Assembly (NCBI GenBank): GCA_021208645.1
Contig: JAJOJL010000017.1
Location: 1-55,259, forward strand
From: Bacillus sp. (in: firmicutes)
GTDB lineage: Bacteria > Bacillota > Bacilli > Bacillales > Salisediminibacteriaceae
Length of the DNA: 55,259 bases
Direction of reading: 5' to 3'
Shown here: in pieces, positions 1 through 55,259 of the stretch
How the letters are laid out: each line of letters opens with the position of its first letter
Numbering within the stretch: position 1 is the first letter of the stretch
Made by a program: the position numbers and the translations under genes
Notes under the pieces: model-generated
What the model was told of the DNA's origin: nothing
The model's input: only the letters and a program-made list of their open reading frames with translations
Databases searched by the model: none

Positions 1-84
1 GGAAGCTACGAAGCGTTACTAGCAGACGCAGGAGCATCGCTCGCGAAACGCGACTGTCATGATTGTTTTTCCATACAAAAATGA
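1..84 (+). CDS. C-terminal end of an unidentified protein (cut by window edge)
   Basis: Frame 1 is open from the first base to a TGA at 82-84 and encodes 27 residues, ending in the tail KRDCHDCFSIQK. It is followed at once by a bidirectional hairpin terminator, as expected for a real gene end. The C-H-D-C spacing is notable but not enough to name a family. The gene converges on the next minus-strand gene. The rest lies outside the window, so no function is offered. Confidence 0.4.
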   Translation, partial: GSYEALLADAGASLAKRDCHDCFSIQK

Positions 85-120
85 CTCAAATAAATTTGAG
101 CCATTTTGTTTATTATTTTT
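78..120. terminator. Bidirectional intrinsic terminator between converging genes
   Basis: The arms AAAATGACTCAAA (78-90) and TTTGAGCCATTTT (95-107) pair with one mismatch around a four-base loop. T-rich tracts follow on both strands. It lies between the plus-strand gene end at 84 and the minus-strand gene ending at 113. Confidence 0.8.
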
Positions 121-460
121 CTAGTTCTTGATCTACAGAAACGTCACTTTTATATTGTTTGAAAACCGGAAATTCAGAAAGGTTTTCGGGGATTTTCCCG
201 TTTTCTAACAATATAATTTTAACGATATTTTTATTTCTAGCCATATGGAACTTATCACCATACTCATTTTCTACTGTATACTTTTTAAGGGATTGATAGT
301 CCTCTTCTTGGATCGAAACTTTGTAAACCTCACCATCTCCAGATACAGCTTCTTGCTCAAAACCTACCTCAAATTCAACAATCTGAATTTGATCATTTTT
401 CATGTTCCTCGTTTGTTCTAATACTGCTTTTGCACCTTCCGTTAACTCCGACCATTCCAT
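113..460 (-). CDS. Small acidic hypothetical protein (115 aa)
   Basis: This is an open frame of 115 codons starting MEWSELTEG and ending in a charged tail. It has no signal peptide or membrane segment, is rich in Glu/Lys, and is probably cytosolic. I do not recognise the family. A purine-rich GGGAGAG sequence precedes the ATG. It lies downstream of the spoIIIA operon, separated by a terminator and about 160 nt, so it is probably its own transcription unit. In B. subtilis accB occupies this position. Confidence 0.6.
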   Translation of the reverse strand: MEWSELTEGAKAVLEQTRNMKNDQIQIVEFEVGFEQEAVSGDGEVYKVSIQEEDYQSLKKYTVENEYGDKFHMARNKNIVKIILLENGKIPENLSEFPVFKQYKSDVSVDQELEK

Positions 461-621
461 AACTGTATCTCTCCCTTAGTGGACCTTTTTCATCCAATTT
501 TTTTCACCTTAAGGATATCTATTCCAATTGCGTATTATACCATTTACACGACAGAAAATCATGTGATAGGACAGATTAACTTTCCTTTATCCTCATCTTA
601 CCCTAACAAAATTAGGAATAA

Positions 622-674
622 CCAAAAAAGAAGAGAATTTCTTCGTGGCATATAATCCACAGAAATTCCCTTCT
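622..674 (-). terminator. Terminator of the spoIIIA operon
   Basis: The minus strand has a long hairpin built from GAAGGGAATTTCT and its partner AGAAATTCTCTTC (about 630-674), followed by a six-T tract (622-629 side). It lies about 70 nt beyond the spoIIIAH stop codon. Confidence 0.8.
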
Positions 675-743
675 AATTTATATTTTTTAAAGATTGTATA
701 TTTATGGATGGGGACACCAAAATGAAAATATCATCATCAAAAG

Positions 744-1340
744 TTATTTATTATTTGACTGAAATCCGACTCTGATAGTAGCTACTCCTAAATGCTCATG
801 GGCAATTCCCATTATTTTATCGGCTTCTTCTTTGGATAATTCATCAGCTTTCACATAAATTTTAACTTCAAATTCGTCTGCAATTACCAATGCATCTTCA
901 TATCCCTCTGAACGTAACAAATTCTCGACCATTTCTTCGTTTTGCTGCATAGTATATAAATTCTCTACTTGTTCCAATGCTCTTATTTGAGTTTCTGCAG
1001 AAGCGTCAGCAGAAGCAACCACACTCATTAAATCCTCACGAAGTCGTCCTTGCGTATCTGTACGTTGAAGTCTAATTTGATTAAACATTTCATTTACAGT
1101 CAATCCAGAAAAGAAAGAGCCTTCTCCAAGAACCTCCTCAACCTCTTGAAGCTCAATAAGAGTAATATCTCCATCCTCTGTATCCGTGTTCAATCCATCA
1201 TTTTCAGTTTCTTCCTCTTGTTCTTCAGGCATAAACGCTTGGTGATCTTGCATTCTGTCCATAGAAATGTAATAAACAGATAAGACGATAATTAAACTTA
1301 ACATTGTTAACAACCATACCGTTTGTCTCTTAAGTACCAT
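744..1340 (-). CDS. spoIIIAH: Stage III sporulation protein AH
   Basis: SpoIIIAH is a mother-cell protein that crosses the outer forespore membrane and binds forespore SpoIIQ, forming the channel needed for SigG activity. The 198-aa product has one N-terminal membrane segment (about residues 7-27), an acidic linker, and a C-terminal domain of the YscJ/FliF ring-forming type. B. subtilis SpoIIIAH is about 218 aa, so the length fits. It is the last gene of the operon and starts immediately after the spoIIIAG stop. Position and order in the eight-gene cluster make the call firm. Confidence 0.93.
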   Translation of the reverse strand: MVLKRQTVWLLTMLSLIIVLSVYYISMDRMQDHQAFMPEEQEEETENDGLNTDTEDGDITLIELQEVEEVLGEGSFFSGLTVNEMFNQIRLQRTDTQGRLREDLMSVVASADASAETQIRALEQVENLYTMQQNEEMVENLLRSEGYEDALVIADEFEVKIYVKADELSKEEADKIMGIAHEHLGVATIRVGFQSNNK

Positions 1341-1995
1341 TTACGATTCCTCCTCTGATTTCCTTGGTAGCACCGATACTCGGTGTTGAGGTACATCTAA
1401 TACACGACTGACAGCTTCTACGATCCATGTTTTTATTTGGATATTTTCCACTCCGTTGGCAACAACGAGGACCCCCCTAATATCTGGTTTTTCTGTTTTT
1501 ACAATAAGGGCTTCCTCTTTATCACCATTTCGGATAATTACAACCTGCTCTTCCTTTGATTTATCTTGTACTTCCCTTGTTCCTCCTTCCCGATCTGATT
1601 CTTCTGTGAATTGCTCCTTTGTATTGGTGTTATTTTTATAAACAATCTTTTCTGATTCTGCAATATTAACCATCACAGTAACATTAGTAACTCCCAGTAC
1701 ATTTTCCAACGCTCTTGCTAATTGGGTTTCATAATGGGTTTCATAATCAGCCATTGTGTTTAACTCTCGGGGCTCCTCGTTGGATTTAAATACTGTTGAT
1801 GCTACCTCAGGTTCCTGTTCTTTTAATACAGGCATTACAGGTTCATTATCGTTAGACTGCATAAACGTCCCGATCATCATAAAAAAACACCCCAAGAAGT
1901 AATAATCCTGCTAAGTACTTTATTGGCAATTTATTTCCTGAAGTTTTTAGATTAAAAGCTCGAAACAGTGCAGTATCTTTTTTGTTCTCTCCCAT
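1341..1995 (-). pseudogene. spoIIIAG: Stage III sporulation protein AG, frameshifted in a homopolymer
   Basis: SpoIIIAG forms a large ring in the SpoIIIA-SpoIIQ channel. Translation from ATG 1995 gives a cytosolic stretch and the start of a membrane segment (LAGLLLLGVFF). It then goes out of frame at a seven-T run (minus strand, 1881-1887). The rest of the protein continues in the next frame to 1341, giving ...MMIGTFMQSND... and a YscJ-like domain. The span is 655 nt (3n+1), and one T fewer restores about 217 codons, close to the family length. Either the base is a sequencing error, the gene is disrupted, or expression needs slippage. Confidence 0.85.
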
Positions 1996-1997
1996 AT

Positions 1998-2630
1998 TTA
2001 ATCCTCCCCTCCTTTCATATGAACGTGTACAATACTTTCAGGAACTTCCCATAGCGCTGCTAAAAATGAGCTGATCTCACTTGTTTCAGTTGGTGTTGTC
2101 ATGTCTTCTTCCTTCGGTAATTCCTGCATAATTTTTACGGGATCAATTTCAACTACTTTTATACTGTTGTCGTGCTCCATTGCATCAACAGGCTGTAAAA
2201 GAACATACACGCTTGAAAGGTTATCTAATGTTTGTTCATGCTGTAATGAATTAAATTCTAGTACTACATCTAATGGCACCACCTCAAACCGTTCTTCTAA
2301 TTGTTTTGTTGCCTTATTTTTTAATTGGACAGCCACTTGTTCAGAAATATATGCAAGATTGTCCATTTCTATATCCATTTTCTTAGATTCTAATAAACTA
2401 GAATTTTTTTCATTATCAACATCTGTCCAGGAAGTAATATCTTGTAACCATTCATCCGTATCTGTTTGAAAGATAGAAAGAAGGGGTTGTAACATTACCA
2501 TAAGCAGCATAAGTCCAACAACAAGCTTTACATACCTTTGCATTTTAGAGTTAGGCAATAGCAATTCTAATATTGTGGCAAATAAAATTAAGAGAATAAT
2601 ATTTGTGATCCAGGCTGTTATAACACTCAT
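1998..2630 (-). CDS. spoIIIAF: Stage III sporulation protein AF
   Basis: This 210-aa membrane protein has two N-terminal hydrophobic segments (about residues 5-25 and 35-52) and an extracytoplasmic C-terminal region of about 150 residues. That is the layout of SpoIIIAF, a component of the channel complex. It ends two nucleotides before the spoIIIAG start, and a GGAGG-type ribosome site for spoIIIAG lies inside its last codons. The frame is intact, unlike its downstream neighbour. Confidence 0.92.
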   Translation of the reverse strand: MSVITAWITNIILLILFATILELLLPNSKMQRYVKLVVGLMLLMVMLQPLLSIFQTDTDEWLQDITSWTDVDNEKNSSLLESKKMDIEMDNLAYISEQVAVQLKNKATKQLEERFEVVPLDVVLEFNSLQHEQTLDNLSSVYVLLQPVDAMEHDNSIKVVEIDPVKIMQELPKEEDMTTPTETSEISSFLAALWEVPESIVHVHMKGGED

Positions 2631-2677
2631 GCGCTACCTCCTTTCTAATGAAATCGTATATAACTAATATTTGAAAA

Positions 2678-3862
2678 TTACCTCATCATTAATGATAAGT
2701 TACCTGAAATGACAATGATGGTAATGGATAGAAAGAACATTAAAGATACAGTTGCTAATGCTCCGAAAATAAACACCATGGATTTTCCAATGATAGACAG
2801 ACATTGAACAATCGGGCCTCCTCCTAGGGGTTGCAGAATGGCTGCAGTAAATGAGTAAATAAGAGCCAAAGCTAATACTTTTAAGGCAGGAAATGTGCAA
2901 ATTAATAATAGAATTCCAAGTCCAACAACACCGACTGTATTTTTCACTAATACAGAAGCCCCCATTACAGTATCTGCAGCATCGGTGAACATCCTACCAA
3001 CAACTGGAACGAAATTACCTGTAACAAATTTTGCTGTTCGGATGGCTATCCCATCTGCTATGGCAGCAGTAGCACCTTGGACCGATAAAACACCTAAGAA
3101 GACAGTAAGGAACACTCCTAAGCAACCAACGGCTATATTACGGATAAATTGTGCAAGTTTTGTCACTTTATAATGCTCCGTCATGGTACTGACGATAAAC
3201 AATAATGTTGATAGAAATAAGAGAGGTAAAACAACATACTGAACAAAAATTCCACTCGTATGTACGAGAAACATAATGATTGGGTGGAATAATGCAACAG
3301 AAGTAACGCTTCCAGAAGAAGCCATCAACACAAGTAACAACGGTACAAGGGAAACCATAAAATTACTCATAATTTCTATGGTTGTTTGGGCAAATTCCAT
3401 TGCCAATCGAAAGCTATTCAATGCAATAATCAGTAATACCATATAGGTAATGGCGTAAGCTACCTTACTGATAGTATGTTGTTCAAAGGCCTGTTGGAGC
3501 TGGGCTAAGATCATAGAGAAAACAGCTAGCATTACTAAGGTTCCTAATAAAACACCATTTGCAAATATCTCATGAAACAAAAACTTAACAAACCCAGAAA
3601 TCCATTCGCTAAATGAAAACTGCTTGTCTCCACGAACAAAATCCATAAAGCTTCCTCTCTGACTCTCAGGAAGGAAGCCCTCATATTCATTTACAACATC
3701 TTCCCAAAATTGACCAATCTCTTCTATCCCTAATCTTTCCAGTTGTCTATCTACCAAATCTTCCTGATCTGGCCCCGGATGCGCTTCTCCAGCTCCTGAT
3801 ACAGACAAGGGTAGGAGGAGAAATAAAACTAGAAAAATCATTAAAATTGCTGATTTTTTCAT
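2678..3862 (-). CDS. spoIIIAE: Stage III sporulation protein AE
   Basis: SpoIIIAE is the large polytopic component of the SpoIIIA complex. The 394-aa product has a cleavable-looking N-terminal signal (KKSAILMIFLVLFLLLPLSVSG), a soluble segment of about 80 residues, then about seven to eight membrane helices rich in Gly/Val/Leu. The length matches the family. It starts 16 nt after spoIIIAD and is translated from ATG 3862 behind GGAGGGAG. No frame defects are visible. Confidence 0.94.
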   Translation of the reverse strand: MKKSAILMIFLVLFLLLPLSVSGAGEAHPGPDQEDLVDRQLERLGIEEIGQFWEDVVNEYEGFLPESQRGSFMDFVRGDKQFSFSEWISGFVKFLFHEIFANGVLLGTLVMLAVFSMILAQLQQAFEQHTISKVAYAITYMVLLIIALNSFRLAMEFAQTTIEIMSNFMVSLVPLLLVLMASSGSVTSVALFHPIIMFLVHTSGIFVQYVVLPLLFLSTLLFIVSTMTEHYKVTKLAQFIRNIAVGCLGVFLTVFLGVLSVQGATAAIADGIAIRTAKFVTGNFVPVVGRMFTDAADTVMGASVLVKNTVGVVGLGILLLICTFPALKVLALALIYSFTAAILQPLGGGPIVQCLSIIGKSMVFIFGALATVSLMFFLSITIIVISGNLSLMMR

Positions 3863-3878
3863 GCTTCTCCCTCCTCCA

Positions 3879-4268
3879 CTAGTTTGGTATTAATCCTATA
3901 ATCGTTTCGATAATAACGGAAATAATCGGAATAGCCATGACCATAATTAATACTTTACCGGCCAATTCAATTTTTGAAGCCATTGCTCCTTGACCTGCAT
4001 CCTTTGCAATTTGTGCACCAAATTCAGCAATATAAGCAATTCCTACGATTTTCAAGACAGTTTGTACATACACCAGATTAATGTTTGCCTTCAAAGCCAA
4101 CTCTTCTAGCATTTCAATAATGGAAGAAATCTTATCTATAAGGAATAAAAAAATGATGACCCCTACAAATACAGTTAGCAAAAATGCAAATATTGGTTTA
4201 TGTTCCTTTACTACCAAAGCTAAAAAGGTAGCAATCAATCCTAGGCCGACAATTTGAATGATTTCAAT
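3879..4268 (-). CDS. spoIIIAD: Stage III sporulation protein AD, apparent ATT start
   Basis: This is a small membrane protein of the channel complex with about three to four hydrophobic segments and the conserved stretch IAYIAEFGAQIAKDAGQG. The frame upstream of the TTG at 4238 still encodes family sequence (IEIIQIVGLG), so the gene must start earlier. The first in-frame candidate is ATT at 4268. It lies nine bases after GGGGGTGAT, a near-perfect match to the 16S anti-SD partner, and an in-frame TGA lies two codons upstream. This gives 129 aa against about 133 in B. subtilis. A TTG start at 4238 is the conservative alternative. Confidence 0.85.
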   Translation of the reverse strand: MEIIQIVGLGLIATFLALVVKEHKPIFAFLLTVFVGVIIFLFLIDKISSIIEMLEELALKANINLVYVQTVLKIVGIAYIAEFGAQIAKDAGQGAMASKIELAGKVLIMVMAIPIISVIIETIIGLIPN

Positions 4269-4283
4269 AGGTCATCACCCCCA

Positions 4284-4490
4284 CTAGCCTTGGAACAGAA
4301 ATACGCTGCGAATCTTTTGAAATAGATCATCCACTACAGTTGCCACCATATATAGAACTACGACAAAGGCGATGAGTGTCACCCAATTTGCAATTTCTTC
4401 CTTCCCCATTTGTTTGAGTACCGTATGAATCATTGCCACTACTATTCCAACACCAGCTATTTGAAAAATTAAACTCACATCATAACCCAA
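4284..4490 (-). CDS. spoIIIAC: Stage III sporulation protein AC
   Basis: SpoIIIAC is a very small two-helix membrane protein of the SpoIIIA complex. A longer open frame runs back to 4514, but the family begins near GYDVSLIFQIAG. The TTG at 4490 is preceded by GGGGGGAAGG and gives exactly 68 aa, the B. subtilis length. The conserved end VDDLFQKIRSVFLFQG is present. It sits between spoIIIAB and spoIIIAD with short gaps. Confidence 0.92.
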   Translation of the reverse strand: MGYDVSLIFQIAGVGIVVAMIHTVLKQMGKEEIANWVTLIAFVVVLYMVATVVDDLFQKIRSVFLFQG

Positions 4491-4510
4491 GGTCCTTCCC
4501 CCCTGCCTGT

Positions 4511-5024
4511 TCAAAGCATAATCAATACAATAAGTACACCACCGAGAAACCCAAGACTTTTATACATGGATTCGTATTTTGTCTGAGATTCTAACGCTTG
4601 TTTTTCTTCCTGATCAAAATAAGAAATAGCAAGCCTAATTTGTTTCCTTTGGTTCTCTAGATCTTGCTGACCAAGCGTTTGGCCAAATTGGTTTAAAATA
4701 TTTACTTCTGCTTCATCTAAATCCGTTGATTTTTTCCATTTTTTTTAACGTTGAACACCAAATATCTGTTGCTGTACGTTCCTCCTCCATTAAACGTTCC
4801 GAAACCTCCCTGAAAAAAGCATTCAGTGGAGAAATAAGCTGTCTGCTTACTTTTTCGCATGCATAAGGCAATGGTGTCATACCAAATACCATTTCTGTTT
4901 CTAACGCTTCAAATGCAATTTTTAAATACCTGATTTGTTTCGTACGTCGAGTTAGACGACGAGAGAATTCCCAACCAAATGCAGTTGCTGCTAATATGAT
5001 TATTATTGCTCCCATTAATTTCAT
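4511..5024 (-). pseudogene. spoIIIAB: Stage III sporulation protein AB, frameshifted in an A8 tract
   Basis: SpoIIIAB has an N-terminal membrane segment and a cytosolic helical domain, and is a component of the SpoIIIA apparatus. From ATG 5024 the frame runs 103 codons and ends early. The family sequence resumes in the next frame (STDLDEAEVNILNQFGQTLG) and ends at TGA 4511 in a C-terminal hydrophobic segment. The switch falls at an eight-base homopolymer (4739-4746), and seven would keep the frame. The total is 514 nt (3n+1), and the corrected length of 170 aa matches B. subtilis. The same kind of one-base expansion occurs in spoIIIAG. Confidence 0.87.
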
Positions 5025-5027
5025 AGG

Positions 5028-5954
5028 CTAAATCACACCTGACGTTTTCTTGTTATAGGTTAGTTTTCTTACGATTCCTTTTCTAGATTGCGTGTTAAGT
5101 TCAATCACTCTTTGGAAAAAACCTTGTTCAATAAGATGGGCAATCGTTGGCCTTCCCTTCACATCTTCCAAATTTTCACCATGAACAGATGCAAAAATGG
5201 TCACACCAGCATGGACCGCCTCCATAATAGCCTCCCCGTCCTCTTTACTGCCAATTTCATCCACAACAATAACTTCTGGACTCATGGAACGAATCATCAT
5301 CATGAGGCCTGCCGCTTTAGGACAAGAATCTAAAATATCTACTTTGACACCAAAATCATGCTGTGGAATCCCTTTAACAGACCCGGCAATTTCAGATCTC
5401 TCATCAATAATTCCTACATTTTTCGCTTCCATCCTTAATGCCCGTACACCTATGGTAATTTCTCTTGCTAAATCCCGTAATAGGGTAGTTTTACCTGATT
5501 TAGGTGGGCCAACTATTAGTGTGTGGCACCAACTCCTTCTTTGTTGCAATTGCGATAAATAAGGTTGGGCAACACCAAACTTCTGTCTAGCTACTCGTAT
5601 ATTAAAGGAACTAATATCACGTATACCTTTAACATCACCTTTTTCTATTACAACCCTCCCAGCTAACCCTACTCGATGTCCCCCTTGAATAGTAATGTAG
5701 CCCCTTTTTAACTCTTCTTCGAGTCGATATACTGAGTGCTGGCTTAATAAACTAAGCATAAGTGAGCAATCCTTCTCCTTAAAAACAAATGGTGTCTCTT
5801 TACTAGGAACAGTAATGTAATCATGGTGTGTTCTCACTTCTACTGGTCTATTTACACGTAATCGTATTTCCTCCATTTCATTTAAAATGGATTGAGGCAA
5901 TTTTAAGATCAAATTCCTAATATTTTCTGGAAGCACATGAAGAATTTCTTTCAT
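5028..5954 (-). CDS. spoIIIAA: Stage III sporulation protein AA (secretion-type ATPase)
   Basis: SpoIIIAA is a cytosolic RecA-fold ATPase related to type II/IV secretion ATPases and energises the channel. The 308-aa protein shows Walker A GPPKSGKTT near residue 149 and a Walker B-like VIVVDEIGSKEDGEAI. It is the first gene of the operon, and spoIIIAB follows after 3 nt. A SigE-like promoter lies about 45-75 nt upstream. The start at ATG 5954 has a strong AGGAGG site. Confidence 0.94.
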   Translation of the reverse strand: MKEILHVLPENIRNLILKLPQSILNEMEEIRLRVNRPVEVRTHHDYITVPSKETPFVFKEKDCSLMLSLLSQHSVYRLEEELKRGYITIQGGHRVGLAGRVVIEKGDVKGIRDISSFNIRVARQKFGVAQPYLSQLQQRRSWCHTLIVGPPKSGKTTLLRDLAREITIGVRALRMEAKNVGIIDERSEIAGSVKGIPQHDFGVKVDILDSCPKAAGLMMMIRSMSPEVIVVDEIGSKEDGEAIMEAVHAGVTIFASVHGENLEDVKGRPTIAHLIEQGFFQRVIELNTQSRKGIVRKLTYNKKTSGVI

Positions 5955-5999
5955 TTTCGTCCTCCTTCTACTAGCTAGGGACAGGTTGTGTCTATTCAG

Positions 6000-6028
6000 A
6001 ATATATGAAAGCGTGTCCTTTTTATGAC
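6000..6028 (-). promoter_or_regulatory. Candidate SigE promoter of the spoIIIA operon
   Basis: The minus strand has TCATAAA as a -35 and CATATATT as a -10, separated by 13 nt. This resembles the SigE consensus (KMATATT, 13-15 nt, CATACAMT). spoIIIA is known to be a SigE regulon member in B. subtilis. The assignment is by eye, with two -10 mismatches. Confidence 0.5.
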
Positions 6029-6067
6029 TCTTGAAATGAAAGAATTGTTGTCACATTAGTAAGAAAC

Positions 6068-6113
6068 AAAAAAAGAATGTCTTTAAAGGAGTATTTCACC
6101 CTTAAAGACATTC
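6068..6113 (-). terminator. Terminator after the 135-aa hypothetical gene
   Basis: On the minus strand, GAATGTCTTTAA pairs with TTTAAAGACATTC around a short loop (6075-6113), followed by a seven-T tract. It lies about 55 nt past the stop at 6167. Confidence 0.8.
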
Positions 6114-6166
6114 AGTAACAACCACGATTATTAGGTATCGTACTATTGATTTTTCTAATCACAAAC

Positions 6167-6574
6167 CTATTTTTTTAGTTTTAAATTATTTACTACAGAG
6201 AGAAGTTGCTCTTCGTCTTCCAACCATTCTTCAAAGGAGGCACGATCAACACAAAATGAACTGACTGCTTCCCCATTTTGAAGAACATTAATACAACAAA
6301 CAGAGTCATAGTGGCTATAGCATTCTAATTCATAATCACCTACCCTATGCTTTACCTTCTCATCTACGATTGATGAAGCTTCTACTAAATTAACATGCTG
6401 TTGAATAAGGGTCGTCAATTCTTCCTCATCTAGTTCTTCAAATTGACTTACATCGGAGCAAAAGGAGCCTAAATCTTTCCCGTTTTTTTTCACTTCAACA
6501 CAAATTACATGATCTGAAAATGAATATTTGTTTGCAACAACACCATCAGCCATCACAAGTTCCTCGCTATTCAT
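6167..6574 (-). CDS. Hypothetical soluble protein (135 aa)
   Basis: I do not recognise this family. ATG 6574 is preferred over an upstream TTG because GGGGTGGAG precedes it. The product is acidic, has no signal or membrane helix, and contains two similar halves. Each half has a short hydrophobic strand ending in Ser-Phe-Cys (SFCSD near residue 37, SFCVD near 105), suggesting an internal duplication, plus an adjacent CC pair. It has its own terminator and lies between the spoIIIAA promoter and efp, where B. subtilis has yqhV. It is not a YqhV homologue. Confidence 0.6.
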   Translation of the reverse strand: MNSEELVMADGVVANKYSFSDHVICVEVKKNGKDLGSFCSDVSQFEELDEEELTTLIQQHVNLVEASSIVDEKVKHRVGDYELECYSHYDSVCCINVLQNGEAVSSFCVDRASFEEWLEDEEQLLSVVNNLKLKK

Positions 6575-6736
6575 TTCTCCACCCCTTTCATCTTTACTAT
6601 AACAATACAACAAATCTGAAATATCAGAAAGTTTTCTGCTTAAATATTTTTAATTTTTTATTTATTTCCACAAAGAATGGAATATCAATCCATTAAAAAC
6701 TAGTAGACTAGCTTCATTAAGGCTAATCATCCGAAA

Positions 6737-6783
6737 ACAAAAAGGTGACTCTGAAGGGATGTATTGCCCTTTTGAGTCACCCA
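6737..6783 (-). terminator. Terminator of efp
   Basis: On the minus strand, GGGTGACTCAAAAGGG pairs with CCCTTCAGAGTCACC around a short loop, followed by a five-T tract. It is placed a few bases beyond the efp stop codon at 6791. Confidence 0.85.
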
Positions 6784-6790
6784 TAAATTA

Positions 6791-7348
6791 TTAAGCTCTA
6801 GAAACATATTGGCCGTTTCGTGTATCAATTACTAGGACATCACCTTCATTGACGAAAAAAGGCACTTGTACGCTAATTCCCGTTTCCACAATGGCTGCTT
6901 TAGTACCACCAGATGCTGTGTCACCTTTAATTCCCGGTTCTGTTTCTATAACCTTAAGTTCAACAGTATTAGGAACTTCTACACCAAGAGTTTCCCCTTG
7001 ATAAATAAGAATTTGAACTTCCATGTTTTCTTTTAAGTATTTTAATTGTTCTTCAATTTGAGACGTATTTAATTCCAACTGCTCATAGGATTCATTATCC
7101 ATAAATGTATGGGTGTCCCCAGTAGAGTACAAATACTGCATACGACGATTTTCCAAATGAGCTTTGGCTACCTTTTCACCCGCTCGGAAGGTTTTTTCCT
7201 GAATTCCCCCGTTACGTAGGTTACGTAATTTTGTTCTAACAAAAGCAGCACCTTTACCCGGTTTCACGTGTTGAAACTCCAACACTTGCCAAATACTTCC
7301 ATCTACTTCAATTGTTAAGCCTGTTCTCAAATCGTTTACTGAAATCAT
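6791..7348 (-). CDS. efp: Elongation factor P
   Basis: EF-P binds the ribosome between the P and E sites and relieves stalling at polyproline. The 185-aa product has the three beta-barrel KOW-like/OB domains of EF-P. The loop PGKG places Lys at residue 32, the modification site in Bacillus-type EF-P. The C-terminal block [18 protein letters not shown] is typical. It is preceded by AGGAGG. It lies downstream of papA, as in B. subtilis, with a 90-nt gap. Confidence 0.97.
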
Positions 7349-7437
7349 ATAAATCCTCCTGTTCTATCTACACAAGTAAAAACCTATGAGGCCTTACTGC
7401 ATGCTCACTCAATAAAGTCTTATATTAGTTTGCCAAC

Positions 7438-8502
7438 TTACTCTAATATTAATAAATCTTTTGTGGATTGTGAAAGGATCTCATTACCCGTCTCCGTAAT
7501 AACAATATCATCTTCAATACGGGTCCCACCTAATCCTGCAATGTATATACCCGGTTCTACAGTAACAACCATACCAGGCTCTAATATTGTGTCAGAACGG
7601 TGTGATAACCCCGGACCTTCATGGACTTCCATACCTAAACCGTGACCTGTTGAATGACCAAAGTATTCTCCATATCCTTGTTGAGTAATATAATCCCGTG
7701 TCAAAGCATCGGCTTCTTTACCAGTTAAACCAGGCTTTATCCCTTGGACACCACGAAGCTGTGCTTCTAATACCGTATTGTATATCTTTTTCAAATCGTC
7801 AGTCGGTTCTCCCACTGCCACCGTTCGTGTAATGTCTGAGCAGTAGCCTTTATAGAAAGCTCCAAAATCTAAGGTTACCAATTCACCCTTTTCAATCACT
7901 TTATCACTGGCAACCCCGTGTGGTAATGCTGAGCGGAAACCAGATGCTACAATAATATCGAAGGAAGAGGAAACAGCCCCATTTTTTCTCATGAAAAATT
8001 CTAGTTCATTAGAAACGTCTATTTCTTTTATACCCGGTTTTATAAATCCAATAATATGATCAAATGCAGCATCTGCAATCTGCACCGCTTCTCTTATAAT
8101 GGCAAGTTCCGACTCATCCTTAATGAGACGCATTTTTTCCAACATCCCGCTGATAGGAACCAACTGTGTTTGAATTGCCACTTTGTACGTTTCAAATGTA
8201 CTGTATGTAACGTGATCTTTTTCAAAACCAAGTCTAGAAATTCCCATTTGCTTCACTTGCTTAGCAATTTCCTCATGGATTGGCCCCGTATGCTGAACAA
8301 TCTCGAAATCCTTTGCCTGATTCTCGGCTTGTTCAACGTAACGAAAATCTGTAATAAACTTTGCTTCATTTTCAGAAATCAATGCAACTCCAGCAGTACC
8401 TGTAAATCCGGAAATATATTGACGGTTATAGCTGCTCGTTACCAAAATACCATCAATTTCATGTGATGCGAGTTTTCCTTTTAATTGGTTAAGTCGTTTC
8501 AT
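7438..8502 (-). CDS. papA: M24 family Xaa-Pro aminopeptidase-type protein (YqhT)
   Basis: This is a cytosolic metallopeptidase of the creatinase/prolidase fold that releases N-terminal residues next to proline. The 354-aa protein has an N-terminal creatinase-type domain and a C-terminal pita-bread domain. Metal ligands are visible: Asp in LDFGAFYKGYCSD (two), His in HSTGHGLG, Glu in VTVEPGIY and Glu in GTRIEDD. It overlaps aroQ by 14 nt, pointing to co-translation. The gene name follows B. subtilis yqhT/papA synteny. Confidence 0.92.
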   Translation of the reverse strand: MKRLNQLKGKLASHEIDGILVTSSYNRQYISGFTGTAGVALISENEAKFITDFRYVEQAENQAKDFEIVQHTGPIHEEIAKQVKQMGISRLGFEKDHVTYSTFETYKVAIQTQLVPISGMLEKMRLIKDESELAIIREAVQIADAAFDHIIGFIKPGIKEIDVSNELEFFMRKNGAVSSSFDIIVASGFRSALPHGVASDKVIEKGELVTLDFGAFYKGYCSDITRTVAVGEPTDDLKKIYNTVLEAQLRGVQGIKPGLTGKEADALTRDYITQQGYGEYFGHSTGHGLGMEVHEGPGLSHRSDTILEPGMVVTVEPGIYIAGLGGTRIEDDIVITETGNEILSQSTKDLLILE

Positions 8503-8932
8503 TCTCTTTCCCCCTCAAAAAATAATCAATTCCCATTTTATATCCAGCAAAACCAAATCCACTAATTTGCCCTGCACAAACTGGAGCAATGACCGAATGA
8601 TGCCTAAATTCTTCCCGTGCATGAACATTGGATATATGTACTTCCACAACTGGTATTTCTATACTGGCAACAGCATCCCGAATAGCGTAGCTGTAATGGG
8701 TAAAAGCTCCTGGATTTAAGATAATTCCAGAATAAATCCCATCCGCTTCGTGGATCCAATCAATGAGCTGACCTTCCCAGTTTGATTGACGAAAGGTAAG
8801 TTTCAACTTGTCCTTATATTCGGCAAGCAGAAATTCTTCCAGGTCATCTAATGTACCTTTACCGTATACATTTGGTTCACGATTGCCCAGTCGATTTAAG
8901 TTTGGTCCATTTAAAACTAAATAGTTTCTCAC
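8489..8932 (-). CDS. aroQ: Type II 3-dehydroquinate dehydratase
   Basis: AroQ converts 3-dehydroquinate to 3-dehydroshikimate in the shikimate pathway. The protein begins RNYLVLNGPNLNRLG, the family signature, and carries the loop and His motifs LNPGAFTHYSYAIRDA and VEVHISNVHAREEFRHHSV. GTG 8932 has AAAGGG eight bases upstream and gives 147 aa, the usual size. A longer TTG start at 8950 adds six non-conserved residues. The end overlaps the papA start. The other shikimate gene here is aroK at 27.5 kb. Confidence 0.93.
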   Translation of the reverse strand: MRNYLVLNGPNLNRLGNREPNVYGKGTLDDLEEFLLAEYKDKLKLTFRQSNWEGQLIDWIHEADGIYSGIILNPGAFTHYSYAIRDAVASIEIPVVEVHISNVHAREEFRHHSVIAPVCAGQISGFGFAGYKMGIDYFLRGKENETT

Positions 8933-9013
8933 ATTACCAAACCCTTTCAATTAAAGTAGGCTCCTTTTATGCTTATCATTACATTAACAACTCAAATTAA
9001 TGTTAACTTTAGC

Positions 9014-9046
9014 CAAAAAAAAGAGAATGTTCCAAGGAACATTCTA
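9014..9046 (-). terminator. Terminator of yqhR
   Basis: On the minus strand, AGAATGTTCC pairs perfectly with GGAACATTCT around a two-base centre (9024-9045), followed by a run of eight to nine Ts. It lies just beyond the yqhR stop. Confidence 0.85.
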
Positions 9047-9056
9047 ACATAAGACT

Positions 9057-9551
9057 TTAGCTTTGAATAGCTTCACCCTCATGTTCTGTTCTTTCATGAT
9101 ACTCATAAGAAACAGAATAACCAATAAATAACCCGTACAATAAATATAAACATATGTTTGTAATAATTGTATTCAAGTCTAATTGGGTAAGAGGTTTCAA
9201 ACCAGGAAACATAGGATTAAACAACCCAAAAACCATCAACCATAAGACTAAACCGAATAGTAGTCCCGGCCACGTCTTATTGATCTTGGCAAAAACCAAT
9301 CGATAAAGGAAGGCTGCTGCTATTGATAATACAGCAATTACTCCAATTCCTACTAGCTGTCCAAGCCAGCCATTCTTCCAATCACCAAGTGCCCATGGCA
9401 TTAAAGCCAAGGCAGGTCCTACTCTCGTAAAATTAAAATAAAATGCTAAATACCCGAGAATGCTCCAAATCAATCCACCAAAAAAACCAATTAAAGCAAC
9501 TGTCGAATGAAAAGATAAAGATTGCTCATTTTGTTTCTTCCTATTGCCCAC
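9057..9551 (-). CDS. yqhR: YqhR-type membrane protein (reported as FigP)
   Basis: This is a membrane protein of 164 aa with four predicted helices (about residues 20-42, 58-80, 90-110, 125-145) and a conserved position between aroQ and yqhP. GTG 9551 has GAGG eight bases upstream; the frame extends three codons further. To my knowledge, B. subtilis YqhR was recently renamed FigP and acts with SpoVAF as an ion channel that amplifies the germinant response. A SpoVAF homologue lies at 42.4 kb in this window. Assignment rests on topology, length and synteny. Confidence 0.8.
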   Translation of the reverse strand: MGNRKKQNEQSLSFHSTVALIGFFGGLIWSILGYLAFYFNFTRVGPALALMPWALGDWKNGWLGQLVGIGVIAVLSIAAAFLYRLVFAKINKTWPGLLFGLVLWLMVFGLFNPMFPGLKPLTQLDLNTIITNICLYLLYGLFIGYSVSYEYHERTEHEGEAIQS

Positions 9552-9924
9552 ATTCATCACCTCGAATAACAGTATGTCATTTTTTTTCTTTACTATGATG
9601 TCTGAGAAGAAATTTCACCTCAATAACATTACAACTCTGTAAATAAGAAAAAAACATGTTTACTATTTTCAAGATAAAATCATATACATTTTATTAAATA
9701 TTGAAAAGTGCATGTGTATACAGCCTCACACACGGGAATAGTATGAATAGAATAATAAAAGCATTTTTTTGGAGGATTTCAAGATTTTATTGTAGAATTA
9801 GTAAATAACTATTTAAATCCAAAATTTTTAAAAAATACTTACTAACAAAAGACAATTTAACCTACTTCCTTTTTTATGAAAAAAATATGCAAACAAAAAA
9901 TCTTACGATTAGGAGGTGTCAACA
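9552..9924. other. AT-rich divergent intergenic region (about 370 nt)
   Basis: This region separates divergently transcribed yqhR and yqhP and must contain both promoters. It is very AT-rich. A GGAGG at about 9773-9777 is not followed by a usable start codon or open frame. I see no tRNA, terminator or clear repeat here. Confidence 0.5.
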
Positions 9925-10305
9925 ATGCTTCGTCATTCATACCACCCCCTCATATTAACCATTATTGGTTTGGCCATATTAGGAATAGGGTATAGACTGG
10001 TAGCTTCACCTGGAGCATTTTTCACACAAATATTAGTAACCATCGGTATTGTCGCTGTACTAATTTTAGTGATGAGAAAATTTGTTCTTCCTAGAATAAT
10101 GGGGAGTCAAGCTGCATACGGGCAGCAACAACAAGGTATGTATACTCAGAAATCGCAACCTGCAAAACGCCCAACTAACTTTTCAAGCAAAGCAAAAGAA
10201 AAGAAAAAACGTATTTCCAGACCGCTCGTAAAACGCCAATCAAATGTAAAGCTGACGGTCATCGAGGGAAAGAAAAACAAGAAGAAAAACCGAGCTTTAT
10301 TTTAA
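9925..10305 (+). CDS. yqhP: YqhP / SA1362-type small membrane protein
   Basis: The product is 126 aa with two N-terminal membrane helices (about residues 8-25 and 33-50) and a long, strongly basic, Lys/Arg-rich tail that probably faces the cytosol. AGGAGG ends nine nucleotides before ATG 9925, favouring this start over GTG 9916. Position after yqhR and the helix-pair-plus-basic-tail layout match YqhP. Its function is unknown. The stop codon lies in the loop of its terminator. Confidence 0.7.
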   Translation: MLRHSYHPLILTIIGLAILGIGYRLVASPGAFFTQILVTIGIVAVLILVMRKFVLPRIMGSQAAYGQQQQGMYTQKSQPAKRPTNFSSKAKEKKKRISRPLVKRQSNVKLTVIEGKKNKKKNRALF

Positions 10306-10325
10306 ATGCTCGGTTTTTGCTTTTT
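10284..10325 (+). terminator. Terminator overlapping the yqhP stop codon
   Basis: AAAAACCGAGC (10285-10295) pairs with GCTCGGTTTTT (10308-10318), followed by GCTTTTT. The loop contains the yqhP TAA, so the end of the coding sequence is part of the terminator. Confidence 0.85.
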
Positions 10326-10355
10326 ATTGAGAACGTTTATAAAGGAGGACTAAGA

Positions 10356-11155
10356 ATGGTTCATGTCATGAATGTCTTATTTGTTGATTCCATAGTTGCC
10401 CAATGGTTCTTCTTGTTATTTCTTATTTTAATGAATGCCTTGATTTTAACAACTAACAAAAAAATAGGCTTTCAAGTCACCTATGTTACGTTGTTATCCC
10501 TTGCTATTGCACTCATTATGTATACACAATTGCCTTATATTTACACAAGAATGAAGCAATACCTATTACAGTTCCCTTATTACAGGCATTAACAACTTTT
10601 TTTCTCTTGTTTATTCCCCTCGTTAAGAGTCGACTGCAGCTAGCTATTTGCATACTCACACCTATGATAATAGGGTCGTTTATGTTTTTCCAAGCCATAT
10701 CCTTAATATCCATCATTAACGCCCTAATTATTGGAGGATTTATCGTTTACGCTTTTTACCGTACATTGGATTGGCTAGCTGGTGTTCCTGAACCATACCT
10801 AGTCATTTTTGCCTTCCTGTTACCACTATTCATAGGAGGGATCTTGTACCCCCACTATCAATACATGATTATACCTGGGATATTACTTGGAAGTGGTGTA
10901 GGAACGGTGTTAGAAGCCTTAAAGATTAGAATTAACCCAGTAAGGCTCACCTTTTTTCAAAGGAGTTGTGCCATAATAATTGGCTCCACCGGGATTTTAA
11001 TACTTCTATATGGCATTGATTTATTTGCAAATGTAACAATCATTCATACATTTATTCTCGGCTCTCTTATAGGTGGATGGATTACCTTTTTCATGCCTAT
11101 GCTTTTAGTAGTTTTAAATATTTACCCCACAGAAACACGGACTAAAATGTATTAA
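10356..11155 (+). pseudogene. Multi-pass membrane protein, apparently one gene with one frameshift
   Basis: The first frame starts at ATG 10356 behind AGGAGG and runs to 10592. The second runs to 11155 and can be extended upstream without a stop (...ALYLHKNEAIPITVPLLQ...), making a smooth membrane-protein sequence if the frame changes near 10520-10550. The joined protein would be about 266 aa with some eight helices. The span is 3n+2, consistent with one missing base. I do not recognise the family. The alternative is two separate small membrane proteins. Confidence 0.55.
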
Positions 11156-11176
11156 GGACAAATAGCTTTTGGACCA

Positions 11177-12067
11177 CTAATAAGACCATTTTTTTAAAAA
11201 CTTCGTTGTTGAATTCATACCAAGTTGAATGAGTTCTTCTTTTTCAACATCTGATATAGAAAAATTTGTGGAGGAAACTTTGTTGGCAGGTATGAAAACA
11301 ATATTTTTGGCATGTGATTTAGAAATATATCGTTGATCATGAGCTTTCCACATGGTCTCCACCATGGAATGGAGCATGGAAAAAGCATTTCTAATAACCC
11401 TTGGCGGTATTTGATCATCGGAGGGAGATAAGCGAAAACCAATTACAGGTCGCTTTAAATGGGCAAGACCCTCTTTAGGTGAAAATAACCACATGGGGAA
11501 ATTACTTAACACTCCTCCATCAACCATTAAAGAAGTTACGCCATCTTTAGATGTAAGCTTCACAGGCTCAAAGAAGAATGGGAGACAACAACTCATTCGA
11601 ATTGCTCTTGCAACCGAAAAGGACTCTGGAATAATACCATATTGGGGTAGATCATCAGGAAGAACTACAAGCTTTCCATTAGTCAGGTCTGAAGCAACCA
11701 TTTTTAATGATTGTGGGGGAAGGTCTCCAAATGAGACAATCCCTTTTTGTTTTAATATTTGGTATAGCCAGTTTTCAAACTCATCTCCCTGGTGAATTCC
11801 CATTTTGAGGTATAATCTGAGCCAACGATAAAAAGGGATGCTGATCTTTCTTTCATCCAAAAGGCTAGGTAAATCTAATTCTTCTAATATCTCGCCAATT
11901 TCATCACTAGTGAACCCTGCTTTCAAAAAAGATGCCACAATGGCCCCGGCACTCGTACCTGCTAATCTTTCAAAGACAAAGCCTTCTTGCTCTAAAATTC
12001 TTACTGCTCCTACGAAGGAAAAGGCTTTTATGCCACCACCGGCGAACACTCCGTCAACTTTTAACAT
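11177..12067 (-). CDS. yqhO: Patatin-like phospholipase (YqhO)
   Basis: This is a Ser/Asp-dyad lipid acyl hydrolase. The N-terminal oxyanion loop AGGGIKAF, nucleophile elbow GTSAG (Ser near residue 41) and catalytic Asp in VDGGVLSN (near residue 190) are all present. The length of 296 aa is normal. There is no signal peptide, so it is cytosolic or peripheral on the membrane. It stands convergent to the membrane-protein gene, as yqhO does near mntR in B. subtilis. Substrate unknown. Confidence 0.9.
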   Translation of the reverse strand: MLKVDGVFAGGGIKAFSFVGAVRILEQEGFVFERLAGTSAGAIVASFLKAGFTSDEIGEILEELDLPSLLDERKISIPFYRWLRLYLKMGIHQGDEFENWLYQILKQKGIVSFGDLPPQSLKMVASDLTNGKLVVLPDDLPQYGIIPESFSVARAIRMSCCLPFFFEPVKLTSKDGVTSLMVDGGVLSNFPMWLFSPKEGLAHLKRPVIGFRLSPSDDQIPPRVIRNAFSMLHSMVETMWKAHDQRYISKSHAKNIVFIPANKVSSTNFSISDVEKEELIQLGMNSTTKFLKKWSY

Positions 12068-12284
12068 CGATCTACCTCCCCTTTACCATTTTAGTAAGGA
12101 AAGTAGAAAAAATGAGTATTATTTTATTCCCATGGAAATATGCCTTCCTGTTAGAAAAGCGCAAGGCGCCTAGAGCTAGACAGAATTTCGAAGGATTTTC
12201 TTTTCCTATAACTCTGTTAGTCTTTGTTGTTGATTTATGCTACAGGAGCTCGCTTTCCGCGGGCAACGCTTCAGCCTCCTCGGA

Positions 12285-12347
12285 GGCTACTGAAAAAGGC
12301 ACGTTCTTCGCCGTTTCAGTAGCCGTAGCAATGAGCGAAGCCGTTGC
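12285..12347 (+). repeat. Stem-loop plus GNA-core module 1
   Basis: The stem GGCTACTGAAA (12285-12295) pairs with TTTCAGTAGCC (12314-12324). The 20-nt core GCAATGAGCGAAGCCGTTGC follows at 12328-12347. The core is an imperfect palindrome whose centre is GCGAAGC. It is nested inside repeat copy A. Confidence 0.7.
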
Positions 12348-12358
12348 ATGGTCTTAAT

Positions 12359-12411
12359 GTTAGCTTTGAGGGCTCTTCTCAAAGCTAACGCGCAACGAGC
12401 GAAGCCATTGC
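12359..12411 (+). repeat. Stem-loop plus GNA-core module 2
   Basis: The stem GTTAGCTTTGAG (12359-12370) pairs perfectly with CTCAAAGCTAAC (12378-12389). The core GCAACGAGCGAAGCCATTGC is at 12392-12411. The stem sequence is unrelated to module 1, while the core is nearly identical. Confidence 0.7.
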
Positions 12412-12699
12412 CGATCTTTTTCCCTGCGGGGTCTTCTGTCTCTTCCTTTGCTAGCTTTGCTATGTAGCGTATGCGTCGAGACAAATCGAAGCTTATTCAT
12501 GAAGTAAACGCTCTTAGCCGTTGCTTTTCCCGCAGGACTTTGAGATGCTTCCTCGAAATAGCCCACGCACGAAGAAAATGTGTAAGCATTTTCGAGGAGT
12601 CTCGCTCCTTTCGCAAAATCAACGTATATCCAAAATCAACATTATCCACTAACAGAGCCTTTCCTATAAAAAATAAAAAACAACCTTAACCTTCAACGG

Positions 12700-13134
12700 C
12701 TAAGATTGCTCTTCTAATTCTTCACTCTTTTTTTGTACGTCCCTTAAATCCGTTATTCTCTCTGGGTTTTCATCAAAATACTGAACTAGATCGCCAATAC
12801 GATCAATTGCATCCCAGCTTAAATGGTGCTCAATACCTTCTACATCCTGATAGATTTTTTCATGATCAACGCCAATGATCTTTAGGAATTGCTCTAATAA
12901 ATCATGGCGGTCAACGAGACGTTTGCCAATCTTTTTCCCTTTTGGCGTTAAGATGAGCCCTCGATATTTTTCATAAACAAGATATTGACTTTTATCTAAC
13001 TTTTGGACCATTTTTGTAACCGAGGATGGATGTACATCAAGTGCTTCTGCAATATCAGAAACTCTGGCATATCCCTTTTCTTCGATTAGTAGGTAGATTC
13101 TTTCAAGATAATCTTCCATGCTCGGTGTTGGCAT
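12700..13134 (-). CDS. mntR: Manganese-responsive transcriptional regulator MntR
   Basis: This is a DtxR-family Mn2+ sensor that represses manganese uptake. The 144-aa protein has an N-terminal winged helix ([22 protein letters not shown]) and a dimerisation domain. All B. subtilis metal ligands are conserved at matching positions: Asp8, Glu11, His77, Glu99, Glu102, His103. GGAGGGGAC precedes the ATG. Its neighbours yqhO and lipM agree with B. subtilis order, but nrdJ and two repeats have come in between. Confidence 0.95.
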
Positions 13135-13338
13135 GTTGTAGTCCCCTCCAAACTTACAACCTTAATGAGAATGGTTATATAATATTTCTTCTATGTTGAA
13201 ATATGTGAATTGGTTCCTTTACCATGTAAAATTATACTATAAAACGAAGACTTGTACTAGTTTATAGGGAAATTCAGGATAATTATGAATACATGAAGGT
13301 TCTAATTAAAGAGATAAGTGGCCTCTTAGAAAGCCAGA

Positions 13339-13368
13339 AGGGGATGCCCATTGGACACCCCCTTTTTT
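13339..13368 (+). terminator. Hairpin between mntR and nrdJ, plus-strand terminator-like
   Basis: GGGGATGCCCA pairs with TTGGACACCCC with two internal mismatches and is followed by six Ts on the plus strand. It sits directly after the nrdJ stop, but on the nrdJ strand the tail is only weakly T-rich. It may work for nrdJ imperfectly or protect against plus-strand transcription. Confidence 0.45.
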
Positions 13369-13371
13369 CAT

Positions 13372-16300
13372 CTATAATCCGCATTTTAATTGTGCATTAC
13401 AGTTTGTACATGTGTTACAACCACCGATATCTTCTACTGTACCTTTTCGGCATACTGGGCATGTATCGCCTACTTCACTTCCGTATGTAACGGATGTGCT
13501 GCGCAAGTCAGAAATGGTTTCAACCAGAACTACAGATTTCTTCGTTCCTTTTGTATCCTCGGATGGGTCTCCAGCTAATTCTACTGCGTACATATCATTG
13601 TCTTCTGCTTTTAAGGTTAATACTTGTGAATCACGGCTTCCGTCCACATAAACAGTTCCACCTTTTGCTCCACCTTTGTAAAGACGCTCGTATACTTTCT
13701 TCACTTGGTCCACCGTGTAGCCGCGAGGTGCGTTAACTGTCTTACTTAATGAGCTATCTACCCAGCGCTGAATGACACATTGAACATCGGCGTGGGCTTC
13801 CGGTGAAAGGTCCATACTGGATACAAACCATTCCGGTAAGTTGTTCGGATCTGTTTCTGGATGACGATCTAAATATTCTTGTAAGATTTGGGCCTTTACT
13901 TCTATGAATTTTCCTAAACGACCGCTGCGGAAGTAAGAAAAGGAAAAATATGGTTCAAGGCCGGTGGATACTCCAACCATGGTCCCAGTGCTGCCAGTGG
14001 GAGCAACAGTTAGTAAGTGTGAATTTCGAATACCGTATTTCAAGATTCCTTGCCGGATATCTTCCGGCATCTTTTTCATATAACCAGTATTGATATATTT
14101 CATTCTTAAATGCTGTGTTTCTTGCTCATTGTTTCCTACTAGGAATGGGAAGCTTCCCTTTTCCTTCGCAAGTTCAATGCTTGTCCGATAGGCAGTTGTA
14201 GCAATTGTTTCAAATATCTTATCTACAAGCTCGTTACCTTTATCGGATCCATAAACTGTTTCCGTGTAAATTAAGAGATCGTGCAATCCCATTACTCCAA
14301 GTCCAACACGGCGCTCACCTTTTGCTTGGTTGGTATTTTGGTCAAGGAAGTATGGGGTAGCATCAATTACGTTATCCTGCATGCGGACGCCAGTTGCTAC
14401 TGTTTGCTTCAGCTTTTCGTAATCAACTGTATTATTCTCTTTATCAGCCATTTCTGCTAAGTTTACCGCTGCAAGGTTACACACAGAAAACGGCGCAAGT
14501 GGTTGTTCCAGTAATTGTTATCCCATTGGCTTTTTATCCGATGGTTCTATACCTTCTTATTCGATATAGTTCAGCATATATTTTCATTGCACCTCTTTTG
14601 ATACCTTCTTCATAAAATTTAAAAGCTCTTTCCTTCCCCTGTCTACACCAAAAATTGCTTTTGAAATCACCCTAATATCTTTAACACTAAAATTTTTATT
14701 AATATCATCCAGAAGAGGTTTTATCGTGGTGCTTATCTTATTTAAAGGTGTTGAATTTACTAAATCGTTATTTTCTTTGCACCAATTAATCACAAACCTT
14801 CTTATATCAAGATGGATATTAAATCGTTTTTCAATGTAAGAATTAGTAGCAAGTTTAATTGCTATTTTTCCTGAACATTTTCTACTACAGTACTTTTTGG
14901 AAGATGTTATAAGTACTTTAAAATGAATACCACAATTTAAGCAACACCTAAATTGGCGTGGGGTTTTTACCTTTCCCTTTTGTGATAAACCACTATTCCT
15001 CAAACCTTCCAACATCCTTTTTTTTGAAACACTATCAGATTCCCATAATTTTTTTGTATGGTTACCAATTTTCATTTTTGCTGTATTACTATGCTTTATA
15101 TTGTAATGTCCGTTTAACTTTCCTTTATTTTTTTTATTAACTGTAGTATGTTCGGAATCAATCCATTCAGAAATTGTACTTGTTAAAGAAAAGGGTAGTT
15201 TTTTATATAAGATCAATAATTCTTCATAAGAAATTAATTCTACCTCTATACCGTATTTTTCTTTAATAACATTTAATGCCATTAAAGCTTGGTTTTTAGC
15301 AATTTTGTGCCTTGATTTAATTTCTACAATCTTAATTATTTGACCTATTTCATTATAAAAGAAGAAGTCAGGCTTATAAATTTTATATTCAATATCAAAA
15401 TCCCTATCCTCATAACTCCAAGAAACCGAGAAATAATCTAAATATTTCGCATATGCATATTCATAAGAACTTCTTAAATAGTAGCCTTTATAAAAACCAG
15501 CATATCCTCTATTCATATTAATCACTCTTTCTCGAAAAGGGATTGTACAATGCTGCGGCCTCGTGGATGAATTATATTCTCTAATATAGAGGTTCACCAT
15601 CTATGCGTTGCCCCTGGCTAAAGTTTTACGTTTAGCCTTCGGTTCGGGTTGGCAATCTCAGCTTTCCCGCTTCATTCCGCAGTTTTTTACGTGAGGCAAA
15701 TCAAGCCACTTTACCACACGGATTTGTTGCAACAACTTTCTGACCATATGCTTTCGCGTTCGTCATTTCATTGGCGTTATCAATAAAGAAAATGCCTGGT
15801 TCAGCTGAATACGTTGCACAAATATTAATTAGATTCCAAAGCTCTTTCGCTTTGATTTTTCGGTACGTACGAACACCGAAGCCTAATGTTTCCCACTCTC
15901 TCACGTCTCCATATTCTTGCCACTCACGATTGTATGCTTCCATTTCCGCTTCGTTGTAATTTTCTACGTCAGGGAAACGAAGAGCATAATCTGTATCGTT
16001 TTCTACAGCTTCCATGAAATCTTTTGTTATACAAACGGAGATGTTTGCTCCAGTTAAAAACTCCGAGTTATTAACAGAATAAGTTCCGCCGGTACGAAGT
16101 TTGTCCTCTGCCTCTTGGATAACCTTAGGATCAAAGCCTCCTGTACCTGGGATATGCTTATAATTGATAATCCCTTGGTACATGGCTTCTTCCAGTTCTG
16201 TTAATGGGGTAAATTTAAGTTTTTCTTGGATTAATCTCTTAATCTGTTTATCTTCTGTATTTTCTAGTAAGTATCGTAAAATTCTTGGATTTTGCATTTT

Positions 16301-17470
16301 AGAGATGATGAACTCCAAAATGTCCGGATGCCAATCAGCTAACATTATCATCTGGGCCAAATTGTTGCGTTGATTCGTTATATCAACTCTCTAAGTCACC
16401 TTAGAGTTCAGACCATATTTTACACTAAAAATAGTGTCCTCGCGCTTCGGAATCACTTGATTCCTACTCTACTCACTTCCACTTATTGTGTGCTTTCGAT
16501 GGTCGTTGAACCTTCTCCAGTTTATAGGAGCTTGGCTGCTGATTGTCTTTATCCACTTACTGTTTTTACGCATTCACGCTTACCGTTTCCGGTTACGTTG
16601 TAGCCAGTAAGTCATACCAAAGAGTTTCCAGCAATTCACGAGGTTTATTTATAGACGAGGCACTTTTTATGAAGGTTTACCACGTCTTGACCCACCTTGT
16701 TCTACTAAATGGGTGAGTTTCGCAATATCATCTAGCCAAGAAACGGAACCGGAGGATTTACCATTCACTCCCCTTGCAAGAGTGTTACGAGGTCTTAGTG
16801 TGGAACCATTCGTTCCAACCCCGCCACCGCGACTCATAATCTCCATTACTTGTTTACGGTGCTCTGAAATTCCTTCACGAGAATCAGGAACAAAAGGCAT
16901 CACGTAACAGTTAAAATAAGTCACGTCTGTTTCTGCACCTGCACCGTATAGCACACGTCCTGCAGGAACGAAATTCATACTCATTAATTCATGGTAAAAC
17001 TTCTGGACAGAATCTTCCCGTTTTTCTGGATCAATCTCTACTTCTGCTAATCCCCTAGCATTTCGCTTAGCAATTTGCTCGTAATAGATTTCTAGAGGCT
17101 TGTCAATGGTGTCAAGGGAACGTTCTACAATCCCCGTTTTCTTTTCTTCAGCATCGTCAAGTACACCGAGAAACTCTTCTTCCACCGCAATTTTGGCACG
17201 ATTCTCATCCCAGTTAATTTCTGTGACAAAACCGTAACCACGTGCCGGAAACTTAGGATCAGATTTTACCGTTAAAACGACAAAATCTCCCGGCTTTAAT
17301 GTTTTTTTCTCCGTGTCTTTAAACGTATAGCGGTCTAACATGACCAACCTTGATACTCCACTTTGTTTTATTTTCATCTCTGGAGTAATTGGAAAGACTT
17401 GAGGAAACTGTTCAATATCCTTATTGAGTCCCTCTACGTCGATCGTTTTTTCAGACATAAACGTCTTCAC
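13372..17470 (-). CDS. nrdJ: Class II (B12-dependent) ribonucleotide reductase with two group I introns
   Basis: NrdJ makes deoxyribonucleotides using adenosylcobalamin. The coding exons are 17470-16679, 16357-15714 plus 15713 (645 nt in all), and 14508-13372. Joined, they give exactly 858 codons (857 aa) without indels. Active-site cysteines are visible: redox Cys in TYFNCYV, radical Cys in NPCGEQ and its partner 11 residues later in FSVCNL. The C-terminal tail has CPVC and CNTCTNC motifs. Exon 1 ends ...GGSRRG and exon 2 begins AQMIMLADWHPD; exon 2 ends ...NPCG and exon 3 begins EQPLAPF. GTG 17470 is the likely start. It lies between mntR and lipM, flanked by repeats, and is probably acquired relative to B. 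subtilis. Confidence 0.92.
14509..15712 (-). mobile_element. Group I intron 2 in nrdJ (1,204 nt, with homing endonuclease gene)
   Basis: The boundaries come from restoring NPCG|EQPLAP. The 5' exon ends in U, the intron ends in G, and P1 pairs exon CGUGUGGU with intron GCCUCACG (U.G at the splice site, one U-U mismatch). An R-like element CAACGCATAGATGG (about 15598-15611) and an S-like AAAATATATGCTGAAC (14569-14584) share the P7 pairing GCAUA/UAUGC. The endonuclease frame fills the R-S interval (P8 region), and its stop overlaps S. The insertion site is one codon after the radical cysteine. Confidence 0.88.
14584..15516 (-). CDS. Intron-encoded PD-(D/E)XK-type homing endonuclease
   Basis: The product is about 310 aa from ATG 15516; the frame is open to 15600, but that start would overlap the intron R element. 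The N-terminal half has the nuclease pattern: SSYEYAYAKYLD (Glu), YKPDFFF (Pro-Asp) and IVEIKSRHK (Glu-x-Lys). This is the Vsr-like/EDxHD group fold, of which the phage recA-intron enzyme I-Bth0305I is a known member. The C-terminal half has a zinc-finger-like CLNC...CSRKC and basic DNA-binding segments. It likely cleaves intronless nrdJ at the NPCG site and so spreads the intron. AT content is higher than in the exons. Confidence 0.8.
   Translation of the reverse strand: MNRGYAGFYKGYYLRSSYEYAYAKYLDYFSVSWSYEDRDFDIEYKIYKPDFFFYNEIGQIIKIVEIKSRHKIAKNQALMALNVIKEKYGIEVELISYEELLILYKKLPFSLTSTISEWIDSEHTTVNKKNKGKLNGHYNIKHSNTAKMKIGNHTKKLWESDSVSKKRMLEGLRNSGLSQKGKVKTPRQFRCCLNCGIHFKVLITSSKKYCSRKCSGKIAIKLATNSYIEKRFNIHLDIRRFVINWCKENNDLVNSTPLNKISTTIKPLLDDINKNFSVKDIRVISKAIFGVDRGRKELLNFMKKVSKEVQ
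16358..16678 (-). mobile_element. Group I intron 1 in nrdJ (321 nt, no ORF)
   Basis: Boundaries were set by joining GGSRRG|AQMIML. The 5' exon ends GGU, and P1 pairs exon AGACGUGGU with intron GCCUCGUCU, again with the splice-site U.G and one U-U mismatch. The classical elements are clear: P AATTGCTGGAAACTC, Q AATCAGCAGCC, R GTTCAACGACC and S AAAATATGGTCTGAAC. P7 forms from GUUCA/UGAAC and GACC/GGUC. The last base is G. There is no coding capacity, so mobility would have to be in trans. Confidence 0.92.
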
Positions 17471-17598
17471 AGGCCTCCGCTCCCTTTCTACAAATTTTTC
17501 AACACATTAGATTGTCAAAGATCATTTTCTTAGGTGCTATGGCAACATATGCCAATTTGTTTAGTAGCTTGTTTTACTATAGCATAGAAAAAAGCTCT

Positions 17599-17650
17599 CA
17601 TCAATATATAGTATATAGTTTGTTAAACAAAATACCATATATTGATAACG
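17599..17650. promoter_or_regulatory. Pair of NrdR boxes upstream of nrdJ
   Basis: The two cores CAATATATAG (17602-17611) and CCATATATTG (17635-17644) match the NrdR consensus (acaCWATATATWGtgt). They are 33 bp apart, about three helical turns, as is usual for paired NrdR boxes. The first lies about 130 bp upstream of the nrdJ start. nrdJ is therefore predicted to be repressed by NrdR when dATP/ATP is high. No cobalamin riboswitch was seen in the leader. Confidence 0.72.
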
Positions 17651-17924
17651 AGTGAAGTTTCTTTAACTTTGTCAACTGGGATTAAATGAATTTTTCCTGC
17701 GAAAAAAAGAGAAAACAGAAGATAAAATGGGATTATCTTACCTTATTGACGAATTTTATAGATTTTGAAAAAAATAACTATATGCCATTTATATTGTCTG
17801 GTATTGGCGAAATATAGATGTTTTCGACAATTTCCTCGCCTTCTTATTACAAGAATTGCTCGTTTAAAGCTTCTCAAATAAAAAAACACGTCTACAAAGA
17901 CATGCCTTTCTTGTTTAACGATCA
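17651..17924. other. AT-rich spacer upstream of the nrdJ promoter region
   Basis: This stretch lies between the NrdR boxes and repeat copy B. It contains no convincing open frame or RNA structure. The bases 17885-17915 include short direct motifs but no clear terminator. Confidence 0.4.
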
Positions 17925-18246
17925 GCTTTTGTTATCCTTTGTTGTTGATTTATGCTACAGGAGCTCGCTTTCCGCGGGCAACGCTTCAGCCTCCTCGTCC
18001 CTGCGGGGTCTTCTGTCTCTTCCTTCGTCGAGACAAATCGAAGCTTATTCATGAAGTAAACGCTCTTAGCTGCTCCTGCGATTACTCGTCGCAAGAAAAA
18101 CCCTTGTTGCTTTTCCCGCAGGACTTTGAGATGCTTCGTGGGGGAATCCCACGCACGAAGAAAATGCGTTAGCATTTTCGAGGAGTCTCGCTCCTTTCGC
18201 AAAATCAACGTATATCCAAAATCAACATTATCCACTAACAGAGCCT
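17925..18246 (+). repeat. MITE-like interspersed repeat, copy B
   Basis: This is the same element as 12203-12663 but shorter. It shares TTTGTTGTTGATTTATGC at the left, CGCTTTCCGCGGGC and CTTCAGCCTCCTCG in the body, and the right end block up to CACTAACAGAGCCT. It lacks the two hairpin modules found in copy A and has about 35 nt (GCTCCTGCGATTACTCG...) that copy A lacks. The left inverted repeat is degenerate, the right one intact. It lies between nrdJ and lipM, so nrdJ is bracketed by two copies in the same orientation. Confidence 0.75.
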
Positions 18247-18274
18247 ATCGATTAAGTTTTTTTTTAGTGAGGTA

Positions 18275-19106
18275 CTATATCTTGTAGTTCCACTTAGCTG
18301 TACCATATTTGCTTTCAACTAAAGCAGCAACCTCTTCCTCTTGCTCAGAAGACAAGTGGAAACTTTTCAATTCAATATCAAGTCCCTTTTCAAACCCATT
18401 TCTAAACGCTTCCTTCATTTGCTCAATATTTAACTGTTTGTCTGTTAATTCTCTGATAGCAACGGCTTTCTTCTTAAAAGCCTGCTGCATTCTTTCCCGC
18501 ACCCTGTCACTAGAGTATTTGAACACATCAAATAGCTTATCCTCATCTAATGACAAAATGATAGAACCGTGCTGCAAGATAACATTTTTTTTGCCTCGTT
18601 TGAGCACTGCCAGCAATTTTTCTCCCTTCGACAACCAGTTCATACCAAGATGGTGCATCGAAGCAAACGGCAGAACGTGGACGCTTTAAACGATCCTTTT
18701 CCTCTTCAGTTCTTGGAATAGAAAACTCTGCATCTAACCCTAAAAACCGAAAGCCTTCCAACAGTCCTTCAGAAATAACGCGGTACGCCTCGGTTACACC
18801 TGCAGGCATTTTCGGATGATCCTCACTGACAATGACACTATAGGTAAGCTCATCCTCATGAAGAACCCCCCGCCCTCCAGTCGGTCTGCGTACAAATCCA
18901 AGCTTATGTTTTTTGACTTCATCAAAATTAATTTCCTTTTCAACATTTTGAAAATATCCTACGGATAAGGTTGGCGGATTCCATCCGTAAAAACGGACGA
19001 CTGGAGGGATTTGGCCATCCCGATGCCAATCCATCAACTTCTCATCCAATGCCATATTATAGGCTGGCCCTTTAAAACCAGAGTCTAAATATACCCACGT
19101 TTCCAT
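18275..19106 (-). pseudogene. lipM: Octanoyltransferase LipM, frameshifted in an A8 tract
   Basis: LipM moves octanoyl from acyl carrier protein to GcvH in lipoate synthesis. The N-terminal 187-codon frame shows the BPL/LplA fold signature [18 protein letters not shown] and the catalytic Cys in [12 protein letters not shown]. The frame breaks after AGSAQTRQK at an eight-base homopolymer (18585-18592). The family sequence NVILQHGSI continues in the next frame to 18275. The total of 832 nt is 3n+1, and removing one base gives about 276 aa, the normal size. It is adjacent to the glycine cleavage genes, whose GcvH it would serve. Confidence 0.88.
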
Positions 19107-19225
19107 AATAGTTTACCTCACAGAAATAAATTTAGTTCCCTCTTTCTAAGGCACGAGAACTCTTCCCAACTGTTAATTTAACCTAAAAGTAAGGCAAGGT
19201 CAAAAGAGAAAGCTTTTTTCCACAT

Positions 19226-19258
19226 ACGGAAAACATTGCACGTTTTCCTATTTCCGTA
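19226..19258. promoter_or_regulatory. Nested inverted repeats upstream of yqhL
   Basis: GGAAAAC (19228-19234) and GTTTTCC (19242-19248) form a perfect inverted repeat with a 7-nt spacer. An outer pair TACGGAAA/TTTCCGTA extends it. It lies in the divergent lipM-yqhL spacer, about 55-85 nt before yqhL. It could be an operator or a cruciform; no regulator is recognised. Confidence 0.35.
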
Positions 19259-19311
19259 TATCATTTATAATGGGACTAGGTAAAGAATAGAAAAAGGAGT
19301 TGGCCGCCAGA

Positions 19312-19683
19312 ATGCCTTGGACGCTTATTATTTTAACCGTTATCTTAGTTATATTTTTGTTATTACGCTTGAAGAAACCGAGTTATCTCAAACCTTTAGA
19401 ACAAGATGAGTTTCGTAAGGATTACCGTAAAGCACAATTGATTGACGTTCGGGAAGAAAAAGAATTTAATACAGGCTATATTTTAGGAGCCCGTAACATT
19501 CCCCTTTCCCAGTTGAAACATCGCATTAACGAAATTAGACCTGACAAGCCAGTTTATATTTATTGTCAAAACGGTACCCGTTGCATTCAAGCTTCAAAGA
19601 TTCTAAAAAAGAAGCGTGGAGTAGAAGAAGTCATTACGTTAAAAGGCGGTTTCCGCAAATGGACAGGGAAAATTAAAAAATAA
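19312..19683 (+). CDS. yqhL: Membrane-anchored rhodanese-like protein YqhL
   Basis: This is a single-domain rhodanese of about 123 aa with one N-terminal membrane segment (about residues 3-20), so the domain faces the cytosol at the membrane. The active-site loop CQNGTR carries the sulfur-accepting Cys. AAGGAG lies 12 nt before ATG 19312; a TTG start at 19300 is possible. It is divergent from lipM, as in B. subtilis. Sulfur transfer is inferred from the family; the partner is unknown. Confidence 0.85.
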   Translation: MPWTLIILTVILVIFLLLRLKKPSYLKPLEQDEFRKDYRKAQLIDVREEKEFNTGYILGARNIPLSQLKHRINEIRPDKPVYIYCQNGTRCIQASKILKKKRGVEEVITLKGGFRKWTGKIKK

Positions 19684-19698
19684 TAACAACATAATGGA

Positions 19699-19727
19699 AA
19701 CTAGGGTGTTCACGCCCTAGTTTTTTG
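19699..19727 (+). terminator. Terminator of yqhL
   Basis: ACTAGGG (19700-19706) pairs with CCCTAGT (19715-19721), continuing into a six-T tract. Confidence 0.85.
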
Positions 19728-19763
19728 TTGTTTTTATAGACTTGTAGTAGCTTTATCACAGAC

Positions 19764-19799
19764 CAAAAAGCACCGGAGCCCACAAGACCCTCGGTGCTA
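19764..19799 (-). terminator. Terminator of the gcv operon
   Basis: On the minus strand, AGCACCGAGG pairs with CTCCGGTGCT (one bulge), followed by five Ts. It lies 13 nt past the gcvPB stop. Confidence 0.82.
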
Positions 19800-19811
19800 T
19801 AAAGCAATTAT

Positions 19812-21275
19812 TTAAACTTCTTTCGTATACCGCAAAATCGGCTTTCTAGCAGCTGTAGTTTCATCTAAACGGTCGATTACCGTATGATGTGGTGCCTCTT
19901 GCACGATCTCTGGATTCTCTTCTGCCTCTTTCGCAATTTGTATCATGGCGTCCACGAACTCATCTAACGTTTCTTTCGACTCCGTTTCAGTTGGTTCAAT
20001 CATCAAACACTCTTCCACATTTAACGGGAAGTATATGGTTGGCGGATGATAGCCAAAGTCTAATAAACGTTTTGCAATATCCAGTGTACGCACGCCTAAT
20101 TTCTTTTGACGACGGCCAGATAAGACAAACTCATGCTTACAATGCTGCGTGTATGGAGCATCAAAGTAAGGCTCTAGGCGACGGAACATGTAGTTGGCAT
20201 TTAACACTGCATATTCTGAAACTTTTCTTAGTCCAACAGGTCCCATCGTACGAATATACGTATATGCACGTACGTTAATTCCGAAGTTACCGTAGTAAGG
20301 CTTCACACGGCCAATGGACTCAGGAATATCGTAGTTAAAGCGATAGGAGTCTCCATCTTTTACTACCTGTGGTTTAGGTAAGTAAGGTACTAAATCCTTC
20401 TTCACCCCAACAGGACCAGATCCTGGGCCACCTCCACCATGTGGTGTTGTAAAGGTCTTGTGTAAGTTCAAGTGTACAACATCGAAGCCCATATCTCCCG
20501 GGCGGGTAATTCCTAAAATTGCATTAGAGTTTGCTCCGTCATAATAGAGCTTACCGCCAGCATCATGGACGATTTTGGCCATTTCTACAATCTGTTCTTC
20601 AAACAGTCCTAATGTATTTGGGTTCGTCAACATGAGGGCAGCCGTATCTTCTCCAACTACTTCACGTAAATGGTCAAGATCTACTAATCCCTTCTCATTG
20701 GATCGAACGGTAACTGAATCAAAACCGGCTACTGTTGCAGATGCAGGGTTCGTACCATGGGCAGAGTCAGGAACAATTACCTTTGTACGATGATGGTCAC
20801 CATTCGCCTCATGGAACGCACGGATCAACATTAATCCAGTCCACTCTCCGTGTGCACCAGCGGCAGGCTGTAAAGTAACCTCATCCATGCCAGTAATTTC
20901 TGCTAACGTATTTTGCAATTTATACATCAGCTCAAGGGCGCCTTGAATTGTCTCCTCTGCTTGGTATGGATGAATATGGGCAAAACCAGGGAATCTAGCC
21001 ACATCTTCATTAATCTTTGGATTGTATTTCATCGTACAAGATCCTAGTGGGTAAAACCCAGAATCTACACCATGATTTCGATTAGAAAGGGCCGTATAAT
21101 GACGAACGATCTGCAACTCTGATGCTTCAGGCAGTTCAGGCGCTTCCGTACGTTGGAACTCAGATGGCAACAGATCATTTACATCGACTTCTGGTATGTC
21201 TAATTCAGGTAAACTGTGACCGACACGACCTTCTTTACTGATTTCAAAAATTAAAGCTTGATCCTTTCGACTCAT
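19812..21275 (-). CDS. gcvPB: Glycine dehydrogenase (decarboxylating) subunit 2
   Basis: This is the P-protein beta subunit of the glycine cleavage system. With GcvPA it decarboxylates glycine and loads aminomethyl onto the lipoyl arm of GcvH. The 487-aa protein has the PLP-binding lysine in [17 protein letters not shown] (near residue 270) and the N-terminal [10 protein letters not shown] region. The ATG overlaps the gcvPA stop by 4 nt, indicating translational coupling. The frame is intact. Confidence 0.96.
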
Positions 21276-22614
21276 TTTACTCCCCCCAATACTTCCGCAA
21301 ACTGGTCAATTTCTGCTTTCGTGCGTAGTTCCGTAACAGCAACAAGCATCATATTCTCTTTATCAGCGTAGTCACGAGACAAGTCATAGCCGCCAATAAT
21401 TTTATCTTTTAATAATTCTTCGTTTACTTCTTTGACTGGCTTTGGCAAACGGATGACAAATTCATTAAAGGAAGGAGAATCATATACTACTTCCACTCCC
21501 TGCTTCTTTAACTGTTCCTTTGCATAGTGAGCTTTTTGAATATTTTGAGATGCCATCTCTTTAACACCATGTTTTCCTAAAGCGCTCATGGCGATGGAAG
21601 CACCTAAGGCATTTAAGGCTTGGTTGGAACAAATATTACTTGTGGCCTTATCACGGCGAATATGCTGTTCACGAGCTTGCAACGTTAATACAAAGCCCCG
21701 TTGACCATGATCATCCGTCGTTTGTCCAACAAGACGTCCAGGGACTTTTCTCATCAACTTGCTAGTTACAGCAAAATAACCGCAGTGTGGCCCACCAAGT
21801 TGTGTTGGAATACCGAATGGCTGTACATCACCGACAACAACATCTGCTCCGAATTTTCCAGGCGTTTGTAACAGCCCTAAGCTCAATGGATTAGAAGAGA
21901 CAATAAACAATCCTTTCCCTTGATGAGCGATTTTCTCAATGGCACTTAAATCTTCAATATTACCGAAGAAGTTTGGATATTGAACAATCACACTAGCTGT
22001 ATCATCGTTGTATAGGGATGATAAATGATCCAAATCTGTTAGACCATCTTTTTCGTCAATCTCTACTACTGTTAGATTTTGACCTTTCGCATTTGTTTTT
22101 AACACTTCTCTTGATTCTGGGTGAACTGTTTTTGAAACAAGAATCGTCTTTTTCTCGTATGACCGGCACTCATCATCGCTGCTTCTGCCAATGCCGTTGG
22201 TCCATCGTACATGGAAGAGTTGGCAATTTCCATTCCTGTAAGTTCACAAACCATTGTTTGGAATTCAAAAATAGCTTGTAATTCCCCTTGTGATATTTCC
22301 GGTTGATACGGTGTATACGCTGTATAAAACTCAGAACGTAACAGCATATGGTTTACAATAGAAGGAATATAATGCTCGTATACTCCTGCCCCTAAAAAGG
22401 ACGTATAATCTTTCACATTTAAATTTTTCTCTGCTAGTCGGCGCATTTCTCTAACAAGTTCTGTTTCGTCAAGGGCTTCTTCAATCTTCAACTCACCCTT
22501 GAAACGGATATCTTTAGGAATATCAGCAAAAAGCTCTTCTAAATGATCAATACCGATCGTTTCCATCATCGCCTTTTGATCATTTTCCGTCATAGGTAAA
22601 TAACGAAATTTCAC
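21272..22614 (-). pseudogene. gcvPA: Glycine dehydrogenase (decarboxylating) subunit 1, frameshifted
   Basis: This is the P-protein alpha subunit. GTG 22614, nine nucleotides after AAAGGGG, begins [11 protein letters not shown], matching the family start. An upstream ATG in frame is less likely because it touches the SD. The frame is lost at a five-base homopolymer (22149-22153), where six would give [11 protein letters not shown]. The family sequence then continues to 21272. The length of 1,343 nt is 3n+2; one added base gives about 447 aa, as in B. subtilis. The insert/delete sign is opposite to spoIIIAB and lipM. Confidence 0.9.
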
Positions 22615-22685
22615 TCTATTCATCCCCTTTGTCCCTTTAATATGGATGGCAGACACCATCCTTTTCCATTGTGACTTACGAACGC

Positions 22686-23771
22686 TTATAAAAAGGTGTT
22701 GGAACCACTTTTGCCTTCAGGCGTTTTTTTCCTCACTTGCACTTCCACTTCTGTTTCCATTGCTTTATGTTTTTCGTCTATTAAAACAAGACCAACATTC
22801 TTTTTAAGTGTCGGAGACTGTGTACCCGTAGTCACAAAACCAACTTGCTCATCGCCAACAAACACTTCGTAACCCGTTCGGGGAATTCCTTTATCAATCA
22901 TTTCAATTCCTACGAGTTTACGAGGTGGCCCGTCTTCCTTCTGTGCTTTTAAAACCTCTTTCCCGAGGAAATCCCCTTCCTTATCCGGTTTTACAGCAAA
23001 GCCAATACCCGCTTCAATCGGGGTAATGTCTTTCGTGAGTTCTTGACCGTATAAAGGTAGTCTAGCTTCAAAACGAAGGGTATCCCTTGCCCCTAGTCCA
23101 CATGGCAAAATACCTTCTTCTTTGCCTGCTTCAAGGAGAGTCCTCCATAAATGAGCAGCATCCGCTGGCTTACAGTAAATTTCAAACCCATCTTCGCCTG
23201 TATAGCCTGTTCTTGAAATGAGTACCATCTTATCGGCAAGAGTCACCCCTTCGCGAAATTTAAAGAAAGTAATTTCTGACAGATCGGTTGGAGTTAATTT
23301 CTGTGTGATCTGCTCTGCGGATGGGCCTTGGATCGCAAGCTGTGCATAGTCATCAGAAACGTTCGCAACTTCAACGTCACCAAACACATGGCTTTTCATC
23401 CAATCAAAATCCTTTTCAATATTAGAGGCATTAACAACTAATAAATAATCCTCATCTCCACGCTTATATAAAACTAGGTCATCTACGGTCCCCCCATGTT
23501 CATAGCACATGGCAGCATATTGGCATGCATTTGCTTTCACTTTAGACACATCATTCGTTAACAGCTTTTGCAAGTAAGCTAATGCATCTTTCCCCTTTAC
23601 TTCAATCTCTCCCATATGGGATACATCAAAAAGTCCTGCTTTTGTTCTAACGGCCTCATGCTCTTCCTTAATTCCGGAAAATTGTACAGGTAAGTCCCAG
23701 CCGCCAAAGTCAATTGTTTTTCCATTGTAATCTTTGTAGACATCAAACAATGGTGTTTTACTTAATGACAA
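22686..23771 (-). CDS. gcvT: Aminomethyltransferase (glycine cleavage T protein)
   Basis: GcvT transfers the methylene group from aminomethyl-lipoyl GcvH to tetrahydrofolate. TTG 23771 lies six nucleotides after GGAGGTGG and starts [17 protein letters not shown], the family N-terminus, giving 361 aa. Folate-site motifs [15 protein letters not shown] and [17 protein letters not shown] are present. The gene heads the gcvT-PA-PB operon behind a glycine riboswitch. The frame is intact. Confidence 0.95.
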
Positions 23772-23931
23772 TGTGATCCACCTCCATTTTATTAGAAAAC
23801 ATCCCCCAGTTAATGCTGAAAAGACGACTGCTCTATCCACATTTAAGTTACGCTAATCCCCTGTTTCAATACGTATTAACTTCTTTATAAAATGGCTCAT
23901 TTCAATAAGTTTGTTATTTTTCTTATTATTT

Positions 23932-24075
23932 TGCATGGATTTGCTACAGGCAGAGGCTTCCGCAGGCAACGCTTCAGCCTCCTCAGGAAAATCACCTTGC
24001 GGGGTCTTCAGTCGTTGCTTTTCCTGCTGGAGTCGCCGCCTTTCGCTCCTCCATGCTTGTTTCAAAAAGCAACAA
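23932..24075 (+). repeat. Diverged interspersed repeat, copy C, inside the gcvT leader
   Basis: This stretch carries blocks related to copies A and B (GGATTTGCTACAGGC, CGCAGGCAACGCTTCAGC, TGCGGGGTCTTC, GTTGCTTTTCC, CGCCTTTCGCTCCT) but is shorter and lacks the terminal inverted repeats. It lies between the riboswitch terminator and the gcvT start, so it is transcribed as part of the leader. The small open frames across it are shadows. Confidence 0.65.
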
Positions 24076-24118
24076 AGTTTACGAAAAGAGCATTATAAAT
24101 ACATGGCCACTACAAACA

Positions 24119-24168
24119 TAAAAAAAGACAGAGACATGCCTTGTATACCAAGCCATGTCTCTGTCTTT
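24119..24168 (-). terminator. Riboswitch-controlled attenuator before gcvT
   Basis: On the minus strand, AAAGACAGAGACATGGC pairs with GCATGTCTCTGTCTT, followed by a run of seven Ts (24120-24126). It directly follows the second glycine aptamer, whose 3' strand it can compete with, so glycine binding should favour readthrough into gcvT. Confidence 0.85.
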
Positions 24169-24327
24169 CGTACCTGAGAGTTTTTCCTTCATATCGAAGG
24201 TAGCCCCTTGGGTGACTCTATGAGTTCTTTCCAGAGGTGCGTCCAACAAGAGTCTTTTTGCCTGAGAGATTCACGTCAAACGCTTGCTCCTTCGGCGTCG
24301 TTCCTTAAGAACGCCCTCTCCCCTTGT
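24165..24327 (-). promoter_or_regulatory. Tandem glycine riboswitch (gcvT motif)
   Basis: Two consecutive aptamers are visible on the minus strand. The first starts GGGGAGAGGGCG and contains CTCTCAGGCAAAAAGAC and TTGGACGCACCTCTGGA. The second contains the matching ACTCATAGAGTCACC, AAGGGGCTACC and AACTCTCAGGTACGAAAGAC. The CUCUCAGG-AAA hallmark occurs in both. The terminator at 24119-24168 completes the expression platform. It controls the gcvT-gcvPA-gcvPB operon, activating it when glycine is abundant. Confidence 0.95.
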
Positions 24328-24513
24328 TTTCATTCGCCATATATGTAATGGAGTAGTCGACACGTATTCATGAAAATCCGTAAATACGTTTATACTAAGA
24401 AACAGTCATCCTTCTTACTTACATGGTAACACTTTTCTATTTTTTATGGCAATACGCAACTTTTTCTTTTTTTAAGTTTAGAGTATCGAAGAATGTTTAA
24501 CACTTATATTAGA

Positions 24514-24579
24514 GAGTCTGTTCAAAGGTGGTGTATTTCCCCCTTTGAACAGACTCGAAGCAATGAGCGTAGCCGTCGC
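24514..24579 (+). repeat. Stem-loop plus GNA-core module 3
   Basis: The stem GAGTCTGTTCAAAGG (24514-24528) pairs perfectly with CCTTTGAACAGACTC (24542-24556). The core GCAATGAGCGTAGCCGTCGC is at 24560-24579. A further copy of the right arm, TCGAACAGAC, recurs at 24655-24664 beyond module 4, so the pair forms a bounded composite of about 150 nt. Confidence 0.72.
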
Positions 24580-24591
24580 ACTCTTTTAAGA

Positions 24592-24642
24592 GCTGACAGG
24601 AGTGGGGTCCCCCTGTCAGCGAGCGACGAGCGTAGCCATTGC
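24592..24642 (+). repeat. Stem-loop plus GNA-core module 4
   Basis: The stem GCTGACAGG (24592-24600) pairs with CCTGTCAGC (24612-24620). The core GCGACGAGCGTAGCCATTGC is at 24623-24642. It is in tandem with module 3 in the spacer before yqhH. Confidence 0.7.
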
Positions 24643-24702
24643 CAAGATACTTTTCGAACAGACTATTAAACGCTTTATTATTCATGAAAGGAGTTAACTT
24701 GT

Positions 24703-26328
24703 ATGGTCCCAACAATCCGATTTGACGACGACTGGTCAGAAAGCTTCTTAGATTCCATTGAGAATAATCGTGGCTTATGCAGCTGGTCAAAATTTAATAT
24801 GGCATTGCAAGCGGGGAAGAAACAGCTAATTGAAAACTTTCATGAATTAGAGGCAACAAAACACCTCCCACACATTGAGATCTTTCCCCATCAATACGAA
24901 ACGGCCCAAAAGGTGATAAATGAAATGAACGGAAAAGCCGTTTTAGCGGATGAAGTCGGCCTTGGGAAAACGATAGAGGCAGGATTAATCTTAAAGGAGT
25001 ATATGATCAGAGGGTTAGTAAAGAAGGTTCTTATTCTTGTACCCGCATCACTCGTAACCCAATGGTGCCGCGAGTTGAATGAAAAGTTCTTCATTCCAGC
25101 AATTGAACAGCGGAAACGACCTGCTTGGGAGCAGGTGGATATAACTGTCACTTCCATTGATACTGCGAAGCGTGAGCCTCATGCATCCGTTATTCAGGAC
25201 ATAGATTATGACTTTATCATTGTGGATGAGGCTCATAAACTAAAGAACAAGAACACAAGAAATTATCAGTTTGTGCGTAGCTTAAAAAAGAGGTTTTGTT
25301 TGTTATTGACTGCGACTCCCGTACAAAATCGCCTGAGTGAAGTCTTTCATCTCATTTCTCTATTAAACCTGGTTATTTGGGGACGAATCTTCCTTTGAAA
25401 AAAAATACAAGGAATCGAAAGACCATGAGCAGTTGAACGAATTAATTCAAAAGGTGATGATTCGAAACCGTCGAACCGATTCGGGGATGGATTGGCCAAA
25501 AAGAAAAGTGGAAACAGTCCCCATTAATTTTACTGAGGAAGAAAGGGAATTGTATGACACAGTCAGTGCTTTGAAACACAAGTACAAAGGGGTTACACAA
25601 GGAATATCCTTACTACATTAACCTTACAACGGGAGGCTTGTTCTAGTAGAGAGGCTGTTTACATGACCTTAAATAACCTTATGGAGCAATATGGAGAATA
25701 TGAAGATATTGCTACTGATTAAAAGAGATTGCGGAGAAAATAAACGACGTAAAAACAAACTCCAAAAGCGGAAAAGGCATTGGAGATTATCCAGCAATCC
25801 GATGAAAAGGTAATTATATTCACAGAGTATCGGGCAACACAACTCTATTTACAATGGTTCCTTGGACAACATGGCATTAAATCCGTTCCTTTTAGGGGTG
25901 GCTTTAAACGAAGTAAAAAAGATTGGATGAAACAGCTTTTCCAACATAACGCTCAAGTATTAATTGCAACAGAGGCAGGTGGAGAAGGTATCAACCTTCA
26001 GTTTTGCCACCGAATGATTAATTATGATTTACCATGGAACCCCATGAGAATTGAACAGCGGATTGGAAGGGTCCACCGTCTTGGTCAAACACAAGATGTA
26101 GAAATATATAATTTTGCTGTGGAAAATACGGTAGAGGACCATATTTTAAAACTATTGTATAAGAAAATTGGTTTATTCGAAGGGGTAATCGGAGAGCTCG
26201 ATGACATTCTAGAGAAGTTTTCTGATAACCAAGTGGAAGATCATGTGTCTAACATACTCCTTCATTCTGAATCAGAAGGAGAAATACGAGTAAAAATGGA
26301 CAACCTATCCTCCATCTTAGCAAAATAA
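24703..26328 (+). pseudogene. yqhH: SNF2-type helicase YqhH with several frameshifts
   Basis: This is a DEAD/SNF2-family ATPase. Walker A region ADEVGLGKTIEAGLI, DEAH box IVDEAHKLKN, motif III LLTATPVQN and C-terminal motifs TEAGGEGINLQFCHRMINYDLPWNPMRIEQRIGRVHRLGQ are present but in several frames: 24703-25398, 25433-25621, about 25620-25722, and 25780-26328. At least five single-base changes between about 25365 and 25780 are needed to join them. The full span of about 542 codons fits B. subtilis YqhH (about 557 aa). The density of defects is higher here than anywhere else in the window. Confidence 0.85.
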
Positions 26329-26374
26329 GAAAACTGTTTTAGGCAAGTAATAAACTCATTAAAGGGTGTTATTC

Positions 26375-27188
26375 ATGAATCAAATGGAAATACACAACTA
26401 TGTTAAAGAGTTTTTCGTTCATAACGAAAGCACCATTCTAGATGAATCAAAGGGGCATCTCCATATTCAGCTTTCGATTGAGATGGATAAAGCATTAATG
26501 AACCGACCCTTTTATTGGCACTACACAGAAAAAATTGGTGGCCTACCTAACCCTATGAAGTTAACGTTAATCACTGATACACAACAAGCTCCTGAAGATC
26601 TGAAAGGGGAACTCCTTCACTTCGGATCACCAAGACTGCACCAAATCTTTCAAACTGCACAAAACTTAGGAAAACACAGTCTGTTATATGAAGCAGTAGA
26701 AACAAATGGACCTTCACAGCCTTTAAAGCCTTGGTTAGTTGTAAACGGAAGTGTCTCCTACTGCTGTGATCATAAAAAAGATCACTTCTTTTCCTTAGGA
26801 CTGAGCTTAATCACTGGTGAAATGGTTGATGAAATGACAACAAAGCTTGAAAACAAAAACATTTAAAGAACAAATACCCAATTATTGCTTTACCATATCC
26901 CCAATCATTAAGCCTTCATCAGGAATGGATCGAATTAAGCGCTATTTAACAGAAAGGGAGGAACAAAAGCAGCACGATTGGGCCCATGAAGCATTAGAGA
27001 GAATGAAAAACGACGAAGAGCTTCTAGAATCTTTTTACGAAGGTGAGGAAGAAAAAGGAGAAACATACCTTCAGGAAAAAGAAGCAATAAAGGGCCAGTA
27101 TGAACCTGCAATTGAAATTTCCATTATAAATGGTGGGTTGTTTTATTTATTCTACCATCCCCGCTCAGGCGAAAATATGGTTCACTAA
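26375..27188 (+). pseudogene. yqhG: YqhG family protein, frameshifted
   Basis: YqhG is a conserved Bacillaceae protein of unknown function encoded next to yqhH. ATG 26375 follows AAAGGGTG. The frame runs to 26866 and breaks in the A-rich stretch GAAAACAAAAACATTT. The second frame, TFKEQIPNYCFTISPIIKPSSG, reaches 27188. The span of 814 nt is 3n+1, so one extra base explains it and gives about 270 aa. The C-terminal part is rich in Glu/Lys and ends in a short hydrophobic stretch. No membrane anchor is seen. Confidence 0.78.
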
Positions 27189-27216
27189 CAGGAACAGAAG
27201 ATAACCCAATATGTTA

Positions 27217-27251
27217 AAACGCTTGTTTTGGTTGAACCAAAACAAGCGTTT
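27217..27251. terminator. Bidirectional terminator between yqhG and yqzE
   Basis: AAACGCTTGTTTTGGTT and its perfect complement AACCAAAACAAGCGTTT form a 17-bp stem with almost no loop, flanked by T-rich sequence on the minus side. It serves both converging genes. Confidence 0.8.
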
Positions 27252-27260
27252 CTTACATAG

Positions 27261-27447
27261 CTATTGATTTCTCCAACGACGTAATGACTGAGAAATGGCA
27301 AATGGTATCAACCCAAATAACTGGTGGGTACGTGGAGGGCGAGAATTTCTTTTTTTCTTCACGTCTTGCTACACGTTGTTCCTTAGGTTGATCCACATAC
27401 GACACAAATTGCTGTGTCATATATTTAATATAATCATTTGATTTCAT
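27261..27447 (-). pseudogene. yqzE: YqzE family protein, frameshifted
   Basis: YqzE is a small conserved Bacillaceae protein next to the comG operon. The N-terminus MKSNDYIKYMTQQFVSYVDQPKEQR is a clear family match. After the run of lysines the reading frame changes. The family C-terminus (IPFAISQSLRRWRNQ, ending at TAG 27261) is in another frame, and GGTTGATACC probably lacks one T. The open frame otherwise runs to 27253 with an unrelated tail. Corrected length is about 61 aa. Confidence 0.75.
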
Positions 27448-27508
27448 CAGACATCACCTACTTTCAAACAAAACTTTTCATTATTAGTCTTACCTTTCTG
27501 TCAAGAAT

Positions 27509-28009
27509 TTATACAGAAAGGAGGAACTGAATCTCGGTGATGACTTGGTTAACTTCTTTCTCTTCCGTATGAATAATATGGTGAGCCTTACGATATAAAG
27601 GTAGCCTTTTAGAATAGCGGGTAGCTAATCCTTCCATACCTTCTTTTGTCAGAGGACGGCTTTGATCATTTTTGATTCGCTCATAAATAGCAGAAAAATC
27701 AGCATGTAAAAAGATAACTATTCCTGATTTTTTCATATACTGAATGTTATCTTCATTCTCCACGATTCCCCCGCCAGTAGCAACAATTAGACTGTTGTCC
27801 CCTGCGAAGTCCTTTAAAGCTTCTGTTTCCATCATACGAAAGGCTGCTTCACCTTGATATTGAAAAATGTCTGGGATCGATAAGCCTGCCCTCTCTGATA
27901 TCCAATCATCAAGATCCACAAAACGATATTGCAAAACTCGGGCAAGTTCTTTGCCTACTGTTGTTTTCCCGGCTCCCATAAATCCCGTTAAATAAATCTT
28001 TTTCTTCAT
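27509..28009 (-). CDS. aroK: Shikimate kinase
   Basis: AroK phosphorylates shikimate at O3 using ATP. The 166-aa enzyme has Walker A GFMGAGKTTVGK at residues 9-20, the shikimate-binding DLDDWI motif and Arg in FRMMETEALKD, the GGGIV loop, and the lid RPLTKEG. It overlaps the comGG stop by 4 nt, so it is likely read through from the comG operon or coupled to it. The position between comGG and yqzE is seen in relatives. Confidence 0.95.
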   Translation of the reverse strand: MKKKIYLTGFMGAGKTTVGKELARVLQYRFVDLDDWISERAGLSIPDIFQYQGEAAFRMMETEALKDFAGDNSLIVATGGGIVENEDNIQYMKKSGIVIFLHADFSAIYERIKNDQSRPLTKEGMEGLATRYSKRLPLYRKAHHIIHTEEKEVNQVITEIQFLLSV

Positions 28010-28407
28010 TGTATTTGTGCCCCTTCAACCCAATTAGAAATGGTACCTGTTTCTGTACAATATGAAAACCTAGCTCCCCGGTAAGTTCCCGCCTTCGTGT
28101 TTCCAGCGAGAAAAATACTTTTTTCCGAAGAATTCACTCCTGTAATTTGATAATGAACGGTACCGGAGAAAAAATCAAGCCTACCGGCTGAAAGATGAAG
28201 TTCTTTCTCTTCCTCTAGCTGGATAATAATCATTTGATGCACTTGCCATGATCAGATTGTCCACAGTATTCCATTCTTTCTCCAACTTCCAAAAATTCCT
28301 CTCACTTTCATACAAACTTAATAATGGAAAAGGGTTCCTGAAAGGACAAATAGAATAACTACTGCCAGTAATAGAGCAGCTCCTTTTTCCTTCTGATTAA
28401 TCTCCAT
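28006..28407 (-). pseudogene. comGG: Competence pseudopilin-like protein ComGG, frameshifted
   Basis: ComGG is the last minor pseudopilin-operon protein. ATG 28407 overlaps the comGF end and begins with a charged stretch followed by the hydrophobic segment GAALLLAVVILFVLSGTLF. The frame stops early at TAA. The next frame continues SLYESERNFWKLEKEWNT, and a third (from 28242) carries the C-terminal QLEEEKELHLSAGRLDF. The net length change is zero, so at least two compensating indels are needed. B. subtilis ComGG is about 124 aa, against 133 here. Confidence 0.72.
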
Positions 28408-28870
28408 AACTAGCTCCAGAAAGTATCTCAATAGGGTGGGCTATGGTATGGCTAAATTCTCGTCCATTATCAGTTGTAACAGAGAGCTCTATTCCATATT
28501 CTTTTTTTACAACATGGAGTTTTTTTACATTTTGCAAGAAAACTTCATGGCCAGTTCCATTTACCCTACGTCGGACTTTATCTTGGTACAGTTCATATTG
28601 TACCGTTGCATTATCAGGTGCACGGCGAAAATAAAGGATTGTTTCAGAAGCATTTGTCCAATAAGCCGTACTGGGACGAAAATCTAATTGAAGCTGTGTT
28701 GTAAAAATTACTCTCTCTTCATAAGAGAACTGGCTGATTGAAGGTGAAATCCATAGACCATAGGCTGCCGGAACCATTCCTGCAATGATCATAAAAATTA
28801 ACAGACTGACCATTGTCTCCAGAACAGTAATACCTCTACATGTTTTTACGTGAAGATAAACAGCGTTCAT
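28397..28870 (-). CDS. comGF: Competence protein ComGF
   Basis: ComGF is a minor pseudopilin-like membrane protein needed for transformation. ATG 28870, near GGAAGAG, gives 157 aa with an N-terminal prepilin-type segment (GITVLETMVSLLIFMIIAG, with Glu five residues into the hydrophobic stretch). An extracytoplasmic domain containing YELYQDKVRRRVNG follows. It overlaps comGE at the start and comGG at the end, as in the B. subtilis operon. Confidence 0.82.
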   Translation of the reverse strand: MNAVYLHVKTCRGITVLETMVSLLIFMIIAGMVPAAYGLWISPSISQFSYEERVIFTTQLQLDFRPSTAYWTNASETILYFRRAPDNATVQYELYQDKVRRRVNGTGHEVFLQNVKKLHVVKKEYGIELSVTTDNGREFSHTIAHPIEILSGASYGD

Positions 28871-29168
28871 AATCTCTTCCATTCCTTCCCTGCCATGCGA
28901 CACATAACAATGATTCCTTTGTTTCCTCCAAGAGATTCAGTTGAAAAGAAGTCTCGCCTCGATTAACCTCCTCAGGAAGTACTTCGTTATTATAAAAAAA
29001 TTTATAATAGTAATAATGGAGCACTTCTTCACCTAATCGCTCCTGGTGTATGGACTGTCTCTCCTGCTGTACAGTAACGATGATGGGAAGGATGGTAGAG
29101 ACAGATACGGAGAAAACCAACAGGGCAATCATAACTTCCAGTAAAGTGAAGCCATTAGTATTTTTCAA
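28836..29168 (-). CDS. comGE: Competence protein ComGE
   Basis: ComGE is a minor pseudopilin. TTG 29168, behind GGGGGCG, starts KNTNGFTLLEVMIALLVFSVSVS, a type IV prepilin cleavage and methylation motif (G-FTLLE). The open frame extends further upstream, but that part overlaps comGD and is not prepilin-like. The mature protein is about 110 aa. It overlaps comGD by 14 nt and comGF by about 35 nt. Confidence 0.83.
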   Translation of the reverse strand: MKNTNGFTLLEVMIALLVFSVSVSTILPIIVTVQQERQSIHQERLGEEVLHYYYYKFFYNNEVLPEEVNRGETSFQLNLLEETKESLLCVAWQGRNGRDYERCLSSRKNM

Positions 29169-29598
29169 TATAAAATCGCCCCCTGACCAATTGAAACACC
29201 AACATGTACGTGTCTTCTTTGTAACGGAATATGATGCTACCTGCAAAAGAGATGTTTCCGTTAGGTAAATAACGTAAATTTGTTAACTCTAAGCTTCCCC
29301 TTCCAACTGTCAGTCCTTTTGGAAAATGTCTAGTTTTCGTAGTTACAGTTCCTTCCCGTACGGTGTAGTTATTGTGCGTGGAAGAAAAGATAACTCTGAC
29401 AATAATCCCCTCGCTCATGGCTTTCATTTGACTTTCGTACAAATCCTTTTCTAGCTGTTCAAAGAAATAATCAATGTTTTTATTGTGGATGGATTGTTCA
29501 AAATTCGGAATGGAAATGAGAAGTAGTGAAGTAATAAGAAGCAGTACAAGAAGTGTTTCTATTAAGGTGTAGCCTTTTTGAGTAAAAAATTTATTCAT
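29155..29598 (-). CDS. comGD: Competence pseudopilin ComGD
   Basis: This is a 147-aa prepilin-like protein with the motif KGYTLIETLLVLLLITSLLL just after a short basic leader, a substrate for the ComC-type prepilin peptidase. The C-terminal domain has an alternating pattern of beta strands. It overlaps comGC by 8 nt and comGE by 14 nt, pointing to coupled translation. The frame is intact. Confidence 0.9.
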   Translation of the reverse strand: MNKFFTQKGYTLIETLLVLLLITSLLLISIPNFEQSIHNKNIDYFFEQLEKDLYESQMKAMSEGIIVRVIFSSTHNNYTVREGTVTTKTRHFPKGLTVGRGSLELTNLRYLPNGNISFAGSIIFRYKEDTYMLVFQLVRGRFYIEKY

Positions 29599-29935
29599 CT
29601 GGAGTTTCTGGAATAGTCTTCAAAACAAAGTCTAAATCTGTTATTTTCAATAGTTTGCCATCTGGACAATGTATTGTGTCCACATATTTCTCATCACGTA
29701 TAATTCTAAGACTAGTTAATTTTGTTCCTGTTTCAATCTCATAAGCAGTCTTCTGTGCTTTTATCAACGCAATCGTCGCCTCGCATCCTTTGTCGTTTGC
29801 TGCTTCCTGATTTCTCGCTAAATTAGGTACTGCAATTAACAATAGAATAGAAATAATAACCAAGACAATCATCATTTCTATTAAAGTGAAACCCTTTTCT
29901 CTTCTTAAAACATTTTTTACAAAATTCTTCATCAT
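29591..29935 (-). CDS. comGC: Major competence pseudopilin ComGC
   Basis: ComGC is the main subunit of the competence pseudopilus that draws DNA across the wall. The 114-aa protein has the leader MMKNFVKNVLRREKG followed by FTLIEMMIVLVIISILLLI, with the cleavage-site Gly-Phe and Glu5. The conserved C-terminal segment KYVDTIHCPDGKLL is present. It lies 72 nt downstream of comGB. Confidence 0.95.
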   Translation of the reverse strand: MMKNFVKNVLRREKGFTLIEMMIVLVIISILLLIAVPNLARNQEAANDKGCEATIALIKAQKTAYEIETGTKLTSLRIIRDEKYVDTIHCPDGKLLKITDLDFVLKTIPETPDE

Positions 29936-30007
29936 CGTTCCTTTCTCCCTTCTTTTTTTAAGAAATTTTATCCAAAAAGCTATTCTATTTCCCCTTAGAC
30001 CATAGCC

Positions 30008-31036
30008 TCACCACCCTTCCACAATATTAAAGATTGGGAGCATTACGGACAGGAACAACGTCAATACAACCACACCAATTATAGAAAAAAGTAGAGGTTG
30101 CAAAAGGGATAAGTATCGTTCCAATCCTTCATAGTACTTCCGTTGCAAAAAGTCACTATACCTTTCCAGTTCCTGCCCTAATGCACCTTTAGCTTGTCCT
30201 AGCGCAATTGCCGTTACGAGTTGAGGTTCATAACAGTTTCGTTCTCGAATAATTTCAGGCAGTGATATACCTTCGAGCATACAAATCCCAATGGCCTTTG
30301 CTTCCATCTGAATAACATCAATTTTTGAATGCTCCTCCAAGAGCAATAATGATTGATACAAAGAGAAACCATTAGATAACAACGGAGATAAATGGGATGC
30401 AAAGTGGAAAGTCATGAGATTTGTAGTTAACTTTTTTATGAGTGGCAGCCTTAAGAGATATTTGAGGCGTTCATATGGTTTCAACCGTTGTAACCATAGA
30501 AGAAAAAAAATCATCACTATAAGTAATACTAATAAGATCGGCCCTTCCAGAAGTGACAATAGACCAATAATCATCTTTGTAAGTAGGGGGAGTTCTTTGT
30601 TCATGGATTGAAAAAACATCTCCATCTGAGGAAGAACTCCTTGAGACAAAACAACAATCATGATAATAAGACATCCGAACAGCATGATTGGGTAATTCAA
30701 TAATTTTCGGCTTTTTTGTTTCAGCTCGAACTTTTTCTTTAATATACTTGCTCCGTTATCCAAACCAGTCTTCAAGTCTCCATATTTTTCATAAATACCT
30801 ATGTAACTGATGACATCATTTGGAAAACTGGCTTCGTGTAGGACACTGGAGAAGTCATCTCCGTCCTGAAGGGCTTCATATATAGAATCGATCCAATTTT
30901 TTTTTACTCCTCCATAATAAGAACCAAGCATGTCCAAGGCTTCTGACAAAGGATAGCCGTCACCTAATAAGCCTGCTAATTCAGATAAGAACTCACTCCG
31001 TTCTTGATCATTTCTGAAAGACTTTTTCATTTTCAT
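30008..31036 (-). CDS. comGB: Competence type II/IV platform protein ComGB
   Basis: ComGB is the inner-membrane platform protein (GspF family) on which the pseudopilus is built. The 342-aa product has two GspF repeats, each starting with a cytosolic helical domain, and three membrane segments (about 110-135, 155-185, 312-338). The ATG overlaps the comGA stop by one base. The frame is intact. Confidence 0.93.
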   Translation of the reverse strand: MKMKKSFRNDQERSEFLSELAGLLGDGYPLSEALDMLGSYYGGVKKNWIDSIYEALQDGDDFSSVLHEASFPNDVISYIGIYEKYGDLKTGLDNGASILKKKFELKQKSRKLLNYPIMLFGCLIIMIVVLSQGVLPQMEMFFQSMNKELPLLTKMIIGLLSLLEGPILLVLLIVMIFFLLWLQRLKPYERLKYLLRLPLIKKLTTNLMTFHFASHLSPLLSNGFSLYQSLLLLEEHSKIDVIQMEAKAIGICMLEGISLPEIIRERNCYEPQLVTAIALGQAKGALGQELERYSDFLQRKYYEGLERYLSLLQPLLFSIIGVVVLTLFLSVMLPIFNIVEGW

Positions 31037-32088
31037 CAGCCCTTCCCCATCCGTTCATACTCATAATTATTAACAAACCCTAAAGCAATTCCTTTGTTAA
31101 GATTATCTAGTAATGAACCTTTTAGTTTAAAATCCATATTCATGTCTGCAACGGACATTTTTAATTGGTCATTAGCAAGGATTTCGAAAACAGCCACCCT
31201 CCTTCTTGTCCTCAGCTTCTTACAAAAAGGGTTACACCCGCCTTCACAATAGGGGCAAACTAAATCCACTAACCTTTGGGATACAATTGCTTTCACACTC
31301 TCTTTTAAATCCATTGTTGATATTCCTAATTCATACAGTCTTTTAATTCCACTCAATGTATCTTTACTATGAAGTGTACTCAACACAAAATGGCCAGTTA
31401 ACGCTGCACGAATGGCCATTTGCGCCGTTTCTCGGTCACGAATTTCCCCTATCATAATGATGTCTGGATCATGCCTTAATAAACTTTTTAAGCCTGTTGC
31501 ATAGGTAATTCCAGCTCGTTCATTTATTTCCATTTGCAGGAAGTTACTGTGTTTTTGCTCTACAGGATCTTCCAATGTAATAATATTTCGATGTCTCTCC
31601 ATAAAACAAGCTTGAAGCAATGAGTACAAAGTCGTTGTTTTTCCACTGCCAGTCGGCCCACAAACGATCAATAAACCTGCAGGAGAGTTTGCTAATTCTA
31701 ATAGGTGTTTTGCCTGTTTAGGAAATAAAGATAATTGTTGTAAGGTTTGGGTTTCCTGGGGAAATAAGCGGATAACGAGGGTTTCATGGAAGGAAGAAGG
31801 AAAGGTTGATAACCTCATGGAATAGCTTTTCTGTAGTACAGGTATTTCCATGGAACTATTTTGAGGTCTTCTTCTTTCGCCAACATCCATACCTGATATA
31901 AATTTCAGATGACTGATCATTTTCAACATTGTTTTTAACGGAATACATTCCATCTCTACAAGTTGTCCATCTATACGAAATCTGACAACACCAATCTTTT
32001 CTAATGGTACTAAGTGAACGTCTGAAGCTCGGTAAGCAACTGCATTTACTAGTACATCTTTAGTTCTCTGTTCCGTTTCCATATTCAA
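31036..32088 (-). CDS. comGA: Competence assembly ATPase ComGA
   Basis: ComGA is the cytosolic GspE/PilB-type ATPase that powers pseudopilus assembly. The 350-aa protein has Walker A GPTGSGKTTTLYSLL near residue 143, an Asp box, Walker B-like DPDIIMIGEIRD near 207, the His box, and a C-terminal CPYC/C-x3-C metal-binding motif. It is the first gene of comG. I saw no convincing pair of AAAA-N5-TTTT ComK half-sites upstream, only a weak AAACTAGTTTTT. Confidence 0.95.
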   Translation of the reverse strand: MNMETEQRTKDVLVNAVAYRASDVHLVPLEKIGVVRFRIDGQLVEMECIPLKTMLKMISHLKFISGMDVGERRRPQNSSMEIPVLQKSYSMRLSTFPSSFHETLVIRLFPQETQTLQQLSLFPKQAKHLLELANSPAGLLIVCGPTGSGKTTTLYSLLQACFMERHRNIITLEDPVEQKHSNFLQMEINERAGITYATGLKSLLRHDPDIIMIGEIRDRETAQMAIRAALTGHFVLSTLHSKDTLSGIKRLYELGISTMDLKESVKAIVSQRLVDLVCPYCEGGCNPFCKKLRTRRRVAVFEILANDQLKMSVADMNMDFKLKGSLLDNLNKGIALGFVNNYEYERMGKG

Positions 32089-32174
32089 TTAATCACACCC
32101 TTCAGAATTTAAAAACAACTAGTTTCCTTGTATAAATCCTTTTACATGAGGCATAACTACTGATGTAGAATAAA

Positions 32175-32249
32175 TGGGATGTAGCCAAGTGGTAAGGCAA
32201 CGGGCTTTGACTCCGTGATGCGTAGGTTCGAATCCTGCCATCCCAACCA
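32175..32249 (+). tRNA. tRNA-Gln (UUG)
   Basis: The acceptor stem is TGGGATG/CATCCCA, with the D-arm GCCAAGTGGTAAGGC. The anticodon stem-loop ACGGG-CTTTGAC-TCCGT has anticodon TTG, and the T-arm is GTAGG-TTCGAAT-CCTGC. The 3' CCA is encoded (32247-32249). B. subtilis also has a tRNA-Gln next to comG. Confidence 0.97.
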
Positions 32250-32262
32250 TACATACTGTGAA

Positions 32263-32300
32263 GGTGTATTCAAAAGGAGATCTTTCCCTTTGAATACACC
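32263..32300. terminator. Hairpin between tRNA-Gln and the ytxH-like gene
   Basis: GGTGTATTCAAAAGG pairs with CCTTTGAATACACC around a short loop. It lies between converging transcripts. T-tracts are poor on both sides, so termination is inferred from position and stem strength. Confidence 0.6.
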
Positions 32301-32313
32301 CATACTCTATTAA

Positions 32314-32736
32314 TTATTTCTGTGACACCTTATCTTTTGTCTCTTCTATCTCTTTCACTACCTTATCTGCCAATTCCTTGCCTTCCTCTATCGTATCATT
32401 TACTGTATTTTTCGATTCTTCCAACAGTTCTTCACCTTTATTAGTAAATTTTTCTGTAAGGTCCTTGGATTTGTCAGAAACCTTGTCCCACTGTTCTTTC
32501 GCTGCTTGAGACCATTCATTCGTTTTTTCTTTGGCAATTTGCGAATACTCCGTGCCTCTTTCCATTGCAGTATTCGTTAGTTCTATCGTTTTTTCTTTAG
32601 CAGTCATAGCTTTTTCATTTATGTCATGGCGTAGTTCTTTCCCTGATTTTGGCGCTAACAAAATAGCGCTTGCCGCACCAATAATGCCACCGACTACTGC
32701 CCCAATAAAAAAGTCTTTCGTATCCATCTTACTCAT
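32314..32736 (-). CDS. YtxH domain-containing protein
   Basis: This small (140 aa) general-stress-type protein starts at ATG 32736, eight nucleotides after GGGAGG. The YtxH hallmark is the N-terminal glycine-rich membrane segment FFIGAVVGGIIGAASAILLAPKSGKELR. A long charged amphipathic coiled coil of Lys/Glu heptads follows. Biochemical function is unknown. It is divergent from the IS element and the regulator gene. Confidence 0.88.
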   Translation of the reverse strand: MSKMDTKDFFIGAVVGGIIGAASAILLAPKSGKELRHDINEKAMTAKEKTIELTNTAMERGTEYSQIAKEKTNEWSQAAKEQWDKVSDKSKDLTEKFTNKGEELLEESKNTVNDTIEEGKELADKVVKEIEETKDKVSQK

Positions 32737-32846
32737 CAAAATAACCTCCCGTATTTTCTATTAGATTTATTATCCTAATACCCAATTCCTTTATTCTAGT
32801 ACTATTAAACCTCTTTTTTATAGATAAATCCATCTTTTGAAGCAAA

Positions 32847-32871
32847 TGTTCACGAACCAGGTTCGTGAACA
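32847..32871. promoter_or_regulatory. Perfect 25-bp palindrome, candidate operator
   Basis: The arm TGTTCACGAACC (32847-32858), a single centre base, and the arm GGTTCGTGAACA (32860-32871) form a perfect palindrome. It stands in the spacer between ytxH and the DNA-binding regulator gene, now split by an IS. No T-tract follows, so it is unlikely to be a terminator. The likely binder is the winged-helix regulator encoded at 34991, but this is inference. Confidence 0.55.
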
Positions 32872-32887
32872 AATTGTGAATTTAACA

Positions 32888-32942
32888 GTTAAATCACATT
32901 AATATATTGGAAAATACATTTATTTATCCCCTTGGCTATACT
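32888..32942 (+). repeat. Left copy of a 55-bp direct repeat (target duplication)
   Basis: This copy begins GTTAAATCACATTAATATAT and ends CTTGGCTATACT. It is identical over 55 bp to 34901-34955, and the two copies exactly flank the insertion element. Confidence 0.93.
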
Positions 32943-34900
32943 CCTGTCTTTGACAGTTGTAGAACAGAAAAAGCTTGAAACCCCTTATAGCTAGGGCGTT
33001 TCAAGCTTTTTTGTTTCTTGTAAAAATTGAGTACTTTTTTTATTTTTTTGTGTCTCTTAAAATTTTTTTCATCTGCCTGTTACTTACGATTTGATAATCT
33101 GTTCTGAAGCCAAATTTTTCATGTAGAGCATCTGTGAAATTAGTGCGTGTATAGGTTGGGATATATCCGTCTCCCACTATTTCGTGAAAATTCATATCCC
33201 TCAAACCTTGTACAATCTCTCTGCATGTGAACTCTTCACCAAGTCTTTTCTCTAAATACCTGTATAGAACCATTGATAGAAAGCAGGAAGTAAAATGAGC
33301 CTCTATCCTATCGTCGCGACTTAAGTATACGGGTCGTGATTTAAATTCGCTTTTCATGATGCGAAAACACTCTTCAATTTCCCAACGCCTCTGATTCACT
33401 TTTATAATGGCCGGAGCGTCATCTTCTAAATTTGTACATACAGCATAGAATCCATCAAATAATTGTTCTTTTGAGATGATATCTGCATTAATACTGTATA
33501 ACTCTGTGGCTGCAATCTCTCCATCAGGAGTGATACTTGTTTTTTCAATAAAGCGCTTATAGTCATTTTGGTTGTGTTTTTTTATCTTTGCAGGATTGGT
33601 ATCGATTACTTTTATGGCACGTTCAATCTGTGATTGGCGAATTTGTCGCTGGTAATCCCTGTACTTAATAGAATAAGTGACAATCAATTTTTGTTCTAAG
33701 TCGTTCTCTTTAATCCAACGCTCCTTATAAAACGTTTTATCAGCATACATCGATTCGTCGTCTAGCTTCGTAATGTCATAGGTCTGACGACCTTCACCAA
33801 GTCTCCAACCTTCTGGAGAGAGAGCCCACTCTTTTAAATGCTTTTTTAACTTCTTGATGGATTGAGTAGTAATAAATGCACGATCCTCTTTATCATTAAA
33901 TTTTCGGTTATCCAATGATGCAAGACCGGCATCGGTGCTAACTACAAACTTAGATAACTTAAAATCCTCTAATATTTTTTGTTCTAGAGGCTTCAATGTA
34001 AGCTGCTCATTTGTATTACCTTTATGAATACTAAAGGCGAGGGGAATACCGTCTCCATCCATAAAAAGTCCCATCTGGACAATCGGATTAGGACGGTGTT
34101 CCTTAGAGTAACCGTATTGCTTTAGGCCATCCTCCTGTTCAATCTCAAAAAAATAATTTGTACAGTCATAGTAAAGGATGCCACTATTTCTCTTTGATAG
34201 TTTCAAGCTATTTTTGTATAGCTCTGATTGAATATAATCTGTTTCCTTCGCAATAACTTCAAGTGCCCTATAAATATGTTGGATGTCAAAGTCTGGTTGT
34301 TCAATAAGCTTAGAAGAAAGTTGATGGGTAGCAAGTTTGGATGATGGATAGATAATTCTACCGTAAAGCAAGCGTGACAAGATCGAATCCAGATTAAAGG
34401 AAAACTTGTACTTATCAGATATTTTCCGGCAAATCTTATGTAGCTGCAAATCATGATAGATCTGTTGGAGAAAAAGATAACCGCCGTTAAAACTACGTCT
34501 CTGATCTTTTTCAATCAACTTCGTAGGAGAGTACTGAACCATTATCTTACGCTTATCTTCTTTATCTTTCTCATTCAGTTCAGCAATATATTGTTTTGCC
34601 CATTCAATAGGGTCTTGACCGTCTAACTTTTTTAGCAGTTCATCGTATGTGCCGAGCTTTTCAACAATTTTAGATGAATGTTTCCCGTCTTTGTAAGTGG
34701 ATTTAATGACATATAGTGATGAGGAATTTTTCGATTTCGTAATTTTTAATCTCATAACCGTCCCCTCCAATACTTACATTATAACAAAGTACTCAAAAGT
34801 ACTCAATATAAAAATGAAAGTTTTGGCATTTTTTCAATAAAAAAAGCCCTGTTATCAAGGCTTTTCATAACTTCGATATTTATGTAACTGTCAAAGACCC
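32943..34900 (-). mobile_element. IS1634-family insertion sequence (about 1.96 kb)
   Basis: The ends carry matching inverted repeats: GTCTTTGACAGTT on the left (about 32946-32958) and its complement AACTGTCAAAGAC on the right (34886-34898). One transposase gene fills the element. A hairpin AAAGCTTGAAA/TTTCAAGCTTT at 32969-33010 terminates it. The 55-bp flanking duplication fits the long, variable-length target repeats known for IS1634. All parts look intact, suggesting recent insertion. Confidence 0.9.
33040..34752 (-). CDS. IS1634-family DDE transposase
   Basis: This 570-aa transposase starts at ATG 34752, eight nucleotides after GGAGGGG; an open frame extends six codons further. Candidate catalytic residues are the first Asp in YYDCTNYFFE, the second in VSTDAGLASLDN, and Glu in RRWEIEECFRIMKS, a DDE layout of the IS4/IS1634 superfamily. 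The N-terminal region carries the KLGTYDELL segment common in the family. The frame is uninterrupted, in contrast to many host genes here. Confidence 0.92.
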   Translation of the reverse strand, partial: RLKITKSKNSSSLYVIKSTYKDGKHSSKIVEKLGTYDELLKKLDGQDPIEWAKQYIAELNEKDKEDKRKIMVQYSPTKLIEKDQRRSFNGGYLFLQQIYHDLQLHKICRKISDKYKFSFNLDSILSRLLYGRIIYPSSKLATHQLSSKLIEQPDFDIQHIYRALEVIAKETDYIQSELYKNSLKLSKRNSGILYYDCTNYFFEIEQEDGLKQYGYSKEHRPNPIVQMGLFMDGDGIPLAFSIHKGNTNEQLTLKPLEQKILEDFKLSKFVVSTDAGLASLDNRKFNDKEDRAFITTQSIKKLKKHLKEWALSPEGWRLGEGRQTYDITKLDDESMYADKTFYKERWIKENDLEQKLIVTYSIKYRDYQRQIRQSQIERAIKVIDTNPAKIKKHNQNDYKRFIEKTSITPDGEIAATELYSINADIISKEQLFDGFYAVCTNLEDDAPAIIKVNQRRWEIEECFRIMKSEFKSRPVYLSRDDRIEAHFTSCFLSMVLYRYLEKRLGEEFTCREIVQGLRDMNFHEIVGDGYIPTYTRTNFTDALHEKFGFRTDYQIVSNRQMKKILRDTKK

Positions 34901-34955
34901 GTTAAATCACATTAATATATTGGAAAATACATTTATTTATCCCCTTGGCTATACT
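34901..34955 (+). repeat. Right copy of the 55-bp direct repeat
   Basis: This copy is identical to 32888-32942. It continues into ATAATGTTATTAG and the regulator gene, so it represents the undisturbed upstream region of that gene. A TATAAT lies directly at its right edge. Confidence 0.93.
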
Positions 34956-34990
34956 ATAATGTTATTAGATTATATTAGGAGTGGATTGTG

Positions 34991-35701
34991 ATGGAACAAC
35001 AAACCCTTAAAATTACTGGAGTATTATCTGACCCGACACGATTTTCCATTTATCAATATGTAGCTCGTCAGCATGGGGATGTTACTGTTCAAGAAATAGC
35101 AGATACTTTCAAAATACATGCAAATGTGGCTCGTCTTCACTTAACAAAGCTTGAAGATGTAAACATGTTGGTATCTGATACAAAGAAAACTGGTAAGGGA
35201 GGAAGACCGAGCCGTTTTTACTATTTATCTGATGAAGTGGTCAGCCTACAATTTCCATACCGAGACTATCAAAGATTATCTGAAATAGCTATTCAAACGT
35301 TACTTTCCTTAGGAGAAGCTGGGGAAGCAGCATTGGTTGAAACTGGTAGAAGGTTTGGTTTCGAATCAGCTAAAGCATACGTTGGGTCATTAGACCAAAA
35401 TATTCAAGATATGTCTCCGAAAGAGAAGGTAAAATTCATTGAAAAAATTGCCCTCAATCAAGGATTAAATCCAGAAATTCATTACGATGATGAATCCAAT
35501 GAAGCTGTTTTTAGAATTTTTAATTGCACCTATAAAGAACTGGCAAAAAATTCTACTGCTGTATGTAAAATGCACCATGCCCAAATTAACGGTATCTTTA
35601 ATTTCTTCTTCGAAGACATGGAATTGAAAGAAGAATCGACCATGTTTGAAAAGCATGAAATGGCCTGTACGTACACATCTGTCGTGTTACCTAAGTCTTA
35701 A
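34991..35701 (+). CDS. Winged-helix transcriptional regulator with C-terminal cysteines
   Basis: The 236-aa protein has an ArsR/DeoR-like N-terminal DNA-binding domain (LSDPTRFSIYQYVARQ...VQEIADTFKIHANVARLHLTKL) with a GRPSRFYYL wing. A helical linker leads to a C-terminal sensor-like domain containing FNCTYKE, AVCKMHHAQ and, near the end, MACTYTS. The Cys/His set resembles SufR-type regulators that bind an Fe-S cluster or metal, but this is only an analogy. ATG 34991 has AGGAG nine nucleotides upstream. The IS now separates it from the palindrome at 32847. Confidence 0.75.
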   Translation: MEQQTLKITGVLSDPTRFSIYQYVARQHGDVTVQEIADTFKIHANVARLHLTKLEDVNMLVSDTKKTGKGGRPSRFYYLSDEVVSLQFPYRDYQRLSEIAIQTLLSLGEAGEAALVETGRRFGFESAKAYVGSLDQNIQDMSPKEKVKFIEKIALNQGLNPEIHYDDESNEAVFRIFNCTYKELAKNSTAVCKMHHAQINGIFNFFFEDMELKEESTMFEKHEMACTYTSVVLPKS

Positions 35702-35850
35702 ATTACAATGAAAATGCTAGTTAACGGGTCTTTCTTTTGTTAATTAGCATATTTCTATTTTACAAACTACTGTATACGTTCTATAATAAAGTGAAGCAAT
35801 TCTTCACATACTTATATTACACATACAGTTACATAAAGGAGGGAACCGTC

Positions 35851-36093
35851 TTGGATCGCATGTTCCGTGTTATAGCTTTTTGGACTGGAATTATGGCCGT
35901 TTTATTTATGGTCGGCAACATGCATGAAGTGGCGATTTTGTTCTTCGGACAAACTGGAGCATTCTTGGCACTTAGCTATTTGAAGTTATCTGAAAGAGCA
36001 TACATCTATATTTTCGGTGCATATTTAACTCTTTTCTTTGTTGGGTTTACGTATTACTCTACGTTTATCCTTCAACCAGGCATTGGTCATTAA
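35851..36093 (+). CDS. yqgY: DUF2626 family membrane protein (YqgY)
   Basis: This small membrane protein has three helices. TTG 35851 lies eight nucleotides after GGAGGG and begins DRMFRVIAFWTGIMAVLF; the frame is open further upstream, but only this start gives the family length of 80 aa. The motif GQTGAFLALSYLKLSERAYI is typical. Function is unknown. It is followed by a strong terminator and is convergent with the methyltransferase gene. Confidence 0.88.
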   Translation: MDRMFRVIAFWTGIMAVLFMVGNMHEVAILFFGQTGAFLALSYLKLSERAYIYIFGAYLTLFFVGFTYYSTFILQPGIGH

Positions 36094-36094
36094 T

Positions 36095-36133
36095 GAAAAA
36101 AGCAACCCCCGTCAGCTTAAGCTGATGGGGGTT
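36095..36133. terminator. Bidirectional terminator
   Basis: AACCCCCGTCAGCTT and AAGCTGATGGGGGTT pair almost perfectly (36104-36133). A six-base T tract lies on the minus side (36095-36100). Confidence 0.85.
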
Positions 36134-36140
36134 CGTTCAT

Positions 36141-37276
36141 TCATCGATTCATTCCATAAGGATCTTCTATAAACAAATTATATTCTTTTGACATCTTTAT
36201 ACTTTTCCCTTGAATGTTAACATGGAAAGAAGAGCTTATACCTCCTGGGTGAACGAGTGACTGTATGGCCCGATTTTCCTTGAATTCTTCAGAAAAAGGA
36301 TTAGCACCTGCAGCATTATTTAAAAAGGAAAACAATCCTGCTTTTATGAGGAATCTGTCTTGTTTATCATGAAATAATTCTACCATCCCATTGGCACGAC
36401 TTATTTTTCTGAATGCATCCCACTGAATATGGGCCGTTAAATCCATCTCACCAGGATTCATTAAAGGGTCCTTTATCATTTGGTGTTTAGAGTACCCCCT
36501 TAATGAGCCTTCCCTCCGTTCTGGTTTCACCAATTCCTCATTTGAATACCCATAGTCCACCGTAACAATAACTCCTCTTTTTAACCAATTGCTTATAGTA
36601 AGCATCCATGTTTCCATGGAAAGACAAATTTCCGTCCTATGGGCTTCCGGCAACTCTGGACCGTACAATCTAAGCCACTCACTTAATCTGCTATTTTGTA
36701 TGGGTACCAATTCTTCAATAAAACTTCCATCTCCCCAATTAATCATTACTTCGTACAAATCGCCATCCCGCTTTTCCACAACGTTAACGGGAAAAGCATC
36801 AATGAGTTCATTGGAAAACACTATCCCCTCGAACAATGGATGGGAGGACTGTGCTTTTTCTACATTTGTGTACACGTTTATTTTCTCTTTATATTCACGT
36901 AAGTTGTTCAACAAGATTTGTTGATGGTAGGGGCTTGCCTCTATAATTAAATAACTCATGTCGTCGTATATCTCCGCATCGTTATTTTTTATGTAATCAA
37001 GTACATTTCTGGCAAATGTCCCATCTCCAGCTCCCCACTCACAATGGTAGGTGTTAACTTTTCCTTTCGTATAACATCAAGAAAAAAACGACCAAACGTT
37101 TTCTGAAAAACAGGGTGAACATGATTGCTTGTATAGAAGTCACCTTCATTACCAAGTTTTATGGATTGATTCATATAATAACCTGCATCAGGATCATAAA
37201 GAGCCGTTTCCATAAATTCAGCATAACTCCATGGTGGCTTTGTTTTTCTCATTAATAGCTCTTTTATCTGACTCAT
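36141..37276 (-). pseudogene. MidA-type (COG1565) SAM-dependent methyltransferase, frameshifted
   Basis: This family is related to mitochondrial MidA/NDUFAF7 protein arginine methyltransferases; its role in Bacillaceae is unknown. ATG 37276 lies eight nucleotides after GGGAGAGG. The N-terminal part (SYAEFMETALYDPDAGYYMN...GDFYTSNHVHPVFQKTFGRF) is typical. The SAM-binding glycine motif EWGAGDGTFA is in the other frame: one base is missing near 37040-37043. The remainder reads through to 36141. The length of 1,136 nt is 3n+2, and the corrected protein is about 378 aa. Confidence 0.85.
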
Positions 37277-37336
37277 AACTAATCCCTCTCCCAACCTTCA
37301 TTACAGTAAAAATATAGCTAATGAAAAATCACCTTT

Positions 37337-37371
37337 ACACTATTGACATAGTGTTAATAGGCATTTATAAT
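37337..37371 (+). promoter_or_regulatory. Consensus SigA promoter overlapped by a palindromic operator
   Basis: TTGACA (37343-37348) and TATAAT (37366-37371) are separated by exactly 17 nt, a perfect match to the vegetative consensus. The arms ACACTA (37337-37342) and TAGTGT (37349-37354) enclose the -35 as a perfect inverted repeat, suggesting repression by a dimeric regulator. No protein-coding gene follows on this strand. Confidence 0.8.
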
Positions 37372-37377
37372 TAACTT

Positions 37378-37485
37378 GTCAGTAGAACAATGATCTTGGG
37401 AGTTCCCCCTCCCCCCTCAAAGTTCATTGATACTTGATTAACTCCCCAAACGACCTTCTATGTCCCCATAGGAGGTCATTTTTTT
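37378..37485 (+). ncRNA. Candidate C-rich small RNA (about 108 nt)
   Basis: Transcription is predicted from the consensus promoter just upstream. It ends at the terminator hairpin GACCTTCTAT (37452-37461)/ATAGGAGGTC (37468-37477), followed by seven Ts. No open frame with a ribosome site lies inside. The 5' half holds an unpaired-looking run CCCCCTCCCCCCTC, the kind of sequence that pairs with Shine-Dalgarno regions in C-rich Gram-positive sRNAs such as FsrA or RsaE. Homology to a named sRNA is not claimed. It runs between divergent or converging minus-strand genes. Confidence 0.7.
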
Positions 37486-37490
37486 GTAAA

Positions 37491-37649
37491 TTACACATCT
37501 AAATCTTCGTCTTCCATTTCTAAGTAATACGCTTCCTCTTGACTTGTCATGTCCTGAGTTTTTGTAAACTGATACCACATCCAAAACATAAAACATGTTC
37601 CTACAAAGCTGAAACTTAACAATACTAAAATAACTCCTTCTAGTGACAT
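37491..37649 (-). CDS. Small single-helix membrane protein (52 aa)
   Basis: ATG 37649 follows AGGAGGG with six nucleotides of spacing. The open frame continues upstream but without a better start. The product has one membrane helix (about residues 5-27) and an acidic C-terminus ending EMEDEDLDV. I do not recognise a family. It lies 59 nt from the yqgX stop and could be co-transcribed with it. Confidence 0.65.
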   Translation of the reverse strand: MSLEGVILVLLSFSFVGTCFMFWMWYQFTKTQDMTSQEEAYYLEMEDEDLDV

Positions 37650-37708
37650 AATGAACCCTCCTATTTTTATCCTATAAGATTGCCTAAATAAGAAGGGTTC
37701 ATACAAAA

Positions 37709-38353
37709 CTACCAGCCAAAGCCGTTGATAAATGGATTCGTTTCCTTTTCTTCACCAATTGTTGTAACAGGACCATGGCCATTAGCAACAATCGTTTCAT
37801 CAGGTAAGGAAAGAAGTTTATTATGGATAGAATTCATTAAGGTTTCTTCATTTCCCCCTGGTAAGTCAGTCCTCCCAACGCCTCCCCTAAACAATACATC
37901 ACCGGAAAAAACAACGTTAGAACTCTTTAAATAATAAGAGACACTACCTGGAGAATGACCAGGTGTATGATATACTTCGAATACGAAGTTCCCAATCTTC
38001 AAAGAAGATTCGCTTGTAATCAACTTATCAGCAGGTTTTGCGGAGATCTTTTCAATTCCAGGAAAAAGAGCAGATCCATTTAATTGAGGTTCTTCTAACC
38101 AATCTGCTTCTTCCTTATGTAAATAGACAGACGCTTGAAATGCCTCTCTAACTGCATCTACGGCTCCTATATGATCAAAGTGGGCATGGGTAAGTAATAT
38201 AACCTCTATACTTATTCCTTGTTCTTTTAACCAGGCTATAAGTTCATCACCATCTCCTCCTGGATCAATCATAATTCCTTTTGAGTCATTTATATCATAC
38301 AAAACATAACCGTTTGTTTGTAAAGGCCCTAATGGTAATTGTTTCCACTCCAT
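37709..38353 (-). CDS. yqgX: Metallo-beta-lactamase fold hydrolase YqgX
   Basis: This is a glyoxalase II-like metallohydrolase of 214 aa. The dinuclear metal motif THAHFDHIGA, the second His in TPGHSPGS, the Asp in FSGDVLFRGGVGRTD and the final His in ANGHGP are all present. It is cytosolic, with hydroxyacyl-glutathione/bacillithiol-type thioesters the inferred substrate class. GGGAGGG precedes the ATG. Synteny with yqgY/yqgW agrees with B. subtilis. Confidence 0.9.
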   Translation of the reverse strand: MEWKQLPLGPLQTNGYVLYDINDSKGIMIDPGGDGDELIAWLKEQGISIEVILLTHAHFDHIGAVDAVREAFQASVYLHKEEADWLEEPQLNGSALFPGIEKISAKPADKLITSESSLKIGNFVFEVYHTPGHSPGSVSYYLKSSNVVFSGDVLFRGGVGRTDLPGGNEETLMNSIHNKLLSLPDETIVANGHGPVTTIGEEKETNPFINGFGW

Positions 38354-38729
38354 AAATATCCCTCCCAGTTTTTAATACTTACTATTCTACTATGGACAAC
38401 TCTCGTTGCAAAATCAAATATAATAGTCAGTTAAAAAAGGTTGGAATTATGAGCTTTTATAACTGACTCGAAGCCATTGCCTAAAAACAGAAATCAACTA
38501 CTAATTTATAGTTTCCTTTTATGGTGGTAACTGTATAGCCATGGTTGTTTTTAACAGGATTATAAACCTCAGAAAATAAAGTTTCGCACCTTATGGCATC
38601 ATCTACTCGACAAACAGCAAAAAAAAGAAGTAAAATATTATATGTATTTCTACACATAATAAATAAAGAGTAAAGACAAACTCGGCTATTTTTAATTAGT
38701 ATTAATACATATATGGAGGAGGATATAAA
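38354..38729. other. Intergenic region (375 nt) with a truncated hairpin module
   Basis: The region separates divergent yqgX and yqgW. It holds module 5: stem AGTCAGTTA (38425-38433)/TAACTGACT (38460-38468), followed by the half-core CGAAGCCATTGC (38469-38480). The remaining sequence is AT-rich, with no open frame supported by a ribosome site. GGAGGAGG before yqgW is its ribosome site. Confidence 0.55.
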
Positions 38730-38915
38730 ATGGAATTAGGAATTATCACCTTATTAATTACAATTCTTTCTGCAATTGGATTATTTAAATCACTTAAGAC
38801 AAAAAACTTCTTTGCTGTTGGTTATGCGACGATTACTGTATTAGTATTTGGCTGGTTTTCGATCATGACTTTATATTCTATTATCTTCACAAGCGGCGGA
38901 GGTCAAATCGGTTAA
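38730..38915 (+). CDS. yqgW: DUF2759 family membrane protein (YqgW)
   Basis: The product is a 61-aa protein of two to three hydrophobic segments starting MELGIITLLITILSAIGLF, with the family motif SLKTKNFFAVGYATITVLVFGWFSIMTL. GGAGGAGG precedes the ATG. It ends in a Gly-rich tail. Function is unknown. It is convergent with yqgV. Confidence 0.82.
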   Translation: MELGIITLLITILSAIGLFKSLKTKNFFAVGYATITVLVFGWFSIMTLYSIIFTSGGGQIG

Positions 38916-38950
38916 TAGGAATCCAATACACAACTCAACTTCTAATTTTA

Positions 38951-38986
38951 AGAAGGAACGGAAGCTTTTCCGTTCCTTCTTTGTTA
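38951..38986. terminator. Bidirectional terminator between yqgW and yqgV
   Basis: AGAAGGAACGGAA and TTCCGTTCCTTCT pair perfectly around a 4-nt loop, with TTTGTTATTT after it on the plus strand. It lies close to both stop codons. Confidence 0.82.
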
Positions 38987-39340
38987 TTTATCTAGTCCCT
39001 TTAATTCCTTTATACCATTATCCTCAATATCTTTAGTGTTGAGCTTCCCCTGTACTGCTTGTAGCTTTCCAGACATGGACGAAGGCTTGTCCCTTCGATC
39101 ATCAATGCGAATATTTGTTGCCACCCTTTGATGTCCAAGTTTGAAAGGAACTTCGTGTATTTCCTTAATAACCTCCAATAATACAGGCAGTTCCCCTTCG
39201 ATAAGTGTACTCATTGGTGTTAGTTCATAAGTAATGGGCTTATTTGTTTGCTTAAGTATTAAGTGAATTTCAGCAACAACGTCTGAGACACTTGTTGAAT
39301 TAGTACCGATTGGGATGATCGTAATATCTGCAATTGCCAT
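38984..39340 (-). CDS. yqgV: MTH1187/YqgV-type thiamine-binding protein
   Basis: This is a small ferredoxin-fold protein of the thiamine-binding MTH1187 family (118 aa). The N-terminus MAIADITIIPIGTNSTSVSD and the central KPITYELTPMSTLIEGEL are diagnostic. ATG 39340 has its own AAGGAG nine bases upstream, and the family begins exactly there. However, the upstream DUF1385 frame runs into it without a stop. The C-terminal tail after residue 100 is longer than usual for the family. Confidence 0.85.
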   Translation of the reverse strand: MAIADITIIPIGTNSTSVSDVVAEIHLILKQTNKPITYELTPMSTLIEGELPVLLEVIKEIHEVPFKLGHQRVATNIRIDDRRDKPSSMSGKLQAVQGKLNTKDIEDNGIKELKGLDK

Positions 39341-40102
39341 CCTACCTTTCTCCTTTCTTATTTGTGGTCTAATTGCCCTTGCCGGGAATTCTTTTAAAGC
39401 GAGTTTTCGGTAAGAGCGAATTGCCGTATTTATATGTTTTATATCCGGTTCAGCAGTCGTAACATGTTTTTGCAGCCAATAACTTGCCCCTAAGACCCAA
39501 CCTCGCATAAGCGATATTTCTTTTCCCCTTAACCAATATGAGAGGAAAGGCAAAAGTACTAAAGCAATAAGGGCTGCAAGATCAATGATTCCTGTTACAT
39601 TATTTTCAGATAACAAAGCCAGTGGAATCGATATTATAAACACTGCAACAAAATATAGTAATACCATATTTGTTGAACAGTTTCTATTTGTAATTAGGGC
39701 TCTATCTATTTTTCGCCGGTTAACAACAGAAATAATTCCTTTGTAACTAAAAATTTTATGCTCCGCACCGTGATATTTTTTTAATTCCCTCGGAAACCAA
39801 AAATGAGTGCCAAACAAAAAGAACAGGACTAGAAAAAAAGGAAACTCTACAAACTCCAATCCACTTGACAACTGGTTTAAAAGTGGAGGTACAAATACCA
39901 TTAGCATTAAAAGCCAAAATAGTAAGTGATACCACCACGGCATGGAAAAATAAACAAGCTTTCCTGTTTGTAAAATCGTTACAGGGTTCAATGGTTTTAA
40001 CCAAGTTACTTGTTTCCCATTATTTTCTGTGTATGAACAAGCAACATGTTTTTTCCCTATGAAAATAATCCCTTTTTGAAAAGACATTCCCCTTACTAGC
40101 AT
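39341..40102 (-). CDS. DUF1385 family membrane protein (YqhQ-like)
   Basis: This 254-residue region has four to five membrane segments and the DUF1385 motif LKKYHGAEHKIFSYKG...NRNCSTNMVLLYF. B. subtilis yqhQ belongs to this family and is absent from its expected place near yqhP, so this may be its counterpart moved next to yqgV. It has no stop of its own and is open into yqgV. In the +1 frame a TAA falls 15 nt before the yqgV start, so a lost frame at its C-terminus is the likely reason. A true fusion is the alternative. Confidence 0.75.
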
Positions 40103-40116
40103 GGAGACACCACTTC

Positions 40117-40710
40117 CTATCTTATACTGGCGGATCTGCTAGCAATCCAATAATCCTCTATAACATGCATTTGCAACTGGTTTTCTAATGCCTCGTATGC
40201 TTTTAATTGGGAATCCCATTCTTTCCATGTATGATAATACTTTACCTCAATATAAGCAATTGCTTCTTCTTGAAGGGGGAAATTTACGTTTACTTCTCCC
40301 TTAGGTCCAAACAGCAGATTATCTTCTGACTTGTTGGGAAATTGGAATGCAATTCCTTCATCAGAAACTACAATATGGGAGGTTTCAAAAATAATATCAT
40401 TTCCTTGCTTTAAATAAAGTGAACCAATGGAATCAGCTACTTTTATAGGCTCCATGGAATCATTTAACAGGACGATTTCAATGAAGTCATCTCCCATTAA
40501 TCCATCATTTGGAAAATCATTCCATGACCATACTACATCAACTTGATAACCAACCCCCTCCTCTAACTGTATATCCAGTTCCATCTGTATGTGATTAACT
40601 AAATCTTCATTCGTTACTGCTGAAGATTGATTTATAATGTAAAAACCAACGCTAAAAAGTCCTAACATGACTGCCAATGGCAGTAGAATAACAATAAGAT
40701 TCTGTCTCAT
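40117..40710 (-). CDS. Membrane-anchored extracytoplasmic protein, unknown
   Basis: This 197-aa protein has an N-terminal signal anchor (about residues 5-27) and an acidic outer domain. I do not recognise it. The domain alternates short beta-like strands and contains KYYHTWKEWDSQLKAYE. It lies 14 nt upstream of the DUF1385 gene and is probably co-transcribed with it. In B. subtilis yqgU, a lipoprotein gene, is near this place, but no lipobox is seen here. Confidence 0.65.
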   Translation of the reverse strand: MRQNLIVILLPLAVMLGLFSVGFYIINQSSAVTNEDLVNHIQMELDIQLEEGVGYQVDVVWSWNDFPNDGLMGDDFIEIVLLNDSMEPIKVADSIGSLYLKQGNDIIFETSHIVVSDEGIAFQFPNKSEDNLLFGPKGEVNVNFPLQEEAIAYIEVKYYHTWKEWDSQLKAYEALENQLQMHVIEDYWIASRSASIR

Positions 40711-40796
40711 ACATGATCTCCCTTAATCTTTCATCGAGTCAATTTTCGTTAATCCTATCATGACATAATTTCATGGAAATTTCACTTATACAAAAC

Positions 40797-40837
40797 AAAA
40801 AAAGACTGAAAGCAAACTACAAAGTTTCTTCAATCTT
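40797..40837 (-). terminator. Terminator of yqgQ
   Basis: On the minus strand, AAGATTGAAGAAAC pairs with GTTTGCTTTCAGTCTT (imperfect), followed by seven Ts. It lies about 30 nt past the yqgQ stop. Confidence 0.7.
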
Positions 40838-40865
40838 ATTATACAGAAAAGAAACATCCACTTTA

Positions 40866-41060
40866 TTAGTTCTTTTCCGTGAGTCTTTTTTCTTTAAATA
40901 GAGCCATTTTTGCATCCAGAAGTATTTTTTCATCTATCATACCTAATCTATACATTTCTGTTAGCTCTTCTTCCATTAACTCAATATCCCCTTGCCTGCT
41001 CCCTGTATATATATAGGTACCAAATTTCTTCAGTAACTGTTGTATTTCATAAAAGGTCAT
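40866..41060 (-). CDS. yqgQ: YqgQ family protein
   Basis: The product is a 64-aa all-helical cytosolic protein starting MTFYEIQQLLKKFGTYIYTG, with the family motif MEEELTEMYRLGMIDEKIL. Function is unknown. In B. subtilis it lies between rhomboid yqgP and glcK; here neither adjoins it, since yqgP is about 4 kb away and glcK is absent from the window. Confidence 0.88.
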   Translation of the reverse strand: MTFYEIQQLLKKFGTYIYTGSRQGDIELMEEELTEMYRLGMIDEKILLDAKMALFKEKRLTEKN

Positions 41061-41090
41061 GGCTATAGCTCCTCAATGATACGCAATAAT

Positions 41091-41605
41091 TTATATTAAT
41101 TTAACTATAGCAAGAAACACGAATAAAGCCAATGGGATATACATAAATGCGTTCCCCCCACGATACATCGTCTTTAGTTTCCCCATTAAAATAGTCCCTC
41201 CTAAAATTGCAATAATAAATAATGGGAATAATATAAGAAGGAGCCAGGCAGATAAGCCAATAACAGCAAAATCTAACCCTACTAAAAAGAAGAAAAGGGC
41301 TAATAGAAGCCAATGAAACCAACCTTGATAGGGAAAATAACCATAGGAAGGATGAAATTGTTTAACAAAGAAAACAACTAACCCAAGACAAAACAAAATA
41401 ATAAGAAATTTAGTAATGAACAAAGGTAACCAAGTAAAAAAAGCTGCACCAAGAAGGACACCTGACCAAAATGCACCGAAACAAAACGCACCTATAATAA
41501 ATAAAAAAAACAGGTAGGGAGAACCATACTTTTACAGCCAATAAACTACCTATGGCTAATCCAGCAATTAAAAGAAAAAAAAACAAAAAATAAAAATGAA
41601 ATCAA
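41091..41605 (-). pseudogene. Multi-pass membrane protein with frameshifts
   Basis: The clear open part (41091-41423) encodes 110 residues with about four helices. Upstream the same protein can be followed as FLFIIGAFCFGAFWSGVLLGAAFFTWL and, in another frame, LLIAGLAIGSLLAVKVWFSLPVFF, back to TTG 41605 behind GGGAGG. The breaks coincide with long T runs on the coding strand. The total of 515 nt is 3n+2. I do not recognise the family. Confidence 0.5.
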
Positions 41606-41733
41606 TGTTAAAACCTCCCTTCACATTCATTTTATGAAGGAAACCTTGGAATAGGACAAGAAATTCGTTTTGACATTCATACTGATCTTGCTATACTACT
41701 AGTTATTAATTAGAAAGAAGTGGGGGATAACAA

Positions 41734-42130
41734 TTGTCTCAAGATAAATTGGACGAAATACTACAAAGAGGTATGTTTGGCAATAAAGAGACGTTACCAG
41801 AGGAGCGAAAATTGTTTTTAAGTACCATCTCTGAAAGAATTTATTTAGCCCTTACGAATAAACAAGTAAGGAAGCGTGGAATGTATGACGAAGCAAAAGA
41901 GCTTATGAAAAAAACTTTCAGACGTTCACTTATATATCAACGGCGAACTAAACTACCCTGCCTACTCCAACTATATTCAGGCTGCTAATCAATTTACGGT
42001 TCCTTTTACCATCGTAAACGATGGGTATGATACACCGATAGGTATTGTTTTGGCTAGTCGAGTAAACCTATCCAATGTAGAGGATTTTTTTATCAAAGAT
42101 GAAGAATTCTATCAAGATATAGATGAATGA
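41734..42130 (+). pseudogene. yueI: YueI (DUF1694) family protein, frameshifted
   Basis: TTG 41734 follows GTGGGGGA. The N-terminus has the family pattern PEERKLFLSTISERIYLALTNKQV. The frame breaks in a seven-A run (41908-41914); six would read KKLSDVHLYINGELNYPAYS. The rest runs to TGA 42130. The length of 397 nt is 3n+1; corrected, the protein is about 131 aa, as in B. subtilis YueI. It is of the ribosomal-L7Ae-like fold class with unknown function. In B. subtilis yueI is at a different locus. Confidence 0.8.
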
Positions 42131-42329
42131 ACCTATCTATATACACAAAGCCTTATTCATTAGTATGAACAAACTTGTAGAAATGTCATCGAGGGTGCTA
42201 AAGGATAAAAAAAACTCCTGTTGGATAAAGGATAGTGAAAAATGTGATGCTCTACTACTTTTTCAGTATCCTCTTTTGTGCACCCTCACATTTATTATGA
42301 GACTGCTGAAAAACTCGAAAAGTTAAATT

Positions 42330-42389
42330 GCAACGGCTTCGCCCATTGCTTAGATGGACTGAAAAAGTGGAAAAGCACCACTTTTTCAG
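42330..42389 (-). repeat. Stem-loop plus GNA-core module 6
   Basis: Read on the minus strand, the stem CTGAAAAAGTGG (42378-42389) pairs perfectly with CCACTTTTTCAG (42359-42370). The core GCAATGGGCGAAGCCGTTGC follows at 42330-42349. The order stem-then-core is the same as in the plus-strand modules. It lies in the 270-nt spacer between yueI and the spoVAF homologue, near the end of both. The rest of that spacer shows no gene. Confidence 0.72.
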
Positions 42390-42400
42390 CGCCCTCTTTA

Positions 42401-43861
42401 TTATTTATCTGGGTCAACGGGATGAATAGCACGTGGTCTCCGATTTTTCAAAGGCATTGGTGCTCGAAACAACACATCACGCATACTTTTTAAATTAAAT
42501 GGGAGAAATGGCCACAAGTAAGGTGTGTCATAGGCTTTCATCGCCGTCAATAAAATAATCAACAAAAACGAGATAACAATAAAGCCTGGTACATGGAAAA
42601 AAGCTACTCCCAATAAAAGGGCTACTCGCATAAGACGATTCGCTAGGCTCATTTCATAGCTAGGCGTTGAAAAGGAACCTATCGCAGCTGCCGCTAGATA
42701 TAGTACTACCTCATGGGAGAATAAACCAACCTCAACAGCAACTTCACCAATTAAAATGGCAGCCACCAACCCTAAGGCTGTTGCAAGGGCAGAGGGGGTA
42801 TGAATGGCGGCCATCCTCAACATTTCAATACCTGCTTCTGCTACAAGAAACTGACCAATTAACGGGACTTGCCCCTCATCACTAGGTCCCAAATATGATA
42901 ATCCATACGGCAATAAATCTGGATTAACAGCAAATAAATACCATAAAGGCAGAAGAAAGATGGAAGCCCATACTGCCGCAAACCTAACTAGCCTTAATGC
43001 AGATCCAACAATTGGTTTCTGGCGATATTCCTCTGCATGCTGCAAATGATTCCAAAAGGTTGTTGGTGTTATGATAACACTCGGTGAACCATCCACTAAA
43101 ATCAAGACATGTCCTTCAAATAAATGCGTACCTGCAACATCTGGTCTTTCTGTGTATCGTACCAAGGGATAAGGATTATTATGTTGCCCAAAAAGATACT
43201 CCTCAATTGTCTTGTCACCCATTGGCAGCCCATCTATTTCTATTGTTTGTAATTTATCTTTTATAAAGGTTACAAGCTTAGGATCAGCAATATCCTCAAT
43301 GTAAGAAATACAAATATCTGTATGGGATCTCTGCCCTACCCTTATGTACTCATTCCTTAACTTGCGGTCTCTTACTCGTCTTCGCATTAACCCTACATTA
43401 AAAACGATTGTTTCTACAAATCCATCCTTGGATCCCCGTATCACCTTTTCCGTATCTGGCTCTTCCGGTCCCCGGATTGGATACTCCCGTGTATCTAATA
43501 AAATACATTCATCAAACCCATCTAAGAGTAACAAAGTTTGACCTGATAACACCTGGATGATCGCTTCTTCTAAATCCTTATTCGTTTCTACTTCGATATA
43601 TGGAATAATTGACTGTGTCAGATAACGTATAAAGTCAATATCTTCTGTTCGTTCATTAACTTTTCTCAATTCTTTTTGAATCTCAGTTAGTGCAACATCT
43701 TTGGCAAAGGCATCTACTGCAAACAACGCAATTTTTACACCACTATGTTCTAAGTCTAACTGAATAATATCAAAATTTTTCGTTGTACCAAGTTGCTCTT
43801 CAAGGTAGGAAACATTCTTCTGCAGATTATTAGAAATGGGACGTTTTATCTTCTTAACCAT
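42401..43861 (-). CDS. spoVAF: SpoVAF homologue (GerA-family germination protein)
   Basis: The 486-aa protein has a soluble N-terminal half (two ATP-less ligand-binding-like lobes) and five to six C-terminal membrane helices. Motifs EGHVLILVDGSPSVIITP, HTPSALATALGL, EVGLFSHEV, FSTPSYEMSLANRLMR and TPYLWPFLPFN are close to B. subtilis SpoVAF. ATG 43861 has GGAGG six bases upstream. The gene stands alone, without spoVA or gerB/gerC partners. Together with YqhR it is predicted to amplify ion release during germination. An orphan GerA-type A subunit is the alternative. Confidence 0.8.
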   Translation of the reverse strand: MVKKIKRPISNNLQKNVSYLEEQLGTTKNFDIIQLDLEHSGVKIALFAVDAFAKDVALTEIQKELRKVNERTEDIDFIRYLTQSIIPYIEVETNKDLEEAIIQVLSGQTLLLLDGFDECILLDTREYPIRGPEEPDTEKVIRGSKDGFVETIVFNVGLMRRRVRDRKLRNEYIRVGQRSHTDICISYIEDIADPKLVTFIKDKLQTIEIDGLPMGDKTIEEYLFGQHNNPYPLVRYTERPDVAGTHLFEGHVLILVDGSPSVIITPTTFWNHLQHAEEYRQKPIVGSALRLVRFAAVWASIFLLPLWYLFAVNPDLLPYGLSYLGPSDEGQVPLIGQFLVAEAGIEMLRMAAIHTPSALATALGLVAAILIGEVAVEVGLFSHEVVLYLAAAAIGSFSTPSYEMSLANRLMRVALLLGVAFFHVPGFIVISFLLIILLTAMKAYDTPYLWPFLPFNLKSMRDVLFRAPMPLKNRRPRAIHPVDPDK

Positions 43862-44014
43862 TTTCATCCTCCTTCCTTACTATTACTGTTTACTTTTACT
43901 CTCTAAACCATTCAAAAAACTAAAATAAACCGGTTAGCATACGTTGCCCCTTATGCTCATATAAACTAATAGACAAGCTTTTTTGGTAACGGTAAAAGGG
44001 TGGAGTGATGACGG

Positions 44015-44908
44015 ATGAGAAACAAAAAGGTTGTTTTTACTATATGTTTAGGGTTTTTATCGGCATTTTTACTTTTTAATAATTTACCAATAAATCAATT
44101 ACTGGAGTCTCGAAATATGTTGGAAACCATCTCTTATTTTCCTGAAGATGAACAAGTAGATTTTATTGAACAGGGGACAGAAATACAACTGTTAGAGCTA
44201 AAGGACGAAAATGAGTACTATTTAGAATGGCAGTTTTATTCCATGACCGACACTCCAGTTTACTTAAGACAAGATGTATCTTTACTTTTTGAAAACGGAA
44301 TACTTATGGATCGGAAATATTCGGTATCCAATACAGAGGAGAAAATAACGGGAAAGGCGACCTTTCAAGGGGAGGACAGCGGACGTCACGAAGCTATCTC
44401 GTACCATTATGCTGAAATACACTATCCGGAAAATATTATTAAGAGTAAACAGGCCATAAGCTCCGATGTACTTTATATAATAGATTCACCCCTTTCACCT
44501 ATACTTACGTTTAGGGAGCCGAACACAACGATGGAAGAACGAAGCAAAGAAATTCTAGACTCCATTATTGATCAGCAGCTTAATTATATATGGGACCGTT
44601 TAATAGAAAAATTTCAGATTAAAAGGGAAGAGTATATTCACATTCCGTTTAACGAATTAACTGACTATGAACATGAGTCCCTTCCAGGTTTTACGCAGGC
44701 TGAAACAAAACTAGTCATGGGCAAATTATGGGAAAGTATATATAAATATTATATTTTAGGGGTAGATACTTTTGATGAATCTAAATATGATCCATTAGGC
44801 AGTACCATGCCATTGATCCTGTTACATGAACACGGTGGGCATATGATTATCTTGTACGAGACTGGATATCAACGAAAACAACAACTTTTTCAACATATCA
44901 AACGCTAA
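44015..44908 (+). CDS. Extracytoplasmic hypothetical protein (297 aa)
   Basis: ATG 44015 follows GGAGTG. An N-terminal signal or anchor (about residues 5-24) precedes an acidic soluble domain without cysteines. Recurrent Tyr/Glu-rich segments such as HYAEIHYPEN and KLWESIYKYYILGVDTFDE are present, but I do not recognise the family. It is divergent from the spoVAF homologue and ends at a strong terminator. A role in sporulation or the envelope is possible from context only. Confidence 0.6.
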   Translation: MRNKKVVFTICLGFLSAFLLFNNLPINQLLESRNMLETISYFPEDEQVDFIEQGTEIQLLELKDENEYYLEWQFYSMTDTPVYLRQDVSLLFENGILMDRKYSVSNTEEKITGKATFQGEDSGRHEAISYHYAEIHYPENIIKSKQAISSDVLYIIDSPLSPILTFREPNTTMEERSKEILDSIIDQQLNYIWDRLIEKFQIKREEYIHIPFNELTDYEHESLPGFTQAETKLVMGKLWESIYKYYILGVDTFDESKYDPLGSTMPLILLHEHGGHMIILYETGYQRKQQLFQHIKR

Positions 44909-44969
44909 ATATAGGTTTCGTAGGATTCTCTTGGACCTCCACTTTTACAAACTGGGTTACAATACAAAA

Positions 44970-45007
44970 AATAGCAGCCCAAACTATCTTAGTCTGAGCT
45001 GCTATTT
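44970..45007. terminator. Bidirectional terminator
   Basis: AATAGCAGCCCAAACTA and its partner TAGTCTGAGCTGCTATT pair with two mismatches. Five Ts follow on the plus side and six on the minus side. It serves the 297-aa gene and the rhomboid gene. Confidence 0.83.
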
Positions 45008-45019
45008 TTAAAATTAATA

Positions 45020-46605
45020 TTATCGACCATTCCATATGATAATTCTTCTTAACTGCTCTTGTAATTCTAAATAATCCTCTTCCTCGGGATTTAATTCAAT
45101 TGCCATTTCAACCTGTTCGTATGCTTTTTCATAAGATCCCTTTTCGAAGTAGATTAATGATAAATTAAAATGAGCTTCATGGAAATCTGGCTTTTGTTCA
45201 ATTGTTTTTAATAGATTATATTCTGCCTCATCAAGCTCACCTATCGTTGCTTGGATATAAGCTAAGGAAAAATATGTATCTGGTAATAATGGCTCAACCG
45301 CTATCGGATCTCCTTCAATTATGGTTTCAAAGTATGGTCTAGCTTTTTCAGACTCATCATTCTGTAGAAACTCTTGACCTATTTGAAAATAGACAGCATA
45401 GGATTGGGTAGTTTTTTCTTGATTGTATCCATATAGAAGTAGTCCTACGATACCAATAATTGTTATGGCTAAAACTGCAACCTGTCTTCCATAATGCTTT
45501 TGATTTGGTAAATTGACAATAGCAGATGCTAGGAATCCACCAATCAAGCCACCAATATGTGCCCCATTGTCCACCATAGGCATTAAAAATCCGAAACCTA
45601 AATTAATTGCTAAAATAAAAAGGACACTCATTCCCATTGTTCTAAAAAATAGCCGTCGATGGATGACACCAAAGTACAATAGTGCTCCGAAACAACCAAA
45701 GATGGCGCCACTGGCACCAGCAGATACATGTTCATTGAAAGCAAAACTTGCAACAGAACCAAAAAAAACCAGCTACAAAATAAATAAACATGAACCTGAC
45801 TGTACCAAATATCCTTTCAACTGCGCCACCTAAATAAAACAAAGCAAGGGAGTTCATGAATAAATGAAAAATACCTATATGAAGAAACATAGCGTTAAAA
45901 AAAACGCCACCACTCACCTTCTAGAATTAAAGGGTTGAATTTTGCCCCAAAGGCAATAAGGGTAGCAGTATCAGTGGAAGATCCATACATCTCAACGATA
46001 GAGAAAACCACTAATATTATCCCTATCATAATAAAGGTTAAAACAGGAGACCCATACATGAAGATCTTTTTTTCCTCTTCGACCCTTTTTTCCGAAGACC
46101 TTTTTACTGAATGCTTGAAAGAGTAAATTACTGACTCTGGATCTTCTAATTCATTGAATGATAAAAAGGTAGGCATTTCCTTTAGTTTCCATTCTGTAGC
46201 TAACGGAAACAATTTTTCATCTAACTTCTCAAGGGGCAACAATATTGTTCGTTGATCTTGTTTTCCACCACCAGTTAAAGGTCGTGGAGAATCAATTAAT
46301 TCACTATAGCTATCGACAGGTTCGTATGGGGAGAGGATTACATTAGTTAGATTAGCATTTCGAAGGCTCAATTGCTTCCTTACTTGGTTTCCACGTTCAT
46401 ATGTTTCTTTTATATCCCTCCGAAGTTCGCTACTCCAATCTAAATCTTTCTGGGCAATCCGGATAATTTGATAAGGTTCCTTCCGGTCGTCCTCTAACCA
46501 TATTTCACTCTCGCTTTTGCTAATAAAGATAACTCGCATTCCTTCACGGTTAACCAAGTGGAATACGATCTCCCAAAAGCGAAGTGAAAGTATTAACTTA
46601 TTCAT
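45020..46605 (-). pseudogene. yqgP: Rhomboid protease with TPR tail (YqgP), two frameshifts
   Basis: This is an intramembrane serine protease (GluP/YqgP type). It has a soluble N-terminal domain (46605-45905), membrane helices, the active-site GASGAIFG (Ser near 45710) with His in GAHIGGLIGG, and a C-terminal TPR region (residues about 380-520). Two breaks occur, each at an eight-base homopolymer (45897-45904 and 45761-45768), where seven keeps the frame (WWRFFNAMFLHIG and AGFFGSVASFAF). Corrected length is 527 aa, near the 507 of B. subtilis. Confidence 0.87.
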
Positions 46606-46623
46606 GTAGTTACCACCACCCGA

Positions 46624-47352
46624 TTATTCGTAATTAATTAATAGTTGTTTAACTTCTATTAAGGTATTAAGTTCTGCAACAGGTTTATGTCCTGTTTTTC
46701 GTTGTTCTCCACGGGTGTTCAAAAAAACAGCATCCCATCCTGCATTCATTGCACCTACTACATCATGTTGCCAAGAATCACCTATGAAAAGTAATTTATC
46801 TGGGGATAAACGAAGTGATTTTTCCATTAGCTGAAAGATAGCTTTATCAGGCTTTAAAACTCCCACTTCCTCAGAGATCAGTACATTCTCCTTCGGTATC
46901 CAACGACTTGCTCCAATTTTTTCAACTTTTCCCCATTGCGTATCCACCATTCCATTGGTAATGATACCTAACTTAATTTCCTTATTTGATAAAAAATTAA
47001 ATAGCTCACTTAAACCTGGATACGGTTCACTATACTCATCCACAACTTCGTAATAATGATTGTGAAACATATCAGCCAATTCATTAGTAAACGGTAAACC
47101 AAATTCCTTCATCGTTTCACAGAACCTTTTTCTCCTATAATCCGTCCCAGAAAGGGATTTCGATTCATATTGAGGCCAGTATAAGTCACTATTCCTTTTG
47201 AAACTAGTATAAAATACTTCAAATGGCACATGAGGTTTATCTATATCTGCTGCTACCAATTTGTAATAGCTGTTGCCGATTGCCTTCTTAAAGGCTTTTT
47301 CATGACTAAATAACGTATTATCTAAATCAAAGCAAACTCCCTTCCAAAGCAA
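46624..47352 (-). CDS. HAD family hydrolase
   Basis: This 242-aa haloacid dehalogenase-type phosphatase has the nucleophile motif FDLDNTLFSH at residues 8-17, Thr/Asn motif II in GIITNGM, Lys in LKPDKAIFQ and the metal motif GDSWQHDVVGAMNAG. The insertion between motifs is a helical cap of the C1 type (YjjG/phosphoglycolate phosphatase-like). TTG 47352 has GAGGTG upstream. Substrate unknown. It lies 18 nt from the rhomboid gene and is likely in the same operon. Confidence 0.88.
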   Translation of the reverse strand: MLWKGVCFDLDNTLFSHEKAFKKAIGNSYYKLVAADIDKPHVPFEVFYTSFKRNSDLYWPQYESKSLSGTDYRRKRFCETMKEFGLPFTNELADMFHNHYYEVVDEYSEPYPGLSELFNFLSNKEIKLGIITNGMVDTQWGKVEKIGASRWIPKENVLISEEVGVLKPDKAIFQLMEKSLRLSPDKLLFIGDSWQHDVVGAMNAGWDAVFLNTRGEQRKTGHKPVAELNTLIEVKQLLINYE

Positions 47353-47426
47353 GGATACTCACCTCTTTCATCATTATATCAATTATTGGAAAATTTTACG
47401 AAAGAAAAAGAATTTGAAAAAGAAAT

Positions 47427-47467
47427 AAGGGTGATTCAAAAGAAGAGAGTCCCCCTGAATCACCCTT
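47427..47467 (-). terminator. Terminator of the 58-aa gene
   Basis: AAGGGTGATTCA pairs with TGAATCACCCTT around a 16-nt loop. The minus-strand tail is T-rich (TTATTTCTTTTTC). It lies about 95 nt past the stop. Confidence 0.65.
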
Positions 47468-47562
47468 GAAGCACGATACTTATATAGTCGTTTGTTGCTG
47501 TTTTGAAAACGTTTGTTTTGACATTACCTAAACATTTAAGCATATGGATTTTTATGTGCCGT

Positions 47563-47739
47563 TCAGCGTAGCATTTGGTACATCATCTTTTCTCTAACTG
47601 CCGGAATTCTCATGACTAATGAAACCGCTGCACGCCGAAGCCATTTATTAGACAAGAAGGCGTTAAGAAAGCGAAAACGGTTGTTAAATAAACTCAATAA
47701 ACCAAATACAATTCCAACAATAACTAATAGCCGTTGCAT
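47563..47739 (-). CDS. Small membrane protein (58 aa), YqgO-like position
   Basis: ATG 47739 has GGAGG eight nucleotides upstream, so the open frame further upstream is not used. There is one hydrophobic segment (MQRLLVIVGIVFGLLSLF) followed by a basic amphipathic stretch with several Arg. B. subtilis has a small gene, yqgO, between yqgP and yqgN; this is in the same slot, but sequence identity cannot be judged. Confidence 0.65.
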   Translation of the reverse strand: MQRLLVIVGIVFGLLSLFNNRFRFLNAFLSNKWLRRAAVSLVMRIPAVREKMMYQMLR

Positions 47740-47820
47740 GTCCTCAACCTCCTTCCAATAATAGCTTGAGTAAAAACACGGATATTTATCCACATTAGAG
47801 TGTAAATCACCAAAGTGTCA

Positions 47821-48798
<978 letters not shown>

Positions 48799-48811
48799 TC
48801 ATTTGCCATAG

Positions 48812-49603
48812 CTAAAAAAAGTATTGAAAAACCCAAATAAATCCAACGGCACTTAATGTACAAATGTGATTTACAACGTCATTATTAATCGTTTTCATGC
48901 CTTTTATTAGTATTGTCTTTTCTCCGCAATGAATTCTTTTTTCCGTAGCTCCTTGACAGATGCTACATTTGAAAGACCCCTGCATAACCGCTCCTGCAAA
49001 TGAGTCTGCCCATTGCCCTAAAAAGGCAGCAAGTAAAATAAGCAAGAATGGGTAATGAGAAATTGGGGCTAGGATTTCAAGATTATATAACAACCACCCT
49101 AAGGCAGAAATAAAAGCACTGCCTCCTAACGCACCTACTGTGCCTATAAAGGTTATCCCTCCTGATTGACCATGTAAAAGCTTCCTTCCAGTCAATACAT
49201 GAATAGGCTTACCTCTGCTCATTCTTCCAATTTCTGACGCCCATGTGTCACTTGTTGCAGCACCTAAAGAAGCGATAAATGCCAGGTAAAAGAAATCGTT
49301 TCCTGTTATTCCATAAAGTAAAGCAGCTATAGCCGGCCAACCACCATTTGCAACAACTTGTGAAAAATCTCTTTTGTCTCCTTTTTCTACCATTTCATTT
49401 TCTTCTGAGTGTCCTTTCGTCCATCTGCCAATTAAGGTACTGGACAAGAAGAATGCAGCAAGTAGTAACAGTCCAGCTAAGGATAGTCCAAAGTAAATTA
49501 AGAATGCTACACATACAGCGGCATAAGCACCTGATTTTGTCAAAGCTTGATAGCGATAAGATAGGATTGCAACTAGTATTATACCTACTACAACAAAGTT
49601 CAT
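48812..49603 (-). CDS. DUF92 family membrane protein
   Basis: This is a 263-aa integral membrane protein of the DUF92/TIGR00297 family with about six helices. It has the family motifs RDFSQVVANGGWPAIAALLYG, AATSDTWASEIG and QSGGITFIGTVGALGG. The plant VTE6 phytyl-phosphate kinase belongs to the same family, so a lipid-phosphate kinase role is possible but unproven. The start overlaps yqgN by 4 nt (ATGA). Confidence 0.85.
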   Translation of the reverse strand: MNFVVVGIILVAILSYRYQALTKSGAYAAVCVAFLIYFGLSLAGLLLLAAFFLSSTLIGRWTKGHSEENEMVEKGDKRDFSQVVANGGWPAIAALLYGITGNDFFYLAFIASLGAATSDTWASEIGRMSRGKPIHVLTGRKLLHGQSGGITFIGTVGALGGSAFISALGWLLYNLEILAPISHYPFLLILLAAFLGQWADSFAGAVMQGSFKCSICQGATEKRIHCGEKTILIKGMKTINNDVVNHICTLSAVGFIWVFQYFF

Positions 49604-50166
49604 CCAAGAATAACTCCATTCTCGGTAATAATTTTTTTAACTGGAATGTCATGGGCCTCCTTAGGGATTCCCTCCACAACTTGCATATTGAAACACAGTG
49701 AAACTGTCATTACATTTCGATCATGAAGAAATCTATCATAATATCCCCCACCATGGCCAATGCGGTAACCTATTGGTTCAAAAACTACTCCAGGTACAAG
49801 GAGTAAATCAATCTCTGAAGGTAAAATTTCTTTTACTAAGTGAGGTATAGGCTCACGTAAGTTAAAATAACTTACTTCCAATTCATCATAGGAGCTAATT
49901 TGGTAGAATATAAGCTGTTTCTTTTTTGGAATACATTTAGGTACAACAATTTGTTTTCCCTCTGCCCACGCTTTTTCAATGATGGCAGACGTATCTATCT
50001 CATTTTGTGTTGAAATTGTTGTTCCAATTACCTTGGCATTCTTCCACTCTGGTTGTTCATAAAGTCTATTATGTATTCTCTTTGTCATTTCCAATTTTTC
50101 ATTTCCGTCCAGCGTTTTTAGCCTACCTACTATAATTTTTCGCCATTTTTCCTTACTAACCACCAT
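49600..50166 (-). CDS. yqgN: 5-formyltetrahydrofolate cyclo-ligase
   Basis: This enzyme converts 5-formyl-THF to 5,10-methenyl-THF with ATP. It has the ATP-binding motif RIGHGGGYYDRFL near residue 140 and the N-terminal KEKWRKIIVGRL. ATG 50166, seven nucleotides after GGAAGGGGGA, gives 188 aa. It is followed by DUF92 in an overlapping arrangement and lies downstream of rpmG, the B. subtilis order. Confidence 0.92.
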   Translation of the reverse strand: MVVSKEKWRKIIVGRLKTLDGNEKLEMTKRIHNRLYEQPEWKNAKVIGTTISTQNEIDTSAIIEKAWAEGKQIVVPKCIPKKKQLIFYQISSYDELEVSYFNLREPIPHLVKEILPSEIDLLLVPGVVFEPIGYRIGHGGGYYDRFLHDRNVMTVSLCFNMQVVEGIPKEAHDIPVKKIITENGVILG

Positions 50167-50203
50167 GACTCCCCCTTCCATTATTCACACCTTAAATAAC
50201 GAA

Positions 50204-50243
50204 AAAAGTGATTGAAAAAAGGTTAATTTTCCAATCACTTTAT
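50204..50243 (-). terminator. Terminator of rpmG
   Basis: On the minus strand, AAAGTGATTGGAAAA pairs with TTTTTTCAATCACTTT, running into a T tract (TTTTTTCG). It is six nucleotides beyond the rpmG stop. Confidence 0.82.
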
Positions 50244-50249
50244 GTTTTA

Positions 50250-50399
50250 TTATTTTGTTTCACGGTGTAAAGTTACACGCTTAAGTCTTGGGCTATACTT
50301 CTTTAGCTCAATACGATCTGGATTATTACGTTTATTTTTAGTGGTAATGTAGTTACGATCACCAGTTTCTGTGCAAGCTAACGTTACATTTACTCTCAT
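50250..50399 (-). CDS. rpmG: 50S ribosomal protein L33
   Basis: This is a 49-aa ribosomal protein, [20 protein letters not shown] at the N-terminus and [18 protein letters not shown] at the C-terminus. Only one Cys (Cys9) is present and the paired CxxC motifs are missing, so it is the zinc-independent (C-) form of L33. GGAGGG precedes the ATG. The position next to yqgN matches B. subtilis rpmGA. Confidence 0.95.
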
Positions 50400-50663
50400 G
50401 TCATTTCCCTCCATATCTCAAACTAATATTCATACCTTAAAATAATAGCAAAGATTAATGAGATATTCAAGAGAAAGAAAATTAAAATCGTTTTTCAGTC
50501 ACCTTGGTGCTGAAAATACTTGTCTAAGGTGAACAGTTTCTATTTTTTTCCTAGCAGTTCCTGGTATTGCATATGAAATTCTTCAATTTCATGAAGTTTT
50601 GTACTCATGAATTCCCATTCGTAAATATAACTACTTACCTTTTTTCTAAATATAATTGAAACT

Positions 50664-51119
50664 CTATTCCCCAGCCTCTACTATGTTTAGTAATAGGTTA
50701 TATTGCAAGGGAATTCCAGTTTCCCAATCTGCTACATTTATGGACATGGTACTGTGTTTCTTAATTTTTCCTTGCCCACTGATTCCACCAATTAGTCGAT
50801 AACATTCCCCGTCATGAACAATTAATGCTTCTTTACTAGGGGAATAATAAACAATCGGTACATCCGTGCCCCCCAATTCATATTTTACCAACAAGGAAAT
50901 GTGTTTCCCTTCCTTCGAATTATTTTGGAGTACAAGTTTATTTAACTCTTTCCCTTGTGTTTTCATAGGTAAATGAATCCACTTCCAAGAAATTTCTTCC
51001 ATTGTCCCCTCTTTAAAATGATCAAAACTACCTAGATTGAGAACTCCCCGCAACTGGTTATTCACTTTCAATCCGTACTCCTTCTTATGCTCAATCGAAA
51101 CATGTGGTAAAACAGACAT
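50664..51119 (-). CDS. Hypothetical protein (151 aa)
   Basis: ATG 51119 has AGGAGGG six nucleotides upstream; the open frame reaches 51158 without a better site. The sequence is beta-rich and soluble (KEYGLKVNNQLRGVLNLGSF, SLLVKYELGGTDVPIVYYSPS, HDGECYRLIGGISGQGK), with no signal peptide. It could be a spore- or surface-associated small beta protein, but I do not recognise a family. It lies upstream of rpmG with its own spacer. Confidence 0.6.
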   Translation of the reverse strand: MSVLPHVSIEHKKEYGLKVNNQLRGVLNLGSFDHFKEGTMEEISWKWIHLPMKTQGKELNKLVLQNNSKEGKHISLLVKYELGGTDVPIVYYSPSKEALIVHDGECYRLIGGISGQGKIKKHSTMSINVADWETGIPLQYNLLLNIVEAGE

Positions 51120-51519
51120 CTTCATCCCTCCTAAAAAGTTCTCTATGTATATTGGCATCTATCTAACTTGTCTTCTTTGTTGATTCCAAAAACTAGAATT
51201 ATTACTTGTATTACCATATTAACTAGACTTGAGAAGTTCAACAAGAAGGTGTTTTTGTCGGTAACTGTCATATATATTCTATTCAGCGGGGCTCTAAATA
51301 AAAAAGTTCATGAAACATTCAATTTCCTTACAAATGACTAAATAATAAAGAATAATCTACAATATTCAAGGTAATTCTTGTTAATTTTTTATTAAAAACC
51401 TTGTTTTATCGCTGTTTTATGACAACTACGGACTATGGGCATATAGGAAGCACAACAAAATTATGATATAAATAAGGTTGTATTTACTTTTTAAAGTTAT
51501 TTAAACGGAGGAATTTTTA
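51120..51519. other. Intergenic region of about 400 nt
   Basis: This AT-rich divergent spacer contains promoters for the 151-aa gene and for the plus-strand pair that follows. TGATATAAATAAGG near 51463-51476 is a possible -10 region. No RNA gene, terminator or repeat was recognised. Confidence 0.4.
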
Positions 51520-51729
51520 ATGGAATGGACAATCTTTTTGTTATTTTGTTTAAGTGCAATTCTATTTGGTTTATCTATGCTTCAGAGGGATCGTTCTAAA
51601 GACGTGGAAAAGCAGTTGGAAAACCTTTCAATTCAGCTTATGAAGGAAATGCATCAATTGGAAAAAAAGGTTAACGATTTAGAGGCAGAAAATACTGTAT
51701 TAACCACAAAGAAGATGATTGCGAAATAG
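51520..51729 (+). CDS. Small membrane protein with coiled coil (69 aa)
   Basis: The ATG is preceded by GGAGG with nine nucleotides of spacing. It has one N-terminal membrane helix (about residues 3-20) followed by a cytosolic coiled coil of Glu/Lys/Leu heptads (VEKQLENLSIQLMKEMHQLE). I do not recognise a family. It is 39 nt upstream of the MltG-like gene and likely co-transcribed with it. Confidence 0.68.
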   Translation: MEWTIFLLFCLSAILFGLSMLQRDRSKDVEKQLENLSIQLMKEMHQLEKKVNDLEAENTVLTTKKMIAK

Positions 51730-51768
51730 AAACTGTAAAATATTTATTCATGAAAGGCAGGAAAAAAC

Positions 51769-52317
51769 GTGTTAAAACATTTACTTCGAGGTTCTGCCAT
51801 AGGCATTTTTATAGCTACATCCGCATTTGCAAGTACGTATTTTTTTAGTGGAAACCCATCAGAATCATATGCTAATGAACCATTGACCTTAGATGAGGCA
51901 GTATTACTACTTGAGGAAGCTGATATGGTGATACTTAATCAGAATGAGTATAATGAATTGGTCAGAGCAATTGATAACCTAAAGGAAGAGTTATATGCTA
52001 AGGAAGTTGTGCTGGAGACAGTAGAAACGGAACTAGACGAGACACAGGAAGATACCGCTGAACAAGAGACAGAAACAGACGTAGAAGAGGAACCTCAACA
52101 AGAAACTGTTATTAAAGCAGTATTAGTAATTGAAGGAGGCATGTCTACACGGGACATCTCCAATCAATTAATCAACTTAAATATCATTGAAGACCGTACA
52201 GCCTTTGAAAACTATGTAAATGAATCCGGTTTAGAGCGTTCCTTAAGATTTGGTGAATACGAATTAGCAAGTGATATGACAATACAAGAAATAGCAAGAA
52301 TAATCTCATCACCATAA
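51769..52317 (+). CDS. Membrane-anchored protein with MltG-like C-terminal domain
   Basis: GTG 51769 follows GGCAGG. The 182-aa protein has an N-terminal signal anchor (about residues 8-28), a Glu/Thr-rich low-complexity linker (about 85-115), and a C-terminal domain (VLVIEGGMSTRDISNQLINLNIIEDRTAFENY...LRFGEYELASDMTIQEIARII). That domain resembles the LysM-like N-terminal domain of MltG/YceG. The catalytic transglycosylase domain is missing, so it is probably a regulator or adaptor at the cell wall, near pbpA. Confidence 0.75.
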   Translation: MLKHLLRGSAIGIFIATSAFASTYFFSGNPSESYANEPLTLDEAVLLLEEADMVILNQNEYNELVRAIDNLKEELYAKEVVLETVETELDETQEDTAEQETETDVEEEPQQETVIKAVLVIEGGMSTRDISNQLINLNIIEDRTAFENYVNESGLERSLRFGEYELASDMTIQEIARIISSP

Positions 52318-52329
52318 AAAGAAAAAGGA

Positions 52330-52366
52330 AAGGGTGTCCGGAATTAACTTCCGAGACACCCTTGTT
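52330..52366. terminator. Bidirectional terminator
   Basis: AAGGGTGTCCGGAA pairs with TTCCGAGACACCCTT (one mismatch), followed by GTTATTTTAT on the plus strand. It separates the MltG-like gene from pbpA. Confidence 0.8.
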
Positions 52367-52386
52367 ATTTTATCCTTAAATTGTTA

Positions 52387-54438
52387 TTAACCAGCTTCAT
52401 CGGAAAATTCCAACTCAGCTTCTTCATCTGTAGGCTCAATTAAAGCATCCCAATTGCCTGGACCATTACGTTTTTCCTTCAGTTTGAAATACGCATCTAG
52501 TACATCCCTTGAAATTCTATTGGCGACTCCACTTTGATGTTTACTAATGCCTGGTACTACTACTGAAATGGCAACCTCAGGATTTTCAAATGGTGCATAA
52601 GCAACAAAGGTCTGATTATTTGCTTCTTTCCCGTTTACAAATACTTGGGCCGTGCCTGTTTTCCCTGCAACTTCGTATGGTTTATTTCTAAAAAATTCTC
52701 TCGCTGTTCCTCTGTTCCCATTTGTCACCATCCAAAAACCCCTTTGCACTTCTTGTAGATGGTTTTCATTAACATCAAGTTTATTTAAAACTTTAGGGTT
52801 TAATTGCTGAGTAACTTGTCCTAATTCTTCCCGACCTGTCCCAGGTTCTCTTATTTCTTTCACGACTCTTGGAGCAATTCGATAGCCATCATTTGCAATT
52901 GTAGACACATATTGAGCTAATTGCATCGGTGTGTACGTATCAAATTGTCCAAATGAAAGGAAAAGAAGTTGCCCAGGTTCACGGCTGTTACCACCGTTAA
53001 TCCCGGTCATTTCGTTCGGCAGGTCAATTCCCGTTTCAACCCCGAGGCCAAATTGTGCATAATAAGACCGAAGAATATCATAGCCTCGGTAAAAATTTCC
53101 CCAGTTTGTCCCTGAGACTCCTGGTATATAACCAATCATCCGCATGGCTATATAGATCATGTAAATATTAGATGATTGCTCCAACGCAGATAAATGATTT
53201 ACGTATCCTAATGTTCTCCAAGAACTAACTGGTCTCGCACCTGGCAAATTTAGTGTACGGTCAAAAATCGATTCGTAGGGATTAATAACTCCTGTATCAA
53301 ACCCAGCAAGTACAGTAGCTCCTTTGATGGCAGAACCCATTTCGAACCCTCTTGTAAACGTCCCAATATCACCACTTGGGCTGTATCCAGCCATGGCCAG
53401 TATATCACCTGTATGTGGTTCCTTAACAACCACATAGGCATCAGGGTTTCCAATGAAGTTAGCTTCAAATTCTTCTACCCAAAAGTCTATAATGTTTTCC
53501 ACGTGCTTTTGAAGCTCCATATCGAAGGTAAGAACAAGATCACTACCACGACTTCCGAGATGTTCTTCAGGGTTCTTGAGAAAGGTTCCTGATAGATCCA
53601 TTGCATTCTCCAAGTATCCTCTCCTTCCCCTAAGCACCGATTCATACTGAGCCTCTAAGTAACTACGACCTACTTCTTCATTTCTCTCATAACCGTTAGC
53701 CAAAAAGAAATCAATATCATCCCGGGGAATAGCACCTACATTACCAAATACTCCCCTTAATGAATTGTCATAAATATACCTTCTCTCTGAGTCACGAATA
53801 ATATCTATCCCTGGTAAGTCCTCGAGATTTTCCATAATTCTTGCCGCTTCTTCGTAAGTAATATCAATTTTCACCTTATGCGGTAGGTTATTAAATCCAA
53901 CATTAAATTCCCGCCAAAGGGCGAAAACTTCCATTTCTTCTTCAGAAAGCCAATTTAATTCTTCTTCCGATATCCTGCTCAGTCTCTCAAGATGCGCTTC
54001 ACTATCCGTAAGCTCTAACTCCCTTGCTTCTTCAATGGACAATTTCTCCTCGTACTCTTCCGGATATAGAAGGCTCCAATATTCCTTAAGATCACGTTCA
54101 TTAACCCGCGCAGGAACTAAGGTAATATATTCATTAAGTTTCCTTGCAGTTTCAATCATTTCCCTTTGTGGTGTCCGACGGTTGGTATACGTAACAGTAA
54201 ACAACCTTTTATTATCTACAAGGACATTTCCAAAGCGGTCATAAAGGAGTCCTCGTGGTGCTTCTACTGGTACACTTACATTTACAGTACGGACTAACTG
54301 TTCTTGATACTCTTCCCCTTGAACAATTTGCACTACCCCTAGCCTTAATATTAATCCTGAAAAAAGTATAAAAACGAGAAAGAATAAAAGATTAAGACGA
54401 ATGGTAAATGTGTTTTTCGTTGTTTTTTTTTCTTGCAT
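52387..54438 (-). CDS. pbpA: Penicillin-binding protein 2A (class B transpeptidase)
   Basis: This is a class B PBP that cross-links peptidoglycan during elongation. The 683-aa protein has a cytosolic tail and a membrane anchor (about residues 12-35), a dimerisation region containing PRGLLYDRFGN, a pedestal, and a transpeptidase domain with SAIK near residue 368, SSN near 421 and KTGTAQ near 591. The length is close to B. subtilis PbpA (YqgF, 716 aa). The ATG follows GGAA weakly. The frame is intact. The upstream RNA gene may supply readthrough transcription. Confidence 0.93.
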   Translation of the reverse strand: MQEKKTTKNTFTIRLNLLFFLVFILFSGLILRLGVVQIVQGEEYQEQLVRTVNVSVPVEAPRGLLYDRFGNVLVDNKRLFTVTYTNRRTPQREMIETARKLNEYITLVPARVNERDLKEYWSLLYPEEYEEKLSIEEARELELTDSEAHLERLSRISEEELNWLSEEEMEVFALWREFNVGFNNLPHKVKIDITYEEAARIMENLEDLPGIDIIRDSERRYIYDNSLRGVFGNVGAIPRDDIDFFLANGYERNEEVGRSYLEAQYESVLRGRRGYLENAMDLSGTFLKNPEEHLGSRGSDLVLTFDMELQKHVENIIDFWVEEFEANFIGNPDAYVVVKEPHTGDILAMAGYSPSGDIGTFTRGFEMGSAIKGATVLAGFDTGVINPYESIFDRTLNLPGARPVSSWRTLGYVNHLSALEQSSNIYMIYIAMRMIGYIPGVSGTNWGNFYRGYDILRSYYAQFGLGVETGIDLPNEMTGINGGNSREPGQLLFLSFGQFDTYTPMQLAQYVSTIANDGYRIAPRVVKEIREPGTGREELGQVTQQLNPKVLNKLDVNENHLQEVQRGFWMVTNGNRGTAREFFRNKPYEVAGKTGTAQVFVNGKEANNQTFVAYAPFENPEVAISVVVPGISKHQSGVANRISRDVLDAYFKLKEKRNGPGNWDALIEPTDEEAELEFSDEAG

Positions 54439-54528
54439 AACTATTTATTCCTTTCCTGCCTACGCCAATGATGTATGTTTTCCCAAGAAATGGACCTACT
54501 GAAAATAGTGTTCCCAATTCGCAAGAAT

Positions 54529-54777
54529 AGACACCTTCCTTTTAGGGAAAGGTGTCTAATTTTACTGCCCGCAGATGCGGTTATCTTCCAGATTTCACGA
54601 ACCCGCCCTATAGCAGGTGGGTGCTCTCAAAAGCATTTCCAACTTCCAGAAACAGTACTAGGGTACTATTGCAGGCATGTTGTACATGCTTCAATATTAA
54701 GCTCCCAAAGTGAATTAATGTTCGGTTCGAATTAAACTTGAAGTTCACCAACATCGCAGGCATATGCTTTTTTTGTT
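54529..54777 (-). ncRNA. Structured RNA, 6S-like candidate
   Basis: The transcript predicted from the promoter at 54784-54812 ends at the hairpin AGACACC/GGTGTCT (54529-54557). Its 5' part GCCUGCGAUGU pairs with the 3' part GCAUCUGCGGGC (one bulge). The helix continues via UUGGU/AUAACC, CUUC/GAAG and, after an open stretch, CGAACC/GGUUCG. The interior carries hairpins GCATGT-ACA-ACATGC and ACCCACC/GGCGGGT. This long interrupted rod is the 6S architecture. Primary-sequence homology to bsrA/bsrB could not be confirmed, and a pbpA leader element is the alternative. There are no supported ORFs. Confidence 0.5.
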
Positions 54778-54783
54778 ACTAGT

Positions 54784-54812
54784 AGTATAACATACTGAAA
54801 TCACTTTTTCAA
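54784..54812 (-). promoter_or_regulatory. SigA promoter of the structured RNA
   Basis: On the minus strand, TTGAAA (54812-54807) and TATACT (54789-54784) are 17 nt apart. A TG one base before the -10 makes an extended -10. Predicted transcription start is near 54777. Confidence 0.72.
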
Positions 54813-54948
54813 AATAGGATGGACTAGTGATTGAGTCAAGTATTAGTGGGCAATTTTTCTGGAAGAAAATAATGCCTCTTTTTGCTCGTTGTTTTGATAG
54901 CGCTTTCTCGATTTCTTGGTTTTACTTTTGTTGTGTAAATTAGCTTTT

Positions 54949-55259
54949 TTAAATTCCTCTAAGTCCTTTTAAAGCTGCTACAATCGGTTTTCCAATAGCG
55001 TTATGTAAGTAAGCCATGTTATTTCGTGTGGCCTCTGCTGCACTGTTTTTGAGCTTCTCTACAAAGTATTTTGGAGGCTTTGATTCCTCCTTTGATGTCT
55101 TTCCTTCTGGCAGTTCTAAGACTTGATTTAGGCGACCCTTTAACGTTTTTACTTCCAAACGATCTCTCAATGCAACCATCAATCCAATAAATTTATCTAG
55201 CCCCTTAGTGCTCCAACTACGGCCATTTTTCACCCTTCTGGCAAAGACACTCATTGTAC
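54949..55259 (-). mobile_element. C-terminal part of an ISLre2-type (UPF0236) transposase, cut by window edge
   Basis: The frame is open to the end of the window and stops at 54949. The segment SVFARRVKNGRSWSTKGLDKF followed by a basic helical region resembles the C-terminus of ISLre2-family transposases, where a conserved WS is followed by G. The apparent ATG at 55254 is an internal codon. The rest of the element is outside the window, so intactness cannot be judged. Confidence 0.6.

Follow-up and report, generated by a model that had tools for sequence, protein, structure and literature searches.

The class II ribonucleotide reductase gene nrdJ in the DNA analyzed here is very probably a working gene that has been invaded by two group I introns, the second of them still equipped for mobility by a nuclease that keeps its target and not its vehicle. 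The window, a 55,259-nucleotide stretch of a Bacillus sp. genome, holds nrdJ on the minus strand at positions 13372-17470, with a GTG start. Joining exons 16679-17470, 15713-16357 and 13372-14508 gives 2574 nt, that is 857 codons and a stop, with 0 internal stops. The preliminary description had proposed that excision of 16358-16678 and 14509-15712 opens the gene, and its boundaries are correct to the base; the open frame of its "858-codon nrdJ" also stands, while the length counts the stop as a codon. The points of entry that it named, after GGSRRG for intron 1 and within NPCGEQ for intron 2, are confirmed by the junction letters: exon U16679, then A16678 to G16358, then G16357 for intron 1 (protein context GGSRRG/AQM), and exon U15713, then A15712 to G14509, then G14508 for intron 2 (NPCG/EQP). 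The features, all on the minus strand, are as follows.

16679-17470, minus: nrdJ exon 1, 264 codons, GTG start, GGSRRG at its end; Pfam ribonucleotide reductase domains
16358-16678, minus: intron 1, 321-nt ORF-less group I intron, site b; Rfam RF00028
16653-16661, minus: internal guide of intron 1, pairs with exon 16679-16687; read from the sequence
15713-16357, minus: nrdJ exon 2, 215 codons, AQM...NPCG
14509-15712, minus: intron 2, 1204-nt group I intron (supported by covariation in 46 introns) with nuclease gene, site d
15690-15697, minus: internal guide of intron 2, GCCUCACG, pairs with exon 15713-15720
15677-15682, minus: P3 5' strand of intron 2, CUGCGG, partner 15553-15558
15602-15606, minus: P7 5' strand of intron 2, GCAUA, partner 14574-14578
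15553-15558, minus: P3 3' strand of intron 2, CCGCAG, partner 15677-15682
14584-15516, minus: likely homing endonuclease gene, 310 aa, intact frame, in the presumed P8 loop of intron 2
14574-14578, minus: P7 3' strand of intron 2, UAUGC, immediately 3' of the nuclease stop codon
13372-14508, minus: nrdJ exon 3, 378 codons and stop, EQPLAP...

By the mechanism that we infer, guanosine would attack just 3' of the U.G-paired exon U of each intron, the exons would then be joined at the terminal G, and excision of each intron from the mRNA would thus restore the nrdJ reading frame. The predicted nuclease would cleave reductase alleles that lack the intron, in the region of the radical-cysteine codons (NPCG/EQ), and repair of the break would copy intron 2 into the allele. 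Members of the nuclease family are carried by group I introns in Bacillota and between split-intein halves in phages.

A nuclease family in introns and split inteins

The 310-aa product of intron 2 is likely a homing endonuclease, as predicted from a PD-(D/E)XK-like domain with the alpha-beta core fold of these nucleases, a NUMOD3-like stretch, a zinc-finger-like CxxC...CxxxC and a helical C-terminus. E19, P49-D50 and E65-x-K67 are invariant in 13 bacterial copies, and E, PD and E-x-K are likewise invariant in 13 aligned rows, 10 of them phage. We rejected an EDxHD homing endonuclease of the I-Bth0305I type on comparison with the spacing of the EDxHD catalytic motif, E65-x-K67 being found where xHD would end that motif, and an HNH or GIY-YIG enzyme on the lack of any such Pfam match. 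EDxHD appears as a family name in PMC3943268. In PHROGs, residues 36-117 matched phrog_21138 (function not assigned, E 5e-8); weak matches were to two HNH-labelled families in the later part of the protein (E about 2e-3) and to a Holliday-junction-resolvase family (E 3e-3). NCBIfam gave nothing above cut-off. A first viral scan with a single nuclease protein as query gave no match, nor did tblastn with two queries find the nuclease in 50,697 phage records; one plasmid record matched it. Both the nuclease gene and its phage split-intein relatives had been overlooked in the preliminary description.

In 35 of 36 viral loci, these relatives have intein halves of a reductase gene as their neighbours, at most 6 nt from the same codon. 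The N- and C-parts are on separate frames with the nuclease ORF between them, both halves being present in 33 of the 36, and Pfam Intein_splicing was found, below cut-off, in all four N-halves scanned. Split inteins with the nuclease enter one or two codons upstream of the intron-2 site. Furthermore, four phage loci, representing two distinct sequences, contain both elements. In these, the split intein and its nuclease stand just 5' of the catalytic Cys, and the Cys-Gly is directly followed by a relative of intron 2 that lacks an ORF. Since phage relatives occur in split inteins no more than 6 nt from that codon and four loci have both vehicles, this is, judged by sequence, one nuclease family with one active-site target and two splicing vehicles.

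We consider the chances even that the nuclease lineage kept its reductase target across classes while switching between group I intron and split intein, in a direction that we can only infer, and that the phages with both vehicles represent a surviving intermediate of the handover. If so, such a phage would depend on both RNA splicing and protein trans-splicing, at points six nucleotides from each other, to make its reductase. It is quite possible, if short of probable, that no handover took place, and that a free-standing nuclease already specific for the reductase active site was captured separately by group I introns and by split inteins. Phage and bacterial nucleases do fall into mostly separate groups on the tree (from which L118, a weak match outside any reductase gene, was omitted, and L075, not among the 33 intact copies, was dropped), and the intron-2 profiles matched in only 4 of 36 viral loci, so that most have a split intein without an adjoining intron. 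However, the two vehicles 6 nt apart in the four double loci are the arrangement expected from a handover, and no free-standing copy was seen beside an uninterrupted reductase gene among the loci fetched, a set that was not the product of a targeted search.

Insertions in nrdJ of Bacillales

All 39 named loci found by the nuclease search (38 and L078) have an insert at NPCG/E of nrdJ, a site conserved down to NrdJ proteins of 38-45% identity. The preliminary description had considered a double insertion unusual; this did not hold, as among 47 Bacillales loci occupied at the intron-2 site, some of them closely related to one another, 20 have a further insertion (19 in the site map, and L065). 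Five insertion sites, four nuclease types, one reverse-transcriptase insert and one intein were found, loci whose blast ends were imprecise (L052, L064, L069 and L072) being assigned to the nearest site; this shows nrdJ of Bacillales to be an insertion hot spot. One genome of the same family has an intein at the active-site target instead.

Homing by the intron 2 nuclease would account for a pattern of decay and patchy presence. Growth-dependent splicing is reported for phage T4 introns in the title of a work cited in PMC3653736, and retention of the nrdJ introns as a control on NrdJ, for example through splicing dependent on growth state, rather than as selfish elements, would have this precedent. 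We regard it as unlikely, given that the nuclease was matched in 22 of the 397 genomes of the order (strongly in 19) and in one of the family's 35, and given the decayed nuclease genes (L041 and L064 were not counted as intact, although L064 may be).

Folding of the two introns

Intron 1 is a short-form group I intron. The preliminary description had staked its proposal on a covariance match for the 321-nt insert, and Rfam Intron_gpI (RF00028) matched it with 75.3 bits (E 2.5e-18, cut-off 50, model positions 1-253). In its P1, exon AGACGUGGU (16687-16679) pairs with GCCUCGUCU (16661-16653). Relatives of 76-87% identity occupy the same or an adjoining site in other Bacillota; in some of these relatives one loop is occupied by a Vsr/DUF559-like nuclease gene that intron 1 lacks.

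In P1 of intron 2, exon CGUGUGGU (15720-15713) pairs with the guide at 15697-15690. The P1 helices of both introns are alike, with U.G at the splice site and, four exon bases from it, a U.U mismatch at the fourth; the exon U, P1 U.G and intron-final G previously noted for both are thus present. P1 with U.G and the final G recur in 46 of 46 aligned introns, for which the guide GCC, unlike the final G, served partly as a selection criterion. This alignment includes the window's copy and leaves out L078 (no 3' end by pattern); as L041 and L064 lack an NRGYAG start, a fixed length was used in cutting their 5' part. P3 is paired in 100% of 276 cells, with double changes in 2 of 6 pairs, and P3 and P6a exceed all shuffles. 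The change in P4 is one-sided, P6 is poorly drawn (66.7%), and P7, 99.6% paired, is without covariation and therefore neutral evidence.

That both inserts are group I introns, as first proposed, is supported by Rfam for intron 1 and by alignment for intron 2, whose assignment rests on compensatory changes across the 46 copies and not on Rfam, which at E<=1 matched neither the window's intron 2 nor 4 relatives. Only 3 Intron_gpI matches, all away from the core, were found in 17 loci bearing it; the core is widespread, recurring in the recA gene of this genome and in at least 120 stretches of viral sequence, and this model largely misses it.

It is very unlikely that the inserts are degenerating and nrdJ is a pseudogene or expressed only in fragments: a stop does follow soon after each 5' splice site when the frame is read through, but every exon is open and in frame, compensatory change keeps the RNA helices across 46 loci, and the nuclease frame is intact. 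Scarcely credible, despite the missing Rfam match, is a nuclease cassette without ribozyme in place of intron 2, against which stand P1 with U.G, the P3/P7 pseudoknot, P4, P6a, P7.1, P7.2, P9, P9.1 and the terminal G in 46 copies, the recA and viral occurrences of the core, and the poor judgement of Rfam on it.

Comparison with known systems

Transfer of nuclease genes between kinds of splicing element is an old question, and the same family and codon region, with side-by-side vehicles in some phages, make the switch directly testable. The "fractured genes" of Dassa 2009 are reportedly split inteins whose halves are separated by a nuclease gene, half of the nucleases being Vsr-related and found also in group I introns. 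The layout of the phage relatives, and one nuclease family in introns and split inteins, are alike; by that description the nucleases differ, with E-PD-ExK here and not Vsr/EDxHD, although Dassa's loci may include this family, and here both vehicles lie within 6 nt of one codon, sometimes together. The EDxHD enzyme I-Bth0305I is linked to recA group I introns of Bacillus, from which the intron 2 nuclease differs in catalytic motif and target gene. It would share its superfamily with I-Ssp6803I, a PD-(D/E)XK homing endonuclease with a compact multimerising fold (PMC3943268), and differs from it in its 310 aa and its NUMOD3-like and zinc-finger-like parts.

Over 100 group I introns had been curated in reductase genes by 2009 in RNRdb (PMC2795772, whose text does not specify genes or sites in the part consulted), and these may include nrdJ introns from our own counts. 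PMC3653736 cites 7 nrdA and 2 nrdJ cases of fractured genes from Dassa 2009, and "intron-intein coincidence" is the title of a work cited there. SPbeta has introns and an intein in nrdE/nrdF (PMC3653736), and resembles the present case in combining both in one reductase gene; as described in that source, it has no shared nuclease at one codon. Similar in arrangement to the introns of nrdJ is nrdE of Staphylococcus phage Twort, with two self-splicing group I introns (PMC3653736) near conserved residues of one reductase gene, one of them with a homing endonuclease; Twort nrdE is a phage class Ib gene with an HNH enzyme, whereas nrdJ here is a bacterial class II gene with a predicted PD-(D/E)XK-like enzyme.

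Introns and inteins in nrdJ

Re-reading the sequence and joining the exons, we recovered the nrdJ gene, the boundaries of both introns and the restored open frame as the preliminary description had given them, except that the joined exons make 857 codons plus a stop rather than 858 codons. Intron 1, proposed as group I, was matched across its whole length by the Rfam model (75.3 bits, E 2.5e-18). The same proposal for intron 2 is backed by the fold of a 46-intron alignment but not by Rfam, which gave no match at E<=1 in the search of the window. The two-intron nrdJ is real; the surprise attached to the double insertion is not, as 19 of the 47 loci with an insert at site d carry an extra insertion, and locus L065 adds one more from a separate comparison. 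A similar repeat flanks the nrdJ region on both sides (12497-12649 and 17915-18235), with ORF fragments starting MDNVDFGYTLILRKERDSSKML at each.

Five insertion sites were recorded in nrdJ; the group I fold was examined at site d and, through Rfam, at site b, and sites a, c and e are known as insertions.

Insertion sites, by the NrdJ residue that they follow
Site a: residue 262
Site b: residue 264
Site c: residue 272
Site d: residue 479
Site e: residue 651

Sites a, b and c, which lie close together, hold relatives of intron 1 (68-87% identity, blastn). In L077 two such matches lie inside one gap of ~700 nt spanning NrdJ residues 262-272, and a similar gap in L035 holds one; the two inserts of L077 appear to be split by an exon of ~30 nt. 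When the site-b nuclease of L051 was used as query against 14 rows, near full-length matches were obtained in five (L051, L191, L193, L195 and L196, the first two being one contig), a remnant in L065, and none in eight, the window included. Pfam assigns this L051 protein to DUF559, a site-e protein (L048) to HNH and an a/c-site protein (L071) to LAGLIDADG. Furthermore, the nrdJ of L040 holds, besides its inserts at sites b and d, one with a reverse transcriptase near residue 458 (~883-3498).

Within the order, the intron 2 nuclease was matched in 22 of 397 genomes (E<=0.001): 19 of the matches, the window included, were strong and at site d, and three were weak or elsewhere. A draw from the class gave 7/398, including the window and one genome met before, and in the window's family the only match among 35 genomes was the window's own. 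All 39 named nuclease loci have the insert in nrdJ, at the identical codon. All 35 genomes of the family possess nrdJ, which matches uninterrupted over residues ~199-674 in 29 and is interrupted in six.

Interrupted nrdJ genes in the window's family
The window
G013 and G014: site b
G019: sites c and e
G021: site c
G028 (L186, ~1536-2662): in-frame intein at NP|CGE (bar, insertion point), the position of intron 2 in the window; LAGLIDADG-like motifs, identified by eye

In genome G534 (NrdJ ~44% identical) relatives of both window introns lie at the two corresponding places. Locus L063 bears the record title Chryseobacterium sp. ISL-80, yet its nrdJ is of the usual Bacillales type and contains the intron; this title is probably a mislabel.

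The fold of intron 2 and its wider family

The intron 2 set comprised 47 loci with an insert at site d (the window, seven from further genomes and the 39 named). The seven were taken from 18 stretches, the remaining 11 of which duplicate named contigs, as judged by their length. L078, whose 3' end had no match to the pattern used, was dropped, and the helices of the remaining 46 aligned introns were scored by pair counts against 300 shuffles and slid partners.

Helices of intron 2 (n=46): cells paired (best shuffle); pairs with double changes (shuffle mean)
P3: 100% (97.5); 2/6 (1.1)
P6a: 98.1% (90.0); 4/7 (3.6)
P7.1: 100% (73.5); 5/5 (4.1)
P7.2: 91.5% (78.3); 3/5 (3.0)
P9: 100% (91.2); 3/5 (1.5)
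P9.1: 99.4% (88.2); 5/7 (2.4)

The double-change counts in P6a, P7.1 and P7.2 add little because they are close to the shuffle means. In the same alignment 99.6% of P7 cells pair, without covariation, changes in P4 are confined to one side, and pairing reaches 66.7% in P6, which was drawn with a mismatch. A U.U mismatch is constant in P1, where one pair shows a double change; the U.G of P1 is partly built in because the guide's GCC helped to select the introns. The terminal G is present in 46/46 copies. The P7.1/P7.2 pair is a criterion for subgroup IA, and its presence suggests that intron 2 belongs there. The nuclease gene is flanked by the 3' strand of P3 and that of P7, in the presumed P8 loop, and ends directly 5' of P7. 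The two window introns have a common exon GUGGU|G, the guide GCCUC and an identical U.U mismatch in P1, a mismatch also present in the Aneurinibacillus and phage inserts described below.

Four relatives of intron 2 with a shortened nuclease gene likewise gave no Rfam match, so that the insert alone does not explain the miss. The intron 2 core pattern matched at least 120 viral stretches and, in the class draw, 13 of 398 genomes; a reversed pattern, run as control, had no match among the matches listed. Just two of 120 core-bearing viral stretches among those listed have a reductase ORF by the Bacillales NrdJ profile, which may miss other reductase classes. At the gathering threshold Rfam matched none of 17 core-bearing loci at the core, giving three Intron_gpI matches elsewhere within them. 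A second core of this type in the window's genome lies within recA (gene recognised by eye), and the whole-genome Rfam search reported intron 1 alone, the recA introns being absent. That recA (L330, contig C113, 331-2798) is interrupted by two introns, each matched by both intron 2 RNA profiles, the first with a 301-aa ORF containing the Vsr-like stretch IIEVHGDYWHCNP.

One nuclease family in introns and split inteins

A 13-member nuclease alignment matched 35 viral contigs, and a mixed alignment matched 28, of which 27 were already found and L137 was new. With a profile of the 33 bacterial nucleases (1726 ORFs, 37 loci; L137 excluded), viral ORFs scored at E 2e-29 to 8e-13, and L119 (2e-6) and L118 (5e-6) more weakly. 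At 35 of 36 viral loci the nuclease ORF adjoins one half of an intein that interrupts a reductase gene, the exception, L118, lying outside any such gene; both halves are present at 33, with the C side only in L098 and the N side only in L113. Read by eye from the N-domain start and the C-domain end, the intein insertion points are NPC|C, NP|CGE, NP|CAE and NAC|SEQ, all within two codons of NPCG|E, the bacterial site. This agreement is not built in, because the search used the nuclease and not the reductase gene, although more remote members inserted elsewhere may have escaped it since the search patterns derive from known members.

Both vehicles occur together in four phage loci (L094, L096 and L104, near-identical to one another, and L105), where the intein C-part ends in ILIHN and is followed by Cys-Gly codons, an ORF-less intron of 239 or 242 nt, and then EQFLWP or EQPLIG. 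These introns were matched by the intron 2 profiles at E 1e-32 to 1e-34 (5') and 2e-4 to 4e-13 (3'), and no other of the 36 viral loci was. Their P3 departs from the bacterial one on both strands (UCUCGG/CCGGGA; UUCCGG/CCGGAA), a further compensatory change. In a monomeric class II reductase encoded by the Aneurinibacillus plasmid NZ_CP116888.1 the nuclease (E 4e-80) sits at NPCA|EIL, within an insert whose P1, 7-bp P3 and P7 were discerned by eye and which the intron 2 nucleotide profiles do not match.

In a nuclease tree with 21 viral rows, near-copies having been taken out, the intron and intein labels require two changes, and one change in 68% of bootstrap trees. Nuclease and NrdJ distances are correlated (r 0.59, 33 loci); therefore, long residence and transfer may each contribute.

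More than 100 group I introns had been curated in reductase genes by 2009 (PMC2795772), and both kinds of element, inteins and introns, have been reported close to the metal ligands of R2 (PMC8772380). Neither Bacillales nrdJ introns nor the presence of this nuclease in both vehicles at a single reductase codon is described in the portions consulted of PMC2795772, PMC3653736, PMC3984707, PMC3943268, PMC8772380, PMC2814812, PMC3229294, PMC10448857, PMC3019208 and PMC6145125; other papers or RNRdb entries may describe them. Set against known mobile elements, what appears to be new is a nuclease bound to one site and carried by two vehicles, the group I intron and the split intein.
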